Positions 1-64,000 of a stretch of DNA of 64,000 nt are shown here, in pieces. Each line of letters opens with the position of its first letter. Positions within the stretch are counted from its first letter, which is position 1. The position numbers and the translations under genes were made by a program. Source of the DNA: Alkalispirochaeta americana (lineage in GTDB: Bacteria; Spirochaetota; Spirochaetia; DSM-27196; Alkalispirochaetaceae); the NCBI RefSeq assembly GCF_900156105.1, contig NZ_FTMS01000013.1, positions 1 through 64,000 on the forward strand, written 5' to 3'. The notes under the pieces are model-generated. The model was not told where the DNA came from, searched no databases, and saw nothing but the letters and a program-made list of their open reading frames with translations.

Positions 1-94
1 CGGCAGGTTTACCTCGGAATACCCGGCAGGTTTTAGCCTGGAATAGGCGGCAGGTTTACAGCGGAACAGCCGGCAGGTTTAGAGCGTAATTCCC
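1..94. repeat. Four tandem 23-24 bp repeats, IS21-end-like
   Basis: The decamer CGGCAGGTTT starts at 1, 24, 48 and 71, each followed by a degenerate arm of the form A-n3-CGGAAT. A fifth isolated copy is at 896-905. Arrays of about this period, with a GGCA-GGTTT/CGGAAT pattern, are typical of the multiple terminal repeats of IS21-family elements (istA/istB). I infer that an IS21-type element ends here and lies off the left edge of the window. The spacing (23, 24, 23) has no unique spacers, so this is not CRISPR. Confidence 0.6.
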
Positions 95-175
95 ACTTGT
101 TACGAGTATTTTACACAAATATGTAACTGGAAACCTTAAAGACGTAAGATAATATATTGCGTCACGGCTGTCCGG

Positions 176-865
176 TTATAACTCCTTGAATAGTAACTGT
201 TTATCAGAACCAGGGTCGTCTGAACTGTAATCAAAATTCGTAAGTACTTGTTCTATAGGGACTTGCTCAAACGCGGTCACGCTAAGAATCTGTAAAATTG
301 TGTAGAGACTACCGTCCAGTTTCAGCTGCTTCTTGATGATCGCCACCAGCACGTATACCGAAATTGCAATCCAGATCTGCGTTTTCACCGCGTTCATTGA
401 GGTTCCGTAGAACGATTTAATCCGCAGGTGCTGCTTGATCCACCGGAAAAACAGCTCCACCTGCCAGCGGCTTTTGTAAAGTCTGGTAATGGTTTCTGCA
501 GGGACGGTGAAGTTGTTCGACAGGAACGTGAAGACCTTGCCGGTTTCAGGGTCACGGTATCTGGTCCGTCTGAGTTTCTCCGGATAGTCGGCGGCGGTTC
601 TTACGCCCGTCAGTACTATCGTCTGATCGGACAGGAGAGCATCTGATTTATCCACCGGATGAGAGTACACGCGTCGGAACTGAGTATTCACCTTCGCCCG
701 GGTTACGAAAAACGCGGACCATTCGGTGAGTCGGTACAAGCGGGCAAAGTCGAGGTATCCCCGATCCATGATGTACCAGGACCCCGGTTCCGGGATCAGA
801 TCGTCAAGAATATTCACGTCGTGGACCTTACCGGCGGTAATTTTGATGTATGAGGGTATGCTCCC
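176..865 (-). pseudogene. 5'-truncated IS4-family transposase
   Basis: The frame encodes the C-terminal half of an IS4-type DDE transposase. A DRGY motif follows KVHDVNILDDL, and the YREK signature is intact (Y-x2-R-x3-E-x6-K in YKSRWQVELFFRWIK). Reading continues upstream of the first ATG (817) through a typical GSIPSYIKITAGKVHDV stretch to about 865, then similarity stops and a TGA follows at 878-880. The N-terminal part of about 200 residues, including the first catalytic Asp, is therefore missing, and the enzyme should be inactive. The C-terminus looks complete. It lies between the IS21-like repeats and a fifth repeat copy, which suggests nested insertions. Confidence 0.85.
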
Positions 866-895
866 CCAACCCTCGCTTCAGCCAGCATAGGGCGC

Positions 896-1008
896 CGGCA
901 GGTTTGTCGTCAATCTGAGGGTGTTTGTCGCCGTCTACTCCCTCCTTGGAAACGGCAAACTGCCCCGGGTCTCGTGGAGGAACTCCACACTACAAGCGAC
1001 CCGGGGTC
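896..1008. repeat. Non-coding junction: repeat copy, transposon-end motif and nested hairpin
   Basis: Three things can be seen. First, a single CGGCAGGTTT copy at 896-905. Second, at 947-960 the 14-mer TGGAAACGGCAAAC, which recurs exactly at 11757-11770 and whose inverse core appears in the end repeats at 11.8-12.07 kb. Third, a long perfect inverted repeat CCCCGGGTC (963-971) / GACCCGGGG (1000-1008) enclosing an inner GTGGAG/CTCCAC stem. The hairpin lies just past the 3' end of the dehydrogenase gene and could be its terminator, but there is no good T-run, so an element end is equally possible. Confidence 0.5.
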
Positions 1009-1014
1009 AAAACA

Positions 1015-2364
1015 TCACGAGTCGCTTGCCCAATAGCCACCAGGAGCAAAAAGTTTCTCAACGCAGGAATCAAGCAATCCTGTCTCTACCGCGACATCAA
1101 GGACTGTATAACGGGAACGGATCATCTGCGCTCGCGAATAGCTCGCCTTAAGCTCCTCACGAGTAAGTCCTATCTCCTCCGGTGTAGTAGGACATCCTGC
1201 TACTTTGAGCATATCTCTCAGTTTGATAGCCGGCAAAAGTTGGTCAAGAAGTCGCTCGCGTAGTTTGGGCCAAACTTCAACAAGACGGTTAAGGCGAGCT
1301 GCAAGCCCTTCGCCACTAACATACTTACCGGAAAGTTGGGCCACGGCAATATCCCCAAGCAACGGGTGTGCCTGACGCGCACGATCTTCTAAATCAGCAA
1401 AGCTTGGCCACGCGCGACAGCAGGCATCAACATCAACTGCACAGAGATCACTCTCAAAAAGTTCCTCGTAAAGCGCCGCGACAGCAATCGATCCAATGCC
1501 GACCTTAAACCCATGGGAGAGAGGAGGAACCAGATTACGCCCGAGCCCCTCCATCTCCCAAAGATGGCTAAACTGGTGCTCTGAACCTGATGCAGGGCGT
1601 GATGAGGCATGGACCTGCATTGCCACGCCTGACATCAAAAGCCCTTCAACTAGCAACTCAATAGTCTTGAGATCACCTCTGGCTAGAGCCTCGGGCTGAC
1701 CGATTGAAATGCGTAAAGGCTCCTGCACGAGACTCCAGGATCGATTATCAATGAGCTCAACACCAAGCGCATCAGCAACCAACCAGTCGGCACCAGCAGT
1801 AACCTTACCAAGAAGATCGGCATAACCTGAAGCAGTCATCGCCGATGGGGCCTCTGCGAGTACAGCGACGTCAGCGACAACTGCCAGGGGCGCCGGACAC
1901 GGCAAGGTCTGCTTGTGCCCGTCTTTTGCCAGTGACGCGCCGTAGGCGGTGTAACCGTCCATCGACGCAGCGGTTGCTATGACCATGTACGGCCTCTCAA
2001 GCTCGAATGCCGCACGCTTAACAAGATCATTTAACGTTCCACTACCAATCACGATTGGAACCGCTGGGGTACGAGCCAACACCTCGACAATTTCTGACAC
2101 ACGCTCGTAGCCTGCATAGAGCGTAGGATGAGCAGGGAAACAGAGCCCCTCACAAAGATCTATCCCTGCTTTGCTCAAGCTCTTCCTTGCCACCTCACCA
2201 GCGACCGCTTCAGTATTCTCGTCAGCGATAATTTGCGCCTTAGCGCCGGGAAAGGTTGCGGCGAAGGTCTCGCCAACCTGGGTGAGAGCTCCGGATGCGA
2301 AAAAGACCGCTCTAGTATCTTTCGCATGCAAAAGAGCTTGCTTAACTTGCTTGTTCATCATCAT
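1015..2364 (-). CDS. AraM/EgsA-type sn-glycerol-1-phosphate dehydrogenase-like protein
   Basis: This 449-residue protein belongs to the iron-containing alcohol dehydrogenase/3-dehydroquinate synthase fold, AraM-EgsA branch. Visible marks are the nucleotide-binding GSGTLND (around residue 107), the TAASMDGYTA segment, and the metal/substrate motif SGSEHQFSH with a later His in PPLSHGFKVG. Known members reduce dihydroxyacetone phosphate to glycerol-1-phosphate, and one is encoded in the Bacillus arabinose operon. Here the ATG overlaps the stop of the upstream FGGY kinase by one base (TAATG), so the two are translationally coupled. I infer a job in the same sugar or polyol pathway; the substrate may differ from glycerol-1-phosphate. 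Three consecutive ATGs make the exact start uncertain by a codon or two. Confidence 0.8.
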   Translation of the reverse strand: MMMNKQVKQALLHAKDTRAVFFASGALTQVGETFAATFPGAKAQIIADENTEAVAGEVARKSLSKAGIDLCEGLCFPAHPTLYAGYERVSEIVEVLARTPAVPIVIGSGTLNDLVKRAAFELERPYMVIATAASMDGYTAYGASLAKDGHKQTLPCPAPLAVVADVAVLAEAPSAMTASGYADLLGKVTAGADWLVADALGVELIDNRSWSLVQEPLRISIGQPEALARGDLKTIELLVEGLLMSGVAMQVHASSRPASGSEHQFSHLWEMEGLGRNLVPPLSHGFKVGIGSIAVAALYEELFESDLCAVDVDACCRAWPSFADLEDRARQAHPLLGDIAVAQLSGKYVSGEGLAARLNRLVEVWPKLRERLLDQLLPAIKLRDMLKVAGCPTTPEEIGLTREELKASYSRAQMIRSRYTVLDVAVETGLLDSCVEKLFAPGGYWASDS

Positions 2365-3944
2365 TATCTTTCTCTCCTCACGCAGGATTCTTCTGCACTA
2401 TCCCGTAAGTGTGTCGCCATGCTGTGCATTGGCGACTTTAGTTGATCATAGGTCTCTCGATAGCGGTCAAAGTAGAAGCGATAGGCCTCATGAGCCTGCA
2501 TATCGGGCTCCACGGTTAGTTCAGTATGAACCATTGCGGAGGCTGCTGTCGGCAGATCGGCATGAACCCCACTACCCACAGCAGCAAGCATTGCCGACCC
2601 GAGCAATGGAGCAATGTCACCACCCTTGGTAATATGCAGTGGCTGACCGAGGACATCAGCATGCATCTGCATCCATAGGGGACTCTTCGTCGGCCCACCG
2701 GCAACCATCACCGTCGAAGGATCGTAGCCCTGAGTGCGTAAGGCATCAAACATATTCGCGGTACCGTAGCAAACTCCCTCCATAATCGCCCGGTAGAGAT
2801 GAGCAGGAGTATGACTTAACGATAGCCCCCAAATGGCTCCGCGAGCATAAGGATCGCTGTGTGGAGCTCGATTGCCCTGAAAGTAATCAAGGACAACAAG
2901 TCCTTCCGAACCAATAGGGATATTTTCCGCAGCCTCGTTAAGCACCTCGTAGACATTAACTCCTCGCCGTTCTGCCTCTGCGATGTATTCTCCACAAAAA
3001 CTATTTTTAAACCAGGAAAGGATTGACCCTGTCGATGCCTGGCCAGCTTCCAAGGTGTAGGTACCCGGAAGCATCGCATCGGTATATGCCCCCCATAGAC
3101 CAGGGCCATGAATGGGTTTTGCTGACTGTCCAATGACGACATGGCTTGATCCAGTCACTAGTGCGATCGTGCCAGGCTCAACTACTCCAAGACCAAGCGC
3201 GCCCATATAAGCGTCGACGCCACCTTGAGCAACCGGTGTACCAGGAGCAAGGCCAAGTTCCTCTGCAACATCCCGGCGTAACTCACCAGCCACAGCAAAA
3301 ATATCCCGAACGTGGGGGATGAGTTTTTCGAGAAGATCTACTGCGTCAAGCGCATTGTAGAGACTTGTCGGCCACCCCCCACTGTCACGATCATAGTAGT
3401 ATTTTGCGCTGGCGACGTTGACCGAGGAGCTCCACTGTCCGGTAAGCCGGTAAATCGCCCAATCACAGCAGTCAACAATATGTGCTGATTTCGCATATAT
3501 CTGAGGTTCGTGCTTTTTTATCCATAACGCCTTGGGCAGACCAAACTCTGCAGAAACCGGACCGAACCCATTATACTTCAGGGCTGGATCACCGGTATGC
3601 TCAATGCGTTTGGCCTCCTCAGTGGCACGAACATCCATCCACATAATCGCAGGCCTGAGATGCCGGCCATTCTTGTCGAGAACAACAACCGTAGAGGCGG
3701 TTGCATCGAGAGATATCCCAGCGATATCCTCTGGTGAAACCAGACTTTTGCTAACGGCTTCATTACAAGCCTCGACGAGTGCCGTCCACCAGTCATCAGG
3801 ATTTTGCTCCGCGCGGCCAGGGCCAGGGTGGTGCAGAGGATAGGTACGTACCGCGATTGCCGCCGCTCCCCCCTGCTCATCAATGATCCCAACACGAACA
3901 CTCTCGGTACCAAAATCGACTCCTAGTACATATTTCCCACTCAT
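2364..3944 (-). CDS. FGGY-family carbohydrate kinase (ribulokinase-like)
   Basis: The 526-residue protein has the two-domain FGGY/ASKHA kinase fold: phosphate-1 loop VDFGTESVRVG near the N-terminus, the conserved IMWMDVRATEEA segment (about residue 100), GVDAYMGALG, the adenosine-loop region MVAGGPTKSPLWMQMHADV, and DYFQGNRAPHSDPYARG. This set resembles ribulokinase/D-ribulokinase-type members that phosphorylate ketopentoses. An exact GGAGG lies nine bases before the ATG. It is the first gene of a two-gene unit with the AraM-type dehydrogenase. It is clearly homologous to the kinase at 4140-5696, yet that gene is much richer in A+T. The precise substrate cannot be read from sequence. Confidence 0.85.
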   Translation of the reverse strand: MSGKYVLGVDFGTESVRVGIIDEQGGAAAIAVRTYPLHHPGPGRAEQNPDDWWTALVEACNEAVSKSLVSPEDIAGISLDATASTVVVLDKNGRHLRPAIMWMDVRATEEAKRIEHTGDPALKYNGFGPVSAEFGLPKALWIKKHEPQIYAKSAHIVDCCDWAIYRLTGQWSSSVNVASAKYYYDRDSGGWPTSLYNALDAVDLLEKLIPHVRDIFAVAGELRRDVAEELGLAPGTPVAQGGVDAYMGALGLGVVEPGTIALVTGSSHVVIGQSAKPIHGPGLWGAYTDAMLPGTYTLEAGQASTGSILSWFKNSFCGEYIAEAERRGVNVYEVLNEAAENIPIGSEGLVVLDYFQGNRAPHSDPYARGAIWGLSLSHTPAHLYRAIMEGVCYGTANMFDALRTQGYDPSTVMVAGGPTKSPLWMQMHADVLGQPLHITKGGDIAPLLGSAMLAAVGSGVHADLPTAASAMVHTELTVEPDMQAHEAYRFYFDRYRETYDQLKSPMHSMATHLRDSAEESCVRRER

Positions 3945-3960
3945 AGAAACCTCCTCTGCA

Positions 3961-3980
3961 ATTCATGCCGGAACATGAAT
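3961..3980. promoter_or_regulatory. Palindrome upstream of FGGY kinase, candidate operator
   Basis: ATTCATG and CATGAAT form perfect 7-bp arms around a 6-base centre, 17-36 bases upstream of the kinase start at 3944. The position suits a repressor or activator site. The binding protein is unknown; the SorC-type regulator at 9122-10072 is one candidate. Confidence 0.4.
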
Positions 3981-4139
3981 GAATGTAGTTAACAGGACCC
4001 AAGGCCTCAGATCAACAGAAATAGGGTTATCTTTTACAGCACATCAAGATCACAACATATCGACTTAATCCGGTCGGAAAGCTGTCTTGAATTGAGCACA
4101 GTTCAAACAAACTGTCATGCACCTTTTCCTGTTGCAATT

Positions 4140-5696
4140 TTAGTTTTTGCTATTGCTGTGCTCTACAGTTTTATGAACGATATCCCTCATTTGAGGCCAA
4201 GTTTCCATATACCTCTCCATGTAGAATTTGTATTCTTTGTGAGCTTCTGGGTTCGGATGGTATTCCTTATCTACACGAACCATGCTATCCGCTGCATCTG
4301 CAAATGTAGGATAAATTCCAACACCAACTGCTGCGATGATACAAGATCCAAGACATCCAGCGCTCTGGTTTTCTACTGTTGTGTACATTGGAACGCCGAT
4401 TACATCTGAATGCATCTGCATCCAAAAATCAGACTGAGCCAATCCACCACACGCGTAGATTTGATTAACTTTGTATCCTGCTTTTTTCATGCTGATGATA
4501 CAATGATTTGCGCCATACGCGACACCTTCATATACAGCCCGTGCCATATGAGCTGTTGTTGTAGCAATGGATAATCCCCAGAACATTCCTCTTGCTTTAG
4601 AATCTGAATAAGGAGCACGATTTCCCTGAAAATAGTCCATCATAACGAGTCCATCACTACCAATTGGAATTTTCTGTGCTTTTTCTGTCATGAGGTCATA
4701 AATGTTCATATCTCTGCTTGCAGCTTCCTGGACCCAAGAACCTGGAACTAAGTTGTTTCTAAACCACGTGAGGATGGCACCAGATGCTGTCTGGCCCCCT
4801 TCAAGAAGACTTGTTCCATCATACATACAGTTAGGATATGTACCATTTACACCATCTACGTGAAAATCTTGCTCAGAGAGACCCAGCAAACATGAGGATG
4901 TTCCACCGATTAGAGTCATACCGTTTGGTCTTACACCGCCAACACCAAACATACAGGCATTGCAATCAGCAGTTCCTTCTACAACCTGTGTCTGTACACT
5001 AAGTCCGAACATTTCTGCGGCCTCAAAACTTACACTTCCCACGATATCACCAACTTTTAGGATATTTTCAGGAAATTTCTCTACTATATCCCCTATCCCT
5101 GCAGCAGAGAATAAATCAAGAGGATATCCACCGTTTCTGTCATCATAGTTCCAGCGGAAAGCCGCGATTGACTTGCATACCGATTTCTTCCCTGTTAATT
5201 TCCAGTTGAGCCAGTCCTCAAACTCCATGATTGTTTTCGTTTTTTTCCAGTTTTCTGGTTCGTTCTTCTTCAGCCACATACATTTGGGAATCAAAGTGTC
5301 TGCACGAAAACTTGGCTTATAGAATCTAGTTGCGGCATAGTCTTCTCTTATTCGGTCAATGAATGCTGCTTCTTCTGTTGCACGAACATCCATCCAGAGC
5401 ATTGGCAAACGAACCATTTCATCATTTTTATCAAGAAAAACCAATGTGTTTGTGGTTGCATCGCATGAAATGGCAACAACACTTTCTGGCCCGGTTCCAG
5501 CCTTTTTCATGCATTCTGGGATTGCTTTTGATAAAGCGCTCAACCATTCTCTATCATCCTGTTCTGCCCATCCGTTTCTAGGATAAGTTGTCCCGTAGGA
5601 TTCAATGTGATAAGCTCTGCTCTGGCCACGATAATCATAAAGAGCAACTCTTACGCTACCTGTTCCCGCATCAATACCCATTAAGTATTTTTCCAT
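4140..5696 (-). CDS. FGGY-family carbohydrate kinase, AT-rich paralogue
   Basis: A 518-residue FGGY kinase with phosphate loop IDAGTGSVRVA, the MLWMDVRATEEA segment, GTADCNACMFG, and MMDYFQGNRAPYSDSKARG, plus ACGGLAQSDFWMQMHSDV. These parallel the neighbouring kinase at 2364-3944 block for block. I chose the ATG at 5696 because GGGAGG sits six bases before it; a TTG two codons earlier also keeps the frame. It starts two bases after the stop of the transketolase C-subunit, so it is the last gene of the AT-rich operon. Codon choice is A/T-ending, unlike most of the window, which suggests transfer from a lower-GC donor such as a Firmicute. Likely product is a phosphorylated ketopentose, substrate unproven. 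Confidence 0.85.
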   Translation of the reverse strand: MEKYLMGIDAGTGSVRVALYDYRGQSRAYHIESYGTTYPRNGWAEQDDREWLSALSKAIPECMKKAGTGPESVVAISCDATTNTLVFLDKNDEMVRLPMLWMDVRATEEAAFIDRIREDYAATRFYKPSFRADTLIPKCMWLKKNEPENWKKTKTIMEFEDWLNWKLTGKKSVCKSIAAFRWNYDDRNGGYPLDLFSAAGIGDIVEKFPENILKVGDIVGSVSFEAAEMFGLSVQTQVVEGTADCNACMFGVGGVRPNGMTLIGGTSSCLLGLSEQDFHVDGVNGTYPNCMYDGTSLLEGGQTASGAILTWFRNNLVPGSWVQEAASRDMNIYDLMTEKAQKIPIGSDGLVMMDYFQGNRAPYSDSKARGMFWGLSIATTTAHMARAVYEGVAYGANHCIISMKKAGYKVNQIYACGGLAQSDFWMQMHSDVIGVPMYTTVENQSAGCLGSCIIAAVGVGIYPTFADAADSMVRVDKEYHPNPEAHKEYKFYMERYMETWPQMRDIVHKTVEHSNSKN

Positions 5697-5698
5697 TT

Positions 5699-6679
5699 TC
5701 AACCTCCCTGATTCATTTTTCTTTTATTTCTTGTTTGTTTCCACAAGAAATGTTTTGTCGCTTCGTAAACTCCCTTGTTACTCAACCCATATTTTTCAAG
5801 CAGTTCTGTAGCCGGTCCTGATTCACCATACACATCATCAATTCCAATTCTCTTCATTGGCACTGGCATGTTTTCTACTAGGACTTCTGCTACTGCACTT
5901 CCCAAACCACCAATAACAGAATGTTCTTCAACTGTTACTATTTTTCCAATTTCTTTCGCTACGTCGACAAGCAACTCTTTATCGATCGGCTTGATCGTAC
6001 GAATATTGATGACCTTGGCAGTTACGCCATCATCTTGTAGCATCTCGGCGGCTTCCAATGCGGCGTTGACGCACAACCCTGTTGCGACGATGGCAACATC
6101 CTTCCCTTCTTTTAAGACCACACCCTTTCCAATCTCAAACTTGTAATTCGGTTTATCGTTGATCACAGGAACAGCCAAGCGCCCAAATCTTAAGTAAACA
6201 GGCCCATCAATCTCATAAGCAGCCTTTACCGCCGCTTTTGCCTCCAGATCATCGGAAGGGTTAATGATGGTCATTCCGGGAATAGCACGCATCAGACCAA
6301 TGTCTTCGTTACACTGGTGAGTTGCACCGTCTTCCCCTACGGAAATTCCTGCATGTGTTGCACCGATTTTTACATTGAGATTTGGATACCCGATGGAATT
6401 TCTGATCTGTTCAAATGCTCTTCCTGCTGCAAACATGGCAAAGGTACTTGCAAATGGCACCATGCCTGTAGTCGCCATGCCTGCTGCAATTCCCATCATA
6501 TTTGATTCTGCGATTCCACAGTTGATATGACGTTCAGGAAATGCTTTCTTAAAGATTCCTGTCTTAGTTGCAGTAGCAAGATCTGCATCTAGGACTACTA
6601 GATTGGTATGTTTCTGGCCTAGTTCAACAAGAGCATTCCCATAACTCTCTCTTGTCGAAATTTTTTTTAGCCCTGGCAT
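5699..6679 (-). CDS. Transketolase, C-terminal subunit
   Basis: The 326-residue protein carries the pyrimidine-binding and C-terminal transketolase domains. The conserved cofactor Glu is in HINCGIAESNMMGIAAG, followed by FASTFAMFAAGRAFEQIRN, THAGISVGEDGATHQ and the C-terminal domain from about residue 190 (EEHSVIGGLGSAVAEVL). It cannot act alone: thiamine diphosphate phosphate binding is provided by the N-terminal subunit encoded just upstream, whose gene overlaps this one by 13 bases. Split transketolases occur for the pentose phosphate pathway and for specialised sugars, e.g. the apulose-4-phosphate transketolase AptAB. The nearby FGGY kinase and RpiB isomerase favour a specialised pentose role. 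Confidence 0.9.
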   Translation of the reverse strand: MPGLKKISTRESYGNALVELGQKHTNLVVLDADLATATKTGIFKKAFPERHINCGIAESNMMGIAAGMATTGMVPFASTFAMFAAGRAFEQIRNSIGYPNLNVKIGATHAGISVGEDGATHQCNEDIGLMRAIPGMTIINPSDDLEAKAAVKAAYEIDGPVYLRFGRLAVPVINDKPNYKFEIGKGVVLKEGKDVAIVATGLCVNAALEAAEMLQDDGVTAKVINIRTIKPIDKELLVDVAKEIGKIVTVEEHSVIGGLGSAVAEVLVENMPVPMKRIGIDDVYGESGPATELLEKYGLSNKGVYEATKHFLWKQTRNKRKMNQGG

Positions 6680-7506
6680 AAAATCTTCCCCACTTCATCT
6701 AGTTCTTTTATTGCTTGTGCATACTGCTTATCATCTGGTGCAGTTCCGTGCCAGGATATTTGATCTTGCATAAAGGATATTCCTTTTCCCTTTATAGTCC
6801 TCATTATGATGACTACCGGCATCCCTTTTACTTCTCTTGCTTCTTGCATGGCATAGTTGATCTGGTCGAAATCATTACCATCTTCTAAGCAGATTGTATG
6901 AAAACCAAATGCCTTAAATTTCTCATCAATGGGATAGGGAGAACAGACATCTGTTAACCGTCCATCAATCTGAAGTCCGTTGTTATCTACGATAACCACC
7001 AAGTTATCCAGTTTTTTGTGACCTGCAAACATTGCGGCCTCCCAGACTTGGCCCTCTTGGATCTCACCATCCCCTAAAAGGGCATATACCATGTAGATTT
7101 TGTTTTTTAACTTTGCAGCGAGTGCCATGCCTACCGCTGCAGAAAATCCCTGTCCTAAAGAACCGCTTGACATGTCAACGCCTGGCGTATGTGCGATACT
7201 TGGGTGTCCCTGTAAATGCGTTCCACTCTGTCTCAGCGTTAGTAAGTCTTCAACTGGGAAATATCCTCTGTTGGCAAGTGTAGCATAGAGCCCCGGTGCA
7301 GCATGTCCTTTCGATAGTACAAACCGGTCTCTATTTGGATCCTTTGGATTCTCAGGATCTATATTCATCTCCTCAAAATAAAGGTATGTAAATATTTCTA
7401 CTGACGATAATGAACCGCCGGGATGACCGGCTTTTGCGGCATAGACTCCTGCAATGATCCCTCTTCTTACTTCGTTGGCCATTTTCTGAAGTCTCAACTT
7501 GTTCAC
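6667..7506 (-). CDS. Transketolase, N-terminal subunit
   Basis: This 279-residue subunit has the thiamine diphosphate-binding half of transketolase: GHPGGSLSSVE with the conserved His, DRFVLSKGHAAPGLYA, the cofactor motif GDGEIQEGQVWEA followed by VDNNGLQIDG, and the HGTAPDDKQY end. The start is GTG with GAGGGGG eight to nine bases upstream. It overlaps the C-terminal subunit gene by 13 bases, the usual coupling for this heterodimer. The 317-base AT-rich gap upstream separates it from rpiB, so it may have its own promoter. With the partner subunit it should transfer a two-carbon ketol unit between sugar phosphates in the cytoplasm. Confidence 0.9.
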   Translation of the reverse strand: MNKLRLQKMANEVRRGIIAGVYAAKAGHPGGSLSSVEIFTYLYFEEMNIDPENPKDPNRDRFVLSKGHAAPGLYATLANRGYFPVEDLLTLRQSGTHLQGHPSIAHTPGVDMSSGSLGQGFSAAVGMALAAKLKNKIYMVYALLGDGEIQEGQVWEAAMFAGHKKLDNLVVIVDNNGLQIDGRLTDVCSPYPIDEKFKAFGFHTICLEDGNDFDQINYAMQEAREVKGMPVVIIMRTIKGKGISFMQDQISWHGTAPDDKQYAQAIKELDEVGKILCQG

Positions 7507-7823
7507 GATTTACTACCCCCTCAACTACAAAATGTAAAATTCACACCAAAAAATAACTGAGATTTACATCTATCGTCGCAAACCGCACCTCAGCAGAATT
7601 GCGCAGAATCAATTATTATTTATTTATCAAGCTAAATAATAATTTTCAACGTTTTTGAAATTATCACCCTCAATCAACATGCGGTCGCAACAATGCTTTT
7701 CTCCATTCCATTAACCGACTTTCTGAATTCATTCGCTTTTAACCATCCCATTTACAACAGCAGTAGTCTGACTTATATTTTAAAAACCTTTTTTTGGAGT
7801 AAAATGTTTTAATTTAAACAATA
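7507..7823. other. AT-rich intergenic region between rpiB and transketolase genes
   Basis: No convincing gene is seen in these 317 bases. Around 7615-7645 there is an AT-only inverted repeat (ATTATTATTTA against TAAATAATAAT) that could be a weak hairpin in the minus-strand transcript. Homopolymer A/T runs lie near 7785-7800. The region probably holds a promoter for the split transketolase and kinase genes. Confidence 0.4.
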
Positions 7824-8267
7824 TCACCTATAAATATTGTTTTCAAAATCAACTATTTTTTTAACTTTCAAAAAAGACCTTCCGTTTTCATCAAATTCAT
7901 GAGAGAAGTATTCTTTTACCATGCATTTCGCAAGCTCAATTCCGACCACCTGAGAACCCATTGTTATGATATTTGCATTGTTAGAGAGAGCTGCTCTTTG
8001 CGCCTGATATATGTCGTGAATGCAAGCAGCATAAACACCCTTAACTTTGTTTGCTGCAATAGAAACACCTATTCCTGTACCACACACAATAATACCGCGA
8101 TCAAATTCTTTCGCAGACACAGCTTCTGCCAGCCTAATTGCTGTATTTGCATAAATAGGATCATCACTACCAAAATCAACTATTTCAATGCCAAGAGTCT
8201 TTGTATACTCTATCAACTGATCCTTAAAAACCTTAGCATTGGGATCACTTCCAAAAACAACTCTCAT
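7824..8267 (-). CDS. rpiB: RpiB/LacAB-family sugar-phosphate isomerase
   Basis: The 147-residue length and motifs fit the RpiB/LacA/LacB family of aldose-ketose phosphate isomerases: IVDFGSDD near residue 30, the active-site Cys in GIIVCGTGIGVSIAANK, the AACIHDIYQA segment and SNNANIITMGSQVVG. Ribose-5-phosphate isomerase B interconverts ribose-5-phosphate and ribulose-5-phosphate, but other members act on allose, galactose, tetrulose or erythrulose phosphates. Given the FGGY kinase and split transketolase downstream, it probably isomerises a pentose- or tetrose-phosphate. The symbol denotes the family; the exact substrate is inference. It follows the HAD gene by 12 bases, in the same operon. 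Confidence 0.8.
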   Translation of the reverse strand: MRVVFGSDPNAKVFKDQLIEYTKTLGIEIVDFGSDDPIYANTAIRLAEAVSAKEFDRGIIVCGTGIGVSIAANKVKGVYAACIHDIYQAQRAALSNNANIITMGSQVVGIELAKCMVKEYFSHEFDENGRSFLKVKKIVDFENNIYR

Positions 8268-8279
8268 ACAACTTCTCCT

Positions 8280-9074
8280 CTAATATAAATATTTTCGCAT
8301 TTCATCCAGCGAATCATATATGCAGCTAGGATTTGTATCAGACAACCCTACCGTTTTCATGGTAGATTCACCGGTTAATACCAAAAATCCTCTTGAACCA
8401 TTATTTACGCCACATGCAACATCAGTATATAATCTATCTCCAACAAAAGATATTTCTTCTCTCTTGTATCCAGTGGTATCTAATATGCAATCCATTACTT
8501 CTTTAGATGGTTTTCCAAGATATTTTGGTTCAATTCCTGTAGATTCTGTAATTAAACTGCATATCGCACCACAGTCGGGCATGAATCCATTTTCTGTTGG
8601 GCAGTTAGTATCAACATGAGTCGCAAGAAAAGGAATACCATTCCTGACATAAGAACATATTTTATCAATCTTTTCATATGTCATCTCAGTGTCAAAACTT
8701 TGAACCACTACGTCAGGATCGCTATCTACAAGTTTTATTCCTTTTTCTAACCAGTTGTCTCTTAAAAGAGCCGTGCCGTTTAAGTATATTTTTTTACCGG
8801 AATAGTTTTTTATTATGTAACTCAAACAAACGTCACCTGATGTTAAAATCTTGCTTTTATCTACTTCTAGACCAAGAAGACGAAGTTTTTCAGCGTAAAA
8901 TGACGGAACTTTTGAAGAATTGTTTGTGAAAAATATGTAATCTTTTTCATCCGAGGCTTCTAAATCACGAATGAAGTCAACTGCACCTTCAATGACCTGA
9001 TTTCCTAGATATACGGTGCCATCCATATCCAGGACAAACATTCTCACTCCTTTTAGCGCATCTTCTTTCTTCAT
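8280..9074 (-). CDS. HAD-superfamily (class IIA, NagD/Pho13-like) phosphatase
   Basis: The catalytic motif I is FVLDMDGTVYLGN with both Asp residues, motif II is IFFTNNSSK, the motif III lysine is in YLGKPSKEV, and motif IV is ISFVGDRLYTDV. This is the HAD-IIA arrangement with a C2b cap (about residues 80-175), typical of sugar-phosphate or nucleotide phosphatases such as NagD and phosphoglycolate phosphatase. I prefer the ATG at 9074 (264 residues) because AGAGGG precedes it; a TTG eight codons upstream is also open. It sits between the regulator and rpiB, so I infer a metabolite-repair or overflow role removing a dead-end or toxic sugar phosphate in this pathway. Confidence 0.85.
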   Translation of the reverse strand: MKKEDALKGVRMFVLDMDGTVYLGNQVIEGAVDFIRDLEASDEKDYIFFTNNSSKVPSFYAEKLRLLGLEVDKSKILTSGDVCLSYIIKNYSGKKIYLNGTALLRDNWLEKGIKLVDSDPDVVVQSFDTEMTYEKIDKICSYVRNGIPFLATHVDTNCPTENGFMPDCGAICSLITESTGIEPKYLGKPSKEVMDCILDTTGYKREEISFVGDRLYTDVACGVNNGSRGFLVLTGESTMKTVGLSDTNPSCIYDSLDEMRKYLY

Positions 9075-9121
9075 CACAACCCTACCCTCTCTTCCCAAAA
9101 ATAAAAACGAAATTTTGAGTC

Positions 9122-10072
9122 CTATTTATTTTCAATCAACACTCTGGCACAATCAAAATCTGTAATTAAAACATTTATATATCTTCCCTTAACTGCTCCC
9201 TTAATTGCTCGAAATTTCTCAATACCTCCCGCTACACCGATAGATATGGGAACTCTACGAAGCTTTGAAAGAACCAGTCCCATTACATGGTTGTCATTTC
9301 TATAAGCAGATGTGTATCCATCAATATTATAAAATTGCATACATATCTCTCCAGCAACATTTTTATTTTTTAATATTTCTATCTCATTATCCTTGAAATA
9401 ACCTGTCTTCGTGATGGAAGAATTATCATTAGGATATCCAATGCCAACGATTGCAAGCTCTACTTTTTCTGCATATTTCATCGCTTTCGCTATGCTTTCT
9501 TCTCGCATCAGATCATCTCGTACCAATTCACTGGAAATTCGTGCCGGAGCCTGCAATGGAATGAATTTGCTCTTATACTTTCTTGACAAACGTTCTGCGA
9601 GACTATTCGAATGTAATTCCATCCGAAGTCGCCCCATGCCACCAATTAGTGGAACAAAAATAACATTCTCTGCCTTTTGCTCCGTGATATGGTCTACAAC
9701 ACTATATAAGGTAGATCCCATGGAAATACCAACAATGCTATTGTCCGTAATCTGATACTCCAGATACCTGGCTGCCGCTTTGCCCAATTTATCTTTCATC
9801 TCTTCTTCTGTTTGGCAAGAATCTACGACCACGACATCCTTGAATTTGTATATGCTTTTTAATTGATTTTCTATTTCCCAATGTTTTACGAGCTCTAGAT
9901 TTGACACCTGAATCTTGACAATTTTCTTTTCTCTAGAAGAACCCAAAAGCCGTGAGACAGTCGGTCTTGAAATATGAAGCATGGCGGCAATCTGTTGTTG
10001 CCCAATATTCTGGTTGTAATACAGATCACACACTTTAATCATCAATCGCACGTCGTCTATCAGTTTCTTCAT
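9122..10072 (-). CDS. SorC-family sugar-binding transcriptional regulator
   Basis: The N-terminus has a helix-turn-helix: YYNQNIGQQQIAAMLHISRP followed by TVSRLLGSSREKKIVKIQV. From about residue 60 the SorC/DeoR effector-binding domain follows, with VGISMGSTLYSVVDHI, FVPLIGGMGRL, VELAIVGIGYP, and the C-terminal GVAGGIEKFRAIKGAVKGRYINVLITD. Members of this family bind a phosphorylated sugar and control adjacent catabolic genes. As first gene of the AT-rich operon it most likely regulates its own promoter and the downstream phosphatase, isomerase, transketolase and kinase genes. It has the same low-GC codon usage as its operon partners. Length (316) is normal. Confidence 0.88.
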   Translation of the reverse strand: MKKLIDDVRLMIKVCDLYYNQNIGQQQIAAMLHISRPTVSRLLGSSREKKIVKIQVSNLELVKHWEIENQLKSIYKFKDVVVVDSCQTEEEMKDKLGKAAARYLEYQITDNSIVGISMGSTLYSVVDHITEQKAENVIFVPLIGGMGRLRMELHSNSLAERLSRKYKSKFIPLQAPARISSELVRDDLMREESIAKAMKYAEKVELAIVGIGYPNDNSSITKTGYFKDNEIEILKNKNVAGEICMQFYNIDGYTSAYRNDNHVMGLVLSKLRRVPISIGVAGGIEKFRAIKGAVKGRYINVLITDFDCARVLIENK

Positions 10073-10092
10073 GTCTTCTCTTTCTTTTTTTA

Positions 10093-10120
10093 ACTATAAC
10101 ATTGCTATACGAATTGTCAA
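10093..10120 (-). promoter_or_regulatory. Sigma-70 promoter of the AT-rich operon
   Basis: On the minus strand TTGACA (10120-10115) and TATAGT (10098-10093) are separated by 16 bases and lie just upstream of the SorC-family regulator start at 10072. This is the best vegetative promoter match for the operon 10072-4140. Confidence 0.6.
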
Positions 10121-10236
10121 CATTTCTTTTTCTTTTTTTCATTAAATCAGGAAAATTCTGGCTTTATTGCTTTTTATGTCTCTTTATTTTTACATTTGTA
10201 TCTTTAGTCTGCTTTAAAAATTAGAACCGTATTGAG

Positions 10237-10462
10237 TTGAAAAAGAGAAGGAGTATCTGCGGGCACTTCTCCAGGGGGTGCCGCGGGTATCTACAGCGTG
10301 ACGGCTACAAGGTATACCAGACCCTTAAGGCAGATTTATCGTTTCCAGCTGGGCATGACGATACTGAAGGATCGTCTGTAGACGTTTTTTACCCCGCAAA
10401 ACCGGAAAATACAGTTCTTCCAAAATGTTTCCAGCGGATTGCCTAGGATATTTTCTTCCACG
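10237..10462. other. Non-coding scar between operon promoter and transposase remnant
   Basis: A 69-codon plus-strand frame (10237-10446) contains RGYLQRDGYKVYQ, loosely like the GYLQTDGY segment of IS66-type transposases, and a minus-strand frame reads like a fragment too. Neither is convincing. I read this stretch as degraded mobile-element DNA at the right border of the acquired operon. Confidence 0.25.
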
Positions 10463-10612
10463 TCACGGCTTGTCTCGGAGGTATACAAAACGTCCGCACC
10501 CCCGATTCAGCGGAATATCCATCGAGGGTAATGTCAGCAGGTCGTCGGTAGCGATCTCCTTTGAGAAGGGTGGTGTACTGAGATTGAAGTGACTGAGCAT
10601 CTCCCGGGTCAT
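10463..10612 (-). pseudogene. Truncated AAA ATPase (ExeA/TniB-type) partner of DDE transposase
   Basis: An ATG overlaps the transposase stop (ATGA) and opens a 49-codon frame beginning MTREMLSHFNLSTPPFSKEI, the typical start of ExeA/TniB-like ATPases that accompany DDE transposases (a short helix, then Phe-Ser-Lys-Glu-Ile). The frame ends at TGA after RDKP, well before any Walker A motif. The helper ATPase is therefore lost by truncation. The start and overlap are sure; the family assignment rests on about 25 residues. Confidence 0.6.
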
Positions 10613-11766
10613 TGTCCACCCCCGGCAAAGGATCGCGAGGCGGAAAGCCCGGCCAGCACGTTGGGATGCTCCACAGAGGAACTCTCCTCAAAGACTTCCG
10701 GGTCAACCTCGCTACGGGTTACTCGGGTATTGTCGTAGGTATTCACGATCCGGCACTCTCCGAAGTCTTTCCCGTCATGGGTGATATGGATTCGCCGTAG
10801 CGAACGATGCGGATCGAAGCGGCACTTCACCTTCCTCCCGATCAGAATCGAGGGGACTTCGTAGAGGGTTCCTGCTATTGTAATCGTGCTGTCCCGGTGC
10901 ACCTTCCGGTATTCCTCGTGGAAAAAGATCGTCTCCAGATCCACCGTTGGATCGATCGTGCGGATGTGCTGTGCCTTTTCAAGCCACGCCTCAAGGGGTG
11001 TTTTCCCGTTCAATCCCCGGTGGGGGTTACGGTGATACTCACTCTCAAGCCAGGTATGAAAGCGGGCGTTGAGATCCGCAAGGCTTTTCAACGAGTCGGT
11101 ATCCATGGGGCGGAGAAACGAATCCCGCACAGTGCGAAAATACCGTTCTATTTTTCCTCGCCCCTGAGGTCGTCCCGGTTTTGAATGCACCAGAAGCACC
11201 TGGAGGCTGTCCAGAATCCGTTTGGTCTGGCTGGAGATGAAGGTGGCTCCGTTATCAACGTAAACCCGGCCGATTCGGCCGTGTGTTGAGAGGATATGCC
11301 GGAGTCCCTGTTCAAAGATCATCGATCGCTCGGTGAATGAGAACTCGCTGTATACGATTCGTCGTGTGGCGTCGTCGATGAAAGCCAGAAGGATCGCTTT
11401 CTCCCGCTTTCCAGTATCATTCGCTACCAAGGGCCCGTGCATGCAGTCTGCCTGTACACATTCCAAGGGGGCGAAGAACTCGAACTTGAGGCTCTTTTCC
11501 CGCACCGCTTCCTGGAGACGCTCATTCCGGCTCATCCCCGCGGCAACAACGATCCGGGAGAGCGAGGAGGAAGAAATCCGCGTGGAAATTCTTCGTTCCT
11601 CCAGAAGCTTCCGGTACACCGCTCCGGCGGTCAGTTTTGGATACTGTGCAAGCTCTTCAAGAAAAGCTGTCTGCTCTTCCGCACTCAACACACGACTGAT
11701 TCCCTGGTCGGCGCGGATCTTGGGCATCAATCCCTCTCTGCCGTATTTTCTGTAGGTGGAAACGGC
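10609..11766 (-). pseudogene. DDE-type integrase/transposase, N-terminus lost
   Basis: The rve-type core is complete. The first Asp is in CVQADCMHG, the second in VYVDNGATFIS, and the Glu in GRGKIERYFRTVRDSF, followed by a Mu-type beta-barrel C-domain. An N-terminal helix-turn-helix should precede this, and reading does continue upstream of the first start codon through VSTYRKYGREGL, but an in-frame TAG follows within three further codons. The DNA-binding N-terminus of roughly 60-80 residues is therefore gone. The break falls exactly at a TGGAAACGGCAAAC motif (11757-11770) that matches the element-end motif, as if deletion joined an internal site to a terminal repeat. Partner ATPase remnant lies downstream. 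Confidence 0.8.
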
Positions 11767-12069
11767 AAACTAAACTAACCAGCGCGGGGAAAACAGGATT
11801 GACCACAATAGGGGTTGCCGTTTCCACTGTGCTTCCGGCTATCGTGGTCGTGGTCGCAGACCTAACGATGACATCGCAATCATTCGGGCATTTATGGCCA
11901 AATCGTTTTTCCAGATTGGACGAGGGGTTGCTGTTTCCATCCCCAGAGAGGGAAAAAGGAAGTGGTCCCTGGCTAATGCCAAGTACCCGTGTCAACAACG
12001 GGTACGTTGTAGCCGGAGTGGTCAATGCTATTTGCCAATACAGTGGTTAAAAGGGGTTGTCGTTTCCAG
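11757..12069. repeat. Spaced transposon-end repeats
   Basis: Three directly oriented copies of a GGGGTTG-YY-GTTTCCA box occur at about 11813-11828, 11922-11937 and 12054-12069, and one inverted copy of its core lies at 11757-11770. Multiple spaced transposase-binding boxes are usual for the ends of elements encoding a DDE transposase plus an ATPase. The box also recurs in inverted form at 947-960 on the far side of the catabolic island. No gene is supported within 11772-12074. Confidence 0.55.
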
Positions 12070-12074
12070 ATCAT

Positions 12075-12758
12075 TCAATCCGCTTCCAGAATTGCCTCCA
12101 GCTCCGACGGGGATACCCGGAAGTGCCCCTTGCCCAGTCGCGTCACACTCCCCTCATCTACCATCTGCCCGAGGCAACGCGAGAGGGCCGGGCGGGTAAC
12201 CCCAAAGAGATCGGCCAGTGTCTCCATCGTGTAGTTGAGCCGGATATCGTCGCCCCCCTGGCGCCGGGCCAGCTCCAGAAAATGACCGGCGATTTTCTGT
12301 CGCATCGATGAAAACTGCACAAGCCTGATCTTCTCGGCCAGAAAGAGAATTTTTTCGCCACCTTCACGCAAAAAATTTTCCAGCACCCCGGGGTACGATG
12401 CCAGCATCAAAAGCGCTTCGGAGCGGGGCAAAGAAAGAATCCCCGTCTCCTCGAGAACGCGCAATTGCACCGGGAAACGCGGATCAGCGGTGAACAGAAC
12501 CGGCCCCGCGAGCATAGCCCCCTGGGTCAGCCTTTCCATAATCAGAACTCCCCTGGGAGCGATCACCTCGGCAGCGATCGTCCCCCGGGCGATCAGCAAG
12601 AGCTTCTCGATCGGATCCCCCATGGTCGCCAGATACTGCCCGGGCAGGTAGCTCGAGAGGGTCCACCGATACTCCCTGGCCAGGCGGGTTCGATCCTCCG
12701 AGTTAAGACCGTGAAAGAGAGGTGCATTCTTCCAGAAAAGGTCAGGAATCCTGTCCAT
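12075..12758 (-). CDS. Crp/Fnr-family transcriptional regulator
   Basis: The protein (227 residues from the preferred ATG, which has GGGAG eight bases upstream) has a cyclic-nucleotide-type beta-roll (about residues 15-120) and a C-terminal winged helix with YTMETLADLFGVTRPALSRC as the recognition region. The four N-terminal cysteines of Fnr are absent, so it is not an oxygen-sensing Fe-S type; it may sense another ligand, e.g. nitric oxide via heme as in HcpR/Dnr types. It is divergent from a 4Fe-4S protein gene with only 63 bases between the start codons, so that gene is the likely target. Family certain, signal unknown. Confidence 0.85.
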   Translation of the reverse strand: MDRIPDLFWKNAPLFHGLNSEDRTRLAREYRWTLSSYLPGQYLATMGDPIEKLLLIARGTIAAEVIAPRGVLIMERLTQGAMLAGPVLFTADPRFPVQLRVLEETGILSLPRSEALLMLASYPGVLENFLREGGEKILFLAEKIRLVQFSSMRQKIAGHFLELARRQGGDDIRLNYTMETLADLFGVTRPALSRCLGQMVDEGSVTRLGKGHFRVSPSELEAILEAD

Positions 12759-12809
12759 AATTCGCTCCCACTGTATCACAGGTTACGGACCGCAGGCGAT
12801 GGCCCGCTG

Positions 12810-12815
12810 TATCCT
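12810..12815 (+). promoter_or_regulatory. -10 element abutting the 4Fe-4S protein start
   Basis: TATCCT ends six bases before the ATG at 12822. No -35 match and no ribosome binding site are visible, which fits activator-dependent transcription of a leaderless mRNA. A short palindrome CTGT-ATC-ACAG lies at 12771-12781 and may be the Crp/Fnr-type regulator's site. Confidence 0.4.
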
Positions 12816-12821
12816 CTCACC

Positions 12822-13688
12822 ATGATGCGAGAAATTATTGAAATCGACGAGGACCTCTGTGTTGGTTGCGGCAACTGTGTCCCCAATTGTCACCAGGGCG
12901 CCCTGCAAATTATCGACGGAAAAGCACGCCTGATATCGGACCTGATGTGCGAGGGGATCGGCGCCTGTGTGGGTCACTGTCCCACAGGGGCCATGACCAT
13001 CGAGAAACGGGAGGCCGAACCCTACGACGAGGAAAAGGTAATGGACAAGATCACCGCAGGCGGCCCCAGGGTGATCAGGGCTCACCTTGAACACCTTCGG
13101 CAACACAACCAGAAGGAGTACCTCGAACAGGCCGAAGCCTATCTGGAAAAGAGGGGAATTCCGAACCCTCTTGCAAATCAGCCCCAGGAGCTTCATGGTC
13201 ACGGCGGCGGCTGCCCCGGGTCGGCAGCTCGCATGTTGCGAAGGGCTCCAGGAAACGAACATCCGGGACCGGTCGCGCCAGCAGGCCAATCCGCTCCCGC
13301 CCAATCAGGCGAACTTCGTCAGTGGCCAGTTCAGCTGCATCTGCTGAACCCGGCAGCGCCCTATCTTCAGGGGGCAGATCTCCTGGTTGCAGCGGATTGT
13401 ACAGCCTATGCGGCAGGGAACTTTCACAGGGATTTTCTCAAAGGAAAGGCTCTGGCAATAGCCTGTCCCAAGCTCGACCAGGGACAGCAGATCTATCTGG
13501 AGAAGCTCGTCCGGATGATCGACGAATCGAGGATCAACACATTGACTGTACTCATTATGGAGGTTCCCTGTTGCAGCGGACTTCTCGCGCTCGCACGGAC
13601 AGCAGCGGGCCAGGCTGAGCGGCGGGTTCCCGTCAAGGCGATCATTCTTTCCCTGGAAGGAGAGATTCAATCGGAAGAATGGATTTGA
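12822..13688 (+). CDS. 4Fe-4S dicluster protein
   Basis: The 288-residue protein starts with a ferredoxin-like domain: CVGCGNCVPNCHQGAL (around residue 13) and CEGIGACVGHCPTGAM (around residue 45), each able to hold one 4Fe-4S cluster. A linker with GHGGGCPGSAARM follows, then a conserved C-terminal domain with DLLVAADCTAYAAGNFHRDF, IACPKLD and VLIMEVPCCSGL, rich in further cysteines. This architecture is found widely in anaerobes next to Crp/Fnr regulators and is presumed to take part in electron transfer or nitrosative/oxidative stress response. The longer open frame upstream (from 12465) lies antisense to the regulator and is not part of it. The ATG follows a -10-like box directly. Confidence 0.85.
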   Translation: MMREIIEIDEDLCVGCGNCVPNCHQGALQIIDGKARLISDLMCEGIGACVGHCPTGAMTIEKREAEPYDEEKVMDKITAGGPRVIRAHLEHLRQHNQKEYLEQAEAYLEKRGIPNPLANQPQELHGHGGGCPGSAARMLRRAPGNEHPGPVAPAGQSAPAQSGELRQWPVQLHLLNPAAPYLQGADLLVAADCTAYAAGNFHRDFLKGKALAIACPKLDQGQQIYLEKLVRMIDESRINTLTVLIMEVPCCSGLLALARTAAGQAERRVPVKAIILSLEGEIQSEEWI

Positions 13689-13897
13689 TCGGCTCTGCGT
13701 GTTTGAGGTTCTGGAGCAGAAGGCGAGTGATCCCGTCGCAGGAGGGCACATATCCATCCTGCGCACGAGAGAATCCATATTATGCTCCCGGCGAGAGCAA
13801 ACCGATCACCCGTACGAAGTGCGGAGACCACGAACATTAAACCGGAAAGGCTGAAACCGAGCAAACCGTTGATATCTACATTGTGCTTTATCCGCAT
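13667..13897 (-). CDS. Small two-helix membrane protein, unknown function
   Basis: A 76-residue product with two hydrophobic segments (about residues 12-27 and 35-53) and a basic, polar tail; no family recognised. The reading frame stays open and protein-like for about 27 codons upstream of the ATG, but I find no conventional start codon there. Its 3' end overlaps the convergent 4Fe-4S gene by 22 bases. It lies 88 bases downstream of the solute-binding protein gene on the same strand and may be co-transcribed. Confidence 0.5.
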   Translation of the reverse strand: MRIKHNVDINGLLGFSLSGLMFVVSALRTGDRFALAGSIIWILSCAGWICALLRRDHSPSAPEPQTRRADQIHSSD

Positions 13898-13985
13898 CGC
13901 CCCACAATGTACCTCAATCCCGAAGCCCGTCTCAACCGGGTAATATGTCCAGAACCCGATGGAAAGGATTCCGATCTCTCAGGGG

Positions 13986-14744
13986 TCAGAATCCATGGCT
14001 CTCCAGAATTCGCTCGAGCGTTCCGTCTGCAGTAATGAGCCGGAGCCCCTCGTTGAAATCGTCCAGCTTGGCCCGGTACTCTGCGGCCCGCCTGGACACA
14101 ACCAGATGTTGCGCCTCGTACTCCAGGACCGGATACATCGCCTCCAGTTCGTCCTGGTAGTCAGGGAAATTCCTGGTGATCAGATACTGTGCCACGACCC
14201 TGTCTATCACGATCAGATCCACCCGCCGGTGATAGACCTTGCGAATATTCAGCTCATCCGTTGCGGCGTCTTCTGTTCGCAGATAGGGGGCCCGGGCAAA
14301 GCTCAGGGGCTTTGCATAGCCCTGGTGGGTCCCGATGCGATACCCTCGCAGATCTTCAAGACTATCAAACGCAACCGGATTGTCTCGCCGTTTGAAAAAG
14401 ACCAGTTCGTTTGGAAGCAGAGGGTCCGAAAAGGCAAACCACTGCTCCCGATCTTTCCGGTGCCACAGGGCAAACATCCCGTCAAAGGAACCCTTTCTGG
14501 TCATCTCCCAACTGCGGGACCAGGGCATGAAGCTGACCTCCACCTCGTAGCCAACCCGCGAATAGGCCGCAACAACAATCTCCGTGATAACGCCCTGGTT
14601 ATCCAGGAACTCTCCAAAATACGGTGGATATTCAGCACTCGCCAACCGGATCTGCCGGTGCTCGGCGTGGCCCTGCACCGGGAAGGGCAGAAAGAGAACA
14701 AACCAGAGCAGTGTCGCTGTGAGAAGTCTGTCCACGCGGTCCAT
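13986..14744 (-). CDS. Periplasmic solute-binding protein, family 3
   Basis: The 252-residue protein has a signal peptide (basic start, hydrophobic LLTATLLWFVLFLPF, cleavage near QGHA) and a type-2 periplasmic binding fold: ASAEYPPYFGEFLDNQGVIT at the N-lobe, then EIVVAAYSRVGYEVEVSFMPW, the second lobe from about residue 115 (DLRGYRIGTHQGYAKP). It resembles amino-acid-binding family 3 proteins. No permease or ATPase gene is adjacent, and proteins of this kind also serve as stand-alone ligand sensors. A similar protein is at 35332-36135. A perfect TATAAT ends six bases before the ATG. Confidence 0.8.
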   Translation of the reverse strand: MDRVDRLLTATLLWFVLFLPFPVQGHAEHRQIRLASAEYPPYFGEFLDNQGVITEIVVAAYSRVGYEVEVSFMPWSRSWEMTRKGSFDGMFALWHRKDREQWFAFSDPLLPNELVFFKRRDNPVAFDSLEDLRGYRIGTHQGYAKPLSFARAPYLRTEDAATDELNIRKVYHRRVDLIVIDRVVAQYLITRNFPDYQDELEAMYPVLEYEAQHLVVSRRAAEYRAKLDDFNEGLRLITADGTLERILESHGF

Positions 14745-14750
14745 GGGGCA

Positions 14751-14756
14751 ATTATA
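14751..14756 (-). promoter_or_regulatory. -10 element (TATAAT) abutting the solute-binding gene
   Basis: TATAAT on the minus strand ends six bases before the ATG at 14744, which would place transcription start at or next to the start codon. No ribosome binding site is possible in that space. The -35 region is weak. Confidence 0.5.
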
Positions 14757-14820
14757 AGCGTTCGCGCAATTTTATTCTAATCAACCCTGTTTTGAGATCC
14801 GGGCTGTTCTCACCGCCCCT

Positions 14821-14854
14821 GGCGCGGGGTACCCGAAGGAACCCCCGCTGTACC
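14821..14854. repeat. REP-like palindromic hairpin, copy 1
   Basis: GCGGGG-TACC-CGAA-GG-AACCCCCGC forms a hairpin with a CGAA-type loop. A second copy with the same core is at 22196-22234. This copy adjoins the point where the rimK remnant loses its 5' end. Confidence 0.55.
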
Positions 14855-14860
14855 TCTCGT

Positions 14861-15601
14861 ATACTGCTTGTTCCCGGCACCGCCTATTTTGCGCTGGCCG
14901 TCATCCGTCATCTGGAACGGCTGGGAGTGCCGACGTTCAACTCGGCCCACAGCATTGAGACCGTCAAGGACAAGCTGTATACACAACAGATTCTGGCCGA
15001 GAACAACATTCCGGTACCGTGAACGATGCTCGTGAAGTTCCCGATCGACGAGCGACTGGTAGAAAAACATATCGGCTATCCTGCAGTAATCAAGACGCTC
15101 TCGGGATCGCAAGGCAAGGGCGTATTCCTCGCGCAGGACCGCAAATCCTGTTCTGATCTGTTTCAGTTGATCGAGGTTACCAACTCCAAGGTCAATATGA
15201 TCATCCAGGAGTTCATCCAGACAAGTTATGGACGGGACCTGAGAGTTTTCACCATCGGAGGGCGCGCCGTGGCGTGTATGGAGCGCTACACCAACGGAGA
15301 GGCCTTTAAGGCAAACTATTCCAGCGGAGGCATGGTCCGCGAATACCCCATGACACCGGAGATCGAATGGCTCGCCGTGGAGGCATCACGGATTCTTGGC
15401 CTGGAGATCGCCGGGGTCGATCTCCTCTTCGATGAAGGACATTTCAAGATTTGCGAGGTAAACAGCTCACCCGGCTTTGACGGGCTGGAGAAGGCCTGCA
15501 CCGTGGATATCGCCAAGGAGGTCTTCCACTACCTGCAGATACGGCTGGGGATGTTTCCCGAACAGCGCGCGGAAAGCGCCACGGCAGATCACACTCCCTA
15601 G
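14861..15601 (+). pseudogene. rimK: RimK-like ATP-grasp ligase, truncated and with in-frame stop
   Basis: The frame matches ribosomal protein S6 glutamate ligase RimK from the middle of the N-terminal domain: AYFALAVIRHLERLGVPTFN, DKLYTQQILAENNIPVP, then after one stop MLVKFPIDE, GSQGKGVFL, FIQTSYGRDLRVFTIGG, and EVNSSPGFDGLEKA with the metal-binding Glu and Asn. Two defects are seen: the first 80-90 residues are missing upstream of about 14870, where a REP-like hairpin lies, and a TGA at 15020-15022 replaces the residue between PVP and TML in one uninterrupted frame. The usual residue there is Lys or Arg, so a single CGA-to-TGA change would explain it. The gene should be dead. Confidence 0.85.
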
Positions 15602-15611
15602 ACAGGCGCTG

Positions 15612-15644
15612 CTCCCTCCCCGGACCCTGCCATCCCGGGGGGAG
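15612..15644. terminator. GC-rich hairpin between convergent genes
   Basis: CTCCCTCCCCGG (15612-15623) pairs with CCCGGGGGGAG (15634-15644). It lies between the rimK remnant and the convergent dapA-family gene and could end transcription from either side, but a T-run is missing. Confidence 0.35.
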
Positions 15645-15668
15645 AGGAGGTGCGGGCATCTCCCGCTG

Positions 15669-16592
15669 TTATGACGGCAAACCCAATTCGTGCCGGAGGG
15701 CGCTCTCCATCCTGATCAGACTGTTGATCTCACGAATCCCGTTCTCATTAAGAACAGCAGCAGAATCCAGCGCCCGGGAACAGGTTTCCATGGGGACCCC
15801 CGTGATGTTGAAATGGTGTTTGGCACTCACCGGGTACGCTCGCGCCTCGATGATGGCCGAAACGGTGAGAAAATCACTGACCTTGCGCGCCAGGCCGGGT
15901 TCCTTCCTGAAATTATCGTACAACCACTTATAGAGATCGATATGGAAGTTCCCCATTACTCCGTTGTACCCATCCGCCCCGGCGATCAGTGAATCGAGCA
16001 ACGTTGCCGTATTGGCATTCAACAAAGCCAGACTGCTGCCTGCCACGGCCTGTATCCTCTCCTGAAGAATCTCCCCGGAACAGCTCACATCCTTCAGAAA
16101 AACCAGTTTCCCCGCATGGGCGGCGTCGCGCAGAAAGGCCGTGTCCAAGAGGCGTAATTTGGGATAGGGACATTCGTACATTCCCAGGGGCACACCCCTG
16201 GTGGCTGCAAAAATTGCCTCCGCTCGCTCCTGAAAAAGCTCTTCCGGTTGATCAGGATCTGCCAAGCGATTGCTTACAAGGACAACCGCATCAACTCCCG
16301 TCTCGGCCATCGCCATAATTTGATCTATCTGTTCGGAAGGATCCTCTGCAGTATGCCCCGAGGCGACAACCTTCACTCGTCCCCCCGCCAGCGATACAAC
16401 AGCTTTGGCAAGCTCCTGTTTCTCGTCCTCGGTAAGAAAGAACATCTCGCTCGATTGACAGACAGCGAAGATACCATCACAGCCACGCTGAATATACCAC
16501 TCCACCAGTCTTTCCACTGCGGGGTAATCGATTCGATTATCCTCCGTAAAGGGAGTTATCATCGTCGGCCAGCAACCCTTGAATTTTTTCAC
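15669..16592 (-). CDS. Dihydrodipicolinate synthase/N-acetylneuraminate lyase family protein
   Basis: The 307-residue TIM-barrel class I aldolase has the family landmarks: GCWPTMITPF at the N-terminus, GCDGIFAVCQSSEMFFLTEDEK replacing the usual GTTGE-type loop, the catalytic Tyr in GMYECPYP, and the Schiff-base Lys in LVFLKDVSCSG. The substrate loop GCDGIFAVCQSSE is unlike lysine-pathway DapA and closer to sugar-acid or hydroxyproline-type members. As last gene of the GntR-TRAP operon it most likely cleaves or dehydrates the acid imported by DctPQM. Candidates are N-acetylneuraminate, a 2-keto-3-deoxy sugar acid or a hydroxyproline derivative; the sequence alone does not decide. Confidence 0.85.
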   Translation of the reverse strand: MKKFKGCWPTMITPFTEDNRIDYPAVERLVEWYIQRGCDGIFAVCQSSEMFFLTEDEKQELAKAVVSLAGGRVKVVASGHTAEDPSEQIDQIMAMAETGVDAVVLVSNRLADPDQPEELFQERAEAIFAATRGVPLGMYECPYPKLRLLDTAFLRDAAHAGKLVFLKDVSCSGEILQERIQAVAGSSLALLNANTATLLDSLIAGADGYNGVMGNFHIDLYKWLYDNFRKEPGLARKVSDFLTVSAIIEARAYPVSAKHHFNITGVPMETCSRALDSAAVLNENGIREINSLIRMESALRHELGLPS

Positions 16593-16669
16593 AGAGATTC
16601 TCCTCTAAGAACGTTAAAATCAGTCTGCACAAAAATGCGAATATTATGATGATTTCCAGAATATTCCGC

Positions 16670-17959
16670 TTACATCATTCCGAATCTTCTTGGCAGAAAA
16701 AGCACAACATCTGGAATATAGGTAATTATCAAGAGCACCCCTATCATAGCGAGCACTGGAAAAAGAATCTCACGCATCACTTCTTTCAGCGAAGTATTCG
16801 ATATTGACGATGTGATAAATAAAAGCATGCCAAAGGGTGGAGTGGACAAACCGACCATCATGTTAAAAGTCACAACCAGTCCAAAGTGTATCAAATCGAT
16901 TCCCAGAGCGCGTGCCACGGGAATGAGAATAGGAACAAAAATCAACTGGATTGTCGATGTATCGATAACCATTCCCAAAAGCAGGATCACTCCGTTGACC
17001 AGAAGAAGAAAGACCCAGGGGCTATTTGATATAGAGAGGATCCAGGTGCCCAGGGAAGCTGCAATTTGTTCCCTTGCAACAATGTACGAGATGACCGCTG
17101 CAGCTCCTATCATGATACTGGTCGCGCCAATATCGCGGATCGAGTTCTTCATGATCTGCCAGAGATCACTCCATCCGAGGGCTCGATAGACACCCACCGA
17201 GACGATCAGTGCATACAGCCCCGCGATTGCACCCGCTTCGGTGGGCGTCATCACTCCCGTGTAGATCCCTGCAAGGAGAATGACAGGCGTGAGCAATGCG
17301 GGCAGGGCCTGCAACGTCAGCGCGAGAAAGAGATGAAGCCCCAGCCACTTCCCTCGCGGATAGCTCCTGACGGCGGCGATAATCGAGATGTAAACCATCA
17401 GGAAAACCGTGAGCAATAGAGCCGGGATCATCCCCCCCAGAAAGAGGGCCCCCACGGAGGTTCCCGAGAGCATTGCATAGATAACAAGAGGAATGCTGGG
17501 CGGAAAAATCGGCCCGATCGTGGCGGAGGCAGCTGTGATAGCACAGGAGAAGGGTGGATCAAACCCTGCGTCGTTCATTGCCTCTATCTCGATCTTTCCC
17601 AATCCCGCTGCATCGGCAATGGCGGAACCTGTCATACCGGCAAAAATGAGCGATGCCAGGACATTCACGTGCCCCAGGGCTCCCCGCATCCCTCCACAGA
17701 GGGCATCGGCAAAGCGGAAGATCATCGCCGTAATTTTTCCGGAGTTCATCACATTTGCCGTAAAGATAAAGAGAGGAACCGCAATAATGACAAAGTTTGT
17801 GAAATAGGTATTCACTACCTGGTTTGCGACCATGCCGAGATCTGCACCCCGGAGGATAAAATATCCGACTGAAGAAACCAGCATACCCAGAGCGATCGGC
17901 ATGCGCAAAAAGAAAATCAGGACAAACAATACAAGGGCAGCAAAAACTGGCAAACTCAT
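16670..17959 (-). CDS. dctM: TRAP transporter large permease (DctM)
   Basis: A 429-residue, very hydrophobic protein with about 12 membrane segments and DctM features: LRMPIALGMLVSSVGYF at the N-terminus, the GMTGSAIADAAGLGKIEI segment (around residue 110), SATIGPIFPPSIPLVIYAM, and TPPFGMLLFITSS near the end. It forms the ion-coupled transport channel of a TRAP system in the inner membrane. Its ATG overlaps the stop of the small-subunit gene (ATGA), so the subunits are made together. Substrate is set by the DctP receptor and, by context, is an acid handled by the downstream DapA-family enzyme. Confidence 0.92.
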   Translation of the reverse strand: MSLPVFAALVLFVLIFFLRMPIALGMLVSSVGYFILRGADLGMVANQVVNTYFTNFVIIAVPLFIFTANVMNSGKITAMIFRFADALCGGMRGALGHVNVLASLIFAGMTGSAIADAAGLGKIEIEAMNDAGFDPPFSCAITAASATIGPIFPPSIPLVIYAMLSGTSVGALFLGGMIPALLLTVFLMVYISIIAAVRSYPRGKWLGLHLFLALTLQALPALLTPVILLAGIYTGVMTPTEAGAIAGLYALIVSVGVYRALGWSDLWQIMKNSIRDIGATSIMIGAAAVISYIVAREQIAASLGTWILSISNSPWVFLLLVNGVILLLGMVIDTSTIQLIFVPILIPVARALGIDLIHFGLVVTFNMMVGLSTPPFGMLLFITSSISNTSLKEVMREILFPVLAMIGVLLIITYIPDVVLFLPRRFGMM

Positions 17960-18525
17960 CGAAAAATCTCCGTCGCGTCGATATTCTGGGAAGCTTCCAC
18001 AGACTCTCGAATAATTTCTGATACCGCATGATCGGAACTATCTTCGATATCACCCCGCATAACACGTATGTCCTCGTACAGTTCGGGCACGATGTAGCAG
18101 ATAGAAGAAATCAATAAATATAAAAAGGGGAGAAAAGCAACGGTGTATGATACCCTGAATACAGCTGTACGTTGAAATCCTACAAAGAGAGCGTATTTAA
18201 ACGATGGCACAATTAACAAAAACAGGGCGGACGCAATAAGAGCGTTTCCGGCAAACCGCAGGAGAGCCGCCACCCGGGGGGGAGCCATGTCATACACCAT
18301 GGTAAACTTTACATGTCCTTTTTCCCTCATGGTGTAACTGGCACCAAAGATCACAACCCAGACAAAGCTGAGAACAATTACTTCCTGAGTCCAGGTCAGG
18401 GGTGAACGCAGGACATATCGAAAAAAAACCTGCAAGAGAAAAGTACCGAACATGACAAAAAATGCCCCAATCGGTACGTATATCTCAAAGAAATTTGTTA
18501 TGAGCCGCAAGGCGTTCTTCAGCAT
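17956..18525 (-). CDS. dctQ: TRAP transporter small permease (DctQ)
   Basis: The 189-residue protein (from the ATG preceded by AGAGG/GAAGAG; a longer frame starts upstream without support) has four predicted membrane helices and the DctQ signature around SPLTWTQEVIVLSFVWVVIFGA. It bridges DctP and DctM. The gene overlaps dctM by four bases. The polar C-terminal tail of about 30 residues is longer than usual but unremarkable. Confidence 0.88.
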   Translation of the reverse strand: MLKNALRLITNFFEIYVPIGAFFVMFGTFLLQVFFRYVLRSPLTWTQEVIVLSFVWVVIFGASYTMREKGHVKFTMVYDMAPPRVAALLRFAGNALIASALFLLIVPSFKYALFVGFQRTAVFRVSYTVAFLPFLYLLISSICYIVPELYEDIRVMRGDIEDSSDHAVSEIIRESVEASQNIDATEIFR

Positions 18526-18620
18526 TCTATTAACTCTTCTTCCTCTTCCAAAAACACAACCGGCAGGGACCTTCCCGTATCTCGGAAAGATTCCTGCCGA
18601 AATCAACAACCTCGGTAGAT

Positions 18621-19628
18621 TTATCGATCTACAGCCTGGACCCGCTCAAAGAGATCCATATCCCAGGATCTGGAAAAGGGAGATTCCAAATACTGCTCCA
18701 GTACATGAGAGCGGAAGGCATCGATATCAGCCTCGTAGACCTTCATTCCCGCACTTCTGAAGTACTCGATCAACTCTGCTTCTGCCTTGATGTTAGTTGC
18801 ATCGCAATGTGCAATTCCGGCACGAACGCCCTCCAGGATCCACTCCCTTTGCTGATCATTCAAGGACTGCCATTTGGCTTCATTGATTGCAGGCCACACA
18901 CTGTCAACGACATGATTGGTAAGACTGATAGAGCGGGTAACTTCATAGAACATCGCATTTCGCGTTGTGGGCAGCGGGTTATCCTGACCATCCACCGTCC
19001 GGGTCTGCAGCGCCATGTAGAGCTCGGAAAAAGAGATCGGCGTCGGGTTTGCACCCAGGGCACGGCCCAGAAACAACCAGGCATCGGAGTTGGGCATCCG
19101 GAGATTCACTCCTCGCAAGTCAGCAGGAGTTTTCACAGGGCGATCCTCAACAAGGTTGATCTGCCGTGTTCCGAGATACTGTGCTCCCAGGGGACGAATT
19201 CCCTGCTCCCGGGCGATCCGGTCAAAGGCTTCCTGTCCTACTTCCCCATTCAGAACTTCCGACATGTGGCCGTAACTGCCAAACATGTATCCCGCAGTAA
19301 ACATGGAAACCCAGGGAGAACCATCGGTCAACCAGGGGGCCGCAATTGCCGTCATATCGGCCTGCCCTGATCGCACAGCCGAAAGCTCCTGTTCCTGGCG
19401 GAAGAGGGAAGCAGAATCGTAGGCCAGAATCTTAATCGTTCCTCCTGACAGCTCCTCCACAGTCTCCTTGAAGACATACATGGCCTGAGTGTGTGCATCT
19501 CCGGGAACTGCTGTCATTGTGTAGATGATCTCGATCGGCTTCTCCGACGAGGATTCACCACTTCCACCCGCAAAGACAGAAAAAGATACAAACGAGAGAG
19601 CGAGCACCGCAACAAAATAGTTTTTCAA
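18621..19628 (-). CDS. dctP: TRAP transporter solute receptor (DctP)
   Basis: The 335-residue periplasmic receptor has a signal peptide ending FAGGSGESS, a spirochaete-type junction, and the DctP fold: ALQTRTVDGQDNPLPT carries the conserved segment and GVNLRMPNSDAWLFLGRAL includes the Arg that binds the substrate carboxylate. The start is TTG with GGGGAGG five to six bases upstream. It captures a carboxylated solute for DctQM. It follows the GntR-type regulator gene by 62 bases that hold a palindrome. Confidence 0.9.
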   Translation of the reverse strand: MKNYFVAVLALSFVSFSVFAGGSGESSSEKPIEIIYTMTAVPGDAHTQAMYVFKETVEELSGGTIKILAYDSASLFRQEQELSAVRSGQADMTAIAAPWLTDGSPWVSMFTAGYMFGSYGHMSEVLNGEVGQEAFDRIAREQGIRPLGAQYLGTRQINLVEDRPVKTPADLRGVNLRMPNSDAWLFLGRALGANPTPISFSELYMALQTRTVDGQDNPLPTTRNAMFYEVTRSISLTNHVVDSVWPAINEAKWQSLNDQQREWILEGVRAGIAHCDATNIKAEAELIEYFRSAGMKVYEADIDAFRSHVLEQYLESPFSRSWDMDLFERVQAVDR

Positions 19629-19655
19629 AACAACCTCCCCAATTCTGGTAATTAT

Positions 19656-19670
19656 CGTTATAAAATAACG
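19656..19670. promoter_or_regulatory. Palindrome between gntR and dctP
   Basis: CGTTAT-AAA-ATAACG is a perfect palindrome 28-42 bases upstream of dctP. It could be the operator of the adjacent FadR-type regulator. Confidence 0.4.
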
Positions 19671-19690
19671 GTTTGATTCTGATTTATCGC

Positions 19691-20413
19691 TTACTTATCT
19701 GGATTTTCAATTGAATCGTATATAGTTACATTTTCGTGAGAAGCGCGGAGATGATCGCTTATCGCACTTTCTGCTTTATCGGGATCCCCTGATTCAATGG
19801 CATTAACAACCAAATTGTGATGTTTCAGGCAATCTTCTATCCCGCCTCGCAACAACACGCCTTTACTCATATACTCGCGGGTCAGGGTGGTCATCACCTC
19901 AACGAACATTTCGAGAAGAATGTTTTTACCCGCCCGAGCGATTGCAATATGGAAAGACGAGTCGTATTCGACCCTCTCGTCCACAGAAAGACTTCGATCC
20001 TCCATGCGAGCAACTATCTCTCGCAACCGCGCGACTTCTTCGGCAGTGATGTGAACCGCAGCAAGACGGCAAGCAGCCACTTCCAGGATATGTCGCAGTT
20101 CGTGGAGATCCTCGTTATCAACTTCATCGATCTCAATGATTCGCTGGAGGGCACTCGAAACTGTCTCCAGTTTTGGTTTTGTGATATAGGACCCACCCCC
20201 GTTGCGAAGGTCAATCAGACCCCGCTCCTTGAGAATCTTCAGCCCCTCCCTGACCACAGTGCGGCTCACCTGAAAGCGCTTGGCCAGCTCCTGCTCCGAC
20301 GGCAATTTCCGGATCAGCTCTGAGTCCTTCGCGATGATTGCCCGTTCCAGGCTATCCGCGATTTGCTCATACAGGTTCGTCCTCTTTATTTCATAGTTTG
20401 TCTCGACCACCAC
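19691..20413 (-). CDS. GntR-family (FadR subfamily) transcriptional regulator
   Basis: The N-terminal winged helix (about residues 12-78) is typical: KLPSEQELAKRFQVSRTVVRE followed by LKILKERGLIDLRNGGGSY. The all-helical FCD effector domain follows, with the metal-binding residues in ELRHILEVAACRLAA (Asp/His set further in YDSSFHIAIARAG and LKHHNLVVNAI). FadR-type members sense small carboxylates and usually repress neighbouring transport and catabolic genes. Here it heads the TRAP-aldolase operon and is divergent from an FGGY kinase. Two ACCTGTC copies nine bases apart upstream (around 20444-20459) may be operator half-sites. Confidence 0.9.
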   Translation of the reverse strand: MVVETNYEIKRTNLYEQIADSLERAIIAKDSELIRKLPSEQELAKRFQVSRTVVREGLKILKERGLIDLRNGGGSYITKPKLETVSSALQRIIEIDEVDNEDLHELRHILEVAACRLAAVHITAEEVARLREIVARMEDRSLSVDERVEYDSSFHIAIARAGKNILLEMFVEVMTTLTREYMSKGVLLRGGIEDCLKHHNLVVNAIESGDPDKAESAISDHLRASHENVTIYDSIENPDK

Positions 20414-20465
20414 ATCTCCTCAAAATACCCGGAAAAATCTGTTTACCTGTCCACCTGTCATACAG

Positions 20466-20497
20466 ATTATAGTCACATGGCTTTTCTGATCCGTCAA
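20466..20497 (-). promoter_or_regulatory. Possible gntR promoter
   Basis: On the minus strand a perfect TATAAT (20471-20466) and a TTGACG (20497-20492) lie 20 bases apart. The spacing is too long for a standard promoter, so the -35 assignment is doubtful, but the -10 is strong. The two ACCTGTC repeats lie just downstream. Confidence 0.35.
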
Positions 20498-20620
20498 CAT
20501 GTTTCTTCGCAAATTGCCCTGTACCTGCTTCTCCCTTCCCGTGATATCATTCTGCGGGGTTCCTCCGGAGGAACTGACCCGATCATACCGGGGAACCGGT
20601 CATAGCAAGGAGAAAACACG

Positions 20621-22186
20621 ATGAACAAACAAGAGCTGGTTCTTGGCATAGAGCTCGGATCAACACGAATAAAGACAGTCCTGATCGATTCGGACTGGAA
20701 ACCCGTCGCATCGGGCTCCTATACCTGGCAGGATTCCCAGGTCGATGGATTCTGGTCCTACCCATTGGACGATGCCTGGCAGGGTTTAAAAACCTCCGTG
20801 CAGACCCTCCTGGGGAACTACGCCAAGTGCTGCCCCGATAAAACCCCACGCATCGCTGCGGCCGGCATAAGCGGCATGATGCACGGCTATTTACCCCTCG
20901 ACGCCCGGGACAATCTTCTGGCCCCCTTCCGCACCTGGCGCAATAACAGGACCCAAAAGGCCTCGCAGGAACTGAGCGAAATCTTTCAGTTTCCCATCCC
21001 GCAGCGCTGGAGCATCGCCCACCTCTACGAGGCCATACTCAACAAGGAATCCCATGTTCCTCACCTCGCCCGCCTCACCACTCTGGCAGGATACATTCAC
21101 TACAAGCTCACGGGACGGTTTGCCCTGGGGATCAACGAAGCATCCGGCATGTTCCCCGTGGACCCCGAGACGATGACCTACAATACAACATACGTGAACC
21201 TCTTCGACTCGCTGCTCGAAAAGGCGAATGTTCCCTTCCGACTCCTGGACATACTCCCCGAGGTTCTTCCCCACGGTACAGAAGCAGGACGACTTCTGGA
21301 TAGCGTCGCTCCTGACCTTGATCCTACGGGGACCGTTTCTGCGGAAACGCCCCTTTGCCCCCCCGAAGGTGATGCGGGCACAGGAATGATCGCCACGAAC
21401 AGCATCCGCCCACGAACTGCGAATGTCTCTGCCGGAACCTCGGCCTTTGCCATGGTGGTCCTCGAACAACCCCTTTCGGGGCATCACGAGGCGATCGATG
21501 TTTTTCTCACACCCGATGGCAAGAGCGTAGCCATGGCTCACTCGAACAACTGCACCTCCGATCTCAACGACTGGATCTCCCTCCTCACCGAAACTTCCTG
21601 CGCCCTTGGCGCTCCGGCCTCCACGAACGACAGCTTCTCAACGCTTCTACCCCTGGCCCTTCAGGGGGATTCCGATGCAGGAGGGCTCACGGTGATTCCC
21701 TACCGGTCAGGCGAGCACCTGACGGGGTTCACAGACGGTCTCCCCCTGTTTCTCCGCTCACCCGGCGCACGCTTCTCCGCAGCAAACCTCATGCGGGCAC
21801 ACCTGTTCTCGGCTCTTACTGCCATGCGCATCGGCCTTGACGTTCTGCGCGATCGAGAGGGGGCTGCTCTGGAACGAATTACCGGTCATGGGGGGTTCTT
21901 CACCACCCCGGTGGTAGGACAGAGGATTGCTGCTGCAGTTATCGGATGCGATTGTTCGGTCATGGAGACCGCAGGAGAGGGCGGTTCCTGGGGGATGGCG
22001 CTGCTCGCAGCTTTTCTGAAAGACCGTGGCGGGAATCTTCCTGACTACCTGGATAGAGTTTTCGCCGGAGCATCGATACAGACTGTCTCGCCCACACCGG
22101 AAGATCTGGAGGGGTTCGCAAAGTATTACAGTCGATACAAAGCAGCCCTCGCCTCCGAGCGAAGTGCTGTTGACGCCCTGACCTGA
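20621..22186 (+). CDS. FGGY-family carbohydrate kinase
   Basis: A 521-residue ASKHA kinase: phosphate-1 loop GIELGSTRIKTVLID, substrate region AAAGISGMMHGYLPLD with FRTWRNNRT, phosphate-2 loop NVSAGTSAFAMVV, and adenosine region ITGHGGFFTTPVVGQRIAAAV with GEGGSWGMALLA. It belongs to a distinct FGGY branch, not the ribulokinase-like branch of the kinases at 2.4-5.7 kb. AAGGAG precedes the ATG. It is transcribed divergently from the GntR-TRAP operon and ends just before a REP-like hairpin. The substrate is likely a keto-sugar of the same catabolic unit, but this is inference. Confidence 0.85.
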   Translation: MNKQELVLGIELGSTRIKTVLIDSDWKPVASGSYTWQDSQVDGFWSYPLDDAWQGLKTSVQTLLGNYAKCCPDKTPRIAAAGISGMMHGYLPLDARDNLLAPFRTWRNNRTQKASQELSEIFQFPIPQRWSIAHLYEAILNKESHVPHLARLTTLAGYIHYKLTGRFALGINEASGMFPVDPETMTYNTTYVNLFDSLLEKANVPFRLLDILPEVLPHGTEAGRLLDSVAPDLDPTGTVSAETPLCPPEGDAGTGMIATNSIRPRTANVSAGTSAFAMVVLEQPLSGHHEAIDVFLTPDGKSVAMAHSNNCTSDLNDWISLLTETSCALGAPASTNDSFSTLLPLALQGDSDAGGLTVIPYRSGEHLTGFTDGLPLFLRSPGARFSAANLMRAHLFSALTAMRIGLDVLRDREGAALERITGHGGFFTTPVVGQRIAAAVIGCDCSVMETAGEGGSWGMALLAAFLKDRGGNLPDYLDRVFAGASIQTVSPTPEDLEGFAKYYSRYKAALASERSAVDALT

Positions 22187-22195
22187 TATCTTCCA

Positions 22196-22234
22196 GGTGC
22201 GGTGGGGGTATCCCGAAGGAACCCCCGCCGTACC
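22196..22234. repeat. REP-like palindromic hairpin, copy 2
   Basis: GGGGGT-a-TCC-CGAA-GGA-ACCCCC with flanking GCGG/CCGC pairing gives a long hairpin. It lies between two convergent genes and shares its core with copy 1 at 14821-14854. It may serve as a bidirectional transcription end or be a dispersed palindromic repeat. Confidence 0.55.
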
Positions 22235-22241
22235 GTCTGGG

Positions 22242-23735
22242 TCATGTCCTCTCCGGGGCGGTCTCGACACGGTTGCGCCCGCGCTGTTTTGCCAGATACA
22301 GGGCCTGATCCGCCTCGGTATAAACCCGGTGGAAGAGGTCCTCGTCGCTCACGCCGTCCTGAACACGCAGCGGGGCCACACCAAAGCTCGCCGTCACCGG
22401 GGAAACAGCCTCCCCCCCGGGAACAGGACAGTCCATGATCGCACAGCGGATCTTCTCCGCAACCTGGATCGCCCCCTCCGGGTTTGTGTCGGGCAGGAGG
22501 AGCGCAAACTCCTCTCCTCCGAACCTCCCGGCGTGATCGGTGCTCCGCAGCTGTTCCTGGATCACCCGGGAGACCCCCACGAGAACAGCGTCTCCCCCAG
22601 GGTGTCCGCAGGTATCGTTGATATTCTTGAAGTAGTCCAGATCCAGGATAACCAGGAAGGCCGGCTCTCCCGTCCGCCTCGTCCGGGCAAGTTCGTTCTG
22701 AACAAGGGTATTAAAGCGCAACCGGTTATTCAGACCAGTCAAGGAATCCTGACCGGCAAGTTCTTCAAGCCGCCGAGCCTGCTCGTTTATTTGCTTGCTC
22801 GCCCCCCGAACGATCAGGATGACCACCGCAGAAAAGAATATTGTGAGAACACCACCAGCCAGGAGGCTGTTGAGAACCGTGGCCCGGGCCCGGGCCGCCA
22901 CAACCTCCCCTGTCTTCTCCAGCACCAGGTAGGTGTTCCACTCGTCGGAATGGCTCGCCCAGATCAGGGGACCACCCACCCCTCGGGGCTCCAGAACCAT
23001 ATAGTCTTTTCCGACCTGGTTCCGGGAAAGAAGCTCTCTTACGGGGATTCCCCAGACATCGTCCATATTTGTTCCGGACCGGACCAGCTACTCATCCCCG
23101 GCATAGACAATCCGCCCGTCACGCCGCGCCATGTAAACGTTTACACCCGGAAGCTGACCAAAGGAAAGGAGCGTTCGCGTGAAATCCTCCGCCAGAACTC
23201 CTCCGCCGGTTACACCCAGAAAGGAACCATCCTTGTCGAAAATAGGCACATTGACCCACATCAGGACCTGGCCCTTTTCAGGATAGTACCAGGCGTCGAT
23301 ATTCGTCTCTACCAGGCTATCCCGATACAGGTAATACCAGCCGTCGCGATCCTGATTATCCGGATCAAGCACCAGGGTGCGCCCGTCAGTACTGTAAAAG
23401 GTCTCGGTGAGATCACTCACAATACTGGTTTCGATCATGTCGAAGCGGGTCCGGACGCTCTCGAGAAAAAAGCGAAGCTCCTCTTCATCCTCCTCGCCCC
23501 CCCGTATCCAGTCACGAAGAAGGCCGTCCCGGAGCAACTCTTCCCCCACCCGATGATACTGCGAGGCAGTGCGATCGAGATGAGCTGCAACGGCCATGCC
23601 CAGAGGACGAATCTCGTGGTCACGAATAAAGTTGCGTGTCCGCTCACCTTCCTGCAGAGCATGAAAACCCGTAAGGGCACAGAACCCCAGAATTATCGAC
23701 AGGCTGATCACAACAAAGAACCGGGTCTTGATCAA
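22242..23735 (-). pseudogene. Membrane-anchored sensor diguanylate cyclase (dCACHE-like + GGDEF), interrupted by an amber codon
   Basis: Two halves lie in the same frame, split only by TAG at 23088-23090. The first half (TTG start with AAGGAG) has an N-terminal membrane helix and a periplasmic sensor with NQDRDGWYY and FDKDGSFLGVTGGGVL, typical of Cache domains. The second half finishes the sensor, then a membrane helix (ILIVRGAS end), and a complete GGDEF domain: DSLTGLNNRL, DLDYFKNIND, active motif RFGGEEFALLL, and the inhibitory RSTD five residues before GGEEF. If read through, it would make cyclic di-GMP in response to a periplasmic ligand. The break may be a recent mutation or a sequencing error; the second half alone also has internal start codons. 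Confidence 0.8.
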
Positions 23736-23908
23736 GCGCTACTCCTTGGGGAAACAGATCAGGCCCCGCTCGGGTTTTACCTGTTTTCCTCCACACTTTA
23801 CTGATCGTCCCGGGGACTGTCAAATCCAGGATTCGTCCGGTGATGATCGAGAGTTTCCTCCTTTCAGGGTGGCGCGAACGCGCCTGATCCCCTTAAACTG
23901 AAGGGTAA

Positions 23909-26485
23909 ATGGAGAAGCCCCGGGATTCATCGGAAGAACAATTACGACGTGTCGCCCTGCTTCACCGGTTTACCGGCACAGGCCTCTGGGAACTCACCCT
24001 GGCCACGGGCCACCTTTTCTGGTCTCCCGAGTGCGAGGAGATCTTCGGCCTCGCTGAAGGCTCCTTCGAGGGAACCCTGGGTGCATTTCTCCGACGGATT
24101 CACCCCCGGGACCGTGCCAAGGTTCTTCGCCTTCACAAGCCCGTGACAACCCTGCCCGAAGGAAACTCCCTGAATTGCGAACACCGCATTATTCGCAACG
24201 ACGGCGTCCTGCGGTGGGTCGAGCAATCGGCCGGGGTGATCCGCAACACCACGGGCAGGCCCACCCACGTACTTGGCCTGATCAGGGACATCACCGGGCG
24301 CAAGGAGACCGAACTGGAGCTGGAAGCATCCACGAGATTCCAGCAGATGGTAAGCGAAATATCCACTCACCTTGTCGGGGTCTCCCGGGAGAGCTTCTCC
24401 AGAACCGTTCAATCCATGCTCGCCAAGGCAGGCCACTTTTTCGGCGCCGACCGCAGCTACCTCTTCGAGTTTTCCCCGGATCACCCCAACCTGAGTAACA
24501 GCCACGAGTGGTGCGCCCCGGGGATCGAATCACTCCAGGAACAACGCCAGAATCTCCCCTTGCAAACCTTTCCCTGGGCCCATGAGCAACTCCTGCGGGG
24601 AGATGTTCTCCTGATCGAGGATATGGATCGTCTTCCCCGGGAGGCCCGGACTGAACAGCAGGAGTTCCAGCGCCAGGGAATACGATCCCTGCTCTGCGTA
24701 CCGGTGATGGTGGGGGAAAAGGTCCAGGGGTTCTTCGGTTTTGACGCAGTGCGAATCCATCGCCACTGGAGCAACCGGGAGATATCCCTGCTCCAGGTCC
24801 TGGCCAACACCCTGGCAAGCGCCCTTCAACGGCTCCAGGCCGAGGAATCGCTCCACCAGGCCAAGGAGGCCGCCGAACGGGCAAACAGGGCCAAGTCGCA
24901 TTTTCTCTCCAATATGAGCCACGAGATCCGCACCCCCCTGAACGGGGTGATCGGCTTCACCGAACTCCTTCTCAAAACACAGCTGGACGACACCCAGCGG
25001 ACCTACGCAGAAGCCGCCATCACCTCAGGCAAGAGCCTTCTGGCGGTCATCAACGATATCCTGGATCTCTCCAAAATCGAGGCAGGAAAACTCGAGGTGG
25101 ACACGGTGGAGACCGATCTGCCCAAGGTGGTAGCAGAAGCAGCAGAGATCATCTCCTGGCAGGCTTTCCAGAAAGGCCTGGAGGTGCTGATGAACTGCAG
25201 CCCCAGGCTCCCGCGAAGGGTCCTTGCCGACCCGATGCGGCTGAAACAGATTCTTGTCAATCTTTTGAGCAACGCCGTAAAGTTCACCGACCAGGGCGAG
25301 GTTGAGCTCAAGGTCCGGTGCGGGCCGGGGCCGGAAGGGCACTGCCGGTGCACCTTTCAGGTCCGTGATACGGGAATCGGCATTTCGCCCGACCAACAGG
25401 GAAACCTTTTTCGCGCCTTTTCCCAGGGCGATACCTCCACTACTCGCCGCTTTGGCGGCACCGGACTGGGCTTGATCATCTCGCACCGGCTGGCCCGCGC
25501 CATGGGGGGCGAGATCAGCCTGGAAAGCAGCCCCGGCCAAGGAAGCACCTTCGGCTTTACCCTGGATCTGCCCGTTTTGCCGGGCGAGTCCGGAAATCCT
25601 GATATGCCCTGCAAGCACACCCTCCCCCTCAAAAAAGCCCTTATTGTCGACGACAACGCCACGAGCCGCTCCATTTTGAAGGACCTTCTCTCCTGCTGGG
25701 GCGTGCCCGGCCAGGACTGCCCCGACGGGCTCTCGGCACTGCGCCATCTGGAAGAGAACCTTCACTACGATCTTGTCATTATGGACTATCACATGCCCGT
25801 TCTGGACGGCCTTCAGACGATCCGCCACCTCCACGACGACCTGGGCTACAACCAGGGAACCTGTCGGCTGGTGCTCCTCCACAGTCCCTCGGACGATCCC
25901 GCGATTCTTGAGGAGGCACGCCGCCTGGGGGTGGATGTTCTTCTCCCCAAGCCGGTCCGGGGCGAGGAGCTTTTTTCGCGTCTGAGCCAGCTCACCCGGC
26001 CCGACCAGGAGACGCCCGACGAGGAGACAGCCAACCAGGAGATACCCGACGAGGAGGGTGCCTCCGTCGCCTCTGGCCCGGAAATTCCCGCGACAGCAGA
26101 GAAGCACCTTTTGATCGCTGAAGACTCCCGCACCAACATGATGCTGGTCAAGGCGATCATCCGTCAAATCTCACCTGCCTGGGTGATCCACGAAGCGGTC
26201 AACGGCCTGGAAGCTGTCGAGATCGCTCTCAGAACCCCCCTGGATCTTATTTTGATGGATGTGCAAATGCCCGAATGCGACGGACTGGAGGCAACCCGAC
26301 AAATCAAGGCCCAACGATCAACACCAATTCTGGCACTCACCGCGGGAGCCACCACAGAGGAACGAGACCGCTGTTATGTCGCAGGCATGGAGGGGTTTAT
26401 CACCAAGCCGATCAACCGGGATGAACTGGAAAAACAGCTTCGGAGGCGTCTGGAAGAACCATCTCCTGAAAAAGGAAAGGCGTAA
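23909..26485 (+). CDS. Hybrid sensor histidine kinase (PAS-GAF-HisKA-HATPase-REC-REC)
   Basis: The 858-residue cytoplasmic kinase has no membrane segment. A PAS/PAC domain (about 20-135, ending VLGLIRDITGRK) is followed by a GAF domain (about 150-315), a coiled linker, the HisKA box with the phospho-His at 338 (SNMSHEIRTPLNG), and the HATPase domain with N-box LLSNAVKFTDQGE and G-boxes DTGIGI/GGTGLGL. Receiver 1 (around 570-690) has its Asp in LVIMDYHMP; receiver 2 (about 735-850) in LILMDVQMP. An acidic repeat-rich linker (DQETPDEET, NQEIPDEEG) joins the receivers. It lies seven bases before a second hybrid kinase and leads the signalling cluster. Confidence 0.92.
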   Translation: MEKPRDSSEEQLRRVALLHRFTGTGLWELTLATGHLFWSPECEEIFGLAEGSFEGTLGAFLRRIHPRDRAKVLRLHKPVTTLPEGNSLNCEHRIIRNDGVLRWVEQSAGVIRNTTGRPTHVLGLIRDITGRKETELELEASTRFQQMVSEISTHLVGVSRESFSRTVQSMLAKAGHFFGADRSYLFEFSPDHPNLSNSHEWCAPGIESLQEQRQNLPLQTFPWAHEQLLRGDVLLIEDMDRLPREARTEQQEFQRQGIRSLLCVPVMVGEKVQGFFGFDAVRIHRHWSNREISLLQVLANTLASALQRLQAEESLHQAKEAAERANRAKSHFLSNMSHEIRTPLNGVIGFTELLLKTQLDDTQRTYAEAAITSGKSLLAVINDILDLSKIEAGKLEVDTVETDLPKVVAEAAEIISWQAFQKGLEVLMNCSPRLPRRVLADPMRLKQILVNLLSNAVKFTDQGEVELKVRCGPGPEGHCRCTFQVRDTGIGISPDQQGNLFRAFSQGDTSTTRRFGGTGLGLIISHRLARAMGGEISLESSPGQGSTFGFTLDLPVLPGESGNPDMPCKHTLPLKKALIVDDNATSRSILKDLLSCWGVPGQDCPDGLSALRHLEENLHYDLVIMDYHMPVLDGLQTIRHLHDDLGYNQGTCRLVLLHSPSDDPAILEEARRLGVDVLLPKPVRGEELFSRLSQLTRPDQETPDEETANQEIPDEEGASVASGPEIPATAEKHLLIAEDSRTNMMLVKAIIRQISPAWVIHEAVNGLEAVEIALRTPLDLILMDVQMPECDGLEATRQIKAQRSTPILALTAGATTEERDRCYVAGMEGFITKPINRDELEKQLRRRLEEPSPEKGKA

Positions 26486-26491
26486 CGAGCC

Positions 26492-28882
26492 ATGGAAGAT
26501 CTTCTGAAACGCTTTGCTCCCCTGGACTCACGGCTACTCTGCACCACAAACTCTTCGGGGATTATCGTCGAGGCAAATCAGACCTGGCAACGCATCCTGG
26601 GCTATTCCCCTGAGGAGGTGCAGGGCGCACGCTACAGCGACTTCATCTTCTGCGACGATCAGAACCAGGCAGAGCAGACCTTTCAGGCAATGCAGCACCG
26701 CCCCCGGGAAGATCACCAGGAAGACCTCAAGGATGAACCCTTTCGGTGCGTCCTGCGTCTTCGGGCTGCCGACGGCTCCCTGCGGTTCTGCCAGTGGCTT
26801 TCCTTTCGTCAGGAAAAACGCTTTTTCATCTCCTTCGAGGACATCACGGAACGCTACATCGCAGAGAGGCACCTGCGGGAGAGCGAACACCGGTTTCTCT
26901 CTCTGGAGGAAAACATCCCCGGAGTCATCTTTCGAACCCGCATCTCCGGCGCCAGCCCCCTCTCCTTCATCAACGGCAAAGTCCAGGATCTGACGGGCTA
27001 CACTCCCCCGGAATTACTCCTGGCAGCCCCGAAGCAGCTGAACCTGGCACACCCCGAGGACATCCCCCAAATCACCAGCGAACGGCAGCGAGCCCGGGAA
27101 GAGAACCACCATTACGCAACGGAGTACCGGATTCTCCACAAATCAGGAGATATCCGCTGGGTCTACGAGAGCGGCTTTGTCTGGTACAGCCCCCTGGGGA
27201 AGGAGTGGTTTATCGATGGCCTCATGATCGACATTACCGACCGCAAGGACGCCGAAGAGAAGCTTACTCGCTACGTGGAACACACGGAACTGCAAAACCT
27301 GAGCCTGGAGCTGGCCCGGCGCGAGGCCGAGGCAGCCACCAGAGCCAAGAGTGAGTTTATTTCCAACATGAGCCACGAGTTGCGCACTCCCTTGAACGGG
27401 ATCATCGGCTTCGCCGATCTTCTGGCTGATACTCCCCTGGAGGAGGCGCAACGCCAGTACCTGGGCTATCTGCAGAACTCCTCCCAATCCTTGCTGAAAA
27501 TCCTCTCGCAGATCCTGGAGTTTGCCCGGCTCGATGGGGCCTTCCAGGAGGAAGAGACCACATCAGGGCTGGAAACGATCGATGTGCTCTCCTTTTTTGA
27601 CTCCGTCACCGATTCGGTACTGCACCCGGCCCAGGAGAAAGGGCTGGAACTGCTTTTGCACATTGCCCCGGAGGTTCCCTCGTCGGTCGTGACCGACGAA
27701 GGAAAGGCGCTGAACATTCTGGTTCATCTCCTGGGAAACGCGATCAAGTTCACCGATCAGGGGGAAATAGGGATCATCGTTGGCTACACTCCCCAGGAAG
27801 ACCCTCAGACGGGGTTCCTCACTATCCGGGTTCGTGACACGGGGGGCGGAATCCCCGAGGAGAAGCGGCGCAACCTCTTCCGCCCCTTCTTCCAGACAGA
27901 CTCTTCCAGCACCAGAAAACACGAAGGCCTCGGGCTGGGCCTGGCGATCGCCGACAGGCTGGCCAGGAAGGTGGGGCCGGGACTTTCCGTGGAGAGCCGC
28001 GAGGGCTGGGGCAGCGAGTTTTCCTTCTCCCTGCGTTGCGAAGCGGCGATACCCCTTCCTGCTCCACCGACACCATTGCACCTGCATAAGGTCTACCTGG
28101 CTGATTCCAGCCGCCCAGCCCTGACCATTCTCGAGGATTATCTGGCAAGATCGGGAATCACCGCAGAGATCGAAACCGATCCCGCCGAGGCCCTGGAATA
28201 CTGGATATCTCCCGAAAGGTCCCGCACCGGAGAGGCGGATCTCATCTTCCTTCCTCCATCCACAGCCGGGAAACTCCTGGATAAACCCGGTTTCGCCTCA
28301 CGCTTCAGTGAGCGCCTTGTCGTCCTCCCCTCGGCCCTGGACGCAACTCGAACAACCCGCCTGGCCGAGGACCATCACCTGGGCGGCGTTCTCCCCAAAC
28401 CAGTACGCCTCCGGGTGCTGACAGAGCTTCTGGAAAAACTCGACACGCCCCGGAAGGATCTTCGGGAGCGGCTTGTTTCACCAGAACCAGGCCGGAAAAA
28501 ACCACTGGTCATGGTTGTGGAAAACGACGAAACCAATCTCCTGCTGCTGCAAGCCCAGCTGGGCAAGATTGTCCCCGAGGCCGAGGTGCTCGCCTGCCGC
28601 ACAGGAGCCGAGGCGGTCCATGCGGTCCGCTTTGTTCAGCCCGCGATCATCTTTATGGATATCCAGATGCCCGAGATGGACGGCCTTGAGGCGAGCAGGA
28701 AGATCCGCAAACACCAGCGAGGAGAGTCGACACCGATCATCGCGATAACCGCAGGAGTCCTGCCGAACCAGCAGAAACGGTGCGACGAAGCAGGAATGAA
28801 CGATGTGCTGCCAAAGCCGGTAACCGAAGCCCGCCTTCAAGCCTGCCTGGCCCGGTGGATTCCCCCGGATATTGTAGCCTGA
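26492..28882 (+). CDS. Hybrid sensor histidine kinase (PAS-PAS-HisKA-HATPase-pseudoREC-REC)
   Basis: Two PAS domains (about 15-125 and 135-260, the second ending LMIDITDRKDAEE) precede a HisKA box with phospho-His at 295 (SNMSHELRTPLNG) and an HATPase domain with LLGNAIKFTDQGE and DTGGGI/GLGLGLAI. A first receiver-like region (about 530-640, HKVYLADSSRPALTI) has IFLPPS where the phospho-Asp should be, so it is probably inactive. The last receiver (about 670-790) is normal, with Asp in IIFMDIQMPEMDG. The gene starts six bases after the previous kinase stop, so the two are co-transcribed and could phosphorylate shared partners. Confidence 0.92.
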   Translation: MEDLLKRFAPLDSRLLCTTNSSGIIVEANQTWQRILGYSPEEVQGARYSDFIFCDDQNQAEQTFQAMQHRPREDHQEDLKDEPFRCVLRLRAADGSLRFCQWLSFRQEKRFFISFEDITERYIAERHLRESEHRFLSLEENIPGVIFRTRISGASPLSFINGKVQDLTGYTPPELLLAAPKQLNLAHPEDIPQITSERQRAREENHHYATEYRILHKSGDIRWVYESGFVWYSPLGKEWFIDGLMIDITDRKDAEEKLTRYVEHTELQNLSLELARREAEAATRAKSEFISNMSHELRTPLNGIIGFADLLADTPLEEAQRQYLGYLQNSSQSLLKILSQILEFARLDGAFQEEETTSGLETIDVLSFFDSVTDSVLHPAQEKGLELLLHIAPEVPSSVVTDEGKALNILVHLLGNAIKFTDQGEIGIIVGYTPQEDPQTGFLTIRVRDTGGGIPEEKRRNLFRPFFQTDSSSTRKHEGLGLGLAIADRLARKVGPGLSVESREGWGSEFSFSLRCEAAIPLPAPPTPLHLHKVYLADSSRPALTILEDYLARSGITAEIETDPAEALEYWISPERSRTGEADLIFLPPSTAGKLLDKPGFASRFSERLVVLPSALDATRTTRLAEDHHLGGVLPKPVRLRVLTELLEKLDTPRKDLRERLVSPEPGRKKPLVMVVENDETNLLLLQAQLGKIVPEAEVLACRTGAEAVHAVRFVQPAIIFMDIQMPEMDGLEASRKIRKHQRGESTPIIAITAGVLPNQQKRCDEAGMNDVLPKPVTEARLQACLARWIPPDIVA

Positions 28883-28918
28883 GGAATAATACCAGAACCC
28901 AGGCAGGTCGCAGGTGGA

Positions 28919-29785
28919 TCAGGCTTTGATCGTATCAAACCCCTGACCATAGACGCCCGAGACGGTCCCCATGGTAATAAACGCTTCAGGATCAATCTCC
29001 TTGATCAGGCGCAACACCACCTGGCTCTCGCTCTTGCGGGCGATCACCATGAGCACCTTCACCTCCTGGCCGGAGTAGCCCCCTACCCCGGGAAGAATCG
29101 TCAGCCCCCGCCGCGCCACGTGGATAATGTGGTGTTGCAGCTCCCGGTGGCGCCGGGAAAAGATAAAGAACTGCACTGTCTCGTTGGTACCATTGATGAT
29201 CAGATCAACCGTGTAGGTAAGAATCGCCATGCAGACAAAACCGTAGATCATCGTTTCCAGCGAGCGAAAAAGGAAAAAGGAGCTGCTGATAATAAGCGTA
29301 TCGATACACAGAAGGAGCCGACCCAGGGAGATATTCCGGTACTTGTTGATCACCATGGCGATGATATCAGAACCACCGGTGCTCCCACCGTTGAGGAAGA
29401 CGATTCCGCTGCCCACCCCCGCCAGAATGCTTCCCGTGACCATGGCCATCATCGGCTCTGCCAGAATCGGCCCGGTGACCTGACGGCTCACCAGAGAAAG
29501 AAGAAGCGAAAACACCGTGATCGCATAGATCGTTTTGATCCCGAAAGAGGCTCCGATAATTCTCATGGACAGGGCAATCAGAAAGAGATTGATTGCCAGC
29601 GCTGCCGCACCGATATCAAGGCCGGTGAGAAAATGGATAACCGTGGCGATTCCTGTGGCTCCCCCGCCGATGATCCCGGCAGGGATGATAAACCCTGCCC
29701 AGCCCAGAGCGCCCAGGGTAAGCCCCCCGGTGAGAAAGAGGTAGGATCTGAGAGTTTTGGCTACCCGGGTTACCAAGGTCGACAT
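28919..29785 (-). CDS. YitT family membrane protein (DUF161/DUF2179)
   Basis: From the preferred ATG the product has 288 residues: five or so membrane segments (LTLGALGWAGFIIPAGIIGGG at the start of the first pair; INLFLIALSMRIIG; SILAGVGSGIVFLNGGSTGGSD) followed by a cytoplasmic DUF2179 domain (about residues 210-285, VLMVIARKSESQVVLRLIKEIDPEAF). YitT proteins are conserved inner-membrane proteins of unknown transport function. It is convergent with the kinases and divergent from the next signalling operon, so it is probably not part of the phosphorelay. Confidence 0.88.
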   Translation of the reverse strand: MSTLVTRVAKTLRSYLFLTGGLTLGALGWAGFIIPAGIIGGGATGIATVIHFLTGLDIGAAALAINLFLIALSMRIIGASFGIKTIYAITVFSLLLSLVSRQVTGPILAEPMMAMVTGSILAGVGSGIVFLNGGSTGGSDIIAMVINKYRNISLGRLLLCIDTLIISSSFFLFRSLETMIYGFVCMAILTYTVDLIINGTNETVQFFIFSRRHRELQHHIIHVARRGLTILPGVGGYSGQEVKVLMVIARKSESQVVLRLIKEIDPEAFITMGTVSGVYGQGFDTIKA

Positions 29786-29829
29786 AGCAGCACACGCTCC
29801 GTATATTATGGTGTCTTGTTTCCAGTGAA

Positions 29830-29859
29830 TTGATCCTGTTGCAATACGGGGCCTATAGT
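29830..29859 (+). promoter_or_regulatory. Promoter of the CheY/STAS/CheA operon
   Basis: TTGATC (29830-29835) and TATAGT (29854-29859) are 18 bases apart, about 177 bases upstream of the first gene (30036). No better match is seen in this divergent region. Confidence 0.5.
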
Positions 29860-29870
29860 GATCGGTTCCC

Positions 29871-29901
29871 GGGTCTTTGTGCAACCGTTACTGAAAGACC
29901 C
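29871..29901 (+). promoter_or_regulatory. Stem-loop in the leader of the signalling operon
   Basis: GGGTCTTT (29871-29878) pairs perfectly with AAAGACCC (29894-29901) around a 15-base loop, a few bases after the predicted transcription start. No T-run follows, so it is not an intrinsic terminator; it may stabilise the mRNA or bind a regulator. No known riboswitch consensus was recognised. Confidence 0.45.
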
Positions 29902-30035
29902 GTTGAAAACCGAAGAAACTCTGGTGCAGATGGTTTGCATCCTCCATCAGGAGCTTCTAAAATGGGTATGGTGATTGCATACCGGCCTCACCGAAAGAGG
30001 CCCCGAAAACAAACCGCCGGGAGCGAAGACAAACC

Positions 30036-31292
30036 ATGAGCAGAATACTCGTCGTAGACGACGACAGAGCGAGCCTCCTTCTGATCGAGAAGGTCCTGAA
30101 ACACGCCGGTTACGAGGCGAGCTGTCACCTCTCCCCCTCGTCGGCCCTGGAGGCCTTCTGTCTGGATACTTTTGATCTGATCCTTTCTGATTACTACATG
30201 CCCCAAATGAACGGAGACCAGTTCCTGGCCGAGGTTCGGTCCCGAAACCAGGAGATTCCCTTTATCTTTCTGACGGGAAACACCGACATCCAGCTGGCCG
30301 TGGCTCTGGTAAAACAGGGCGCCGACGACCACATTACAAAACCCCCAATCCCCGAAAACCTTCTTTTCCGGGTGCAGAAAAATCTGAAAGAGAGGGAGCA
30401 GCAGCGCCTGATCCGCCAGGTGGAAGAAGAGCGAAAGTTGATGGAGCTGGAGAACAAGCAACTCGCCAACTGGCGCCAGCTCTATGCGGCCAAGGACATC
30501 ACCCAGACAGAGCAAATGGTGGGGCTCCTCTCGCGAACGGTCAACCAGGCCGGGGGGTTCATGTGGCTTGATCTCCTGGAAAGCGTTGTAACCCCCACCG
30601 ACGATGGCACCGGTGTGGTTCTGGGGTCCGAGCTCTACACCATGATCCTCACGGCAGCCAGGGCACAACGGGATATCTTTCAGTACATCACCTTTATCGG
30701 GGAGCTGGACAAGCTGGAGCTCAATCTGCAGAGGCACCCCACCCAGGCGGTAACGCAAGAACTCTTTGGTTTTTGCAGAGAGCTTTTCCCGCACCTCACG
30801 GCCGATTCCGGGAGATCCCTCATAGAGGTGCCGCCCCGGACCGCTTTGCCCGGCACGGTGACTCTGGACCGGGAAAAAATGAAGGATGTCCTCCAGGAAC
30901 TTTTGATCAATGCCCTGAAATACTCCCCCGAGGGATCCCGGGTCATTCTGGAGATGGGGCTGGCCGTATCACCCGAGACGGGCCAGCAAATTCTCGAGAT
31001 CATCCTGCAAAACGATTCAAAGAAGAGCACCACCAGGGATAAATCGGGGCAACCCATTGTGGGCATTCCCTACGATTACAGCGAACTGGTCTTCGATATT
31101 TTTTATACCATCGAGGCCTTCCCCGTCCGAAGCGACCAGGAGAAATGGGGCGATGGTACCGGGCTATACGTGGCACGAAAGTTGGTGAAGCGCCATGGCG
31201 GATGGATCTCCGCAGGAAACGGAATCGACTACACCGCTGACCCTCCCCGGTCTTTTGTGCGCTTTACCCTCAAGTTACCCCTGAGCGAATGA
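30036..31292 (+). CDS. Response regulator with C-terminal HATPase-like domain
   Basis: The 418-residue protein begins with a complete receiver: acidic pair VVDDDRAS, phospho-Asp in LILSDYYMP (about residue 50), Thr in FLTGNT and Lys in HITKPP. A coiled segment (about 120-160) is followed by a helical part with no recognisable phospho-His box. A Bergerat-type ATPase domain then carries the N-box ELLINALKYSPEG and a G-box GDGTGLYVARKL. A kinase-type ATPase without a DHp histidine suggests either an anti-sigma-like Ser/Thr kinase or a kinase using an unusual phospho-acceptor. With CheY, STAS and CheA genes downstream it may belong to a mixed phosphorelay and partner-switching circuit. Confidence 0.82.
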   Translation: MSRILVVDDDRASLLLIEKVLKHAGYEASCHLSPSSALEAFCLDTFDLILSDYYMPQMNGDQFLAEVRSRNQEIPFIFLTGNTDIQLAVALVKQGADDHITKPPIPENLLFRVQKNLKEREQQRLIRQVEEERKLMELENKQLANWRQLYAAKDITQTEQMVGLLSRTVNQAGGFMWLDLLESVVTPTDDGTGVVLGSELYTMILTAARAQRDIFQYITFIGELDKLELNLQRHPTQAVTQELFGFCRELFPHLTADSGRSLIEVPPRTALPGTVTLDREKMKDVLQELLINALKYSPEGSRVILEMGLAVSPETGQQILEIILQNDSKKSTTRDKSGQPIVGIPYDYSELVFDIFYTIEAFPVRSDQEKWGDGTGLYVARKLVKRHGGWISAGNGIDYTADPPRSFVRFTLKLPLSE

Positions 31293-31310
31293 GCCAGAGA
31301 AAACGTCCGA

Positions 31311-31333
31311 AGGGGCATCGGAATGATGCCCCT
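31311..31333 (+). promoter_or_regulatory. Intergenic hairpin in the signalling operon
   Basis: AGGGGCATC (31311-31319) and GATGCCCCT (31325-31333) form a perfect 9-bp stem with a 5-base loop. No T-run follows, so it is more likely an RNA-stability or partial-termination element than a full terminator. Confidence 0.45.
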
Positions 31334-31365
31334 CAAGAGACCTCTCAATGAGCTCTTGCAACGAA

Positions 31366-31414
31366 GATTTGTACGAGGATTTGTACGAGGATCTGTAGTG
31401 CGGATCTGTAGTGA
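31366..31414. repeat. Degenerate 12-13 bp tandem repeats
   Basis: GATTTGTACGAG occurs twice in tandem (31366-31389), followed by two copies of a GATCTGTAGTG unit (from 31390 and 31403). The array ends next to the ribosome binding site of the cheY gene. All units share the GAT-TGTA-G frame. It may be a slippage-prone spacer. Confidence 0.5.
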
Positions 31415-31431
31415 GGAAAGGAGAACAGACT

Positions 31432-31806
31432 GTGGCAAAAAAAATTCTTGTGGTGGATGACTCGATCTCCATGCGGCAAATTATCTCGATTATCCTCTCC
31501 GAGGCAGGCTACCAGGCCGTCCTGGCAGCCGACGGGGCTGAGGGGCTGGAAAAACTGGACGATCAGATAGAGCTAATTCTCTGCGACTACAATATGCCCA
31601 ATATGAACGGCGTGGAGTTTATCACCCAGGTGCGGCACGGCAAGATCAACCCAGCGGTTCCCATCGTGATGGTTACCACCGAAAGCGAAAATACGCGAAA
31701 GCAGGAGGGCAAGGCCGCCGGGGCCACGGCATGGCTCACCAAACCGGTGGAGAAGGAGTCTCTTCTTCAGGTGGTCTCCAAGATTACCCGAACCCTGGAG
31801 TTCTGA
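31432..31806 (+). CDS. CheY-like single-domain response regulator
   Basis: A 124-residue receiver: VVDDSISMRQI (acidic pair), phospho-Asp in LILCDYNMPNMNG, Thr in MVTTESE, and Lys in WLTKPVEK. The preferred start is GTG with AGGAG eight bases upstream; an earlier GTG at 31411 lies inside the ribosome binding site region. Single-domain receivers of this type take phosphate from CheA and bind a target protein. It precedes the STAS gene by seven bases. Whether the target is the flagellar motor cannot be told: no motor gene is near. Confidence 0.9.
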   Translation: MAKKILVVDDSISMRQIISIILSEAGYQAVLAADGAEGLEKLDDQIELILCDYNMPNMNGVEFITQVRHGKINPAVPIVMVTTESENTRKQEGKAAGATAWLTKPVEKESLLQVVSKITRTLEF

Positions 31807-31813
31807 CAGGATC

Positions 31814-32137
31814 ATGAAGCCTCTTCAAATTCAGCGAGAACCAGACCGAACGGTGATTACCATCAGGGGCAACTTGAACTATGCCGCCGCGCCGGAACTG
31901 CATCAGGCTCTGAAGGAAGCCCTCCCCCTTCAGGGAACAATCCACCTGCGACTAACCGGGACAGATGCCCTGGATCTGGCAGGCGTTCAGGTACTGCTCT
32001 CGCTCAGTCGCACCGCCCGGGAGGCGGGCCAGGCCTGTACCATTGACCCGGGTGAGGCCGCGCCGAGAATAGAGAAGATGCTTCGTTTTGCCGGGCTAAA
32101 ACCCATAGGAACAGCTGACCATGTCGATGCACGCTGA
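31814..32137 (+). CDS. STAS-domain protein
   Basis: The 107-residue protein has the STAS fold of anti-anti-sigma factors (residues 1-100: VITIRGNLNYAAAPELHQAL, then IHLRLTGTDALDLAGVQVLL). In SpoIIAA-type proteins the loop is D-S-x-G with a phosphorylatable Ser; here it reads DLAG, so the Ser is Leu and classical phospho-switching is not possible. STAS proteins without this Ser are known beside CheA/CheY genes. The stop overlaps the cheA start by 17 bases, indicating tight coupling. Confidence 0.85.
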   Translation: MKPLQIQREPDRTVITIRGNLNYAAAPELHQALKEALPLQGTIHLRLTGTDALDLAGVQVLLSLSRTAREAGQACTIDPGEAAPRIEKMLRFAGLKPIGTADHVDAR

Positions 32138-34226
32138 CCCGCTGGAAACCTTCCGTGATGAGGCCCAGGAGCTACTGGCAGCACTGGAGCAGAATCTCCT
32201 TGCCCTGGAAGAGAATCCCTCCGATCACGAGATGATAGGGGCGGCCTTCCGGAATCTTCATACTCTCAAGGGATCTGCCGGGATGTTTGGCATGGATGTT
32301 CTGGTAGCGCTGGCCCACCAGGTGGAATCAGTCTTTGCCCTGGTGCGGGATGGAAAGGAGCAGGCCTCGCAGGGGCTGCTCTCCCTGAGTTTCCAGGCAA
32401 AAGATATCCTGGCAGAGCTCCTGACGACGCACCCTCCGGCGGAGGATATCCGTCAACGGGCAGCAGAACTGCAGGCCGCTTTTGCCGTCTACGACCCTGC
32501 CGGAAAGGGCCCTTCCGGGAAGGCTGGCGCGAACACTGATGAGACGCCCTCCACAGGAAGCACCAGGGAAGCTCGCCCGGAACGAACCTGGCGCATCCAC
32601 ATTGCTCCTCAACCCCGGTTTCTTCGTCACGGGAACAACCCTCTCCTGCTCTTGCAGGAACTGACAGACCTGGGAACATCCCTGGTGATGGGCTTCTCTG
32701 ATCAGGTCCCACCCCTGGAAAAACTGGACCCCCAGGTGTGCTACCTGACCTGGCATGTACTGCTTACCACCACGGCAACGGAACAGGAACTGAAGGATAT
32801 CTTCATTTTCGTGGGCGACGACGCCCTGGTAGAGTTCACCCTGGTGGACGACATGGGCGAAGCAGACATTCCCTACAAGCGCCTGGGAGAGATCCTGCTG
32901 GAACGGGGCGATATCGACACGGCCTCCCTGGAAGCGGCTATCAGCGAGCGAGCTTTCCTGGGAGAGAAACTGGTGGAACAAGGCTTTGTCTCTCCCGAGC
33001 GGGTACAGTCGGCCCTGGAAGAACAGCGCTACGTTCAGAAAAACCGGGAAAGCCGCCGTTCCGCCGAGGCAGGCTCCTCCATCCGGGTAAACACCGATAA
33101 GCTGGGTGCCCTGGTAAACCTGGTGGGAGAGTTCGTGGCGCTCCAGGCGCACCTGGCCCACACGGCCGAGGCCAGCGAGGACGATACCTTCCTCCAGATG
33201 AGCGAACAGATGAACCGCCTGGTGCGGGAACTCAGAACCACGGCGATCGAGATGAGAATGGTTCCCATTCAGCTCCTCTTTAGCGGGTTCCTCCGGCTGG
33301 TGCGGGATCTCTCCCGGGAACTGAAAAAAGAAGTTTCCCTGGTTACCAAGGGGGGCGAGACCGAGCTGGATAAAACGGTTATCGATCTTCTGAAAGATCC
33401 CCTGATGCACATTATCCGTAATAGCCTGGATCACGGCATCGAAACACCGGAAGAGCGGCGATCCCGGGGGAAACCTCCGGGAGGGACGGTAACGCTCAGC
33501 GCCGCCTACGCAGGAGCGCAGGTACTCATCACCATCGCCGACGATGGCGGCGGCATGGACGCCGACCGAATTCGTGCCAAGGCAGAGCAAAAGGGGCTCC
33601 TGGAGCCGGGGCAGGATTACCGCCAGGAGGAGATTCTGCAATGCATCTTTGCTCCCGGCTTTTCCACGGCAGAACAGGCAACAAACGTCTCGGGCCGGGG
33701 CGTCGGGATGGACGTGGTCCAGAAAAACCTGGAACAACTCTCCGGCTCAGTCCGGGTTACTTCGGTTCCCGGCAAAGGGAGCACGATCACCCTGCGGATT
33801 CCCCTCACCCTGGCCATTGTAGAGGGCTTGCTGGCAGGAATCGGAAACAACCTCTACCTCATCAACTTGAGCTATATCGAACGCTGCCTGGATCTGGCGG
33901 AGATCCCCCGGCGCAAGGGGGAGATGTTCTTCGACTACAACGGAGAGATTCTCGCCCTGCTGGATCTGCGGGAGTATTTTCGCCTCACTACAGATCAGCC
34001 GCCACCTCATCGCCACGTAGTGGTGGTTTCTGCAGGGACCCAGCGGATCGGCCTGGTGGTGGACGCTCTCCACGATACCTACCAGTCCGTTATCAAACCT
34101 CTGGGCAGCCTCTATGAAGGGGTTGAGGGTGTGGGGGGAGCGATCATTCTGGGAGACGGCACGCCCGCCCTGGTTCTTGATGTGGATCGCCTGGTCCGGC
34201 TGACCGAGCAGCCCTCTCCAGCCTGA
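32121..34226 (+). CDS. cheA: CheA-type histidine kinase
   Basis: The 701-residue kinase has the P1 Hpt domain with phospho-His at 47 (LHTLKGSAGMFG), a middle region (about 150-310), a P3 dimerisation segment (LGALVNLVGEFVALQAHL), the P4 ATPase with HIIRNSLDHGIE, DDGGGMD and GRGVGMDVVQKNL, and a P5 CheW-like domain at the end (about 560-695). The middle region replaces a usual P2: residues about 250-305 hold two repeats, RLGEILLERGDI and LGEKLVEQGFVSPE, similar to the N-terminal (MshEN-type) repeats of GspE/PilB ATPases. The gene overlaps the STAS gene and closes the operon. No receptor, CheW, CheR or CheB is nearby. Confidence 0.9.
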   Translation: MSMHADPLETFRDEAQELLAALEQNLLALEENPSDHEMIGAAFRNLHTLKGSAGMFGMDVLVALAHQVESVFALVRDGKEQASQGLLSLSFQAKDILAELLTTHPPAEDIRQRAAELQAAFAVYDPAGKGPSGKAGANTDETPSTGSTREARPERTWRIHIAPQPRFLRHGNNPLLLLQELTDLGTSLVMGFSDQVPPLEKLDPQVCYLTWHVLLTTTATEQELKDIFIFVGDDALVEFTLVDDMGEADIPYKRLGEILLERGDIDTASLEAAISERAFLGEKLVEQGFVSPERVQSALEEQRYVQKNRESRRSAEAGSSIRVNTDKLGALVNLVGEFVALQAHLAHTAEASEDDTFLQMSEQMNRLVRELRTTAIEMRMVPIQLLFSGFLRLVRDLSRELKKEVSLVTKGGETELDKTVIDLLKDPLMHIIRNSLDHGIETPEERRSRGKPPGGTVTLSAAYAGAQVLITIADDGGGMDADRIRAKAEQKGLLEPGQDYRQEEILQCIFAPGFSTAEQATNVSGRGVGMDVVQKNLEQLSGSVRVTSVPGKGSTITLRIPLTLAIVEGLLAGIGNNLYLINLSYIERCLDLAEIPRRKGEMFFDYNGEILALLDLREYFRLTTDQPPPHRHVVVVSAGTQRIGLVVDALHDTYQSVIKPLGSLYEGVEGVGGAIILGDGTPALVLDVDRLVRLTEQPSPA

Positions 34227-34233
34227 CCGGGGA

Positions 34234-35148
34234 TCACGGACCAGGAGGCACTGCCCCGGGGCTCACGGAAAAGCGGATCGCCGCCCCCAGAAGAAACACC
34301 GGGACCTCCTTCTCTTCAACTTCCTCGATGTCACCGTGGCGGGTGGCGTGGAGAAAGAGATCGGTCCTGCCAAAATCTCCCGAAAAGCGCAGCCCCGCCT
34401 CGCCGTAAAAGTCCAGATCGATACCACCCGATCGAAGCGCCAGCACCGCAGGCTCCGCCAGAAAAAACCAGCCAGGACGGACACCAGGAGACACCTCATG
34501 GCCTTGAAGGGTAAGGGTCGCCTTAAAACGAGCCCGGGGCTTGTCGTAGGGAGCGTTCCACATCTCCAGCAGAGTCAGATATCCACCCCGAAACGCCCCC
34601 TTCACTCTCCAGCGTCCAAGCCAGACCGGATCGGGAGCGTAGCCCAGGCGCAGGTAGTCCGTGGTGGTGACCCGGTAGTTTTCTTCGGCATCGTCCCGGA
34701 AGGGATGAAAACTGGAGCGGGAGTACTCGGCCAGAAAGCTGCCGGCGCCCAGCCGCGCTGCGGCGGTGGCTCCGTACTCAAACTGCACGGCGTCCATTCG
34801 CCATTCCACCCGTGTGGGTGGATCCCAATCCTCGGGCCCCGGTCCTGATGTGAGGATCGAGCGAAAGAAGACACCCCCGGCAAAGGCACCCCGAAGCTGG
34901 AAAAGCGTCGCCGCACCCCCGGCCCGGGCCTCAAAAAGATCGTAGTCGCTCCCGCGAAAATCGTATCGCCAGTGACCGAACTCGTAATCACCCCCGGGCA
35001 TCCAGAGAGAGGAGCCCTGATCCACACCATGAAGGGGATTCACCAGTGCCAGAGGCTTGGGGTACTCTCGGGCGCAGAGCTCTCCCCCGGCGGTTGCAAG
35101 GACCACCAGAGCAAGAACACCCACGCTGGCTTTACAGAACCGTGCCAT
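34234..35148 (-). CDS. Secreted, probable outer-membrane beta-barrel protein, unknown function
   Basis: The 304-residue protein has a signal peptide (ASVGVLALVVLATAGG, cleavage near CAREY) followed by alternating polar/aromatic strands with many Gly, Phe, Trp and Arg residues (GHWRYDFRGSDYDLFEARAG, GGYLTLLEMW, GEAGLRFSGDFGRTDLFLHA), as in beta-barrels. No family was recognised. A promoter TTGAAC-17-TAGAAT ends nine bases before the ATG, giving almost no leader. It is convergent with cheA (stops eight bases apart). Confidence 0.65.
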   Translation of the reverse strand: MARFCKASVGVLALVVLATAGGELCAREYPKPLALVNPLHGVDQGSSLWMPGGDYEFGHWRYDFRGSDYDLFEARAGGAATLFQLRGAFAGGVFFRSILTSGPGPEDWDPPTRVEWRMDAVQFEYGATAAARLGAGSFLAEYSRSSFHPFRDDAEENYRVTTTDYLRLGYAPDPVWLGRWRVKGAFRGGYLTLLEMWNAPYDKPRARFKATLTLQGHEVSPGVRPGWFFLAEPAVLALRSGGIDLDFYGEAGLRFSGDFGRTDLFLHATRHGDIEEVEEKEVPVFLLGAAIRFSVSPGAVPPGP

Positions 35149-35157
35149 CTTCCGGAA

Positions 35158-35186
35158 ATTCTAACGGACAACTGCTTCCGGTTCAA
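35158..35186 (-). promoter_or_regulatory. Promoter of the barrel-protein gene
   Basis: Minus-strand TTGAAC (35186-35181) and TAGAAT (35163-35158), spacing 17. Transcription should start about three bases before the ATG at 35148. Confidence 0.55.
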
Positions 35187-35331
35187 CCATAGAGGACACA
35201 GAATGATTCCATTAGTATACTATTCAGAGATTACAACACGTCTGGTGCGTGTGGCCCGGGGGTATGTTCCGGGCCGGGGCAAAGAGACCAAACCACACCA
35301 GGCAATCAGGTAAAACGAGTGAGGGGTCAGT

Positions 35332-36135
35332 ATGAAAGGGTTTGTTGCCTTGGTATGCACGCTGTGCTGGATGGTTATCGTCCTTCCGGGAGGGGCTGCT
35401 GCAGGGGATTTGCACGTTGTCGCTTCGGGGAGCTTCCCTCCCTACGTTTATACCGACGACCAGGGAGAAATCACAGGCATAACCACGGAGTTTGTCCGAG
35501 CCGTCCTTGAGCGGGCCGGTATCCCTGAAACCATCACCCAATACCCCGTATCGCGGGCGATGCACCTGGTGCGGGAAGAACCGCGAATCATGATCATGAC
35601 GGTCTTCAGAACCCCCGAGCGGGAAGAACAGTTCCACTGGATCGCCCCCAGCAGCCCCCCGATCACATCGGTCCTCTTTCGCCTCACCCGGCGGAATGAT
35701 ATCCGCCTTGGGTCGCTGGACGATGCCAGACCCTACCGGCTGGGCGTGGTGCGGGGGAACAACCTCCACGAACTCCTCCTGGCCCGGGGATTTTCCGAGC
35801 CCTCCCAGCTGGACCCGGTGGTCCGTAACGACCAGAACATTTCCAAACTCTTCCTGGACCGGATCGACCTCATGGCGGGCCGGGAGATGCCCACGGCCGT
35901 GGAGATCCAGACTCTGGGCTACTCCTGGCAGGACCTCACCCCCGTACTGACCCTGGACAGCGACGTGGTATGGATGGCCTGTAGCCTCGATACGCCGGAA
36001 CACCTCCTTCTGCGCCTCCGCGATGCAGCCCGGGAACTTCACCAGGAGGGAGTCCTGGAGGAAATTCACCGGCGTTACCTCTTCGGGCTGGGCATGATCG
36101 CTGCAATCGCCCCCCGGCCGGAGGGGCTGGAGTAA
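35332..36135 (+). CDS. Periplasmic solute-binding protein, family 3
   Basis: The 267-residue protein has a signal peptide (LVCTLCWMVIVLPGGAAAG) and the type-2 binding fold: ASGSFPPYVYTDDQGEITGI at the first lobe, PVSRAMHLVREEPRIMI, and RPYRLGVVRGNNLHELL for the second lobe. GAGGGG precedes the ATG. It is similar in type to the protein at 13986-14744, and like that one has no permease or ATP-binding partner nearby. It may act as a stand-alone sensor or as a subunit for a transporter elsewhere. Confidence 0.8.
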   Translation: MKGFVALVCTLCWMVIVLPGGAAAGDLHVVASGSFPPYVYTDDQGEITGITTEFVRAVLERAGIPETITQYPVSRAMHLVREEPRIMIMTVFRTPEREEQFHWIAPSSPPITSVLFRLTRRNDIRLGSLDDARPYRLGVVRGNNLHELLLARGFSEPSQLDPVVRNDQNISKLFLDRIDLMAGREMPTAVEIQTLGYSWQDLTPVLTLDSDVVWMACSLDTPEHLLLRLRDAARELHQEGVLEEIHRRYLFGLGMIAAIAPRPEGLE

Positions 36136-36302
36136 TTACGCACTGGCCTGAGCAGGAAAAGCGATGAAAAATTGAAGGCAGAACCCTCGCGAAAAGAACA
36201 GCAAAATGGTTGCACGAAATAACATGATGTGCTTTTTGAAAAACACTAATCGTGATTGCAGGCTTGGTGCTTTGATATAAGTCCGATAACCAAACGAGTG
36301 CT
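36136..36302. other. Intergenic region before tctA 3' end
   Basis: No gene is seen. A short hairpin GTG-ct-TTTT-ga-AAAA-CAC near 36228-36244 is the only structure noticed; it may be a weak transcription end. Base composition turns AT-richer here and stays so through tctB. Confidence 0.35.
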
Positions 36303-37781
36303 TTACTGAGTTCTTATACGCATCTTAATAACGACAAGAAAGATCACGCCCACCATCACCATCAAAAAAATTGCCAACGGATTTGTCAGCATATACTTAA
36401 GTAGCGAAACTCGTTGCGCACCTGCAATAGTCATTGCTCGCATTAAGTTGGTTTCAATAAGCCCTCCTAACACCAATCCGATAATGATGGGGGCTTGTGG
36501 AACACCTGTTTTTTTAAAAAAAGCCCCTACTATTCCTAACACAATGGCAACCAACACATCAAAGATATTGTTCCGCAGACTGTACGCGCCAAAAAGCGCG
36601 AAAACCAGTACCGGAGGAACGATATATTCCATCTTAATTTTTAGGATATAAGAGAAGTACTTGATGCCAAAAGCACCAATCAGAGTCATAGCAATCACAG
36701 TGAGCAGCATTCCATAGATAAAGATATACGCAACATCTGGACGGTTCACAAAAAGACTAGGACCAAGAATAATTCCGTGAATGATCAATGCACCTGCGAT
36801 AATGGCTGTTGTTGGGCTGCCCGGGACCCCTAACGCTAAAAGTGGCACCATCGATGTTCCCACAGTCGCGTTGTTGGCGCTTTCGGCGGCGATAATGCCT
36901 TCAGGACTCCCTTTCTCGAAAAGAGCAGGATTTTTTGAGGCCCTCTTGGCTTCCCCGTATGAAAGAAAAACTGCCAGTGTCGTGCCTACTCCCGGCAAAA
37001 GCCCCACAAAAGTGCCAATCATGGATGATTTTACCACCAAAATCTTATGTTTAAGAATTTCTTTAATCACCGACCTACGCGTAATCTCCTGATCTTTATA
37101 GACAACGGACTCATTTGCTTTTTTTCCGATATTTAAGAACATTTCTGCCAGGCAAAACAGCCCCAGCACCACAGGAACTACCGAGATTCCAGACCGAAGG
37201 TTCATATTACCTAGAGTAAAACGTTGAGAAGCCGTTATCATGTCAACGCCAATGGTACTGATAAACAGACCGAATGTGACAGCAAATAACGATTTGAAAA
37301 TATTTCCTTCTAAAGCACCGATAACTACCAATCCACTAAGAGCGATAAAAAACATTTCTGCCGGGCCAAACTTCAGCGCAAAGCGAGCCAGGGGAGGAGT
37401 GAAAAAAATCAGAATCAGAACCCCAATGAATCCTCCAAACATACTTGAAAAAATTGAATAATACAGTGCTTCTTTCGATCGGCCCTGCTTCGTCATGGGG
37501 TATCCTTCCATGGCTGCTGGTGCCGCAACCACATCCCCCGGGACATTCAGGAGGATCGCAGTAATCGAACCGCCGTACATCCCTCCCATATAGATTCCCC
37601 CAAGTAGCAAGAGTCCCAACTCAGGCCTCATGGTAAAAGTCAGGGGTAGCAAGAGCGAAATACCGATAGCTCCATTCAGTCCAGGAATGGCCCCGACTAC
37701 AATACCTATCAGAACACCGCTGAGTACAATCATCAATACACCGGGAGACATTAATCCCCAAAACAGCTGCATATTCTCCAT
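36303..37781 (-). CDS. tctA: Tripartite tricarboxylate-type transporter, large permease (TctA)
   Basis: A 492-residue protein with about 11-12 membrane segments and TctA landmarks: GAIPGLNGAIGISLLLPLTF near the N-terminus, GGIYMGGMYGGSITAILLNVPG, and the repeat in the second half, FVGLLPGVGTTLAVFLSYG and GVPGSPTTAIIAGALI. TctA forms the transport pathway, driven by an ion gradient, with TctB and the TctC receptor. Gene order tctB-tctC-tctA is unusual only in the wide spacing (115-135 bases). The unit is divergent from an RpiR regulator and sugar-acid genes, so the solute is probably a sugar acid rather than citrate. Base composition is AT-richer than the flanks. Confidence 0.92.
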   Translation of the reverse strand: MENMQLFWGLMSPGVLMIVLSGVLIGIVVGAIPGLNGAIGISLLLPLTFTMRPELGLLLLGGIYMGGMYGGSITAILLNVPGDVVAAPAAMEGYPMTKQGRSKEALYYSIFSSMFGGFIGVLILIFFTPPLARFALKFGPAEMFFIALSGLVVIGALEGNIFKSLFAVTFGLFISTIGVDMITASQRFTLGNMNLRSGISVVPVVLGLFCLAEMFLNIGKKANESVVYKDQEITRRSVIKEILKHKILVVKSSMIGTFVGLLPGVGTTLAVFLSYGEAKRASKNPALFEKGSPEGIIAAESANNATVGTSMVPLLALGVPGSPTTAIIAGALIIHGIILGPSLFVNRPDVAYIFIYGMLLTVIAMTLIGAFGIKYFSYILKIKMEYIVPPVLVFALFGAYSLRNNIFDVLVAIVLGIVGAFFKKTGVPQAPIIIGLVLGGLIETNLMRAMTIAGAQRVSLLKYMLTNPLAIFLMVMVGVIFLVVIKMRIRTQ

Positions 37782-37895
37782 CGACTCATCCTCCTGACGA
37801 GCGTCATCAGCAATTTTTCCGTTCAGTCGAGAGGACTTAGTTTCCTGCCAACTGAACGGATTTCAAAGCAAAGTGCAATAATCAATCAACATTAT

Positions 37896-38870
37896 CTAGA
37901 ATCGTTTTCGATTCCTTTCAATAACTGGCATCAGCACATTATTCGAACGTTGTAATGCATCGTTCACTTCCTGTCGGTTCATATATCGATAGGGCAGAGT
38001 GGCTATTTCAAATCTCTCCCGAAAATCAGGATCTGCACCAATGATATCTAGCGCTTCAGTAATAACTGTCAACACATTTTCTGGCGTACCTTTAGGAGCA
38101 ACCAACACACGGGAGACTCCCATTTCAAGATTGATTCCCTGTTCCTTAAACGTGGGTACTCCCGGAAACATTTCCATTCTATCAGCCGCCGCAAATCCTA
38201 TTGGATGTCCTCCAGCGTCAACTATTGCATTGTGACTCATGGAAGAAGTCGACGCCAACTCAATGTGGTTACCCAGTAATGTGTTCATCAAATCAGCGCC
38301 CCCCGAAAGAGTAACTGGTGTGGTTTCGATGCCAAGCAGATCTGAAAAAGCTAGCGCATGAAGCAGACCAAGAGCACCCGATTCGCCAATGGTGAGCCTT
38401 CCTGGATTTTTCTTTCCGTAGGCAATTAGCTGATCAATGGTTCGAAAACTACTCCCAGGTCCTGCAAATATACCCATGGGCATATCATCGAAGGATGCCA
38501 GGTATTCAAAACTGTCGAATTGAAACTCGGTCTCTCTGGTGTTTTCCAACACAAAATTATCGGGATATCCGAAGACCCCCAGCGTATAACCATCGGCATT
38601 GCTCCGCGCCATTTCGGTGATACCAATTTCACCACCAGCACCTTCCAGGTTAATCACATTGACTTGAACTCCCAGTTTCCTGCCCAGCGAGTCGGCGACA
38701 ATTCTTGCCACTGTATCACCACCACCGCCCGCACTGTAGGGGACAAGAATTCGAATGCTTTGAGCAGGGAAGTGACCAGTTTCAGTCGCACCATCCTCCG
38801 TCCTACCCCCTGCCGCTGCCACTGCCACTGCCAGTGTTGCCATGATAATCATCAATGCCATTTTCTTCAT
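37896..38870 (-). CDS. tctC: Tripartite tricarboxylate transporter receptor (TctC)
   Basis: The 324-residue receptor has a signal peptide (LMIIMATLAVAVAAAGG) and the TctC/Bug family sequence: IRILVPYSAGGGGDTVARIV, the NLEGAGGEIGITEMARSNADGY segment and AYGKKNPGRLTIGESGALG. Bug-type receptors bind carboxylates through two loop regions that contact the solute via waters. GGAGG precedes the ATG. It should deliver the solute to TctAB. The fold and role are certain; the ligand is not. Confidence 0.92.
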   Translation of the reverse strand: MKKMALMIIMATLAVAVAAAGGRTEDGATETGHFPAQSIRILVPYSAGGGGDTVARIVADSLGRKLGVQVNVINLEGAGGEIGITEMARSNADGYTLGVFGYPDNFVLENTRETEFQFDSFEYLASFDDMPMGIFAGPGSSFRTIDQLIAYGKKNPGRLTIGESGALGLLHALAFSDLLGIETTPVTLSGGADLMNTLLGNHIELASTSSMSHNAIVDAGGHPIGFAAADRMEMFPGVPTFKEQGINLEMGVSRVLVAPKGTPENVLTVITEALDIIGADPDFRERFEIATLPYRYMNRQEVNDALQRSNNVLMPVIERNRKRF

Positions 38871-39005
38871 TTGTCTTCCTCCTGATTAATTTTCGCGATC
38901 CAAAACTTAAATTAAAACAATTCCAAACTTTTCTCCATTAACCACCTCCCTTTTCCTATCATTTCACAATAAAGTCATGACAACAGAGCTTCCGCGCAGA
39001 TGCTT

Positions 39006-39476
39006 TTAACTGAAAAAGGAACCTCTTGGAACCGGCAACTTTAGCAGTAGCGTGAATGCAATATACATTACCGTCATAGTAACAGCGGCGAAAACTACAC
39101 CTTTTGCCACATAGGAAAGGGTTGGTCTAACTCCCCCTGTCCGAAAAGGCTGGTAGAAAAATACCATTTGTATGAGTAGAAACCCTGCCGCATAAAAGCC
39201 GATCAGTTGCAGAAGGCCGTATGTGACCAACATCATGGCCCCAGGGATCAGAATCTGATAAATTGCTGTTTGCAAATTAATAGATATGACTTCTGCCAGT
39301 CGCCTTCGTCGATGCCTGGTAAGGGTATCCACAATCAACAGAAAACCAGAAACTCCCATTCCAAAAATGACTAATTTTGGAAATAGAGCGGCTTGAGCTG
39401 GTAAACTTCCTGTTTGCGTGTAGGCCAATACAGCAAATAGCATGCAGGCGGCTCCTAAAATCACATTTACTAACAA
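39006..39476 (-). CDS. tctB: Tripartite tricarboxylate-type transporter, small permease (TctB)
   Basis: The 156-residue protein has four membrane segments (VILGAACMLFAVLAYTQTG, LPAQAALFPKLVIFGMGVSG, ILIPGAMMLVTYGLLQLIG, VVFAAVTMTVMYIAFTLLL), as in TctB. The start is TTG with GGGGG seven bases upstream. It heads the divergent tctBCA unit. TctB sequences diverge strongly; assignment rests on size, topology and position next to tctC and tctA. Confidence 0.82.
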   Translation of the reverse strand: MLVNVILGAACMLFAVLAYTQTGSLPAQAALFPKLVIFGMGVSGFLLIVDTLTRHRRRRLAEVISINLQTAIYQILIPGAMMLVTYGLLQLIGFYAAGFLLIQMVFFYQPFRTGGVRPTLSYVAKGVVFAAVTMTVMYIAFTLLLKLPVPRGSFFS

Positions 39477-39560
39477 CGCTCCATCCCCCTCATACGGTTA
39501 TTGTTCTGGTCCACGGACTTATTCTGAGGCATGAATTCCGGGGAGTCAAGGAAAAAAGAA

Positions 39561-39600
39561 AAATTCTTTCGTTGCATGAAATTTTCTTTCGTGTTATCGT
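39561..39600 (+). promoter_or_regulatory. Promoter and direct repeats in the tctB-rpiR divergent region
   Basis: TTGCAT (39572-39577) and TATCGT (39595-39600), 17 bases apart, end seven bases before the ATG of the RpiR regulator. Two direct repeats of AAATT-CTTTCGT (39561-39572 and 39579-39592) overlap the spacer and -35. They are well placed for autoregulation and for control of both directions. Confidence 0.5.
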
Positions 39601-39607
39601 TCTTATC

Positions 39608-40480
39608 ATGATGGAAAGCCAAAGCTGTTTGTATATCATCTCATCGCTCCTGGACGAGTTCTCCAGTAAAGAGCGCCTGATCGGGGAGTTCATCCTTTCG
39701 AACCCCTCGGCGGCGGTGTACCCTACGCTCCAGGAGCTGGCAGATACCATCGGGGTTTCCGAATCTGCCCTCTTCCGGTTTGTGAAAAAGATCGGCTACG
39801 ACGGCTACCGATCCTTCAGAATTGCTCTGGCAACGGAGACGGTAGAGCCACCCAAAGCGGTTTACGACACCGAAGATGAGGCCACCGACGCCTCATCGGC
39901 GATACGAACGGTCTTCGACACCAACATTGCAGCCCTGGAGCATATCAAAAACACCCTGGACAGGGATTCCTTCGAGGAGGCTGTGCGAAGCATCATCGGC
40001 GCTTCCCGGGTATATCTTTTCGGCCTGGGCGGATCGGGACTGATCGCCCAGGATGCCTATCACAAGTTTCTGCGAACAGGTATCCACTGCAGTGCTCCCG
40101 GCGATTTCCATCTTCAACTTATGCAGGCATCGCAACTGAGCCCTGACGAGACCGTCCTGATCGTCTCCCACTCCGGGTCGAACAAGGACGCCCTGGCTCT
40201 GGCCGAAGGTGCAAAAGAGCGAGGCGCAACACTGATCGGCATGACCAGCAACTCCAACGCGCCGTTGTGCAAAATGGCAGATATCCTTCTGCTCTCGGAA
40301 CAATGCCCTCCCCCCTGTGTCAGGGAGGCTTTCTCCACCAGAATAACCCAGCTCTCCATTATTGATGCACTCTACCTGAGCATAATGAACCACCTGGGAG
40401 AAGAGGGTCGGCAAAGTATCACGCGAATGAGAGAAGCAATATCAAAACGGCGCTTGCGGGGCGATACATCAATTGCCTGA
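39608..40480 (+). CDS. MurR/RpiR-family transcriptional regulator
   Basis: The 290-residue protein has the N-terminal RpiR helix-turn-helix (about 1-75: PTLQELADTIGVSESALFRF followed by VKKIGYDGYRSFRIAL) and a C-terminal SIS sugar-phosphate-binding domain (about 125-255: VYLFGLGGSGLIAQDAYHKF, VLIVSHSGSNKDAL, GMTSNSNAPLCKMADILL). The first of two ATGs is assumed; a longer frame upstream crosses the divergent tctB start and is unsupported. It likely senses a sugar (acid) phosphate made by the next genes and controls both tctBCA and the kinase-gnd-gnd unit. Confidence 0.9.
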   Translation: MMESQSCLYIISSLLDEFSSKERLIGEFILSNPSAAVYPTLQELADTIGVSESALFRFVKKIGYDGYRSFRIALATETVEPPKAVYDTEDEATDASSAIRTVFDTNIAALEHIKNTLDRDSFEEAVRSIIGASRVYLFGLGGSGLIAQDAYHKFLRTGIHCSAPGDFHLQLMQASQLSPDETVLIVSHSGSNKDALALAEGAKERGATLIGMTSNSNAPLCKMADILLLSEQCPPPCVREAFSTRITQLSIIDALYLSIMNHLGEEGRQSITRMREAISKRRLRGDTSIA

Positions 40481-40519
40481 AGACCGCTAAAAATCATCTC
40501 TAGAGAAAGGAAAAAACCT

Positions 40520-41602
40520 ATGACCTTGCAGATCAAACCAGAGGGACACCTTGATTTCATGGCCCTGGGGGCCCTGGTACTTCGCCTGGACCCGGGCCTG
40601 CGCCCCTTCCACACCGCCCGAGACTTCGAGGCCCATGTGAGCGGGGGGGAATACAACTGTGCCGCCAACCTTTCGGACTGTTTCCAGCTCAAAACGGGAA
40701 TCGCTTCGGCCATGGTGGACTATCCCCTGGGGGATCTCATCAGGCGAAGCGTACGATCCATGGGGGTGACCCCGTTGTACAAGGATTTCGACCACAACGG
40801 TGTGACAGGACCAAATATGGCCACCGTCTTCAGCGACCGGGGGCAGGGAGTCCGCCCCCCCGTGGTGTTCTACAATCGTTCCAACGAGGCTGCCGCAGCC
40901 CTCAAGCCAGGGGATTTCAACTGGCAGGAGATATTTTCCCGGGGCATCCGCTGGTTTCACAGCGGAGGAATCTTTGCAGCTCTCTCGGAGACAACCGGCG
41001 AGGTAATCATCGAGGCTATGAAGGCTGCCCGCGAGGCAGGGACGGTCACGTCCTTTGATCTGAACTACCGGGAAAAGCTCTGGAATCTCCGGGGTGGCCC
41101 TGAAAAGGCCCGGGACGTGTTCCACCGGATCGTGGAACAGGCGGATGTGCTGGTGGGAAACGAAGAGGATCTTCAGATGGGACTGGGTATCAAGGGACCC
41201 AGCGTAACACAGAAGGAGCATTCCTCGCTGGACCCGGAGACATTCCTCTCCATGATAGACGATGTGCGCCAGCGCTATCCCCGCATGAAGGTGGTGGCCA
41301 CAACCCTGCGGGACGTTTCCTCCACCAACCGTCACCGCTGGAGCGCTGCCGCCTGGATACACGGAGAGTCCCTGGTTGCCCCTGTATGCGAACTCGATGT
41401 CCTGGACCGTGTCGGCGGAGGAGACGGCTTTGCCTCGGGGCTTTTTTACGGCTTGCTCTCGGGACAGAGTCCGGAAAATGCTCTCCGCACGGGGTGGGCT
41501 CACGGCGCGTTGCTTACCACCTTTCCCGGAGATACCACCATGGCCAACCGGGAACAGGTTCAGGCTTTTGCCGCAGGAGGCTCCGCCCGCATCCAGCGGT
41601 AG
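40520..41602 (+). CDS. PfkB-family sugar (acid) kinase
   Basis: The 360-residue protein is a ribokinase/PfkB-fold kinase, nearest in type to 2-keto-3-deoxygluconate or 5-dehydro-2-deoxygluconate kinases: N-terminal HVSGGEYNCAANLSDCFQLK, a middle TSFDLNYREKLW, and the anion-hole/catalytic motif DRVGGGDGFASGLFYGLL with the base Asp in GGGDG. AAAGGA precedes the ATG. Expected reaction: ATP-dependent phosphorylation of a sugar acid entering via TctABC. The following genes are 6-phosphogluconate dehydrogenases, so a gluconate-related substrate is likely, though PfkB kinases for plain gluconate would be unusual. Confidence 0.85.
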   Translation: MTLQIKPEGHLDFMALGALVLRLDPGLRPFHTARDFEAHVSGGEYNCAANLSDCFQLKTGIASAMVDYPLGDLIRRSVRSMGVTPLYKDFDHNGVTGPNMATVFSDRGQGVRPPVVFYNRSNEAAAALKPGDFNWQEIFSRGIRWFHSGGIFAALSETTGEVIIEAMKAAREAGTVTSFDLNYREKLWNLRGGPEKARDVFHRIVEQADVLVGNEEDLQMGLGIKGPSVTQKEHSSLDPETFLSMIDDVRQRYPRMKVVATTLRDVSSTNRHRWSAAAWIHGESLVAPVCELDVLDRVGGGDGFASGLFYGLLSGQSPENALRTGWAHGALLTTFPGDTTMANREQVQAFAAGGSARIQR

Positions 41603-41613
41603 GGGGAAAGATC

Positions 41614-43149
41614 ATGCACCACGCTACAGAGCGGGCCAGACCCGCTACGGCCCTGACCGGAATGAAAGAATCGCGCCTGGCCGAACTGGGAATCATCGGC
41701 CAGGCCGTAATGGGACGAAACCTTGCCTTGAACGCCTGCGAAAAAGGCATTCCCGTGGCAGTGTACGATAGAGAGGCTTCACTGATTCAGGCGGCTTCGG
41801 ACGAGGCGGAGGGGGCATTACCCTTGATCCCGGCCACTTCCCTGGAGGAATTTCTTTCGCTCCTGGAGAGACCGAGGAAAATTCTCTTCATGATCAAGGC
41901 CGGGAAACCCGTTGAGAACCTCCTGGAAGAGATTCTTCCCCATCTGGCCCCAGGAGATATCGTAATCGACGGCGGAAACAGCCATTACCAGGACACAGCC
42001 CGACGATGCACAGCCCTGAAGAACCGGGGAATCCGGTTTATCGGGGCGGGAATTTCAGGTGGTGAAGAGGGCGCCCGTTCCGGTCCCAGTATCATGCCCG
42101 GCGGGGACGAATCGGCCTGGCCCCTGGTGGCTCCTATTCTTCAGGCTTTGGCAGCGAAATCTCCCCGGGGAACATCCTGCTGCTCCTGGATTGGCCGTGG
42201 AGGGGCGGGCCATTTTGTTAAAATGATTCACAACGGAATCGAGTACGCCGAGATGCAGGCTATCGCCGAGGCATACCACCTCATGAAGGATCTCTTGGGG
42301 ATGAGCAACCAGGCCATGCACGAGGCGGTCTCCCTTTGGACCAGGGGGCCTCTCAAAAGCTACCTTCTGGAGATCACCGCCTCGATCCTGATCCATCCCG
42401 ACAGCGACGGCTCACCGTTACTGGAAAAAATACTCGACCAGGCAGGACAAAAAGGAACCGGGAAATGGTCAGTCCTGGAAGGGCTGGATCGGAATGTACC
42501 GCTCCCTTCTGTTGGAGCTGCTGTGTGTGCGCGACAGCTCTCATCTCTTCGGTCAGAACGGTGCCAGGCGGCTGATATCTTCGGGCGGATATCAGCGACT
42601 TCGTCACCAGCCTCACCCGGAAGCCTTGCAAAATCCGAGCCGGCCTCTCTTCTCCGGGACCTGGAAAAGGCCCTGCTGGCCAACAGAGTTGTGACCTACG
42701 CTCAGGGTTTTGAGGTGATCCGCGTCGCGGCACAGCAGGAGCAGTGGCAGATAGATCTGGCAGAACTTGCCCGTATCTGGACCAGGGGATGCATCATCCG
42801 AACGCCCCTTCTGGAGGATATTGCCCGGGCCTGCCACGCCGATCCATCCCAGACCAACCTGCTTCTGACCCCTCCCCTGGCAGAAATCCTCCGGGATGCC
42901 TCAGGAGGATGGCGGCGCCTCGTAGCGGCAGGTATCAGCGCAGAAGTTCCCCTCCCGGCTCTTGCAAGCGGGCTCACCTTCTTTGATGGCTACAAAAGCC
43001 GCACCCTTCCGGCAAATCTGATTCAGGCCATGCGTGACTATTTTGGAGCCCACCTGTATCAAAGAAAGAATGATGAACCGGGGAAGTACCACCACACGAA
43101 CTGGACAGGGGCCGGGGGAGCGGTTTCCTCGAGCCTCTATAATGCGTAG
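41614..43149 (+). CDS. gnd: 6-phosphogluconate dehydrogenase, NAD-type cofactor loop
   Basis: The 511-residue enzyme starts 11 bases after the kinase (AGGGGG before the ATG). It has GIIGQAVMGRNLALNACEKG, the substrate segment DGGNSHYQDTARR, ISGGEEGARSGPSIMPGG, and the catalytic Lys and Glu in GHFVKMIHNGIEYAEMQ. The all-helical domain and C-terminal tail (HTNWTGAGGAVSS) are present. At the end of the second beta-strand NADP enzymes have NRS/NRT; here it is Tyr-Asp52-Arg-Glu. An acidic residue at that place generally selects NAD over NADP. Immediately after it comes a second homologous gene with the NADP-type loop. Confidence 0.88.
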   Translation: MHHATERARPATALTGMKESRLAELGIIGQAVMGRNLALNACEKGIPVAVYDREASLIQAASDEAEGALPLIPATSLEEFLSLLERPRKILFMIKAGKPVENLLEEILPHLAPGDIVIDGGNSHYQDTARRCTALKNRGIRFIGAGISGGEEGARSGPSIMPGGDESAWPLVAPILQALAAKSPRGTSCCSWIGRGGAGHFVKMIHNGIEYAEMQAIAEAYHLMKDLLGMSNQAMHEAVSLWTRGPLKSYLLEITASILIHPDSDGSPLLEKILDQAGQKGTGKWSVLEGLDRNVPLPSVGAAVCARQLSSLRSERCQAADIFGRISATSSPASPGSLAKSEPASLLRDLEKALLANRVVTYAQGFEVIRVAAQQEQWQIDLAELARIWTRGCIIRTPLLEDIARACHADPSQTNLLLTPPLAEILRDASGGWRRLVAAGISAEVPLPALASGLTFFDGYKSRTLPANLIQAMRDYFGAHLYQRKNDEPGKYHHTNWTGAGGAVSSSLYNA

Positions 43150-43264
43150 ATTATTATCCGGAAGAACACCTGCAGAAGCAGATGGATCCGGAATACCGGC
43201 GGATCAGGAATTCCCCCGATCCGGGCATGCCCGGATGAACGAACCAGCAACAAAGGAGCCCAGA

Positions 43265-44749
43265 GTGTCAGGTAAAGCAGATACATCGAGAAAAGCAGAT
43301 ATTGGACTGATCGGACTGGCTGTGATGGGACAGAATCTTGTTTTGAACATGAACGACCGGGGATACTCCGTGGCCGTTCACAACAGAACTGTCAGCAAAA
43401 TGACGGATTTTCTTCAAGGCCCCGCAGCAGATCGCTCCATCCTTGGAGCCGAAACCCTGGAAGAACTGGTGGAACACCTCTCCTCACCCCGAAAGATCAT
43501 GATCATGGTAAAAGCCGGTGAAACGGTGGATACCTACATCGAAAGACTTCTGCCCCTCCTGGAGAAGGGCGATATCATCATCGATGGAGGCAACAGCCAC
43601 TACCCCGACACGGAGCGCCGAACAACCCTCCTTGAGAGCAAAGGCCTCTTCTACATCGGTACGGGCGTCTCCGGCGGAGAAGAGGGAGCGCGTCGGGGCC
43701 CCAGCATCATGCCGGGAGGGTCAAGCCAGGCGTGGCCGGCAGTGAAGACCCTTTTTCAGAAAATCGCCGCCAAAGCCGCCGATGGCACCCCCTGTTGCGA
43801 CTGGGTTGGCACGGGCGGTTCCGGGCACTACGTAAAGATGGTCCACAATGCTATCGAGTACGGCGATATGCAGCTGATCAGCGAAGCCTATCACATCATG
43901 AAAAATCTTCTGGGCATGAGCTGCGACGAGATGGCCCGGTGCTTCGACTCCTGGAACCGGGGGCGCCTGGAGAGCTACCTCATCGAGATCACCGCCGCGA
44001 TCCTTCGGACACGCGACGAGGACGGATCCCCACTGGTAGAGAAGATCCTTGATGCAGCAGGCCAGAAGGGAACGGGAAAATGGACCGTGGTGGATGCGGC
44101 GCACCTGGGGGTGCCCGTTACGCTGATCGCCGAGGCTGTTTTTGCCCGCTCCTTAAGCGCCCGCACAGACGAACGGCAACGAGCGGCCGCCATCCTGGGC
44201 GATACAGCCCCTGCCCTGCCCGATTTGAACGATTCGGAAAAAGCCCGGATTCTGGAAGATCTCGAGGCGGCGGTCTATGCGGCAAAAATCACCAGTTATG
44301 CGCAGGGCTTCATGCTGATCAGGGAAGCCGCCCGGGAATATTCCTGGGAGATCGATTACGGAGCGGTGGCAGGAATGTGGCGGGGAGGATGTATCATCCG
44401 AAGCGCCTTTCTGGAGGATATCACCGCAGCCTTTGCAGAAAACCGGGAACTGGAAAATCTGCTTCAGGCACCCTTTTTCTCCGGCATCATGGCAGAAACC
44501 CTCCCCTCGTGGCGACGAACCGCCCTGCGGGCAATAGAGGCGGGGCTGCCCATTCCGGCCCTCTCGTCGGCCTTGAGCTTCTTTGAAGGGTACCGGTCCG
44601 AGCGGCTTCCGGCAAATCTCCTTCAGGCCCAAAGGGATTACTTCGGCGCACACACCTACGAACGGGTGGACAGGCCTCGGGGAGAAGTCTTCCATACCAA
44701 CTGGACAGGCACGGGAGGAGACGTGGCCAGCGGCACCTATAACGCCTGA
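43265..44749 (+). CDS. gnd: 6-phosphogluconate dehydrogenase, NADP-type cofactor loop
   Basis: A 494-residue paralogue of the preceding gene: LIGLAVMGQNLVLNMNDRGY, loop His-Asn40-Arg-Thr as in typical NADP-dependent enzymes, DGGNSHYPDTERR, GVSGGEEGARRGPSIMPGG, catalytic GHYVKMVHNAIEYGDMQ and the C-terminal tail. The start is probably the GTG at 43265, with AAGGAG seven bases before it, not the first in-frame ATGs upstream. The 115-base gap from the first gnd holds no other gene. The reaction is oxidation and decarboxylation of 6-phosphogluconate to ribulose-5-phosphate, in the cytoplasm. Confidence 0.92.
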   Translation: MSGKADTSRKADIGLIGLAVMGQNLVLNMNDRGYSVAVHNRTVSKMTDFLQGPAADRSILGAETLEELVEHLSSPRKIMIMVKAGETVDTYIERLLPLLEKGDIIIDGGNSHYPDTERRTTLLESKGLFYIGTGVSGGEEGARRGPSIMPGGSSQAWPAVKTLFQKIAAKAADGTPCCDWVGTGGSGHYVKMVHNAIEYGDMQLISEAYHIMKNLLGMSCDEMARCFDSWNRGRLESYLIEITAAILRTRDEDGSPLVEKILDAAGQKGTGKWTVVDAAHLGVPVTLIAEAVFARSLSARTDERQRAAAILGDTAPALPDLNDSEKARILEDLEAAVYAAKITSYAQGFMLIREAAREYSWEIDYGAVAGMWRGGCIIRSAFLEDITAAFAENRELENLLQAPFFSGIMAETLPSWRRTALRAIEAGLPIPALSSALSFFEGYRSERLPANLLQAQRDYFGAHTYERVDRPRGEVFHTNWTGTGGDVASGTYNA

Positions 44750-44792
44750 TCATCTTTCACGGGATCACCTTTCGCGGAGACCGTGAAATACG

Positions 44793-44798
44793 TATACT
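44793..44798 (+). promoter_or_regulatory. -10 element (TATACT) abutting the yihY-like start
   Basis: TATACT ends six bases before the GTG at 44805 and nine before the in-frame ATG. The space holds only GGG(G), so a leaderless or three-base leader mRNA is suggested. The -35 region is weak. Confidence 0.4.
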
Positions 44799-44804
44799 TG
44801 GGGT

Positions 44805-45644
44805 GTGATGGGCTATCTTCGAAAGATCTACCACCGCTACAAGGAAATCCACGGCCCCTTGCTGGCAAAGGGGCTGAGCTTCTCGGCTCTCTTTGCCGTG
44901 GTGCCCCTGTTATTCCTTCTTACCCTGGCGGGGAGCTTTGCCCTCACCCCCAAGGTCCAGGCCCTTGTGGAGCAGGAAATCCTCTACGTTCTTCCCGTGG
45001 GGGCCCAAAGATCGATCATGCTGGGGCTGGAACGCTACGCCAGCGCCCCCGGATCACTCTCGATCATCACCCTGGGGGTCTTTCTCTACACCGTCCATAC
45101 CCTCTTCTTTGATATCCACCGGGTAATTCGTGCGGCCTTCGGGATTCCCCTGGGACGAGGCACAGGACGCCTCCGGGCGCTGGCGCTGAATGGCGTCTTT
45201 CTTTTGTTAATCTACGTGAGTGCGCTCATCACGCTGGCCGTGGCCCTGGCCGGATCCTATCTGCCAGGACCGTCGTGGCTTCTCGCTCTGGTGGCCCGCT
45301 TCAGTGCTCTGGCGATCCAGACGATTGTTATCTGGAGCATGATCCGCCTCTCTTCGGGAGTTCCCCTGAAACTTGTCCGGAGCCTGCCCCCGGCGCTCCT
45401 GGCAGCCGGGGCCTGGCAGGGAGCCTCCTGGATCATGGCCGAGGTGGTTCTCTCCACGGGTCGGCGGGTGCTGGTCTACGGTGTTCTGGCTTCGGCGATC
45501 TCGCTCCTGGCCCTTACCAGGATTTATGCAGAAATTCTGCTTCAGGCCGCCCTTTGGACGGCGCTGCTGAACCAGCCTCAGCAGCCTTCCGGGCAAGAAC
45601 CCCCGCCCCCACCACATTCGCGTTCAGACCCCGTTCGTCAATAA
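44805..45644 (+). CDS. YihY/BrkB-family integral membrane protein
   Basis: The 279-residue protein has about six membrane segments and the family pattern KGLSFSALFAVVPLLFLL near the N-terminus, LGVFLYTVHTLFFDIHRVIRAAF and the late ASWIMAEVVLST. Family function is uncertain (once called ribonuclease BN by mistake). The start may be GTG (44805) or the ATG right after it. A Pro-rich tail (SGQEPPPPPHSRS) overlaps, on the other strand, the last 131 bases of the ROK-like gene, a large convergent overlap. Confidence 0.82.
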   Translation: MMGYLRKIYHRYKEIHGPLLAKGLSFSALFAVVPLLFLLTLAGSFALTPKVQALVEQEILYVLPVGAQRSIMLGLERYASAPGSLSIITLGVFLYTVHTLFFDIHRVIRAAFGIPLGRGTGRLRALALNGVFLLLIYVSALITLAVALAGSYLPGPSWLLALVARFSALAIQTIVIWSMIRLSSGVPLKLVRSLPPALLAAGAWQGASWIMAEVVLSTGRRVLVYGVLASAISLLALTRIYAEILLQAALWTALLNQPQQPSGQEPPPPPHSRSDPVRQ

Positions 45645-46677
45645 CACTGGGCCGAAGGTAGTTCATGAGCCCGAACTTGCCCAGAAACCGCTGCGTACTG
45701 GGACCAAAATAGGGCAGGGCATAACTGGGCTTTCCTCCCAGACAGACAGGAACCCCCGGGGCAAGACCGTCGGCCGAGGCCCGTTTGATCATGCTCCTGG
45801 TGGCGTGAGCCAGAATCTTTCCATAGAGCCGGTCCGTGTTTACCGCCGCCTCAACGCGCATACTCGAGAGTTTGCTGATATATCTCCCTGCTTCTCCGGG
45901 GTTCTCCAGCCCCGCCACCTCATCAAAGTCCAGGAAGCGTGTGTAAAAATCGTCGTCTCCCACGACCGCCCGGAAAAGCCGAAGCCGGCCGGGACCACTC
46001 AGGATCATTTCAGCCCGGAGTGAATCAGGGTCCCCCCCAGGGCCAGCCAGATGAGACAGATCCTGGCCGTACTCCTCCCGCAGATGAAACTCGAAGCGCT
46101 CGAAGCTCGCTCCCACCTCCAGAAAAACCTGGCGCAACATGATCTTCTCCAGGCCAATCGAATAGCCCGGTTCTGCCGTGGGATGAAGCTCGGCGTCGTC
46201 GCCGGACCAGTCCGTGGCGGGATATTGAACCTCCCCCTCCCGGGATATCCAGGCACCACCCCACCCGCCACCAAACACCCAGTAGAGGAGTTCCACCTGC
46301 AGAACGCTCCATTCGGCCAGGCCTCCGGCGTTGGCATCGTTGTCGATCCCCACGGGGACACCGTAGTGATCGCCCAGACAGCTGCAGAGATTATGGCCCT
46401 GAAGAAAAGGGATGTTGTGAACCAGCAAAAACGAGCCGTCCCGGGAAAGGATTCCCGCCGTGGCGATACCAATCGCCTCCATGTCCCCCCGGGAGAGGCC
46501 GGCCTCTGCAATCAGACACTCAACCGTAGCGATCAGTCCCTTGCAATAGCTTTCCCACCCCCCGCCGTAGCGGTCCACAGGAAACTCACTTTCACGAATT
46601 ATTTCATGGGGCGTGACGCATACGGCCACTTTTGTACTTTGGCCAGCCCCGATATCGATAGCCACAAGAAAAGACAT
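45514..46677 (-). CDS. ROK-family-like sugar kinase or regulator lacking the zinc motif
   Basis: The 387-residue ASKHA protein has the phosphate loop VAIDIGAGQSTKVAV, the ROK segment IGIATAGILSRDG, the catalytic Asp in GVPVGIDNDANAGGLAEW and a glycine loop VFGGGWGGAWI. The CxCGxxGCxE zinc-binding motif that follows in most ROK kinases is absent; the region reads HPTAEPGYSIGLEKIM. No helix-turn-helix is present, so it is not an NagC/XylR repressor. I prefer the ATG at 46677 because the longer frame crosses its own -10 box. It may be a divergent glucokinase-like enzyme or a BadF-type ATPase. Its 3' end overlaps the yihY-like gene. Confidence 0.72.
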   Translation of the reverse strand: MSFLVAIDIGAGQSTKVAVCVTPHEIIRESEFPVDRYGGGWESYCKGLIATVECLIAEAGLSRGDMEAIGIATAGILSRDGSFLLVHNIPFLQGHNLCSCLGDHYGVPVGIDNDANAGGLAEWSVLQVELLYWVFGGGWGGAWISREGEVQYPATDWSGDDAELHPTAEPGYSIGLEKIMLRQVFLEVGASFERFEFHLREEYGQDLSHLAGPGGDPDSLRAEMILSGPGRLRLFRAVVGDDDFYTRFLDFDEVAGLENPGEAGRYISKLSSMRVEAAVNTDRLYGKILAHATRSMIKRASADGLAPGVPVCLGGKPSYALPYFGPSTQRFLGKFGLMNYLRPSVIDERGLNANVVGAGVLARKAAEAGSAAPSKGRPEAEFLHKSW

Positions 46678-46682
46678 GTTGC

Positions 46683-46711
46683 ATAGTACCCTGATTATTT
46701 GAAATATTCCA
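46683..46711 (-). promoter_or_regulatory. Promoter of the ROK-like gene
   Basis: Minus-strand TGGAAT (46711-46706) and TACTAT (46688-46683), spacing 17. The -10 ends five bases before the ATG at 46677, again implying a leaderless mRNA. Confidence 0.5.
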
Positions 46712-46784
46712 GATTTTAAGAATCTCTTGACCATAGATTATATCCGGGTGTACCGTTTACTCAGGGTAAAAATACAGGGTCAGT

Positions 46785-46813
46785 TGGTCCAGGACCAGTT
46801 GGCCGGAAGGCCA
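46785..46813. promoter_or_regulatory. Two adjacent palindromes before the receiver-phosphatase gene
   Basis: TGGTCC-A-GGACCA (46785-46797) and TGGCC-GGAA-GGCCA (46800-46813) lie side by side 16-44 bases upstream of the ATG at 46829. They could be operator sites or one composite RNA hairpin just before the ribosome binding site. Confidence 0.45.
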
Positions 46814-46828
46814 GCAAAGGAGCTCCCT

Positions 46829-48036
46829 ATGAGCGGCGAAGACATGGCAGGTCAGGCAATTCTGTACGTTGATGATGAACCCGAGGTGCTGCGGGCCTTC
46901 CGCAGAGATCTGCGCCCCTGGCTCAAACGAAGAAACATCCGGCTCGACACCGTTGAGTCCGGCCAGGCCTGTCTGGAGTTGCTGGAAGAGAGCTCCTCGC
47001 AATACAGTCTGGTCATCTCTGATCTGCGCATGCCCTCCATGAAAGGTAGCGACCTCCTTCTGACAATCGGCCAACGCTATCCCGGGCTGGGCCTGGTGCT
47101 GCTCACAGCCTATTCCGACATGGAAGAAATCAGCAGGGCCGTGACAGCCTCTATACTGGGCCTGCTTCAAAAACCCTGGACCCCGCCCCTTCTGGAGGCA
47201 GAACTCGAGCGCTTCCTTGAGTACGTTCAGACCCGACGCAACAACGAGCAGTATTTTAATCACATCCAGCAACAGCTGCGCACAGCCAGCGAGTTCCAGC
47301 AAGCCTATCTTCGCCTTGATCCTCCCCGGGATAACCGGTTCAGCCTGGAACGGGCCAGTTATCCCCGACCGGGAATGCTTGTTCAGGGTGATTACTACGA
47401 CGCCATCTCCCTGGACCGGGACCGCCACCTTCTCCTTCTGGGTGATGTGGCAGGCCACGGTATCAAACCCGCCTTTATAACGGGGATCGTCAAACTGTTG
47501 ACACGGGAAGAAGTCCGCAGGATGGAGGGGGAGTCCTTCTCGCCAGCCCGATTCCTCTCTCGCCTGAACGATTCCCTGATCCGCCAGTTGCCCGACCAGT
47601 CGGACGTCTTTGTATCGCTCATCGCCTTCATGGTGGACCTCCGGACAGGCGAGGCGATCCAGGCCAACGCGGGACACCCCCGGCGTTTATTATCCGGGGG
47701 AACACCCACCTTTCGGATCCTGCCTGCGGTCCGGCCCTTGGTATTGAGGGTCCCTGGCGATACCCCGAGAGTTCCTTCTCCCTGCAGAAGCAGGACAGGG
47801 TTGTTCTGTTCTCTGATGGCCTCTTCGACGACAAAACCCTGGAAAAGAGCGGGTACCAGAAGGACCGGTTAGGAGCCTTTTTTGTCCAGGCCGAGCGTGG
47901 TTCCGAAGGATTTATCTCCACCGTGGAGCGTCTTCTGCGGGCCGATCTCCTGCTGGACAGAAAATCGTCGGATCTGCAGCTCCACGATGACTTTACGATC
48001 CTCTCGGCACGGATCATCAATCTGGGACCGCTGTAA
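46829..48036 (+). pseudogene. Receiver-PP2C (RsbU/SpoIIE-type) phosphatase with a frameshift
   Basis: The ATG follows AAAGGAG. A receiver (about 1-130) has YVDDEPEVLRAF, phospho-Asp in LVISDLRMPSMKG, TAYSD and Lys in LQKPW. The PP2C domain has PRPGMLVQGDYYDAI, LLLGDVAGHGIKPA and NAGHPRRLL. After about 47720 the frame changes: the original frame runs to a meaningless tail ending 47872, while the next frame continues CGPALGIEGPW, VVLFSDGLFDD and LHDDFTILSARI to a stop at 48034-48036. One base is apparently missing near 47723. No slippery heptamer is seen. Intact, it would dephosphorylate STAS-type proteins when its receiver is phosphorylated. The defect may be mutation or sequence error. Confidence 0.85.
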
Positions 48037-48056
48037 CACATCCAGGGATTCACGGA

Positions 48057-49919
48057 ATGGACTACATCGTCTTTGTTGCAGTGGCCCCTGTAGCCGTTTG
48101 CCTCCTGATTCTGGCCGTTCATACGGTCTGGCCCTACAGGCGAAAGCTTATTTCCCGAGCCCTCCTGGGATACTTGATCGCCGTGACCTGTTTCCTTCTG
48201 GGCAATATGCTCGAGCTTTTTTCCAAAAGCGAAAACGCCTCGATCTTCTGGGTTCAGATCGCCCATGTCTTTTACCCTCTCATCGCTATTACCTGGTTCA
48301 TCTTTGCCCTGGCCTACGCAGGGTTTGAACACCTTGTGGCATCGCGGAAGCCCTATCTGCTCTTTATACTTCCTGCCATCTCGGTCCTGCTTGTCTTCAC
48401 TCACCCCTTCCACACCTTTTTCTGGCAGGAGCTTCACTTTTTCTATGGAGGACCGTTCCTGACGGTGCGGGGTTCCTACGGCCCCTGGTTCTGGATCAGC
48501 GGAGTCTACGTATATATCCTTCTCGTCTCCGGGGCCGTGCTCATTATCGGCAGCTGGGGCGGAGGAAAAGCGCTCTACCGTAACCAGTCATCGGCGGTTG
48601 TGCTGGGGTCTCTTATCCCTATCGCCCTGAACCTTGTCTATACCTTCGAGTTTCTTCCCTGGCTGCGAAAAGATTTCACACCCATCGGCTTCGCCCTGTC
48701 GGGGTTTGCCTTCTTTATCGGAATTCACCGATTCGGATTGCTGCGCATCACCCCCATCGCCCATCGCCTGGTCCTGCGCGATATCGCAAGCGGTGTTCTG
48801 GTGATCGACCTGGACGATAACATCATAGACTGTAACGAAGCGACGGAACTGATCCTCCAGGTCAACCATTCCCTGATCATCGGGACCCCCTGGCATGAAA
48901 ACCGGGAGATTCGACAATTTCTTGAAGGCGTCCCCCTGCGGGAGCGCTACAACTTCGAAACATCACTCCTCCAGAGGGACGGAACGGAGCTCTCCCTGGA
49001 GGTCTGGATTTGCCCGATTCAGGAACAAACAGGGAAAACCGTGGGAACCATCGTGACGATCCACGATATCACTGAGCGGGTTCGGCTGAGCGAGCAGTGG
49101 CGCACCGCCCTTTTGGAGCTGGAAGAGCGAAATGAACGAGTCCAGGATCTCCAGCTGACCCTGATGCGCCAGGATAAACTGGCTACCATGGGACAGCTCA
49201 CGGCGGGGATGCTCCACGATCTGAACAACCCTCTCACGTTTCTTCAAAGCGGGTTTCTCGCTCTGGACCGGTATCTTTCGGAGGTTCTCCCCCTGGTCCC
49301 CCCCGGGGCAATGGCAGAAGAGGAGCGCACAGAAATTGAGGAAGAACGCCAGATCATCTCCCGGGATTTTGAGCAGGGTTTTTCCCGGATCAGGGAGTCC
49401 CTCCAGAGTCTTCTCAGGCTTTCCCGCCCCCTGCCCGACCAGGAACCCGAAGAGTCTGATCTGAATGAACTCATCGAGGCGACGCTGGAGCTGGCGGCAC
49501 CGGCCCTGCGGGGAAAACTGGATGTTCACAAGGAGTACGACAGGCCCCTCCCCGGAATTCTCTGCTTTCCCGGCGAGATAAGCAACGTGATCCTGAATCT
49601 CCTGTTGAACGCGCTTCATGCCGTTGAGGAGGTCTACCGCGCAGGAGGCTCCTATCCAGGAACCCTCAGGATACACACTTCGACCACAGACCAGGGGATG
49701 GTCCGCTGCTCCTTCCGGGATAGCGGACCCGGGATAGCCGAGAATCTCCGGGAGAAAGTCTTTGAACCCTTCTTTACCACCAAGGAAACCGGAAAGGGGA
49801 CCGGCCTGGGGCTGAGCATTGCCAGGGATGTCGTCACCAGACGGCACGGGGGGGCCTTGTATATCACGCCCGGCCCGATCACAACCTTTGTTATGGAGTT
49901 GCCCCGGGCCGCTCTATAG
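48057..49919 (+). CDS. Sensor histidine kinase with 7TM N-terminus and PAS domain
   Basis: The 620-residue kinase begins with seven hydrophobic segments (about 1-230), the N-terminal 7TM sensor module of histidine kinases. A PAS domain (about 235-350, ending IVTIHDITERV), a HisKA region with phospho-His at 387 (LTAGMLHDLNNPLTF), and an HATPase domain follow, with NVILNLLLNALHAV, DSGPGI, and GKGTGLGLSIARDVV. The HDLNNP box is the NtrB-like HisKA form. It follows the receiver-phosphatase gene by 20 bases, so this kinase probably phosphorylates that receiver. The 3' end overlaps the convergent chromate-transporter gene by six bases. Confidence 0.9.
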   Translation: MDYIVFVAVAPVAVCLLILAVHTVWPYRRKLISRALLGYLIAVTCFLLGNMLELFSKSENASIFWVQIAHVFYPLIAITWFIFALAYAGFEHLVASRKPYLLFILPAISVLLVFTHPFHTFFWQELHFFYGGPFLTVRGSYGPWFWISGVYVYILLVSGAVLIIGSWGGGKALYRNQSSAVVLGSLIPIALNLVYTFEFLPWLRKDFTPIGFALSGFAFFIGIHRFGLLRITPIAHRLVLRDIASGVLVIDLDDNIIDCNEATELILQVNHSLIIGTPWHENREIRQFLEGVPLRERYNFETSLLQRDGTELSLEVWICPIQEQTGKTVGTIVTIHDITERVRLSEQWRTALLELEERNERVQDLQLTLMRQDKLATMGQLTAGMLHDLNNPLTFLQSGFLALDRYLSEVLPLVPPGAMAEEERTEIEEERQIISRDFEQGFSRIRESLQSLLRLSRPLPDQEPEESDLNELIEATLELAAPALRGKLDVHKEYDRPLPGILCFPGEISNVILNLLLNALHAVEEVYRAGGSYPGTLRIHTSTTDQGMVRCSFRDSGPGIAENLREKVFEPFFTTKETGKGTGLGLSIARDVVTRRHGGALYITPGPITTFVMELPRAAL

Positions 49920-50447
49920 CCCCAGGAGAACCCCTGCTCCGGCCGAGGCCACAATAACCCAAAGAGGATGCAGGCCGGAACGGAGCAATACCACCAGCCC
50001 CGCCACCGCCACCAGAACTGTGGCGTACCCGGTAAAGGCAACTTGAGCCACCACCATGGCAGAGTAGAGAATCAGGGCGATCAGGGCGGGCTTGAGAGCC
50101 GCCTGCATCCCCGCAACCACCGGTGTGTCACGGTGGCGGCGCATCAACAGACAGAGCACAGACGAAACGATGACCGGAGGGATAACGAGCCCCACCGTGG
50201 CAGAGACCGCGCCGGGCACCCCCGCTATGCGATACCCCACAAAGGTGGCGGTGTTAATTGCCACAGGCCCGGGTGTGATCTGGGAAATTGCGATGAGATC
50301 CACAAACTCCCCTGTGCTCAGCCAGCCCCGGTTCGTTACCACCACGGACTGGATAATCGGGAGAATCGCCTGGCCACCGCCGAAACTTACCCAGCCCACA
50401 GAAAAGAAGGAGAAAAAGAGTTGCCCCAGAAGCACAAGAAGGTTCAT
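49914..50447 (-). CDS. chrA: Half-size chromate transporter (CHR domain), second subunit
   Basis: A 177-residue hydrophobic CHR-family protein: FFSFFSVGWVSFGGGQAILP, then ISQITPGPVAINTATFVGYRIAG, the family core. Full-length ChrA joins two such domains; short forms are made as pairs. Its ATG overlaps the stop of the upstream partner by four bases. Longer frames upstream run antisense to nothing but lack a ribosome binding site, so the ATG at 50447 is preferred. Role: export of chromate or uptake of related oxyanions; not proved. Confidence 0.85.
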   Translation of the reverse strand: MNLLVLLGQLFFSFFSVGWVSFGGGQAILPIIQSVVVTNRGWLSTGEFVDLIAISQITPGPVAINTATFVGYRIAGVPGAVSATVGLVIPPVIVSSVLCLLMRRHRDTPVVAGMQAALKPALIALILYSAMVVAQVAFTGYATVLVAVAGLVVLLRSGLHPLWVIVASAGAGVLLGL

Positions 50448-51013
50448 CGCCGTCCCCGAAAAACACCTGCGGCTGCGCCTGCAAGAAGCGCCCCCAGGAC
50501 CACCAGGAACGGACTCAGATCGGTGCATATCAGAACCGCCAGGAATCCTCCCGTGGCGATCACCGTGGAAACCCCATGGTTCCGCCGGAAAATCCGCCAC
50601 GCCGCCAGAACCATCAACGCCACTACCACCGAGCGGACACCCGCCAGACCCGAGGCAACCGCCGGGAGATGGAAAAAATCCGAGAACCAGGCAGCGATGA
50701 GGAGGATAATGGTGAAGGGTACGGTGATCGTTCCAAGAACCCCCGCCAGGGCCCCGGGGATACCTGCCAGGCGATAGCCCACCAGCAGGGCCGTATTGAC
50801 CGCTATGGGCCCCGGTGCAGATTGCCCCACCAGGAGCAGTTCCTCAAAGGCGTCTTCCCGGAGCCACCCCCGGACCTCCACCAGCTCGTGACCGATCAGG
50901 GGGACCATGGCGTAGCCGCCTCCGATTGTGAAGGCCCCAATGCGAAAAAAGCTGATAAAAAGGCCCGGCACCGAGACCGGCTGGGCCGGTGCGTCTGGCT
51001 TCTCCCGGACCAT
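50444..51013 (-). CDS. chrA: Half-size chromate transporter (CHR domain), first subunit
   Basis: A 189-residue CHR-domain protein with FISFFRIGAFTIGGGYAMVP, LIGHELVEVRGWL, and LLLVGQSAPGPIAVNTALLV, then VGYRLAGIPGALAGVLG. It starts seven bases after the valS stop, so it is probably co-transcribed with it. With the overlapping second gene it should form a heterodimeric transporter. The two halves are diverged from each other, as expected for opposite membrane orientations. Confidence 0.85.
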   Translation of the reverse strand: MVREKPDAPAQPVSVPGLFISFFRIGAFTIGGGYAMVPLIGHELVEVRGWLREDAFEELLLVGQSAPGPIAVNTALLVGYRLAGIPGALAGVLGTITVPFTIILLIAAWFSDFFHLPAVASGLAGVRSVVVALMVLAAWRIFRRNHGVSTVIATGGFLAVLICTDLSPFLVVLGALLAGAAAGVFRGRR

Positions 51014-51020
51014 GGCGCGG

Positions 51021-53735
51021 CTACTCTGTACCCTGGGCAAGTTCCGCCTGAACCGCTTCCAGGCGACCCAGTTGGTCACGCAGATCCTCGGCCTTGCGGC
51101 GCTCCGCTTCTATTACTTCGGGCCTGGCCTTGGCCAGAAAGCCCTGGCTCTGAAGTTTTCCCTCGGCCTGCTTCAGGGCTTTTGTCGTTTTGGCGATGTG
51201 CTTCTCCACCCGGGCTCTCTGGGCAGCCACATCGATAAGGTCCAGAACAGAAAGGTAGGCCTCAAAGCCGCTTCCCACCACGGTAACAGCTCCCTCGCGG
51301 CGACTTCCGTCAGAACCGATCTCGACTTCGCCGATTCCTGCCAGGAGGGCTACCAGCTCCTGGTTTGCCTGGAAAAAGGCGGCCAGCTCAGGCCGTTCCG
51401 GGGCCGTGCACACGTAGACTCCGAATTTTGTGTTGGGGGGGATGGTAAACTCGCTGCGCATCGTTCGTATCCCCCGGACAAGCTCCTGGAGCGCCCCAAA
51501 ACCGGCCGCTGCGGCGCGGGCCTGGGGGTTTTCCCGTTCCGTCAAGACCGATGGGTACTGGCCGATGATGACCGCTTTGACGGGGTTCAGTTCCCCGGGG
51601 AGTTTTTGGTAGATCTCCTCGGTAATGAAGGGGAGAAAAGGGTGCATCATGCGCAGGGCCTCTTCCAGAACACAGAGGAGGAGGGAGACGCCCCGGTCCT
51701 GTTCCTCCTCGTTCTGCGAGTAGAGGCTGAGCTTGCTTCCTTCGATATACCAGTCACAGAATTCGTTCCAGAAGAAATCGTAGACCGCCCGGGCCGCCTC
51801 GTCCATCCGGTAATTCTTCATGGCCGATTCCACGGTCTTTACGGCCTCGTTGAGACGGAAAAAGATCCATCGATCCAGATCCCGCAGGGTAATCTCCTCC
51901 CGGGGGATCAGGGTGCGTCCTTCGAGGTTCATCAGGAGGTAGCGACTGGCGTTCCAGATTTTGTTGGCGAACTTGCTACCCAGCTGGAAGCTCTCCGAGG
52001 CAATGGGGATATCCTGACCCTGTACGCTCAGATAGGCCAGGGTGAACTTGTGGGCGTCGGCCCCGTATTCTGCCACAATATCCAGGGGATCCAGACCGTT
52101 GCCAAGACTCTTGGACATCTTTCGGCCCTGGGCATCCCGCACCAGGCCGGTGATGTAGATATCCCGAAAGGGGACCTCCCCCATGAACTCAAGCCCTGCC
52201 ATGATCATCCGGGCTACCCAGAAAAAGATGATATCGTATCCGGTCACCAGGGTTGTGGTGGGGTAGTAGGTCGCCAGATCGGGGGTTTTGTCAGGCCAGC
52301 CCAAGGTGCTGAAAGGCCAGAGCCAGCTGGAGAACCAGGTGTCCAGCACGTCCGGATCCTGGCGCAGAGTCCGCCCCTCGTAGGCGGGATCTGTCGTGGG
52401 GTCCGTGCGGCTCACGATCACCTCGCCCGTGGCATCGTCGTACCACACGGGGATACGGTGTCCCCACCAAAGCTGGCGGCTGATGCACCAGTCCCGAATA
52501 TTTTCCAGCCAGTGGGAATAGGTGTTCTCCCAGTGGCGAGGGTAAAACTGGACCTTTCCGTCACGCCAGGCGGTCAGGGCTTTTTCGGCCAGGGGCTTCA
52601 TGCGGACAAACCACTGGGTGCTTCCCCAGGGCTCCACCACGGTGCTGCAACGATAGCAGTGCCCCACCTGGTGAGTGTGTTCGCCAATGCGCACCAGGAA
52701 CCCTCGGGAATCCAGATCCTCCACCACGGCGGCACGCGCCTCTGTGACGGTCATACCGCGATAGCGCTCGGGCGCGTTCTCGTTCATTCGGGCCGAGGCC
52801 GTGAGGAGGTTGATCCGTTCCAGGTTGTGGCGCTCGCCGATCGCCCAGTCGTTGGGGTCATGGGCGGGTGTGATCTTTACCGCGCCACTGCCAAACTCCC
52901 GGTCTACGTAGGAATCCGCCACAATGGGAATGGGTCGATCACAGAGAGGCAAGAGCACCGAGCGTCCCACCAGATGAGCGTAGCGCTCGTCTTCGGGATG
53001 GACCGCCACCGCCGTATCGCCCAGCATCGTCTCGGGTCTTGTGGTGGCTACCTCGATCCAGCCTGCGCTGCCGTCGGCCACGCCCTGGGGTGCATCGGTT
53101 CCGTCGCCGATCACAGGATAGCGAAGGTGCCAGATGCTCCCCTGCTTCTCGGCATGTTCGACCTCGTCGTCCGAGAGAGCCGTCCCGCAACAGGGACACC
53201 AGTTGATCAGATACTCACCACGGTAGATCAGGTCCCGCTCGTAGAGTTGCACAAAGACTTCCCGGACCGCCCGGCTCAGCCCCTCGTCCAGGGTAAAGCG
53301 CTCGCGGTTCCAGTCACAACTGGCTCCGATTTTTTCCAGCTGCCTCGTGATGGTGGCGTGGTGATCCCGCTTTACCTGCCAGGTTCGCTCCAGAAAAGCC
53401 TCGCGCCCCAGTTCTTCCCGGCTGGTCCCCTCTTTCAGGAGCTGCCGCTCCACCACGTTCTGCGTGGCAATTCCAGCATGATCTGTGCCGGGAACCCAGA
53501 GGGTCGGTCGCCCCTGCATGCGCCAGTAGCGAATCAACGTGTCCTGGATACTGTTGTTCAGACCGTGTCCCATGTGCAACACGCCCGTGACGTTGGGAGG
53601 GGGAATAACTATAACAAAGGGATCTTTTCCCTGGTCTCCCGAGGGCTCAAAGTAGTTATTCTCTTTCCACATTCGGTAGATGCGGTCCTCAAAGTCATCG
53701 GCGTGAAACACCTTACTCAGCTCAACGGCCTTCAT
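51021..53735 (-). CDS. valS: Valyl-tRNA synthetase
   Basis: The 904-residue class Ia synthetase has the HIGH-type motif in PPPNVTGVLHMGHGLN (about residue 45), an editing domain with TTRPETMLGDTAVAVHP, the KMSKS motif in GRKMSKSLGNGLDPLD, a tRNA-binding anticodon domain and the C-terminal coiled coil (residues about 840-904, VEKHIAKTTKALKQAEGKL) that is typical of ValRS. GAGGAG lies six bases before the ATG. Length is normal. No T-box leader was found upstream. The two chromate-transporter genes follow on the same strand. Confidence 0.97.
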   Translation of the reverse strand: MKAVELSKVFHADDFEDRIYRMWKENNYFEPSGDQGKDPFVIVIPPPNVTGVLHMGHGLNNSIQDTLIRYWRMQGRPTLWVPGTDHAGIATQNVVERQLLKEGTSREELGREAFLERTWQVKRDHHATITRQLEKIGASCDWNRERFTLDEGLSRAVREVFVQLYERDLIYRGEYLINWCPCCGTALSDDEVEHAEKQGSIWHLRYPVIGDGTDAPQGVADGSAGWIEVATTRPETMLGDTAVAVHPEDERYAHLVGRSVLLPLCDRPIPIVADSYVDREFGSGAVKITPAHDPNDWAIGERHNLERINLLTASARMNENAPERYRGMTVTEARAAVVEDLDSRGFLVRIGEHTHQVGHCYRCSTVVEPWGSTQWFVRMKPLAEKALTAWRDGKVQFYPRHWENTYSHWLENIRDWCISRQLWWGHRIPVWYDDATGEVIVSRTDPTTDPAYEGRTLRQDPDVLDTWFSSWLWPFSTLGWPDKTPDLATYYPTTTLVTGYDIIFFWVARMIMAGLEFMGEVPFRDIYITGLVRDAQGRKMSKSLGNGLDPLDIVAEYGADAHKFTLAYLSVQGQDIPIASESFQLGSKFANKIWNASRYLLMNLEGRTLIPREEITLRDLDRWIFFRLNEAVKTVESAMKNYRMDEAARAVYDFFWNEFCDWYIEGSKLSLYSQNEEEQDRGVSLLLCVLEEALRMMHPFLPFITEEIYQKLPGELNPVKAVIIGQYPSVLTERENPQARAAAAGFGALQELVRGIRTMRSEFTIPPNTKFGVYVCTAPERPELAAFFQANQELVALLAGIGEVEIGSDGSRREGAVTVVGSGFEAYLSVLDLIDVAAQRARVEKHIAKTTKALKQAEGKLQSQGFLAKARPEVIEAERRKAEDLRDQLGRLEAVQAELAQGTE

Positions 53736-53831
53736 AGATTCTCCTCGTGGATTCGGGGTGCCTGAATGGTTCGCACTCTCGGTTGATGGTTTGGTTTATA
53801 TATGTCTGCCATAGTAACAAATCGGACCGTC

Positions 53832-56102
53832 TCAGTCAGCACCCCCGGAGCCCTCCCTGGCATGATCGCCCCCGTACCAGCGGGTGAGCTCATTTTCAGG
53901 ATAATAGTGAGCAAGGATCTCCCGGAAAGAGCCTCCCCGGGCGGCGAATCCCGCCGATCCGGTCTGACAAAGCCCCACGCCGTGACCCCATCCCGCTCCC
54001 TGAAAGACGAAGTACTCCGGCAGAAGATCCTCTTCGTCAGACCCGAAAGAGCCAGCACCTTCGGAACCATCGACAGAGCTGGAGAAAAAGAAAGGGATCA
54101 CCACAAAGAGATTGCTCCGGAGTCCGCCCAGGCGCGAACGGATTGCGTCACGGCGAACCTCGGTCTCGCCCCGGGTGCCCACAAGACGCACCGCTTCAAC
54201 CCGCCCGCTTCGGCCACGCGACCCGGGCAAAACCCGAAGAAGCGATCCAATATCGGCACCTGCGGCAGCGCTGCGAGCTTCGATCTCCTGGCGGGACACG
54301 GCCAGGGTCCAGCGGTAGGCGCTGGCCGAGGCGTAATCGGGGTGAGACGAGTAGCTTTCGGGCCTGCTTCGAATCCACCGGAAAACCTGACCGGGCGACC
54401 GATAATCCTCGTCAAAGGAAAAATGCGGATCCACCACGCTTACCAGAGAAGTAACGCTTCCCCAGACGCTCTCGCTCGATTCCGTGAAGCCTGCCGAGTT
54501 GGCGCTGTAGACTGCATCGATTACGCGCCCGCCCCGAGCAAGGACGTACCCCTCGGTCTTCTCCACAGCGCGGGTTGTCCGGGGGTGTTCCCCCGCAACG
54601 CCCCGATAATAGGCGGAGATCACGGAACTCTGGAGATCAAACCCTCGATGGTGAAAGCGGCTGCGCCTGTGCAGCGTATACGACCGGGCCGCCACAGCTT
54701 GGGCTTTAAGCGCTTCCTCGGGCCACCAGGCGGGCATCTCCGAGGGGACCACCGAGAACAGGTATTCTTCCACGTCGAGATCGTTGATGAGGGAAAACTC
54801 TCCCCTCCCCTCGTCGGGTCGGGGGAAAAGTTCCATGTCCCCGCGATAACTTCTGTCCTCCCGGCCTGCCGAAAACTGCCCCTTGCCATAGGCAAGATCG
54901 AAGACAATAGTGGTGCTGCCAGGATCATCATAGACAAGGCGCAACGGCCCGGCTGCCCGGAGCAGAGGTTCCCCGGCCCCCTCCTCCTGCAGAACCAGGA
55001 CTCCCTCGGCGGGGTCCAGAGATATCTCCAGGACCATTCCTTCCGCTCCTCTGGCCAGGGGGTCTTCTGCCAAAAGCTCCTGGAGAATTTCAAGACGCTC
55101 CGCAGCAGGGTAGTACACCAGATCGGAGGGAACCCGGACTATCCGGAAATCTCCTCCTGCCTTGAGATAGACCGAACGGAGTCCTTCGGCAAGAGCCACA
55201 CGAATGCGGGGAATCTCCAGGAGCTCGTCCTGGCGCGTTGCCACGCGGGGAGGTTCGGCGATACTTCTGCGTTTCTGCACATCGGCCTGACGCGCCACCA
55301 ATAGTTCCGGGTGGGCTTCTTCCCATCGGGCAAGAACCTCCCGAATTTCCTCGCTCCAGGGCAGGGAGAGTGCCGCCCGCTGAAGACGCTCGTAGGCCTG
55401 AGCCCGCTCTCCCCGGGCGTAGTCGGCAAGGGCAAGAGGTTTGAAGGCAGCCGTCAGATTCGCGTCCTGACCCAGGGCTGTCCGAAACGCTTCGGCAGCC
55501 GAGGTCCATTCCAGGTTATCCAGAAATATTTGACCCAGCAGGAAATACCCATAGGGGAGATGTTCTTCCCGGGTCACCGCCTTCTGCAAAGCCTCCCGGG
55601 CTTCCCCGGTCCGGCCCGCGAGAAAGGCTCCCAGCCCTTCCAGAAAAAAGCACTGCCCCGTGCCATTGTCACAGGAGCCGGAAGCAGACGCGGACTCAGC
55701 CTCGGACTCGGACTCGGACCCAGGCCCGGGTCCAGGCCCGGAAAAGGGAAGATCCGGATCAGAAGCCCCCAGAAGAAGCTCTACCAGGAGGCGTTCTTCT
55801 TCGTAGGGTGCTTCCAGATCTGCAGCAACCTCCAGAGCCCGGGTACGTTCCCCGGCCTCGCAGAGCAGGACCAGGAGACTCAGCCGAAGCTCCTGGTCCT
55901 GAGGCGATTCTTCCAGAAGCCGGGAAAGATCCTGGATTACCCCCTCCCGATCCCCCTGATACCACCGGGCGTGGGACGACTCTGCAGCGGGAAGAAGGTG
56001 TGTTGCCATTCCGGCCAGGAACACTCCTGCTACCAGAATCCGGGACAAACGGGACGCCATGATCCTGAAGAGGGGAAAAACAAAAGAAAAAGCAGATTTC
56101 AT
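53832..56102 (-). CDS. SpoIID/LytB-domain protein with TPR-like N-terminus
   Basis: The 756-residue exported protein has a signal peptide (RILVAGVFLAGMATHLLPAA), TPR-like helices (about 30-290), a low-complexity Gly-Pro/Ser-Glu linker (PGPGPGSESESEAESASAS around 130-150), and a SpoIID domain (about 470-720): VVPSEMPAWWPEEALKAQAV, AARSYTLHRR and the catalytic-type region VYSANSAGFTES. SpoIID-type enzymes are peptidoglycan lytic transglycosylases acting on stripped glycans. GGAGA precedes the ATG. The longer frame upstream covers a tandem repeat and is not supported. Confidence 0.85.
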   Translation of the reverse strand: MKSAFSFVFPLFRIMASRLSRILVAGVFLAGMATHLLPAAESSHARWYQGDREGVIQDLSRLLEESPQDQELRLSLLVLLCEAGERTRALEVAADLEAPYEEERLLVELLLGASDPDLPFSGPGPGPGSESESEAESASASGSCDNGTGQCFFLEGLGAFLAGRTGEAREALQKAVTREEHLPYGYFLLGQIFLDNLEWTSAAEAFRTALGQDANLTAAFKPLALADYARGERAQAYERLQRAALSLPWSEEIREVLARWEEAHPELLVARQADVQKRRSIAEPPRVATRQDELLEIPRIRVALAEGLRSVYLKAGGDFRIVRVPSDLVYYPAAERLEILQELLAEDPLARGAEGMVLEISLDPAEGVLVLQEEGAGEPLLRAAGPLRLVYDDPGSTTIVFDLAYGKGQFSAGREDRSYRGDMELFPRPDEGRGEFSLINDLDVEEYLFSVVPSEMPAWWPEEALKAQAVAARSYTLHRRSRFHHRGFDLQSSVISAYYRGVAGEHPRTTRAVEKTEGYVLARGGRVIDAVYSANSAGFTESSESVWGSVTSLVSVVDPHFSFDEDYRSPGQVFRWIRSRPESYSSHPDYASASAYRWTLAVSRQEIEARSAAAGADIGSLLRVLPGSRGRSGRVEAVRLVGTRGETEVRRDAIRSRLGGLRSNLFVVIPFFFSSSVDGSEGAGSFGSDEEDLLPEYFVFQGAGWGHGVGLCQTGSAGFAARGGSFREILAHYYPENELTRWYGGDHAREGSGGAD

Positions 56103-56138
56103 AGACGGGACATCTCCTGGCGCGCCAGCACAACCTCT

Positions 56139-56188
56139 GGCACTGTAACACTGTGGCCGACACTGTGGCACTGTAACACTGTGGCCGT
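56139..56188. repeat. Tandem duplication upstream of the SpoIID gene
   Basis: A 21-base block (GGCACTGTAACACTGTGGCCG) is repeated with a 29-base period, at 56139-56159 and 56168-56188, with a further ACACTGTGG between. The block itself contains ACTGT repeats. It lies in the gap between ppdK and the SpoIID gene, where the promoter of the latter should be. Confidence 0.7.
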
Positions 56189-56277
56189 GATCATACCTGG
56201 CAGGAAAAAAAAGAAAAAGGGCAGGCACCCCTTGCGGAATACCTGCCCCCGATTACGAATGATTAAGACGAACAGTC

Positions 56278-58947
56278 TTAGCGATTCTTCAGCACCGCGT
56301 GAGCCGCCGCAAGGCGTGCGATCGGCACCCGGTAGGGGGAGCAACTCACGTAGTTGAGACCGGTTCGGTAGCAGAACTCCACCGAGCTGGGCTCTCCGCC
56401 GTGCTCTCCACAGATACCTACCTTCAGATCCGGGCGGGCTTTCCGGCCACGCTCGACACCGATCTCCACCAGCTGGCCAACACCGGTCTGATCCAGCACT
56501 GCGAAGGGATCGTGCTCCAGGATCTCGTCCTCCACATACTGGGGAAGGAAGGTTCCCACGTCGTCCCGGCTGTACCCGAAGGTCATCTGGGTAAGGTCGT
56601 TGGTTCCGAAGCTGAAGAACTCTGCTTCCTGGGCTACCTCGTCCGCCGTGAGGGCGGCCCGGGGAATCTCGATCATGGTTCCGATCTTGTACGCAGTGGT
56701 GGTTCCCGCTTCTTCAAAGACCCGGGCAACAACCTTCTCGGCGTTGGCCTTCAGGATCGACAGCTCTTTCACCGCGCCCACCAGGGGGATCATGATCTCG
56801 GGCTCCACTTCCATTCCCTTTTTGGCAACTTCCACAGCGGCGGACATGATCGCCTCGACCTGCATGTCGTATACCTCGGGATAGGTGATTCCCAAACGGC
56901 AACCACGGTGACCCAGCATGGGGTTCAGCTCGTGGAGAGACTCGATTTTGCGCTTCAGTTCGTCCACGCTCACACCGGTGCTCTTGGCGAGCTGCTCGAT
57001 CTGGGCAGCTTCGTGGGGAACAAACTCGTGAAGGGGGGGATCAAGAAGCCGGATCGTGACGGGCAGGCCAGCCATCGCCTCAAAAATGCCGACAAAGTCT
57101 TTTTTCTGAAGGGGCATCAGCTTGGCCAGGGCCGCTTTCCGTGCCTCCACATCCTTGGCTACAATCATTTCGCGGAAGGTTGCGATCTTGTCTTCTTCGA
57201 AGAACATATGCTCCGTGCGGCACAGACCGATTCCCTGGGCCCCGTAGTTGCGGGCAACTGTGGCGTCACCGGGAGTATCGGCGTTGGTGCGGATTCTGAA
57301 GACCTGATCGGTCAGTCCGGGGCGGTTCGCCGTGGTGCGAATCTCGTCGGCCCAGGCAAGGAACTCGTCGAGCTCGCCCTTGAGCTCGGGCTTGATCAGG
57401 GGGAGAGTTCCCTCGAAAACTTCACCGGCGGTACCGTCCATGGTGAAGAAATCACCTTCCTTGTATACCTTGCCCTCAACGGTGAGAGTTTTCTTTGCGT
57501 GGTCAATCTGCAGCGCCTTACATCCTACAATGCTGGGCTTGCCCATTCCACGAGCCACAACAGCAGCGTGGCTGGTCATTCCACCTGTGGAGGTAAGGAT
57601 ACCCTCGGCCACGTGCATACCACCGATGTCCTCGGGGCTGGTCTCGCGCCGAACCAGAAGGACCTTTTTGCCCTTGTTTTTTACCCAGTCCTCGGCCTCG
57701 TCGGCGGTGAAGACGATCTCACCAGCCGCGGCACCGGGAGAGGCGTTGAGTCCCTTGGCGATAACGGGAGCGCTCTTGCGGGCTGCCGGATCGATCATGG
57801 GATGGAACACCTGGTCCAGCTGCTCCGGAGTTACCCGGGTCACGGCCTCTTCCTTTGTGATCAACCCTTCGGCGACCATGTCCACGGCGATCTTGATCGC
57901 TGCAAGACCGGTGCGCTTTCCGTTTCGAGTCTGGAGGATGTAGAGCGTTCCCTGCTGGATGGTGAACTCCAGATCCTGCATGTCCCGGTAGTGCTTCTCA
58001 AGCTTGGAGCGGATATCGTCGAGCTGCTTGTACATCTCGGGGTTGGCGTCGGCCAGGGATTGCAGGGGCTGGGGCGTGCGGATACCAGCCACAACGTCCT
58101 CACCCTGGGCGTTCATCAGGTACTCTCCGTAGAAGTAGTTCTCGCCCGTGGAGGCATCGCGGGTAAAACACACACCGGTTCCGGAGGTGTCGCCCAGGTT
58201 GCCGTAGACCATGGACTGGACGTTCACGGCCGTTCCGATGAGCCCTTTGATGTTATTGAGCCTCCGGTACTTTTCTGCCCGGGGGTTATGCCAGGAGCCA
58301 AAAACAGCGTTGATGGAACCCCAGAGCTGCTCCACGGGATCCTGGGGAAAGTCAGTTCCCACATGGTCGCGGTAGACGGCCTTGTACTTCTCGACGACCT
58401 TCTTGAGGTCCTCCGTGTCCAGGTCCAGGTCTTCCTCTACGCCCTTCTCGGCCTTGACAGAGTTGAGTGCTTCCTCAAACTTCTCGTGATCGCAGCCCTT
58501 TACCACATCGCCGAACATCTGGAGGAAGCGGCGGTAGGCGTCCCAGGCAAAGCGGTCGTTGCCGGAGACCTTGGCGAGTCCCTCGACAGCTTTATCGTTC
58601 ATTCCAAGGTTCAGGACGGTGTCCATCATTCCCGGCATGGAGGCTGCTGCGCCCGAGCGAACCGACACGAGCAAGGGATCGTTGGCATCGCCAAGTTTCT
58701 TGCCCATGAGCTTTTCCAGACGAGCCAGGTGCTCTGCCACTTCTTTCTGCAAGCTCTCGGGATGTTGCTTGTTGTTCTCATAGTAGGCCGCACAAGCCCT
58801 GGTAGAAATGGTGAATCCTGCCGGTACGGGAACGCCCGCGCTGGACATGTCCGCCAGGTTTGCTCCTTTTCCGCCCAAGAGTTCCCGCATGTCTGCGGTT
58901 CCTTCAGCCTTCCCACCACCAAAAAAATAGACGTTCTTCTCTGCCAT
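56278..58947 (-). CDS. ppdK: Pyruvate, phosphate dikinase
   Basis: The 889-residue enzyme has the full three-domain PPDK plan: an ATP-grasp N-terminus (YFFGGGKAEGT, GGKGANLADMSSAGVPVPAG), the phospho-His domain (ILTSTGGMTSHAAVVARGMG with the catalytic His, around residue 455) and the TIM-barrel PEP/pyruvate domain ending with GICGEHGGEPSSVEFC (active-site Cys) and YVSCSPYRVP. It interconverts pyruvate, ATP and phosphate with PEP, AMP and diphosphate, often as a reversible glycolytic step in anaerobes. AGGGGG before the ATG at 58947 supports this start over the longer frame. A 903-codon antisense frame is a codon-bias shadow. Confidence 0.97.
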   Translation of the reverse strand: MAEKNVYFFGGGKAEGTADMRELLGGKGANLADMSSAGVPVPAGFTISTRACAAYYENNKQHPESLQKEVAEHLARLEKLMGKKLGDANDPLLVSVRSGAAASMPGMMDTVLNLGMNDKAVEGLAKVSGNDRFAWDAYRRFLQMFGDVVKGCDHEKFEEALNSVKAEKGVEEDLDLDTEDLKKVVEKYKAVYRDHVGTDFPQDPVEQLWGSINAVFGSWHNPRAEKYRRLNNIKGLIGTAVNVQSMVYGNLGDTSGTGVCFTRDASTGENYFYGEYLMNAQGEDVVAGIRTPQPLQSLADANPEMYKQLDDIRSKLEKHYRDMQDLEFTIQQGTLYILQTRNGKRTGLAAIKIAVDMVAEGLITKEEAVTRVTPEQLDQVFHPMIDPAARKSAPVIAKGLNASPGAAAGEIVFTADEAEDWVKNKGKKVLLVRRETSPEDIGGMHVAEGILTSTGGMTSHAAVVARGMGKPSIVGCKALQIDHAKKTLTVEGKVYKEGDFFTMDGTAGEVFEGTLPLIKPELKGELDEFLAWADEIRTTANRPGLTDQVFRIRTNADTPGDATVARNYGAQGIGLCRTEHMFFEEDKIATFREMIVAKDVEARKAALAKLMPLQKKDFVGIFEAMAGLPVTIRLLDPPLHEFVPHEAAQIEQLAKSTGVSVDELKRKIESLHELNPMLGHRGCRLGITYPEVYDMQVEAIMSAAVEVAKKGMEVEPEIMIPLVGAVKELSILKANAEKVVARVFEEAGTTTAYKIGTMIEIPRAALTADEVAQEAEFFSFGTNDLTQMTFGYSRDDVGTFLPQYVEDEILEHDPFAVLDQTGVGQLVEIGVERGRKARPDLKVGICGEHGGEPSSVEFCYRTGLNYVSCSPYRVPIARLAAAHAVLKNR

Positions 58948-59014
58948 AGAAAAAATTTCCCCCTGGAATGTTATGGTTGCACAAATCGATTGATACAATT
59001 GCAACAGTAAACGA

Positions 59015-59069
59015 AAGGCCCCCTGCTGTCAACTGATCGTTGTGATCGGTTGACACGCGAAGGGGCCTT
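59015..59069. terminator. Large nested hairpin between ppdK and the sigma-factor gene
   Basis: AAGGCCCC (59015-59022) pairs with GGGGCCTT (59062-59069), and within lies GTCAAC-t-GATC-loop-GATC-g-GTTGAC (59028-59054), an almost perfect second stem. It follows the sigma-factor stop by about 32 bases on the minus strand. The T-run after it is short (TCGTTT), so it may be a weak terminator or an RNA-processing element. A further inverted pair GGTTGCA/TGCAAC (about 58974-59005) lies before ppdK. Confidence 0.5.
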
Positions 59070-59100
59070 GGTGTAATGCGAAACGGGTCAGCCAGGCCGA

Positions 59101-59982
59101 TCAGGCCACGTAGGCTTCCAGATACTGCGCCCGACGCGGGCTCTGGAGCTGGCGGAGGGCTTTTTTCTCGATCTGACGGATGCGCTCCTTGGTGAGGCCA
59201 TAGCGGTCACCAATCTCTTTCAGTGAAAGGGGACTCCGTCCGTTCAGACCAAAGCGAAACCGGATGATGTCAGCCTCTTTCTCCGTGAGGGTAGTGAGCG
59301 CCTTGTCTATATCGGTCTTGAGCGCCCGCTCGATCATGAGAGCCTCCGGCTGAACATACTGCTTGTCCTCGATGAAGTCTCCCAGCATGGAAGAGTCCTT
59401 TTCGTTGTATACCGGTGTCTCCAGGGAGATCATGTCCCGGGATATCCCCACCAGATCGGCCACGTGCTCGGGCGTCATGTCCAGGGTCCGGGCAATTTCC
59501 CGCAACTCTGCTTCTTCACCCCTGGTACCGGTGATCTCCTTGCGGACTTTTTCGATCTGCACCAACTCGTTTGCCCTGTTCAGAGGCAGCCGGATCATCC
59601 GCGATTTCTCGCAGATCGCCTTGAGAATCGCCTGACGAATCCACCAGACTGCGTAGGATATGAAGTGGTACCCTTTCTCCACGTCGAATCGGTCAATCGC
59701 GTTCATAAGACCAATGTTCCCCTCACTGATCAGATCTGACAGAGGGAGGCCCTGGTTTTGGTATTTTTTTGCCACGTTCACCACGAAGCGGAGATTTGCG
59801 TTTATCAGAACCTCTTTGGAGGCCTCATCGCCGGCAGCAACCCGCCGTGCATGTTCCACTTCCTCTTCCCGTGTGAGCAGGGGAATGCGGTTGATTTCTT
59901 TCAGGTATATGGAGAGCACATTCTCGTCATCGCGAACGGGAGCGTTCACGGTCACATGCTTTTTTGTCATTGTTGTCGTCAT
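59101..59982 (-). CDS. RpoS/RpoD-type (group 2-like) sigma-70 factor
   Basis: The 293-residue protein has region 1.2 (SIYLKEINRIPLLTREEEVE), region 2 with DLISEGNIGLMNAIDRFDVE and the -10 recognition segment FISYAVWWIRQAI, region 3 and region 4 with the helix-turn-helix SLKEIGDRYGLTKERIRQIE. Region 1.1 and the large insert of primary RpoD are missing, as in stationary-phase RpoS of other spirochaetes. AGGAGG lies five bases before the ATG, and a consensus sigma-54 promoter lies just upstream. I infer an alternative, not a housekeeping, sigma. Confidence 0.88.
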   Translation of the reverse strand: MTTTMTKKHVTVNAPVRDDENVLSIYLKEINRIPLLTREEEVEHARRVAAGDEASKEVLINANLRFVVNVAKKYQNQGLPLSDLISEGNIGLMNAIDRFDVEKGYHFISYAVWWIRQAILKAICEKSRMIRLPLNRANELVQIEKVRKEITGTRGEEAELREIARTLDMTPEHVADLVGISRDMISLETPVYNEKDSSMLGDFIEDKQYVQPEALMIERALKTDIDKALTTLTEKEADIIRFRFGLNGRSPLSLKEIGDRYGLTKERIRQIEKKALRQLQSPRRAQYLEAYVA

Positions 59983-60004
59983 TATTGCCTCCTGGTACTA
60001 TACA

Positions 60005-60020
60005 AGCAACTTCCGTGCCA
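60005..60020 (-). promoter_or_regulatory. Sigma-54 promoter of the sigma-factor gene
   Basis: The minus strand reads TGGCACG-GAAG-TTGCT, which matches the sigma-54 consensus TGGCACG-N4-TTGCW at every fixed base, with GG-N10-GC. The -12 C is at 60006, so transcription should begin near 59994, directly before the AGGAGG at 59993-59988 and the ATG at 59982. The leader would be about 12 bases. Confidence 0.65.
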
Positions 60021-60150
60021 TCCTGCGCAAATCACCCTAAAAGCAATCTATCTCGTTGCTACACAAAACATTACGTTTCTTCAACCAAAGCCCTTGGTGC
60101 TATCAGATTGTTTCTCTGGCGAGACATTTTGACCCACACCGGACCGATCG

Positions 60151-60172
60151 CCAAAAAAGCGGGTTTTTTTGG
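60151..60172. other. Symmetrical A/T-arm hairpin in the sigma-groS gap
   Basis: CCAAAAAA-GCGGGT-TTTTTTGG is a perfect 8-bp inverted repeat with a 6-base centre. The rest of the 434-base gap 59983-60416 holds the sigma-54 promoter and the groS promoter but no gene. The hairpin may insulate the two divergent transcripts or bind a regulator. Confidence 0.35.
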
Positions 60173-60330
60173 CCCATTCCAGACCTGAAAAGGGGGAAAA
60201 AGCGGGTGACCTCCGGTAAATTCTGAGCCTCTCCTGGGTTATTCCGGCAGTCCTCCCCGGCCAGGCGGGAAAAAACACGAACAAACCAGTCTCTTCACGT
60301 GGCGAATGCCCGGGATAACTCTGTTTTTTC

Positions 60331-60359
60331 TTGACCCCGCGACAGTCCATCGGTATATT
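60331..60359 (+). promoter_or_regulatory. groS promoter
   Basis: TTGACC (60331-60336) and TATATT (60354-60359) with 17 bases between, 58 bases before the groS ATG. No CIRCE (HrcA) inverted repeat was seen downstream. Confidence 0.65.
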
Positions 60360-60416
60360 TCGGAGCGGATAATTTCTCCACAGAATTATAAACACATAGA
60401 ATTACAGGAGGACAGC

Positions 60417-60683
60417 ATGACTGTTAAACCGTTAGGCGATCGAGTGCTTGTGAAGATGGAAAAGGAAGAAGAGAAGACCAAGGGGGGGCTCTTCATTCCC
60501 GAGACCGCCCAGGAGAAGACCCAGATCGCTGTGGTTGTCGCCGTGGGCGACGACAAGGACGAGATCAAGGTGAAAGAGAAAGACCGCGTGATGTTCGACA
60601 AGTACGCAGGAACCCAGATCAAGATTGACGGCGACGATCACCTGATTCTTTCCATGGGCGATATCCTGGCAGTAGTTTCCTAA
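60417..60683 (+). CDS. groS: Co-chaperonin GroES
   Basis: The 88-residue protein is a small GroES: VKPLGDRVLVKMEKEEEKTK at the start, the mobile-loop segment GGLFIPETAQEKTQ, DRVMFDKYAGTQIKIDGDD and the end ILSMGDILAVVS. GGAGG lies six bases before the ATG. It caps GroEL during protein folding. No groL gene follows: the next gene is convergent, so GroEL must be encoded elsewhere. Confidence 0.96.
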   Translation: MTVKPLGDRVLVKMEKEEEKTKGGLFIPETAQEKTQIAVVVAVGDDKDEIKVKEKDRVMFDKYAGTQIKIDGDDHLILSMGDILAVVS

Positions 60684-63196
60684 CCCTCCTGGCTTGCCAG
60701 TGTTTCCTGTCCCTCCGAATCACGGAGGGATTTTTTTTGCCCTTGACTGTGGGCTCCCAGGAAAGACCGGACTTCTTCAACCACCTCTTCTCCCGGAGCA
60801 ACCAGCGGGCGGGCCGGCGGCAAGCTTTCCCAGAAGAAGGAACCGTAGCGTTTCCGCACCATGCGGGGGTCGGCAACCACAACGGCACCATAATCACCAG
60901 CCTGGCGCATGAGCCGCCCGAAGCCCTGCTTGAGTCTCATCACAGCCTGGGGAAGGCTCAACTCGTAAAAGGCGTTCCCCCCTGCCTCCACCACCGCTTC
61001 GGCCCGGGCCAGTTGAACCGGTTCCGTGGGGACCCGGAAAGGAAGTCGGCAAACCACCACCAGACGCAGGGATTCCCCCGGCACATCCACGCCTTCCCAG
61101 AAACTGTCAGTTGCAAAGAGAACACTGGCCAGGTCGCACCGGAACTGATCCAGAAGGCGGGAGCGATCCTCGCTTCCCTGGCGATAGCAGGAAAATCCCC
61201 GTTGTTCCAAATCAGGCGCCACGGCCTGATAGATCGATTCGAGCTGCCGGTAGGACGTGAAGAGAATAAGAGCGCCTCCCCCGGAGGCGTTGATCAACCG
61301 GGGAATCAGTATGGTCAGGTACCGCCCGTAGTCAGGGCTCTCGGGAGGCGGTGCATCGGAAGGAACAGCCAGCATTACCCGGTTTGTATAGTCAAAGGGC
61401 GAGGGAAAGAGCCCCTGCAGGGATTCCCCCTGCCCCAGAGGGACTCCCAGCCGTTTACCCCAGAAGAGGAAGCTCCCGTTCACACTCAAGGTGGCACTGG
61501 TGAGAACAACCGTCTCGTGAGGCTGAAAAAGAGAGTCTTCCATCAGTTCCCGGATATCAAGGGGAGTACTGCACAACACAACGAAGGGCTCACCCCGACC
61601 GTCCCGGCGACGATCCATCCAGAGGATCGATTCAGCCTCAAGCTCCGCTGCGGCGAACCGTTCGTAGAGCGAGGCGACCTCCTCAAAGCGGCGGATGGCT
61701 GATGCAAGTTCTATCAGGGGAGGTTCTTCCCGAAGCTCTTCGGAGACCTCCCGGATAATCGCCGCCAGATCCTCCGCCACGGCCAGCACCGCCTTCTGGG
61801 CATCAAAGAGCGCCCCTCCCAGGAAGTCTGCCAGACGGTCAGCTTCCTTCTCCACAAGGCGCCAGGAGGTCTCTGTCCCCAGGAAGGCCAGAAGCTCGGC
61901 GTTGAGACGCAGCGCCTCGTTCCGCACCGTCTGGAGCGAGGCTTCTGCCCTGGCAATACCCCGGGAAGAGGCTCCCAGGGGGATCACCCGCTCCAGCAGA
62001 CCGAACCGGCGTCCCCGGCGCGTTCTCAGAACACGGGAAACCTGGCGCAAGAGAGCGATCCCACTGGTCTGGTGGGAAAAAAAGGACGTGGCAGACCGCT
62101 CCAGATTATGAGCCTCGTCAAGAACAAGCCGCGAGAAGGGAGGGAGAATCGCCGTGGCGCCCCAGCCGACTCCAGCGTTTCGAAGCGCAAGATCGCTAAA
62201 AACAAGATGGTGATTGGCCACCAGAAGAGATGCTCCGGCTGCCCGTTGCCGTGCCCGGAGAACAAAACACCCCTCCCGCCGGGGACACCGAATGGCGCAG
62301 CAGGTGTCAGCCTCGCTATTCACCCGATTCCACTGTTCGTCGCTCACGGGAAAGGGAAGATCGCTTCTTGAGCCATCGGTGCTGGCCCGGGCCCATTCCT
62401 GGATTGCCTTCACCGTTTCCCCATCGTCAAAGAGATCTGCTTCCTCGAGGCGGTCATCGAGACGGCGATGACACAGATAATTGCCCCGCCCCTTTACCAG
62501 GGCTGTCTTCAGATCAGTCCCCAGAGCGCGCTGCACCAGCACCAGATCCCGTTCCAGAAGTTGCTGCTGCAGGGTAATCGTGGCCGTGGCGATCACAACC
62601 CGTTCTTCGTTTGCCGCCGCCCAGGCCACCGCCGGCAACAGGTAGGCGAAAGACTTCCCTACCCCCGTGCCCGCCTCGGCCACCACCACCAGGGATTCGT
62701 TGAAGCCCTGCACCACCTGGCGGAGCATTTCCTTCTGGCTGGGCCGTTGCCTGAAGCCCGGCAAAATTTTCGCCATGGCCCCCTGATCAGAGAGGATTCC
62801 TGTCAGCTCCTCCGGATCGATGGGGCTGATCTCCCGGGGCGATACTGGCTCAACCAGCACATAGATCGAGGTAACCTGATTGTCGATGATGGCCGAACCG
62901 ATGCCGTCTGCAGCAAGCCTGGCCGAGATAGCCACGTCGGCATCGCTGGGCCGGAGATCGCCCGAGGGGTGGTTGTGGATGACCAGGTCCCCCGGCTCGC
63001 ACATTCCGATTCCGGCGGCGGCTACGCTGGAGTAATTGCCCCGAGCGTAAACCTCCACCTGGGCGATCCGTCCCGCCCGATCGGGGTGGCCGATACATAC
63101 TATTTCCTGGCCCTGGGCTCGGAGGATTTCCGTACGAAGAGTTGCCTGCGCGGCAACCCCGAGACGGTCCTGAATCTGTGAACTCACTGAAGACAA
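60680..63196 (-). CDS. DinG-like helicase with N-terminal RadC/JAMM-type domain
   Basis: From the preferred TTG (AGGTGG five bases before it) the protein has 838 residues; a longer ATG start (63244) would overlap the asd promoter. Residues about 1-120 form a RadC/JAMM-type domain: a Glu (GQEIVCIG, residue 31) and HNHPSGDLRPSDAD with His74, His76 and Asp87, the metal ligands. The rest is an XPD/DinG-type superfamily 2 helicase: Walker A VAEAGTGVGKSFAYLL, Cys residues for an Fe-S cluster (NYLCHRR; DTCCAIRCPRREGC), the box LVLDEAHNL, and motif VI GRLMRQAGDY. Likely role: unwinding of DNA or R-loop-type substrates in repair. Stop codons of this gene and groS overlap. Confidence 0.85.
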   Translation of the reverse strand: MSSVSSQIQDRLGVAAQATLRTEILRAQGQEIVCIGHPDRAGRIAQVEVYARGNYSSVAAAGIGMCEPGDLVIHNHPSGDLRPSDADVAISARLAADGIGSAIIDNQVTSIYVLVEPVSPREISPIDPEELTGILSDQGAMAKILPGFRQRPSQKEMLRQVVQGFNESLVVVAEAGTGVGKSFAYLLPAVAWAAANEERVVIATATITLQQQLLERDLVLVQRALGTDLKTALVKGRGNYLCHRRLDDRLEEADLFDDGETVKAIQEWARASTDGSRSDLPFPVSDEQWNRVNSEADTCCAIRCPRREGCFVLRARQRAAGASLLVANHHLVFSDLALRNAGVGWGATAILPPFSRLVLDEAHNLERSATSFFSHQTSGIALLRQVSRVLRTRRGRRFGLLERVIPLGASSRGIARAEASLQTVRNEALRLNAELLAFLGTETSWRLVEKEADRLADFLGGALFDAQKAVLAVAEDLAAIIREVSEELREEPPLIELASAIRRFEEVASLYERFAAAELEAESILWMDRRRDGRGEPFVVLCSTPLDIRELMEDSLFQPHETVVLTSATLSVNGSFLFWGKRLGVPLGQGESLQGLFPSPFDYTNRVMLAVPSDAPPPESPDYGRYLTILIPRLINASGGGALILFTSYRQLESIYQAVAPDLEQRGFSCYRQGSEDRSRLLDQFRCDLASVLFATDSFWEGVDVPGESLRLVVVCRLPFRVPTEPVQLARAEAVVEAGGNAFYELSLPQAVMRLKQGFGRLMRQAGDYGAVVVADPRMVRKRYGSFFWESLPPARPLVAPGEEVVEEVRSFLGAHSQGQKKSLRDSEGQETLASQEG
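60711..60738 (+). terminator. Intrinsic terminator of groS inside the helicase gene
   Basis: CCCTCCG (60711-60717), loop AATCA, CGGAGGG (60723-60729), A, then eight T. It is a perfect rho-independent terminator 28 bases after the groS stop. It lies within the last codons of the convergent helicase gene, where the opposite strand encodes GQKKSLRDSEGQ. Confidence 0.88.
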
Positions 63197-63219
63197 GTGT
63201 ACCACCTTTTGGCCCTCTG

Positions 63220-63249
63220 TTGACAGTAGATATTCTCCTGCCATACGAT
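63220..63249 (+). promoter_or_regulatory. asd promoter, leaderless type
   Basis: TTGACA (63220-63225) and TACGAT (63244-63249), spacing 18. The -10 ends six bases before the ATG at 63256, so transcription would start on the start codon. There is no ribosome binding site before asd. Confidence 0.6.
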
Positions 63250-63255
63250 CAGCCC

Positions 63256-64000
63256 ATGAAGAGAACTCCCGTAGCGATCCTGGGTGCGACCGGCACCGTA
63301 GGACAGAAGTTTATCACCTTGTTGCAGGATCATCCGCAATTTGAGATTGTCGAGCTCGTGGCAAGCCCCCGCAGCGCGGGGAAGCCCTACCACGAGGCCA
63401 CCTCGTGGAAACAGAACGTCCCCATCCCTGCCTCGGTTGCCACCATGACCGTCCAGGACACCTCTTCTACCCTCACGGCACCCCTGCTCTTCTCGGGGCT
63501 CGACAGTTCCGTGGCAGGAGAAGCAGAAGACCGCTACAGCAAGGCCGGTCATGTGGTGATCAGCAACTCCAGCAACTACCGCATGGCCCCCGACGTGCCT
63601 CTGGTTATTCCCGAAATCAACCCCGATCATTTTGAGCTGATCCATCGCCAGGGTCGCAGCGGAGCAATCATTACCAACTCGAACTGCTCCACCATGTTCC
63701 TTGCCATGGCCCTGGCCCCGCTGTACCGGACCTACGGGATCGAATGGGTACAGGTGACCACCCTCCAGGCGATCAGCGGCGCCGGGTATCCGGGAGTTCC
63801 ATCACTGGACATTCTGGGGAACGTGATCCCCTTTATCGGGGGGGAAGAAGAGAAGGTGGAACAGGAAGCCCAGAAAATCCTGGGCACCCTCACAGAAAAG
63901 GGTATCACCCCGGCACCATTTCGCGTAAGCGCCACCTGCACCCGTGTACCTGTGGTGGACGGCCACCTGGAAACGGTGACAGTCAAGTTCCCCCAGGGAG
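63256..64000 (+). CDS. asd: Aspartate-semialdehyde dehydrogenase (partial, runs off window)
   Basis: The 248 visible codons start MKRTPVAILGATGTVGQKF, with the NADP-binding Gly motif, then SNSSNYRMAPDVPLVIPE and the active-site Cys in IITNSNCSTMFLAMALAP, followed by TLQAISGAGYPGVPSLD. This is the archaeal/fungal-type Asd, which reduces aspartyl-4-phosphate to aspartate semialdehyde for lysine, threonine and methionine (and diaminopimelate). About 110 residues of the C-terminus should lie beyond 64000. It is divergent from the helicase. Confidence 0.95.
   Translation, partial: MKRTPVAILGATGTVGQKFITLLQDHPQFEIVELVASPRSAGKPYHEATSWKQNVPIPASVATMTVQDTSSTLTAPLLFSGLDSSVAGEAEDRYSKAGHVVISNSSNYRMAPDVPLVIPEINPDHFELIHRQGRSGAIITNSNCSTMFLAMALAPLYRTYGIEWVQVTTLQAISGAGYPGVPSLDILGNVIPFIGGEEEKVEQEAQKILGTLTEKGITPAPFRVSATCTRVPVVDGHLETVTVKFPQG

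Follow-up and report, generated by a model that had tools for sequence, protein, structure and literature searches.

Can a chemosensory histidine kinase take cyclic di-GMP (c-di-GMP) as a direct input, through a domain built into its own chain? This question is raised by a CheA-type kinase of Alkalispirochaeta americana, encoded in the 64,000-nucleotide stretch of contig NZ_FTMS01000013.1 that we analyzed (hereafter, the window), for which two repeats resembling the c-di-GMP-binding MshEN domain at the N-terminus of GspE/PilB-type ATPases had been predicted at 32865-33040. Pfam recognized all four domains that identify a CheA, namely an HPt domain with its phospho-accepting histidine (Hpt, residues 8-100), the P3 domain (H-kinase_dim, 319-377), the ATPase (HATPase_c, 426-563), and the CheW-like P5 domain (CheW, 568-693), and both the HTLKG box and GRGVGMD are found in the sequence. 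The nearest named locus is that of A. alkalica, with 89% identity over the searched segment.

Features of the cheA locus (positions are those of the window)
Feature	Position	Strand	Basis
REC-HATPase protein, 418 aa, upstream of cheA, same direction	30036..31292	+	Pfam Response_reg, HATPase_c
CheY-type response regulator, 131 aa	31411..31806	+	Pfam Response_reg 6e-25
STAS-domain protein, 107 aa, overlapping the cheA start	31814..32137	+	Pfam STAS_2 2.6e-11; conserved gene pair
CheA-type histidine kinase, 701 aa (HPt, alpha/beta domain, MshEN-like repeats, P3, P4, P5)	32121..34226	+	Pfam
Conserved alpha/beta domain, residues ~156-245, ~90 aa, in the place of P2	32586..32855	+	Conservation across relatives
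MshEN-type motif I, residues 254-277 (R1 L2 G3 G10 L17 I21 R24)	32880..32951	+	NF053729; 5HTL/PilF alignment
Spacer, one residue (Ala278), canonical length five	32952..32954	+	
MshEN-type motif II, residues 279-302 (F1 L2 G3 G10 V17 L21 Q24)	32955..33026	+	NF053729; 5HTL/PilF alignment
P3 dimerization domain, residues 319-377	33075..33251	+	Pfam PF02895

Both repeats are present, and together (residues 254-302, 32880-33026) they fall inside the predicted span; motif I reads RLGEILLERGDIDTASLEAAISER and motif II reads FLGEKLVEQGFVSPERVQSALEEQ. Their kinship with MshEN, for which an HMM search had been proposed as a check, was confirmed by the NCBIfam model NF053729 ("c-di-GMP motif, MshE-related"), which matched the whole CheA above its cutoff (E = 5.1e-10, 39 bits, cutoff 38), the isolated repeat segment at E = 2e-12 (46.7 bits), and 18 of 18 relatives tested. 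A phmmer search of the PDB with the repeat segment alone retrieved Thermus PilF (2e-7) and MshE (5HTL, 0.0085), and a profile of the family retrieved PilF (4e-22), MshE (2e-7), and PilB (3e-7). Among Pfam models, the repeats matched DUF4388 only, with a score below its cutoff. Collectively, these sequence comparisons firmly support homology of the repeats to the c-di-GMP-binding MshEN domain. A chance repeat is ruled out by the matches to NF053729, PilF, and MshE, which lie far above chance, and a recent insertion is ruled out by the occurrence of the same architecture across the order and beyond.

The position of the repeats within the protein is not the one proposed. They had been placed where P2 usually sits, but the stretch ahead of them is occupied by a separate conserved alpha/beta domain. 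The repeats are an addition between this domain and P3, from which motif II is separated by ~17 residues. Replacement of P2 by MshEN can therefore be dismissed. The consensus of the alpha/beta domain (TxRIxFxP...NPLLLLxELxELG...LDPExCYxxWxIxLTT...IRDVFIFVED) is kept in nearly all relatives, and Trp, Cys, and FxF positions within it are invariant in this CheA lineage. Neither Pfam nor a PDB profile search gave any match for residues 150-250, P2 models and structures included, and the domain is thus at most a putative P2; its position and apparent alpha/beta make-up fit, and its sequence suggests a P2-like alternation of strands and helices.

With regard to the conserved ligand residues of MshEN, the expectation was upheld for most positions and failed for two. 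MshEN is defined as two 24-residue motifs joined by a 5-residue linker (Wang et al. 2016, PMC5013675). Contact positions R1, L2, and G3 of motif I and L2', G3', L21', and Q24' of motif II are kept in the CheA (primes denote motif II). Glycine occupies position 3 of both motifs (G256 and G281), and both leucine triads are present (L255, L270, I274 and L280, V295, L299), with conservative changes at two of the six positions (I274 and V295). At position 24, Gln is found in motif II (Q302) and R277 takes its place in motif I; at position 1, motif I has R254 and motif II has F279 instead of Arg, Lys, or Leu. In addition, the spacer is one residue long rather than five, giving a unit of 49 residues rather than 53, and the alignments to the matching PDB proteins (PilF, MshE, and PilB) invariably contain a short gap, a few residues long, where motif I gives way to motif II. 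Since these defining features (the spacer, Gln24 of motif I, and position 1 of motif II) were tested and found to be absent, we class the repeats, on their residues, as an MshEN-derived variant and not as a canonical MshEN.

How much these departures matter can be gauged in part from published work. According to PMC5013675, the glycines are essential, changes of Arg9 or Gln32 in MshE cost at most ~fivefold in affinity, and the isolated MshE repeat domain, devoid of MshEN_C, binds c-di-GMP at 0.35 uM; in PilF, where position 1 is Lys/Leu, the affinity for it is 6 nM (PMC11731258). By this mutagenesis, R277 and F279 could be tolerable, and the loss of the spacer would be a serious departure; the published affinity data are silent on a spacer of one. 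The same paper (PMC5013675) describes a non-binding MshEN in XpsE, with the changes G11V, I19R, L29R, R38G, G40L, L54H, L58C, and Q61V, and none of these eight was present in the CheA repeats.

Given the homology and the residues kept, we tentatively favor, at somewhat less than an even chance, the reading that the MshEN-derived helical module of residues 254-302 acts as a c-di-GMP input in this CheA, part of a non-flagellar, STAS-linked chemosensory system. The nucleotide would bring the contacts of motifs I and II together in a pocket that is rearranged and lies just over the dimer helices of P3, and its binding would shift the activity of the kinase or the transfer of phosphate to the neighboring CheY; we infer all three elements, i.e., the binding, the rearranged pocket, and the effect on kinase output. 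Binding by the CheA repeats is plausible in itself, with chances close to even. There are proven c-di-GMP binders among the homologues, and since position 1 and the Gln at position 24 contact the ligand in MshE, the conservation of these two positions is easier to explain if a ligand is bound.

Structure prediction weighs on the other side. An AlphaFold model of residues 252-309 from the single sequence (pLDDT 88) comprises three helices (255-261, 267-286, and 292-307), where MshEN is a four-helix bundle, with MshEN helices 2 and 3 merged across the missing spacer, although single-sequence models favor long helices; residues 153-343 modeled alone gave a pLDDT of 37, too low for use. Fold searches with the 58-residue model returned generic three-helix matches only (best E 2.9 in Foldseek, best Z 5.8 in VIA); MshEN was absent from these matches, from which no difference in fold can be concluded. 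Guanine 1 is held in MshE by the packing of Leu39, with which helix 3 begins, against two leucines of helix 2, Leu25 and Leu29. The predicted merged helix would part L2' from L17/L21, so that a single chain could not build the known MshEN pocket. A spacer of one, the fused helix 267-286, and an intramolecular pocket thus opened would together argue against a c-di-GMP input, and any pocket might be shared by both chains of the CheA dimer, if there is one at all.

Two pocket arrangements would accommodate the shortened spacer. Proteins are known to become domain-swapped when a hinge is shortened and, given the loss of the hinge and the CheA P3 dimer just downstream, motif I of one chain could pair with motif II of the other, yielding two inter-chain c-di-GMP pockets above P3. 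We regard this model-based arrangement as distinctly unlikely; if true, it would amount to a nucleotide clamp by which, throughout an entire lineage of CheAs, a chemosensory kinase takes its reading of c-di-GMP directly. We found no paper on MshEN domain swaps in the open-access literature. The other arrangement, a form of the c-di-GMP input and not exclusive of it, is that the normal intramolecular MshEN pocket survives, with helix 2 ending one turn earlier, a tight turn leading into helix 3, and the leucine clusters still forming. Ser/Gly/Asn are enriched at position 22, and so is Pro as the first residue of motif II (95% in the group with a spacer of -2, described below), residues typical of helix ends that hint at a helix break, but the single-sequence model, for all its bias, has one continuous helix here, and we consider a surviving pocket unlikely.

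Profile matches were found in 146 of 296 Spirochaetota genomes, a tally that includes PilB-type ATPases and matches confined to the CheA portion. Among the 99 parsed CheA sequences with a spacer of <=2 or >=4, its length was 1 in 57, 2 in 6, and 5 in 21, the remaining sequences having other values; it was 5 in 16 of 16 PilB sequences. A sample centered on Pseudomonadota gave matches in 86 of 249 genomes, many of them in CheA, with a spacer of 1 or, in 23 sequences, -2. One Pseudomonadota CheA sub-branch (L154-L179) combines the spacer of -2 with a Pro conserved as the first residue of motif II and with loss of motif I positions 23-24. A scan of viral contigs for more CheA sequences to align found none. 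In a tree of the P3-P5 core, nearly all CheAs with a spacer of 1 or -2 fell into one 81-member branch (SH-aLRT 92, quick method). CheAs with a canonical spacer lay outside it, the exceptions being two spacer-4 paralogs, both from the genome of the window, and a distant spacer-1 protein (L203) lay outside the main short-spacer branch. The short spacer (1 or -2) is thus the mark of essentially one CheA branch, shared by Spirochaetota and Pseudomonadota, and its near confinement to this one large branch indicates that the shortened form is old and stably kept.

Across 70 distinct sequences with a short spacer, motif I has G3 and L6 in 100% and R/K at position 1 in 93%, and Q24' is found in 99%; the motif parser weights the final Gln and so is slightly biased toward Q24', but a MAFFT alignment independently shows Q24' to be invariant. 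Position 24 of motif I is Gln in 46% and Q/K/R/H in 69 of the 70. Gln24 of motif I occurs in 32/70 short-spacer versus 32/35 long-spacer sequences (Fisher p = 4e-6, uncorrected for phylogeny), a test that overstates the evidence because the compared sequences are related. This relaxation of Gln24 alongside the short spacer, and the absence of positions 23-24 from the Pseudomonadota sub-branch, would argue against a c-di-GMP input.

Alternatively, the repeats could be a degenerate MshEN that no longer binds a ligand and instead acts as a stiff helical link, setting the distance and angle between the HPt and alpha/beta domains and the P3 dimer. The deletion of the spacer, the loss of Gln from motif I and of a basic residue or Leu from motif II position 1, the fused helices of the AlphaFold model, and the persistence of spacers of 1 and -2 within one lineage all point this way, and non-binding MshEN domains are known (e.g., XpsE, PMC5013675). 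For a connector, however, a near-invariant RLG and Q24' and a position 24 limited to Q/K/R/H are hard to explain, and most contact residues are kept in the spacer-1 forms. We judge such a degenerate connector a serious possibility, though a somewhat doubtful one.

The genes around cheA bear on a further explanation. The window has these genes in the order CheY, STAS, CheA. The genome encodes five CheA-type P3 domains, and the four non-flagellar CheAs all carry the repeats, each following a STAS-type gene (three recognized by Pfam STAS, the fourth only by a family profile built here). The CheA without repeats adjoins flaA, cheX, cheY, and a CheW-CheR fusion, a neighborhood that identifies it as the flagellar CheA. 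Its operon (FlaA, CheA, CheW-CheR, CheX, CheY; L180:4053-5414, L180:7980-8981) thus holds the genome's only CheA devoid of MshEN repeats, and its CheW and CheR form one 453-aa protein. Among spirochaete loci that belong to the short-spacer branch and have sufficient flank, a STAS gene directly precedes cheA in 52 of 52, as opposed to none of the four checkable loci with a spacer of 2 or 5. This linkage, and an Arg newly conserved at position 9 of motif I, mainly in short-spacer forms (76/92 versus 4/35 long ones), would fit if the repeats were a protein docking site, for instance for the STAS protein encoded upstream, rather than a nucleotide receptor. Most short-spacer Pseudomonadota loci, however, have no STAS gene directly before cheA in the flank examined (in most of the Pseudomonadota examples inspected, cheY holds that place). 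We consider a docking site improbable, with a small share of the likelihood.

The c-di-GMP input had also been linked to a GGDEF gene 9 kb away. The gene is real (22242-23066, minus strand, E = 2.7e-40), but its nearness carries little weight because the genome has 21 GGDEF domains. GGDEF proteins are encoded in 32 of 32 other genomes tested that have a short-spacer CheA, which is weak support given that GGDEF genes are common in free-living bacteria; their presence leaves the c-di-GMP reading possible and is no proof of it. No GspE/PilB-type protein of the window's genome matched the motif model above the cutoff. Elsewhere in this genome, a GAF-GGDEF protein (L182:6948-8024) is encoded convergently right after an MshEN-CheA paralog, nearer to it than the window's GGDEF gene is to the window's CheA.

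Compared with the MshEN domain of V. cholerae MshE (5HTL), the CheA repeats share two tandem 24-residue motifs in the same order, with RLG/LG, G10, the hydrophobic positions, and the final Gln of motif II. They differ in the spacer (1 versus 5), in R277 versus Gln32 at the end of motif I, in F279 versus Arg38 at the start of motif II, in the lack of MshEN_C, and in their location inside CheA rather than at the N-terminus of an ATPase. The best PDB match, GSPII-B/C of Thermus thermophilus PilF, likewise tolerates a non-Arg residue at position 1, but PilF is a traffic ATPase with a longer spacer and both Gln residues in GSPII-B. In other Spirochaetota, canonical-spacer MshEN CheAs (e.g., L080, L088, and L091) also have their repeats ahead of P3; unlike the window's CheA, they have a spacer of 5 and Gln24 in both motifs, and they belong to separate CheA branches. 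L080, the one of the three that was checked, has no STAS gene before cheA.

Fusion of MshEN to CheA is not new: Wang et al. (2016, PMC5013675) mention it in a single sentence and list it in a supplementary table. In the text of that paper we found no description of the short spacer, its lineage, the STAS linkage, or any function of MshEN-CheA. We found no paper on the function of MshEN in CheA in the open-access literature, and as far as that literature was searched, the shortened, lineage-specific, STAS-linked form seems to be undescribed. If c-di-GMP binds, chemoreceptor signals and the messenger of the motile/sessile switch would be joined in one polypeptide, with no PilZ go-between, and in four paralogous systems of one cell. 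If it does not, MshEN annotations in CheA that pass the NCBIfam cutoff should not be taken to mean a c-di-GMP receptor. Either outcome bears on a CheA lineage present in at least two phyla.

Two further observations concern other parts of the window. As read from the translations, a gene for a TctA-like membrane protein adjoins one for a TctC-like binding protein at 36303-38870, so closely that a TctB gene would not fit in between. Farther along the window, tandem overlapping ORFs at 41386-43149 and 43034-44749 each give a full-length match to 6-phosphogluconate dehydrogenase, and the pair adjoins genes for a PfkB-type kinase and an RpiR-type regulator.
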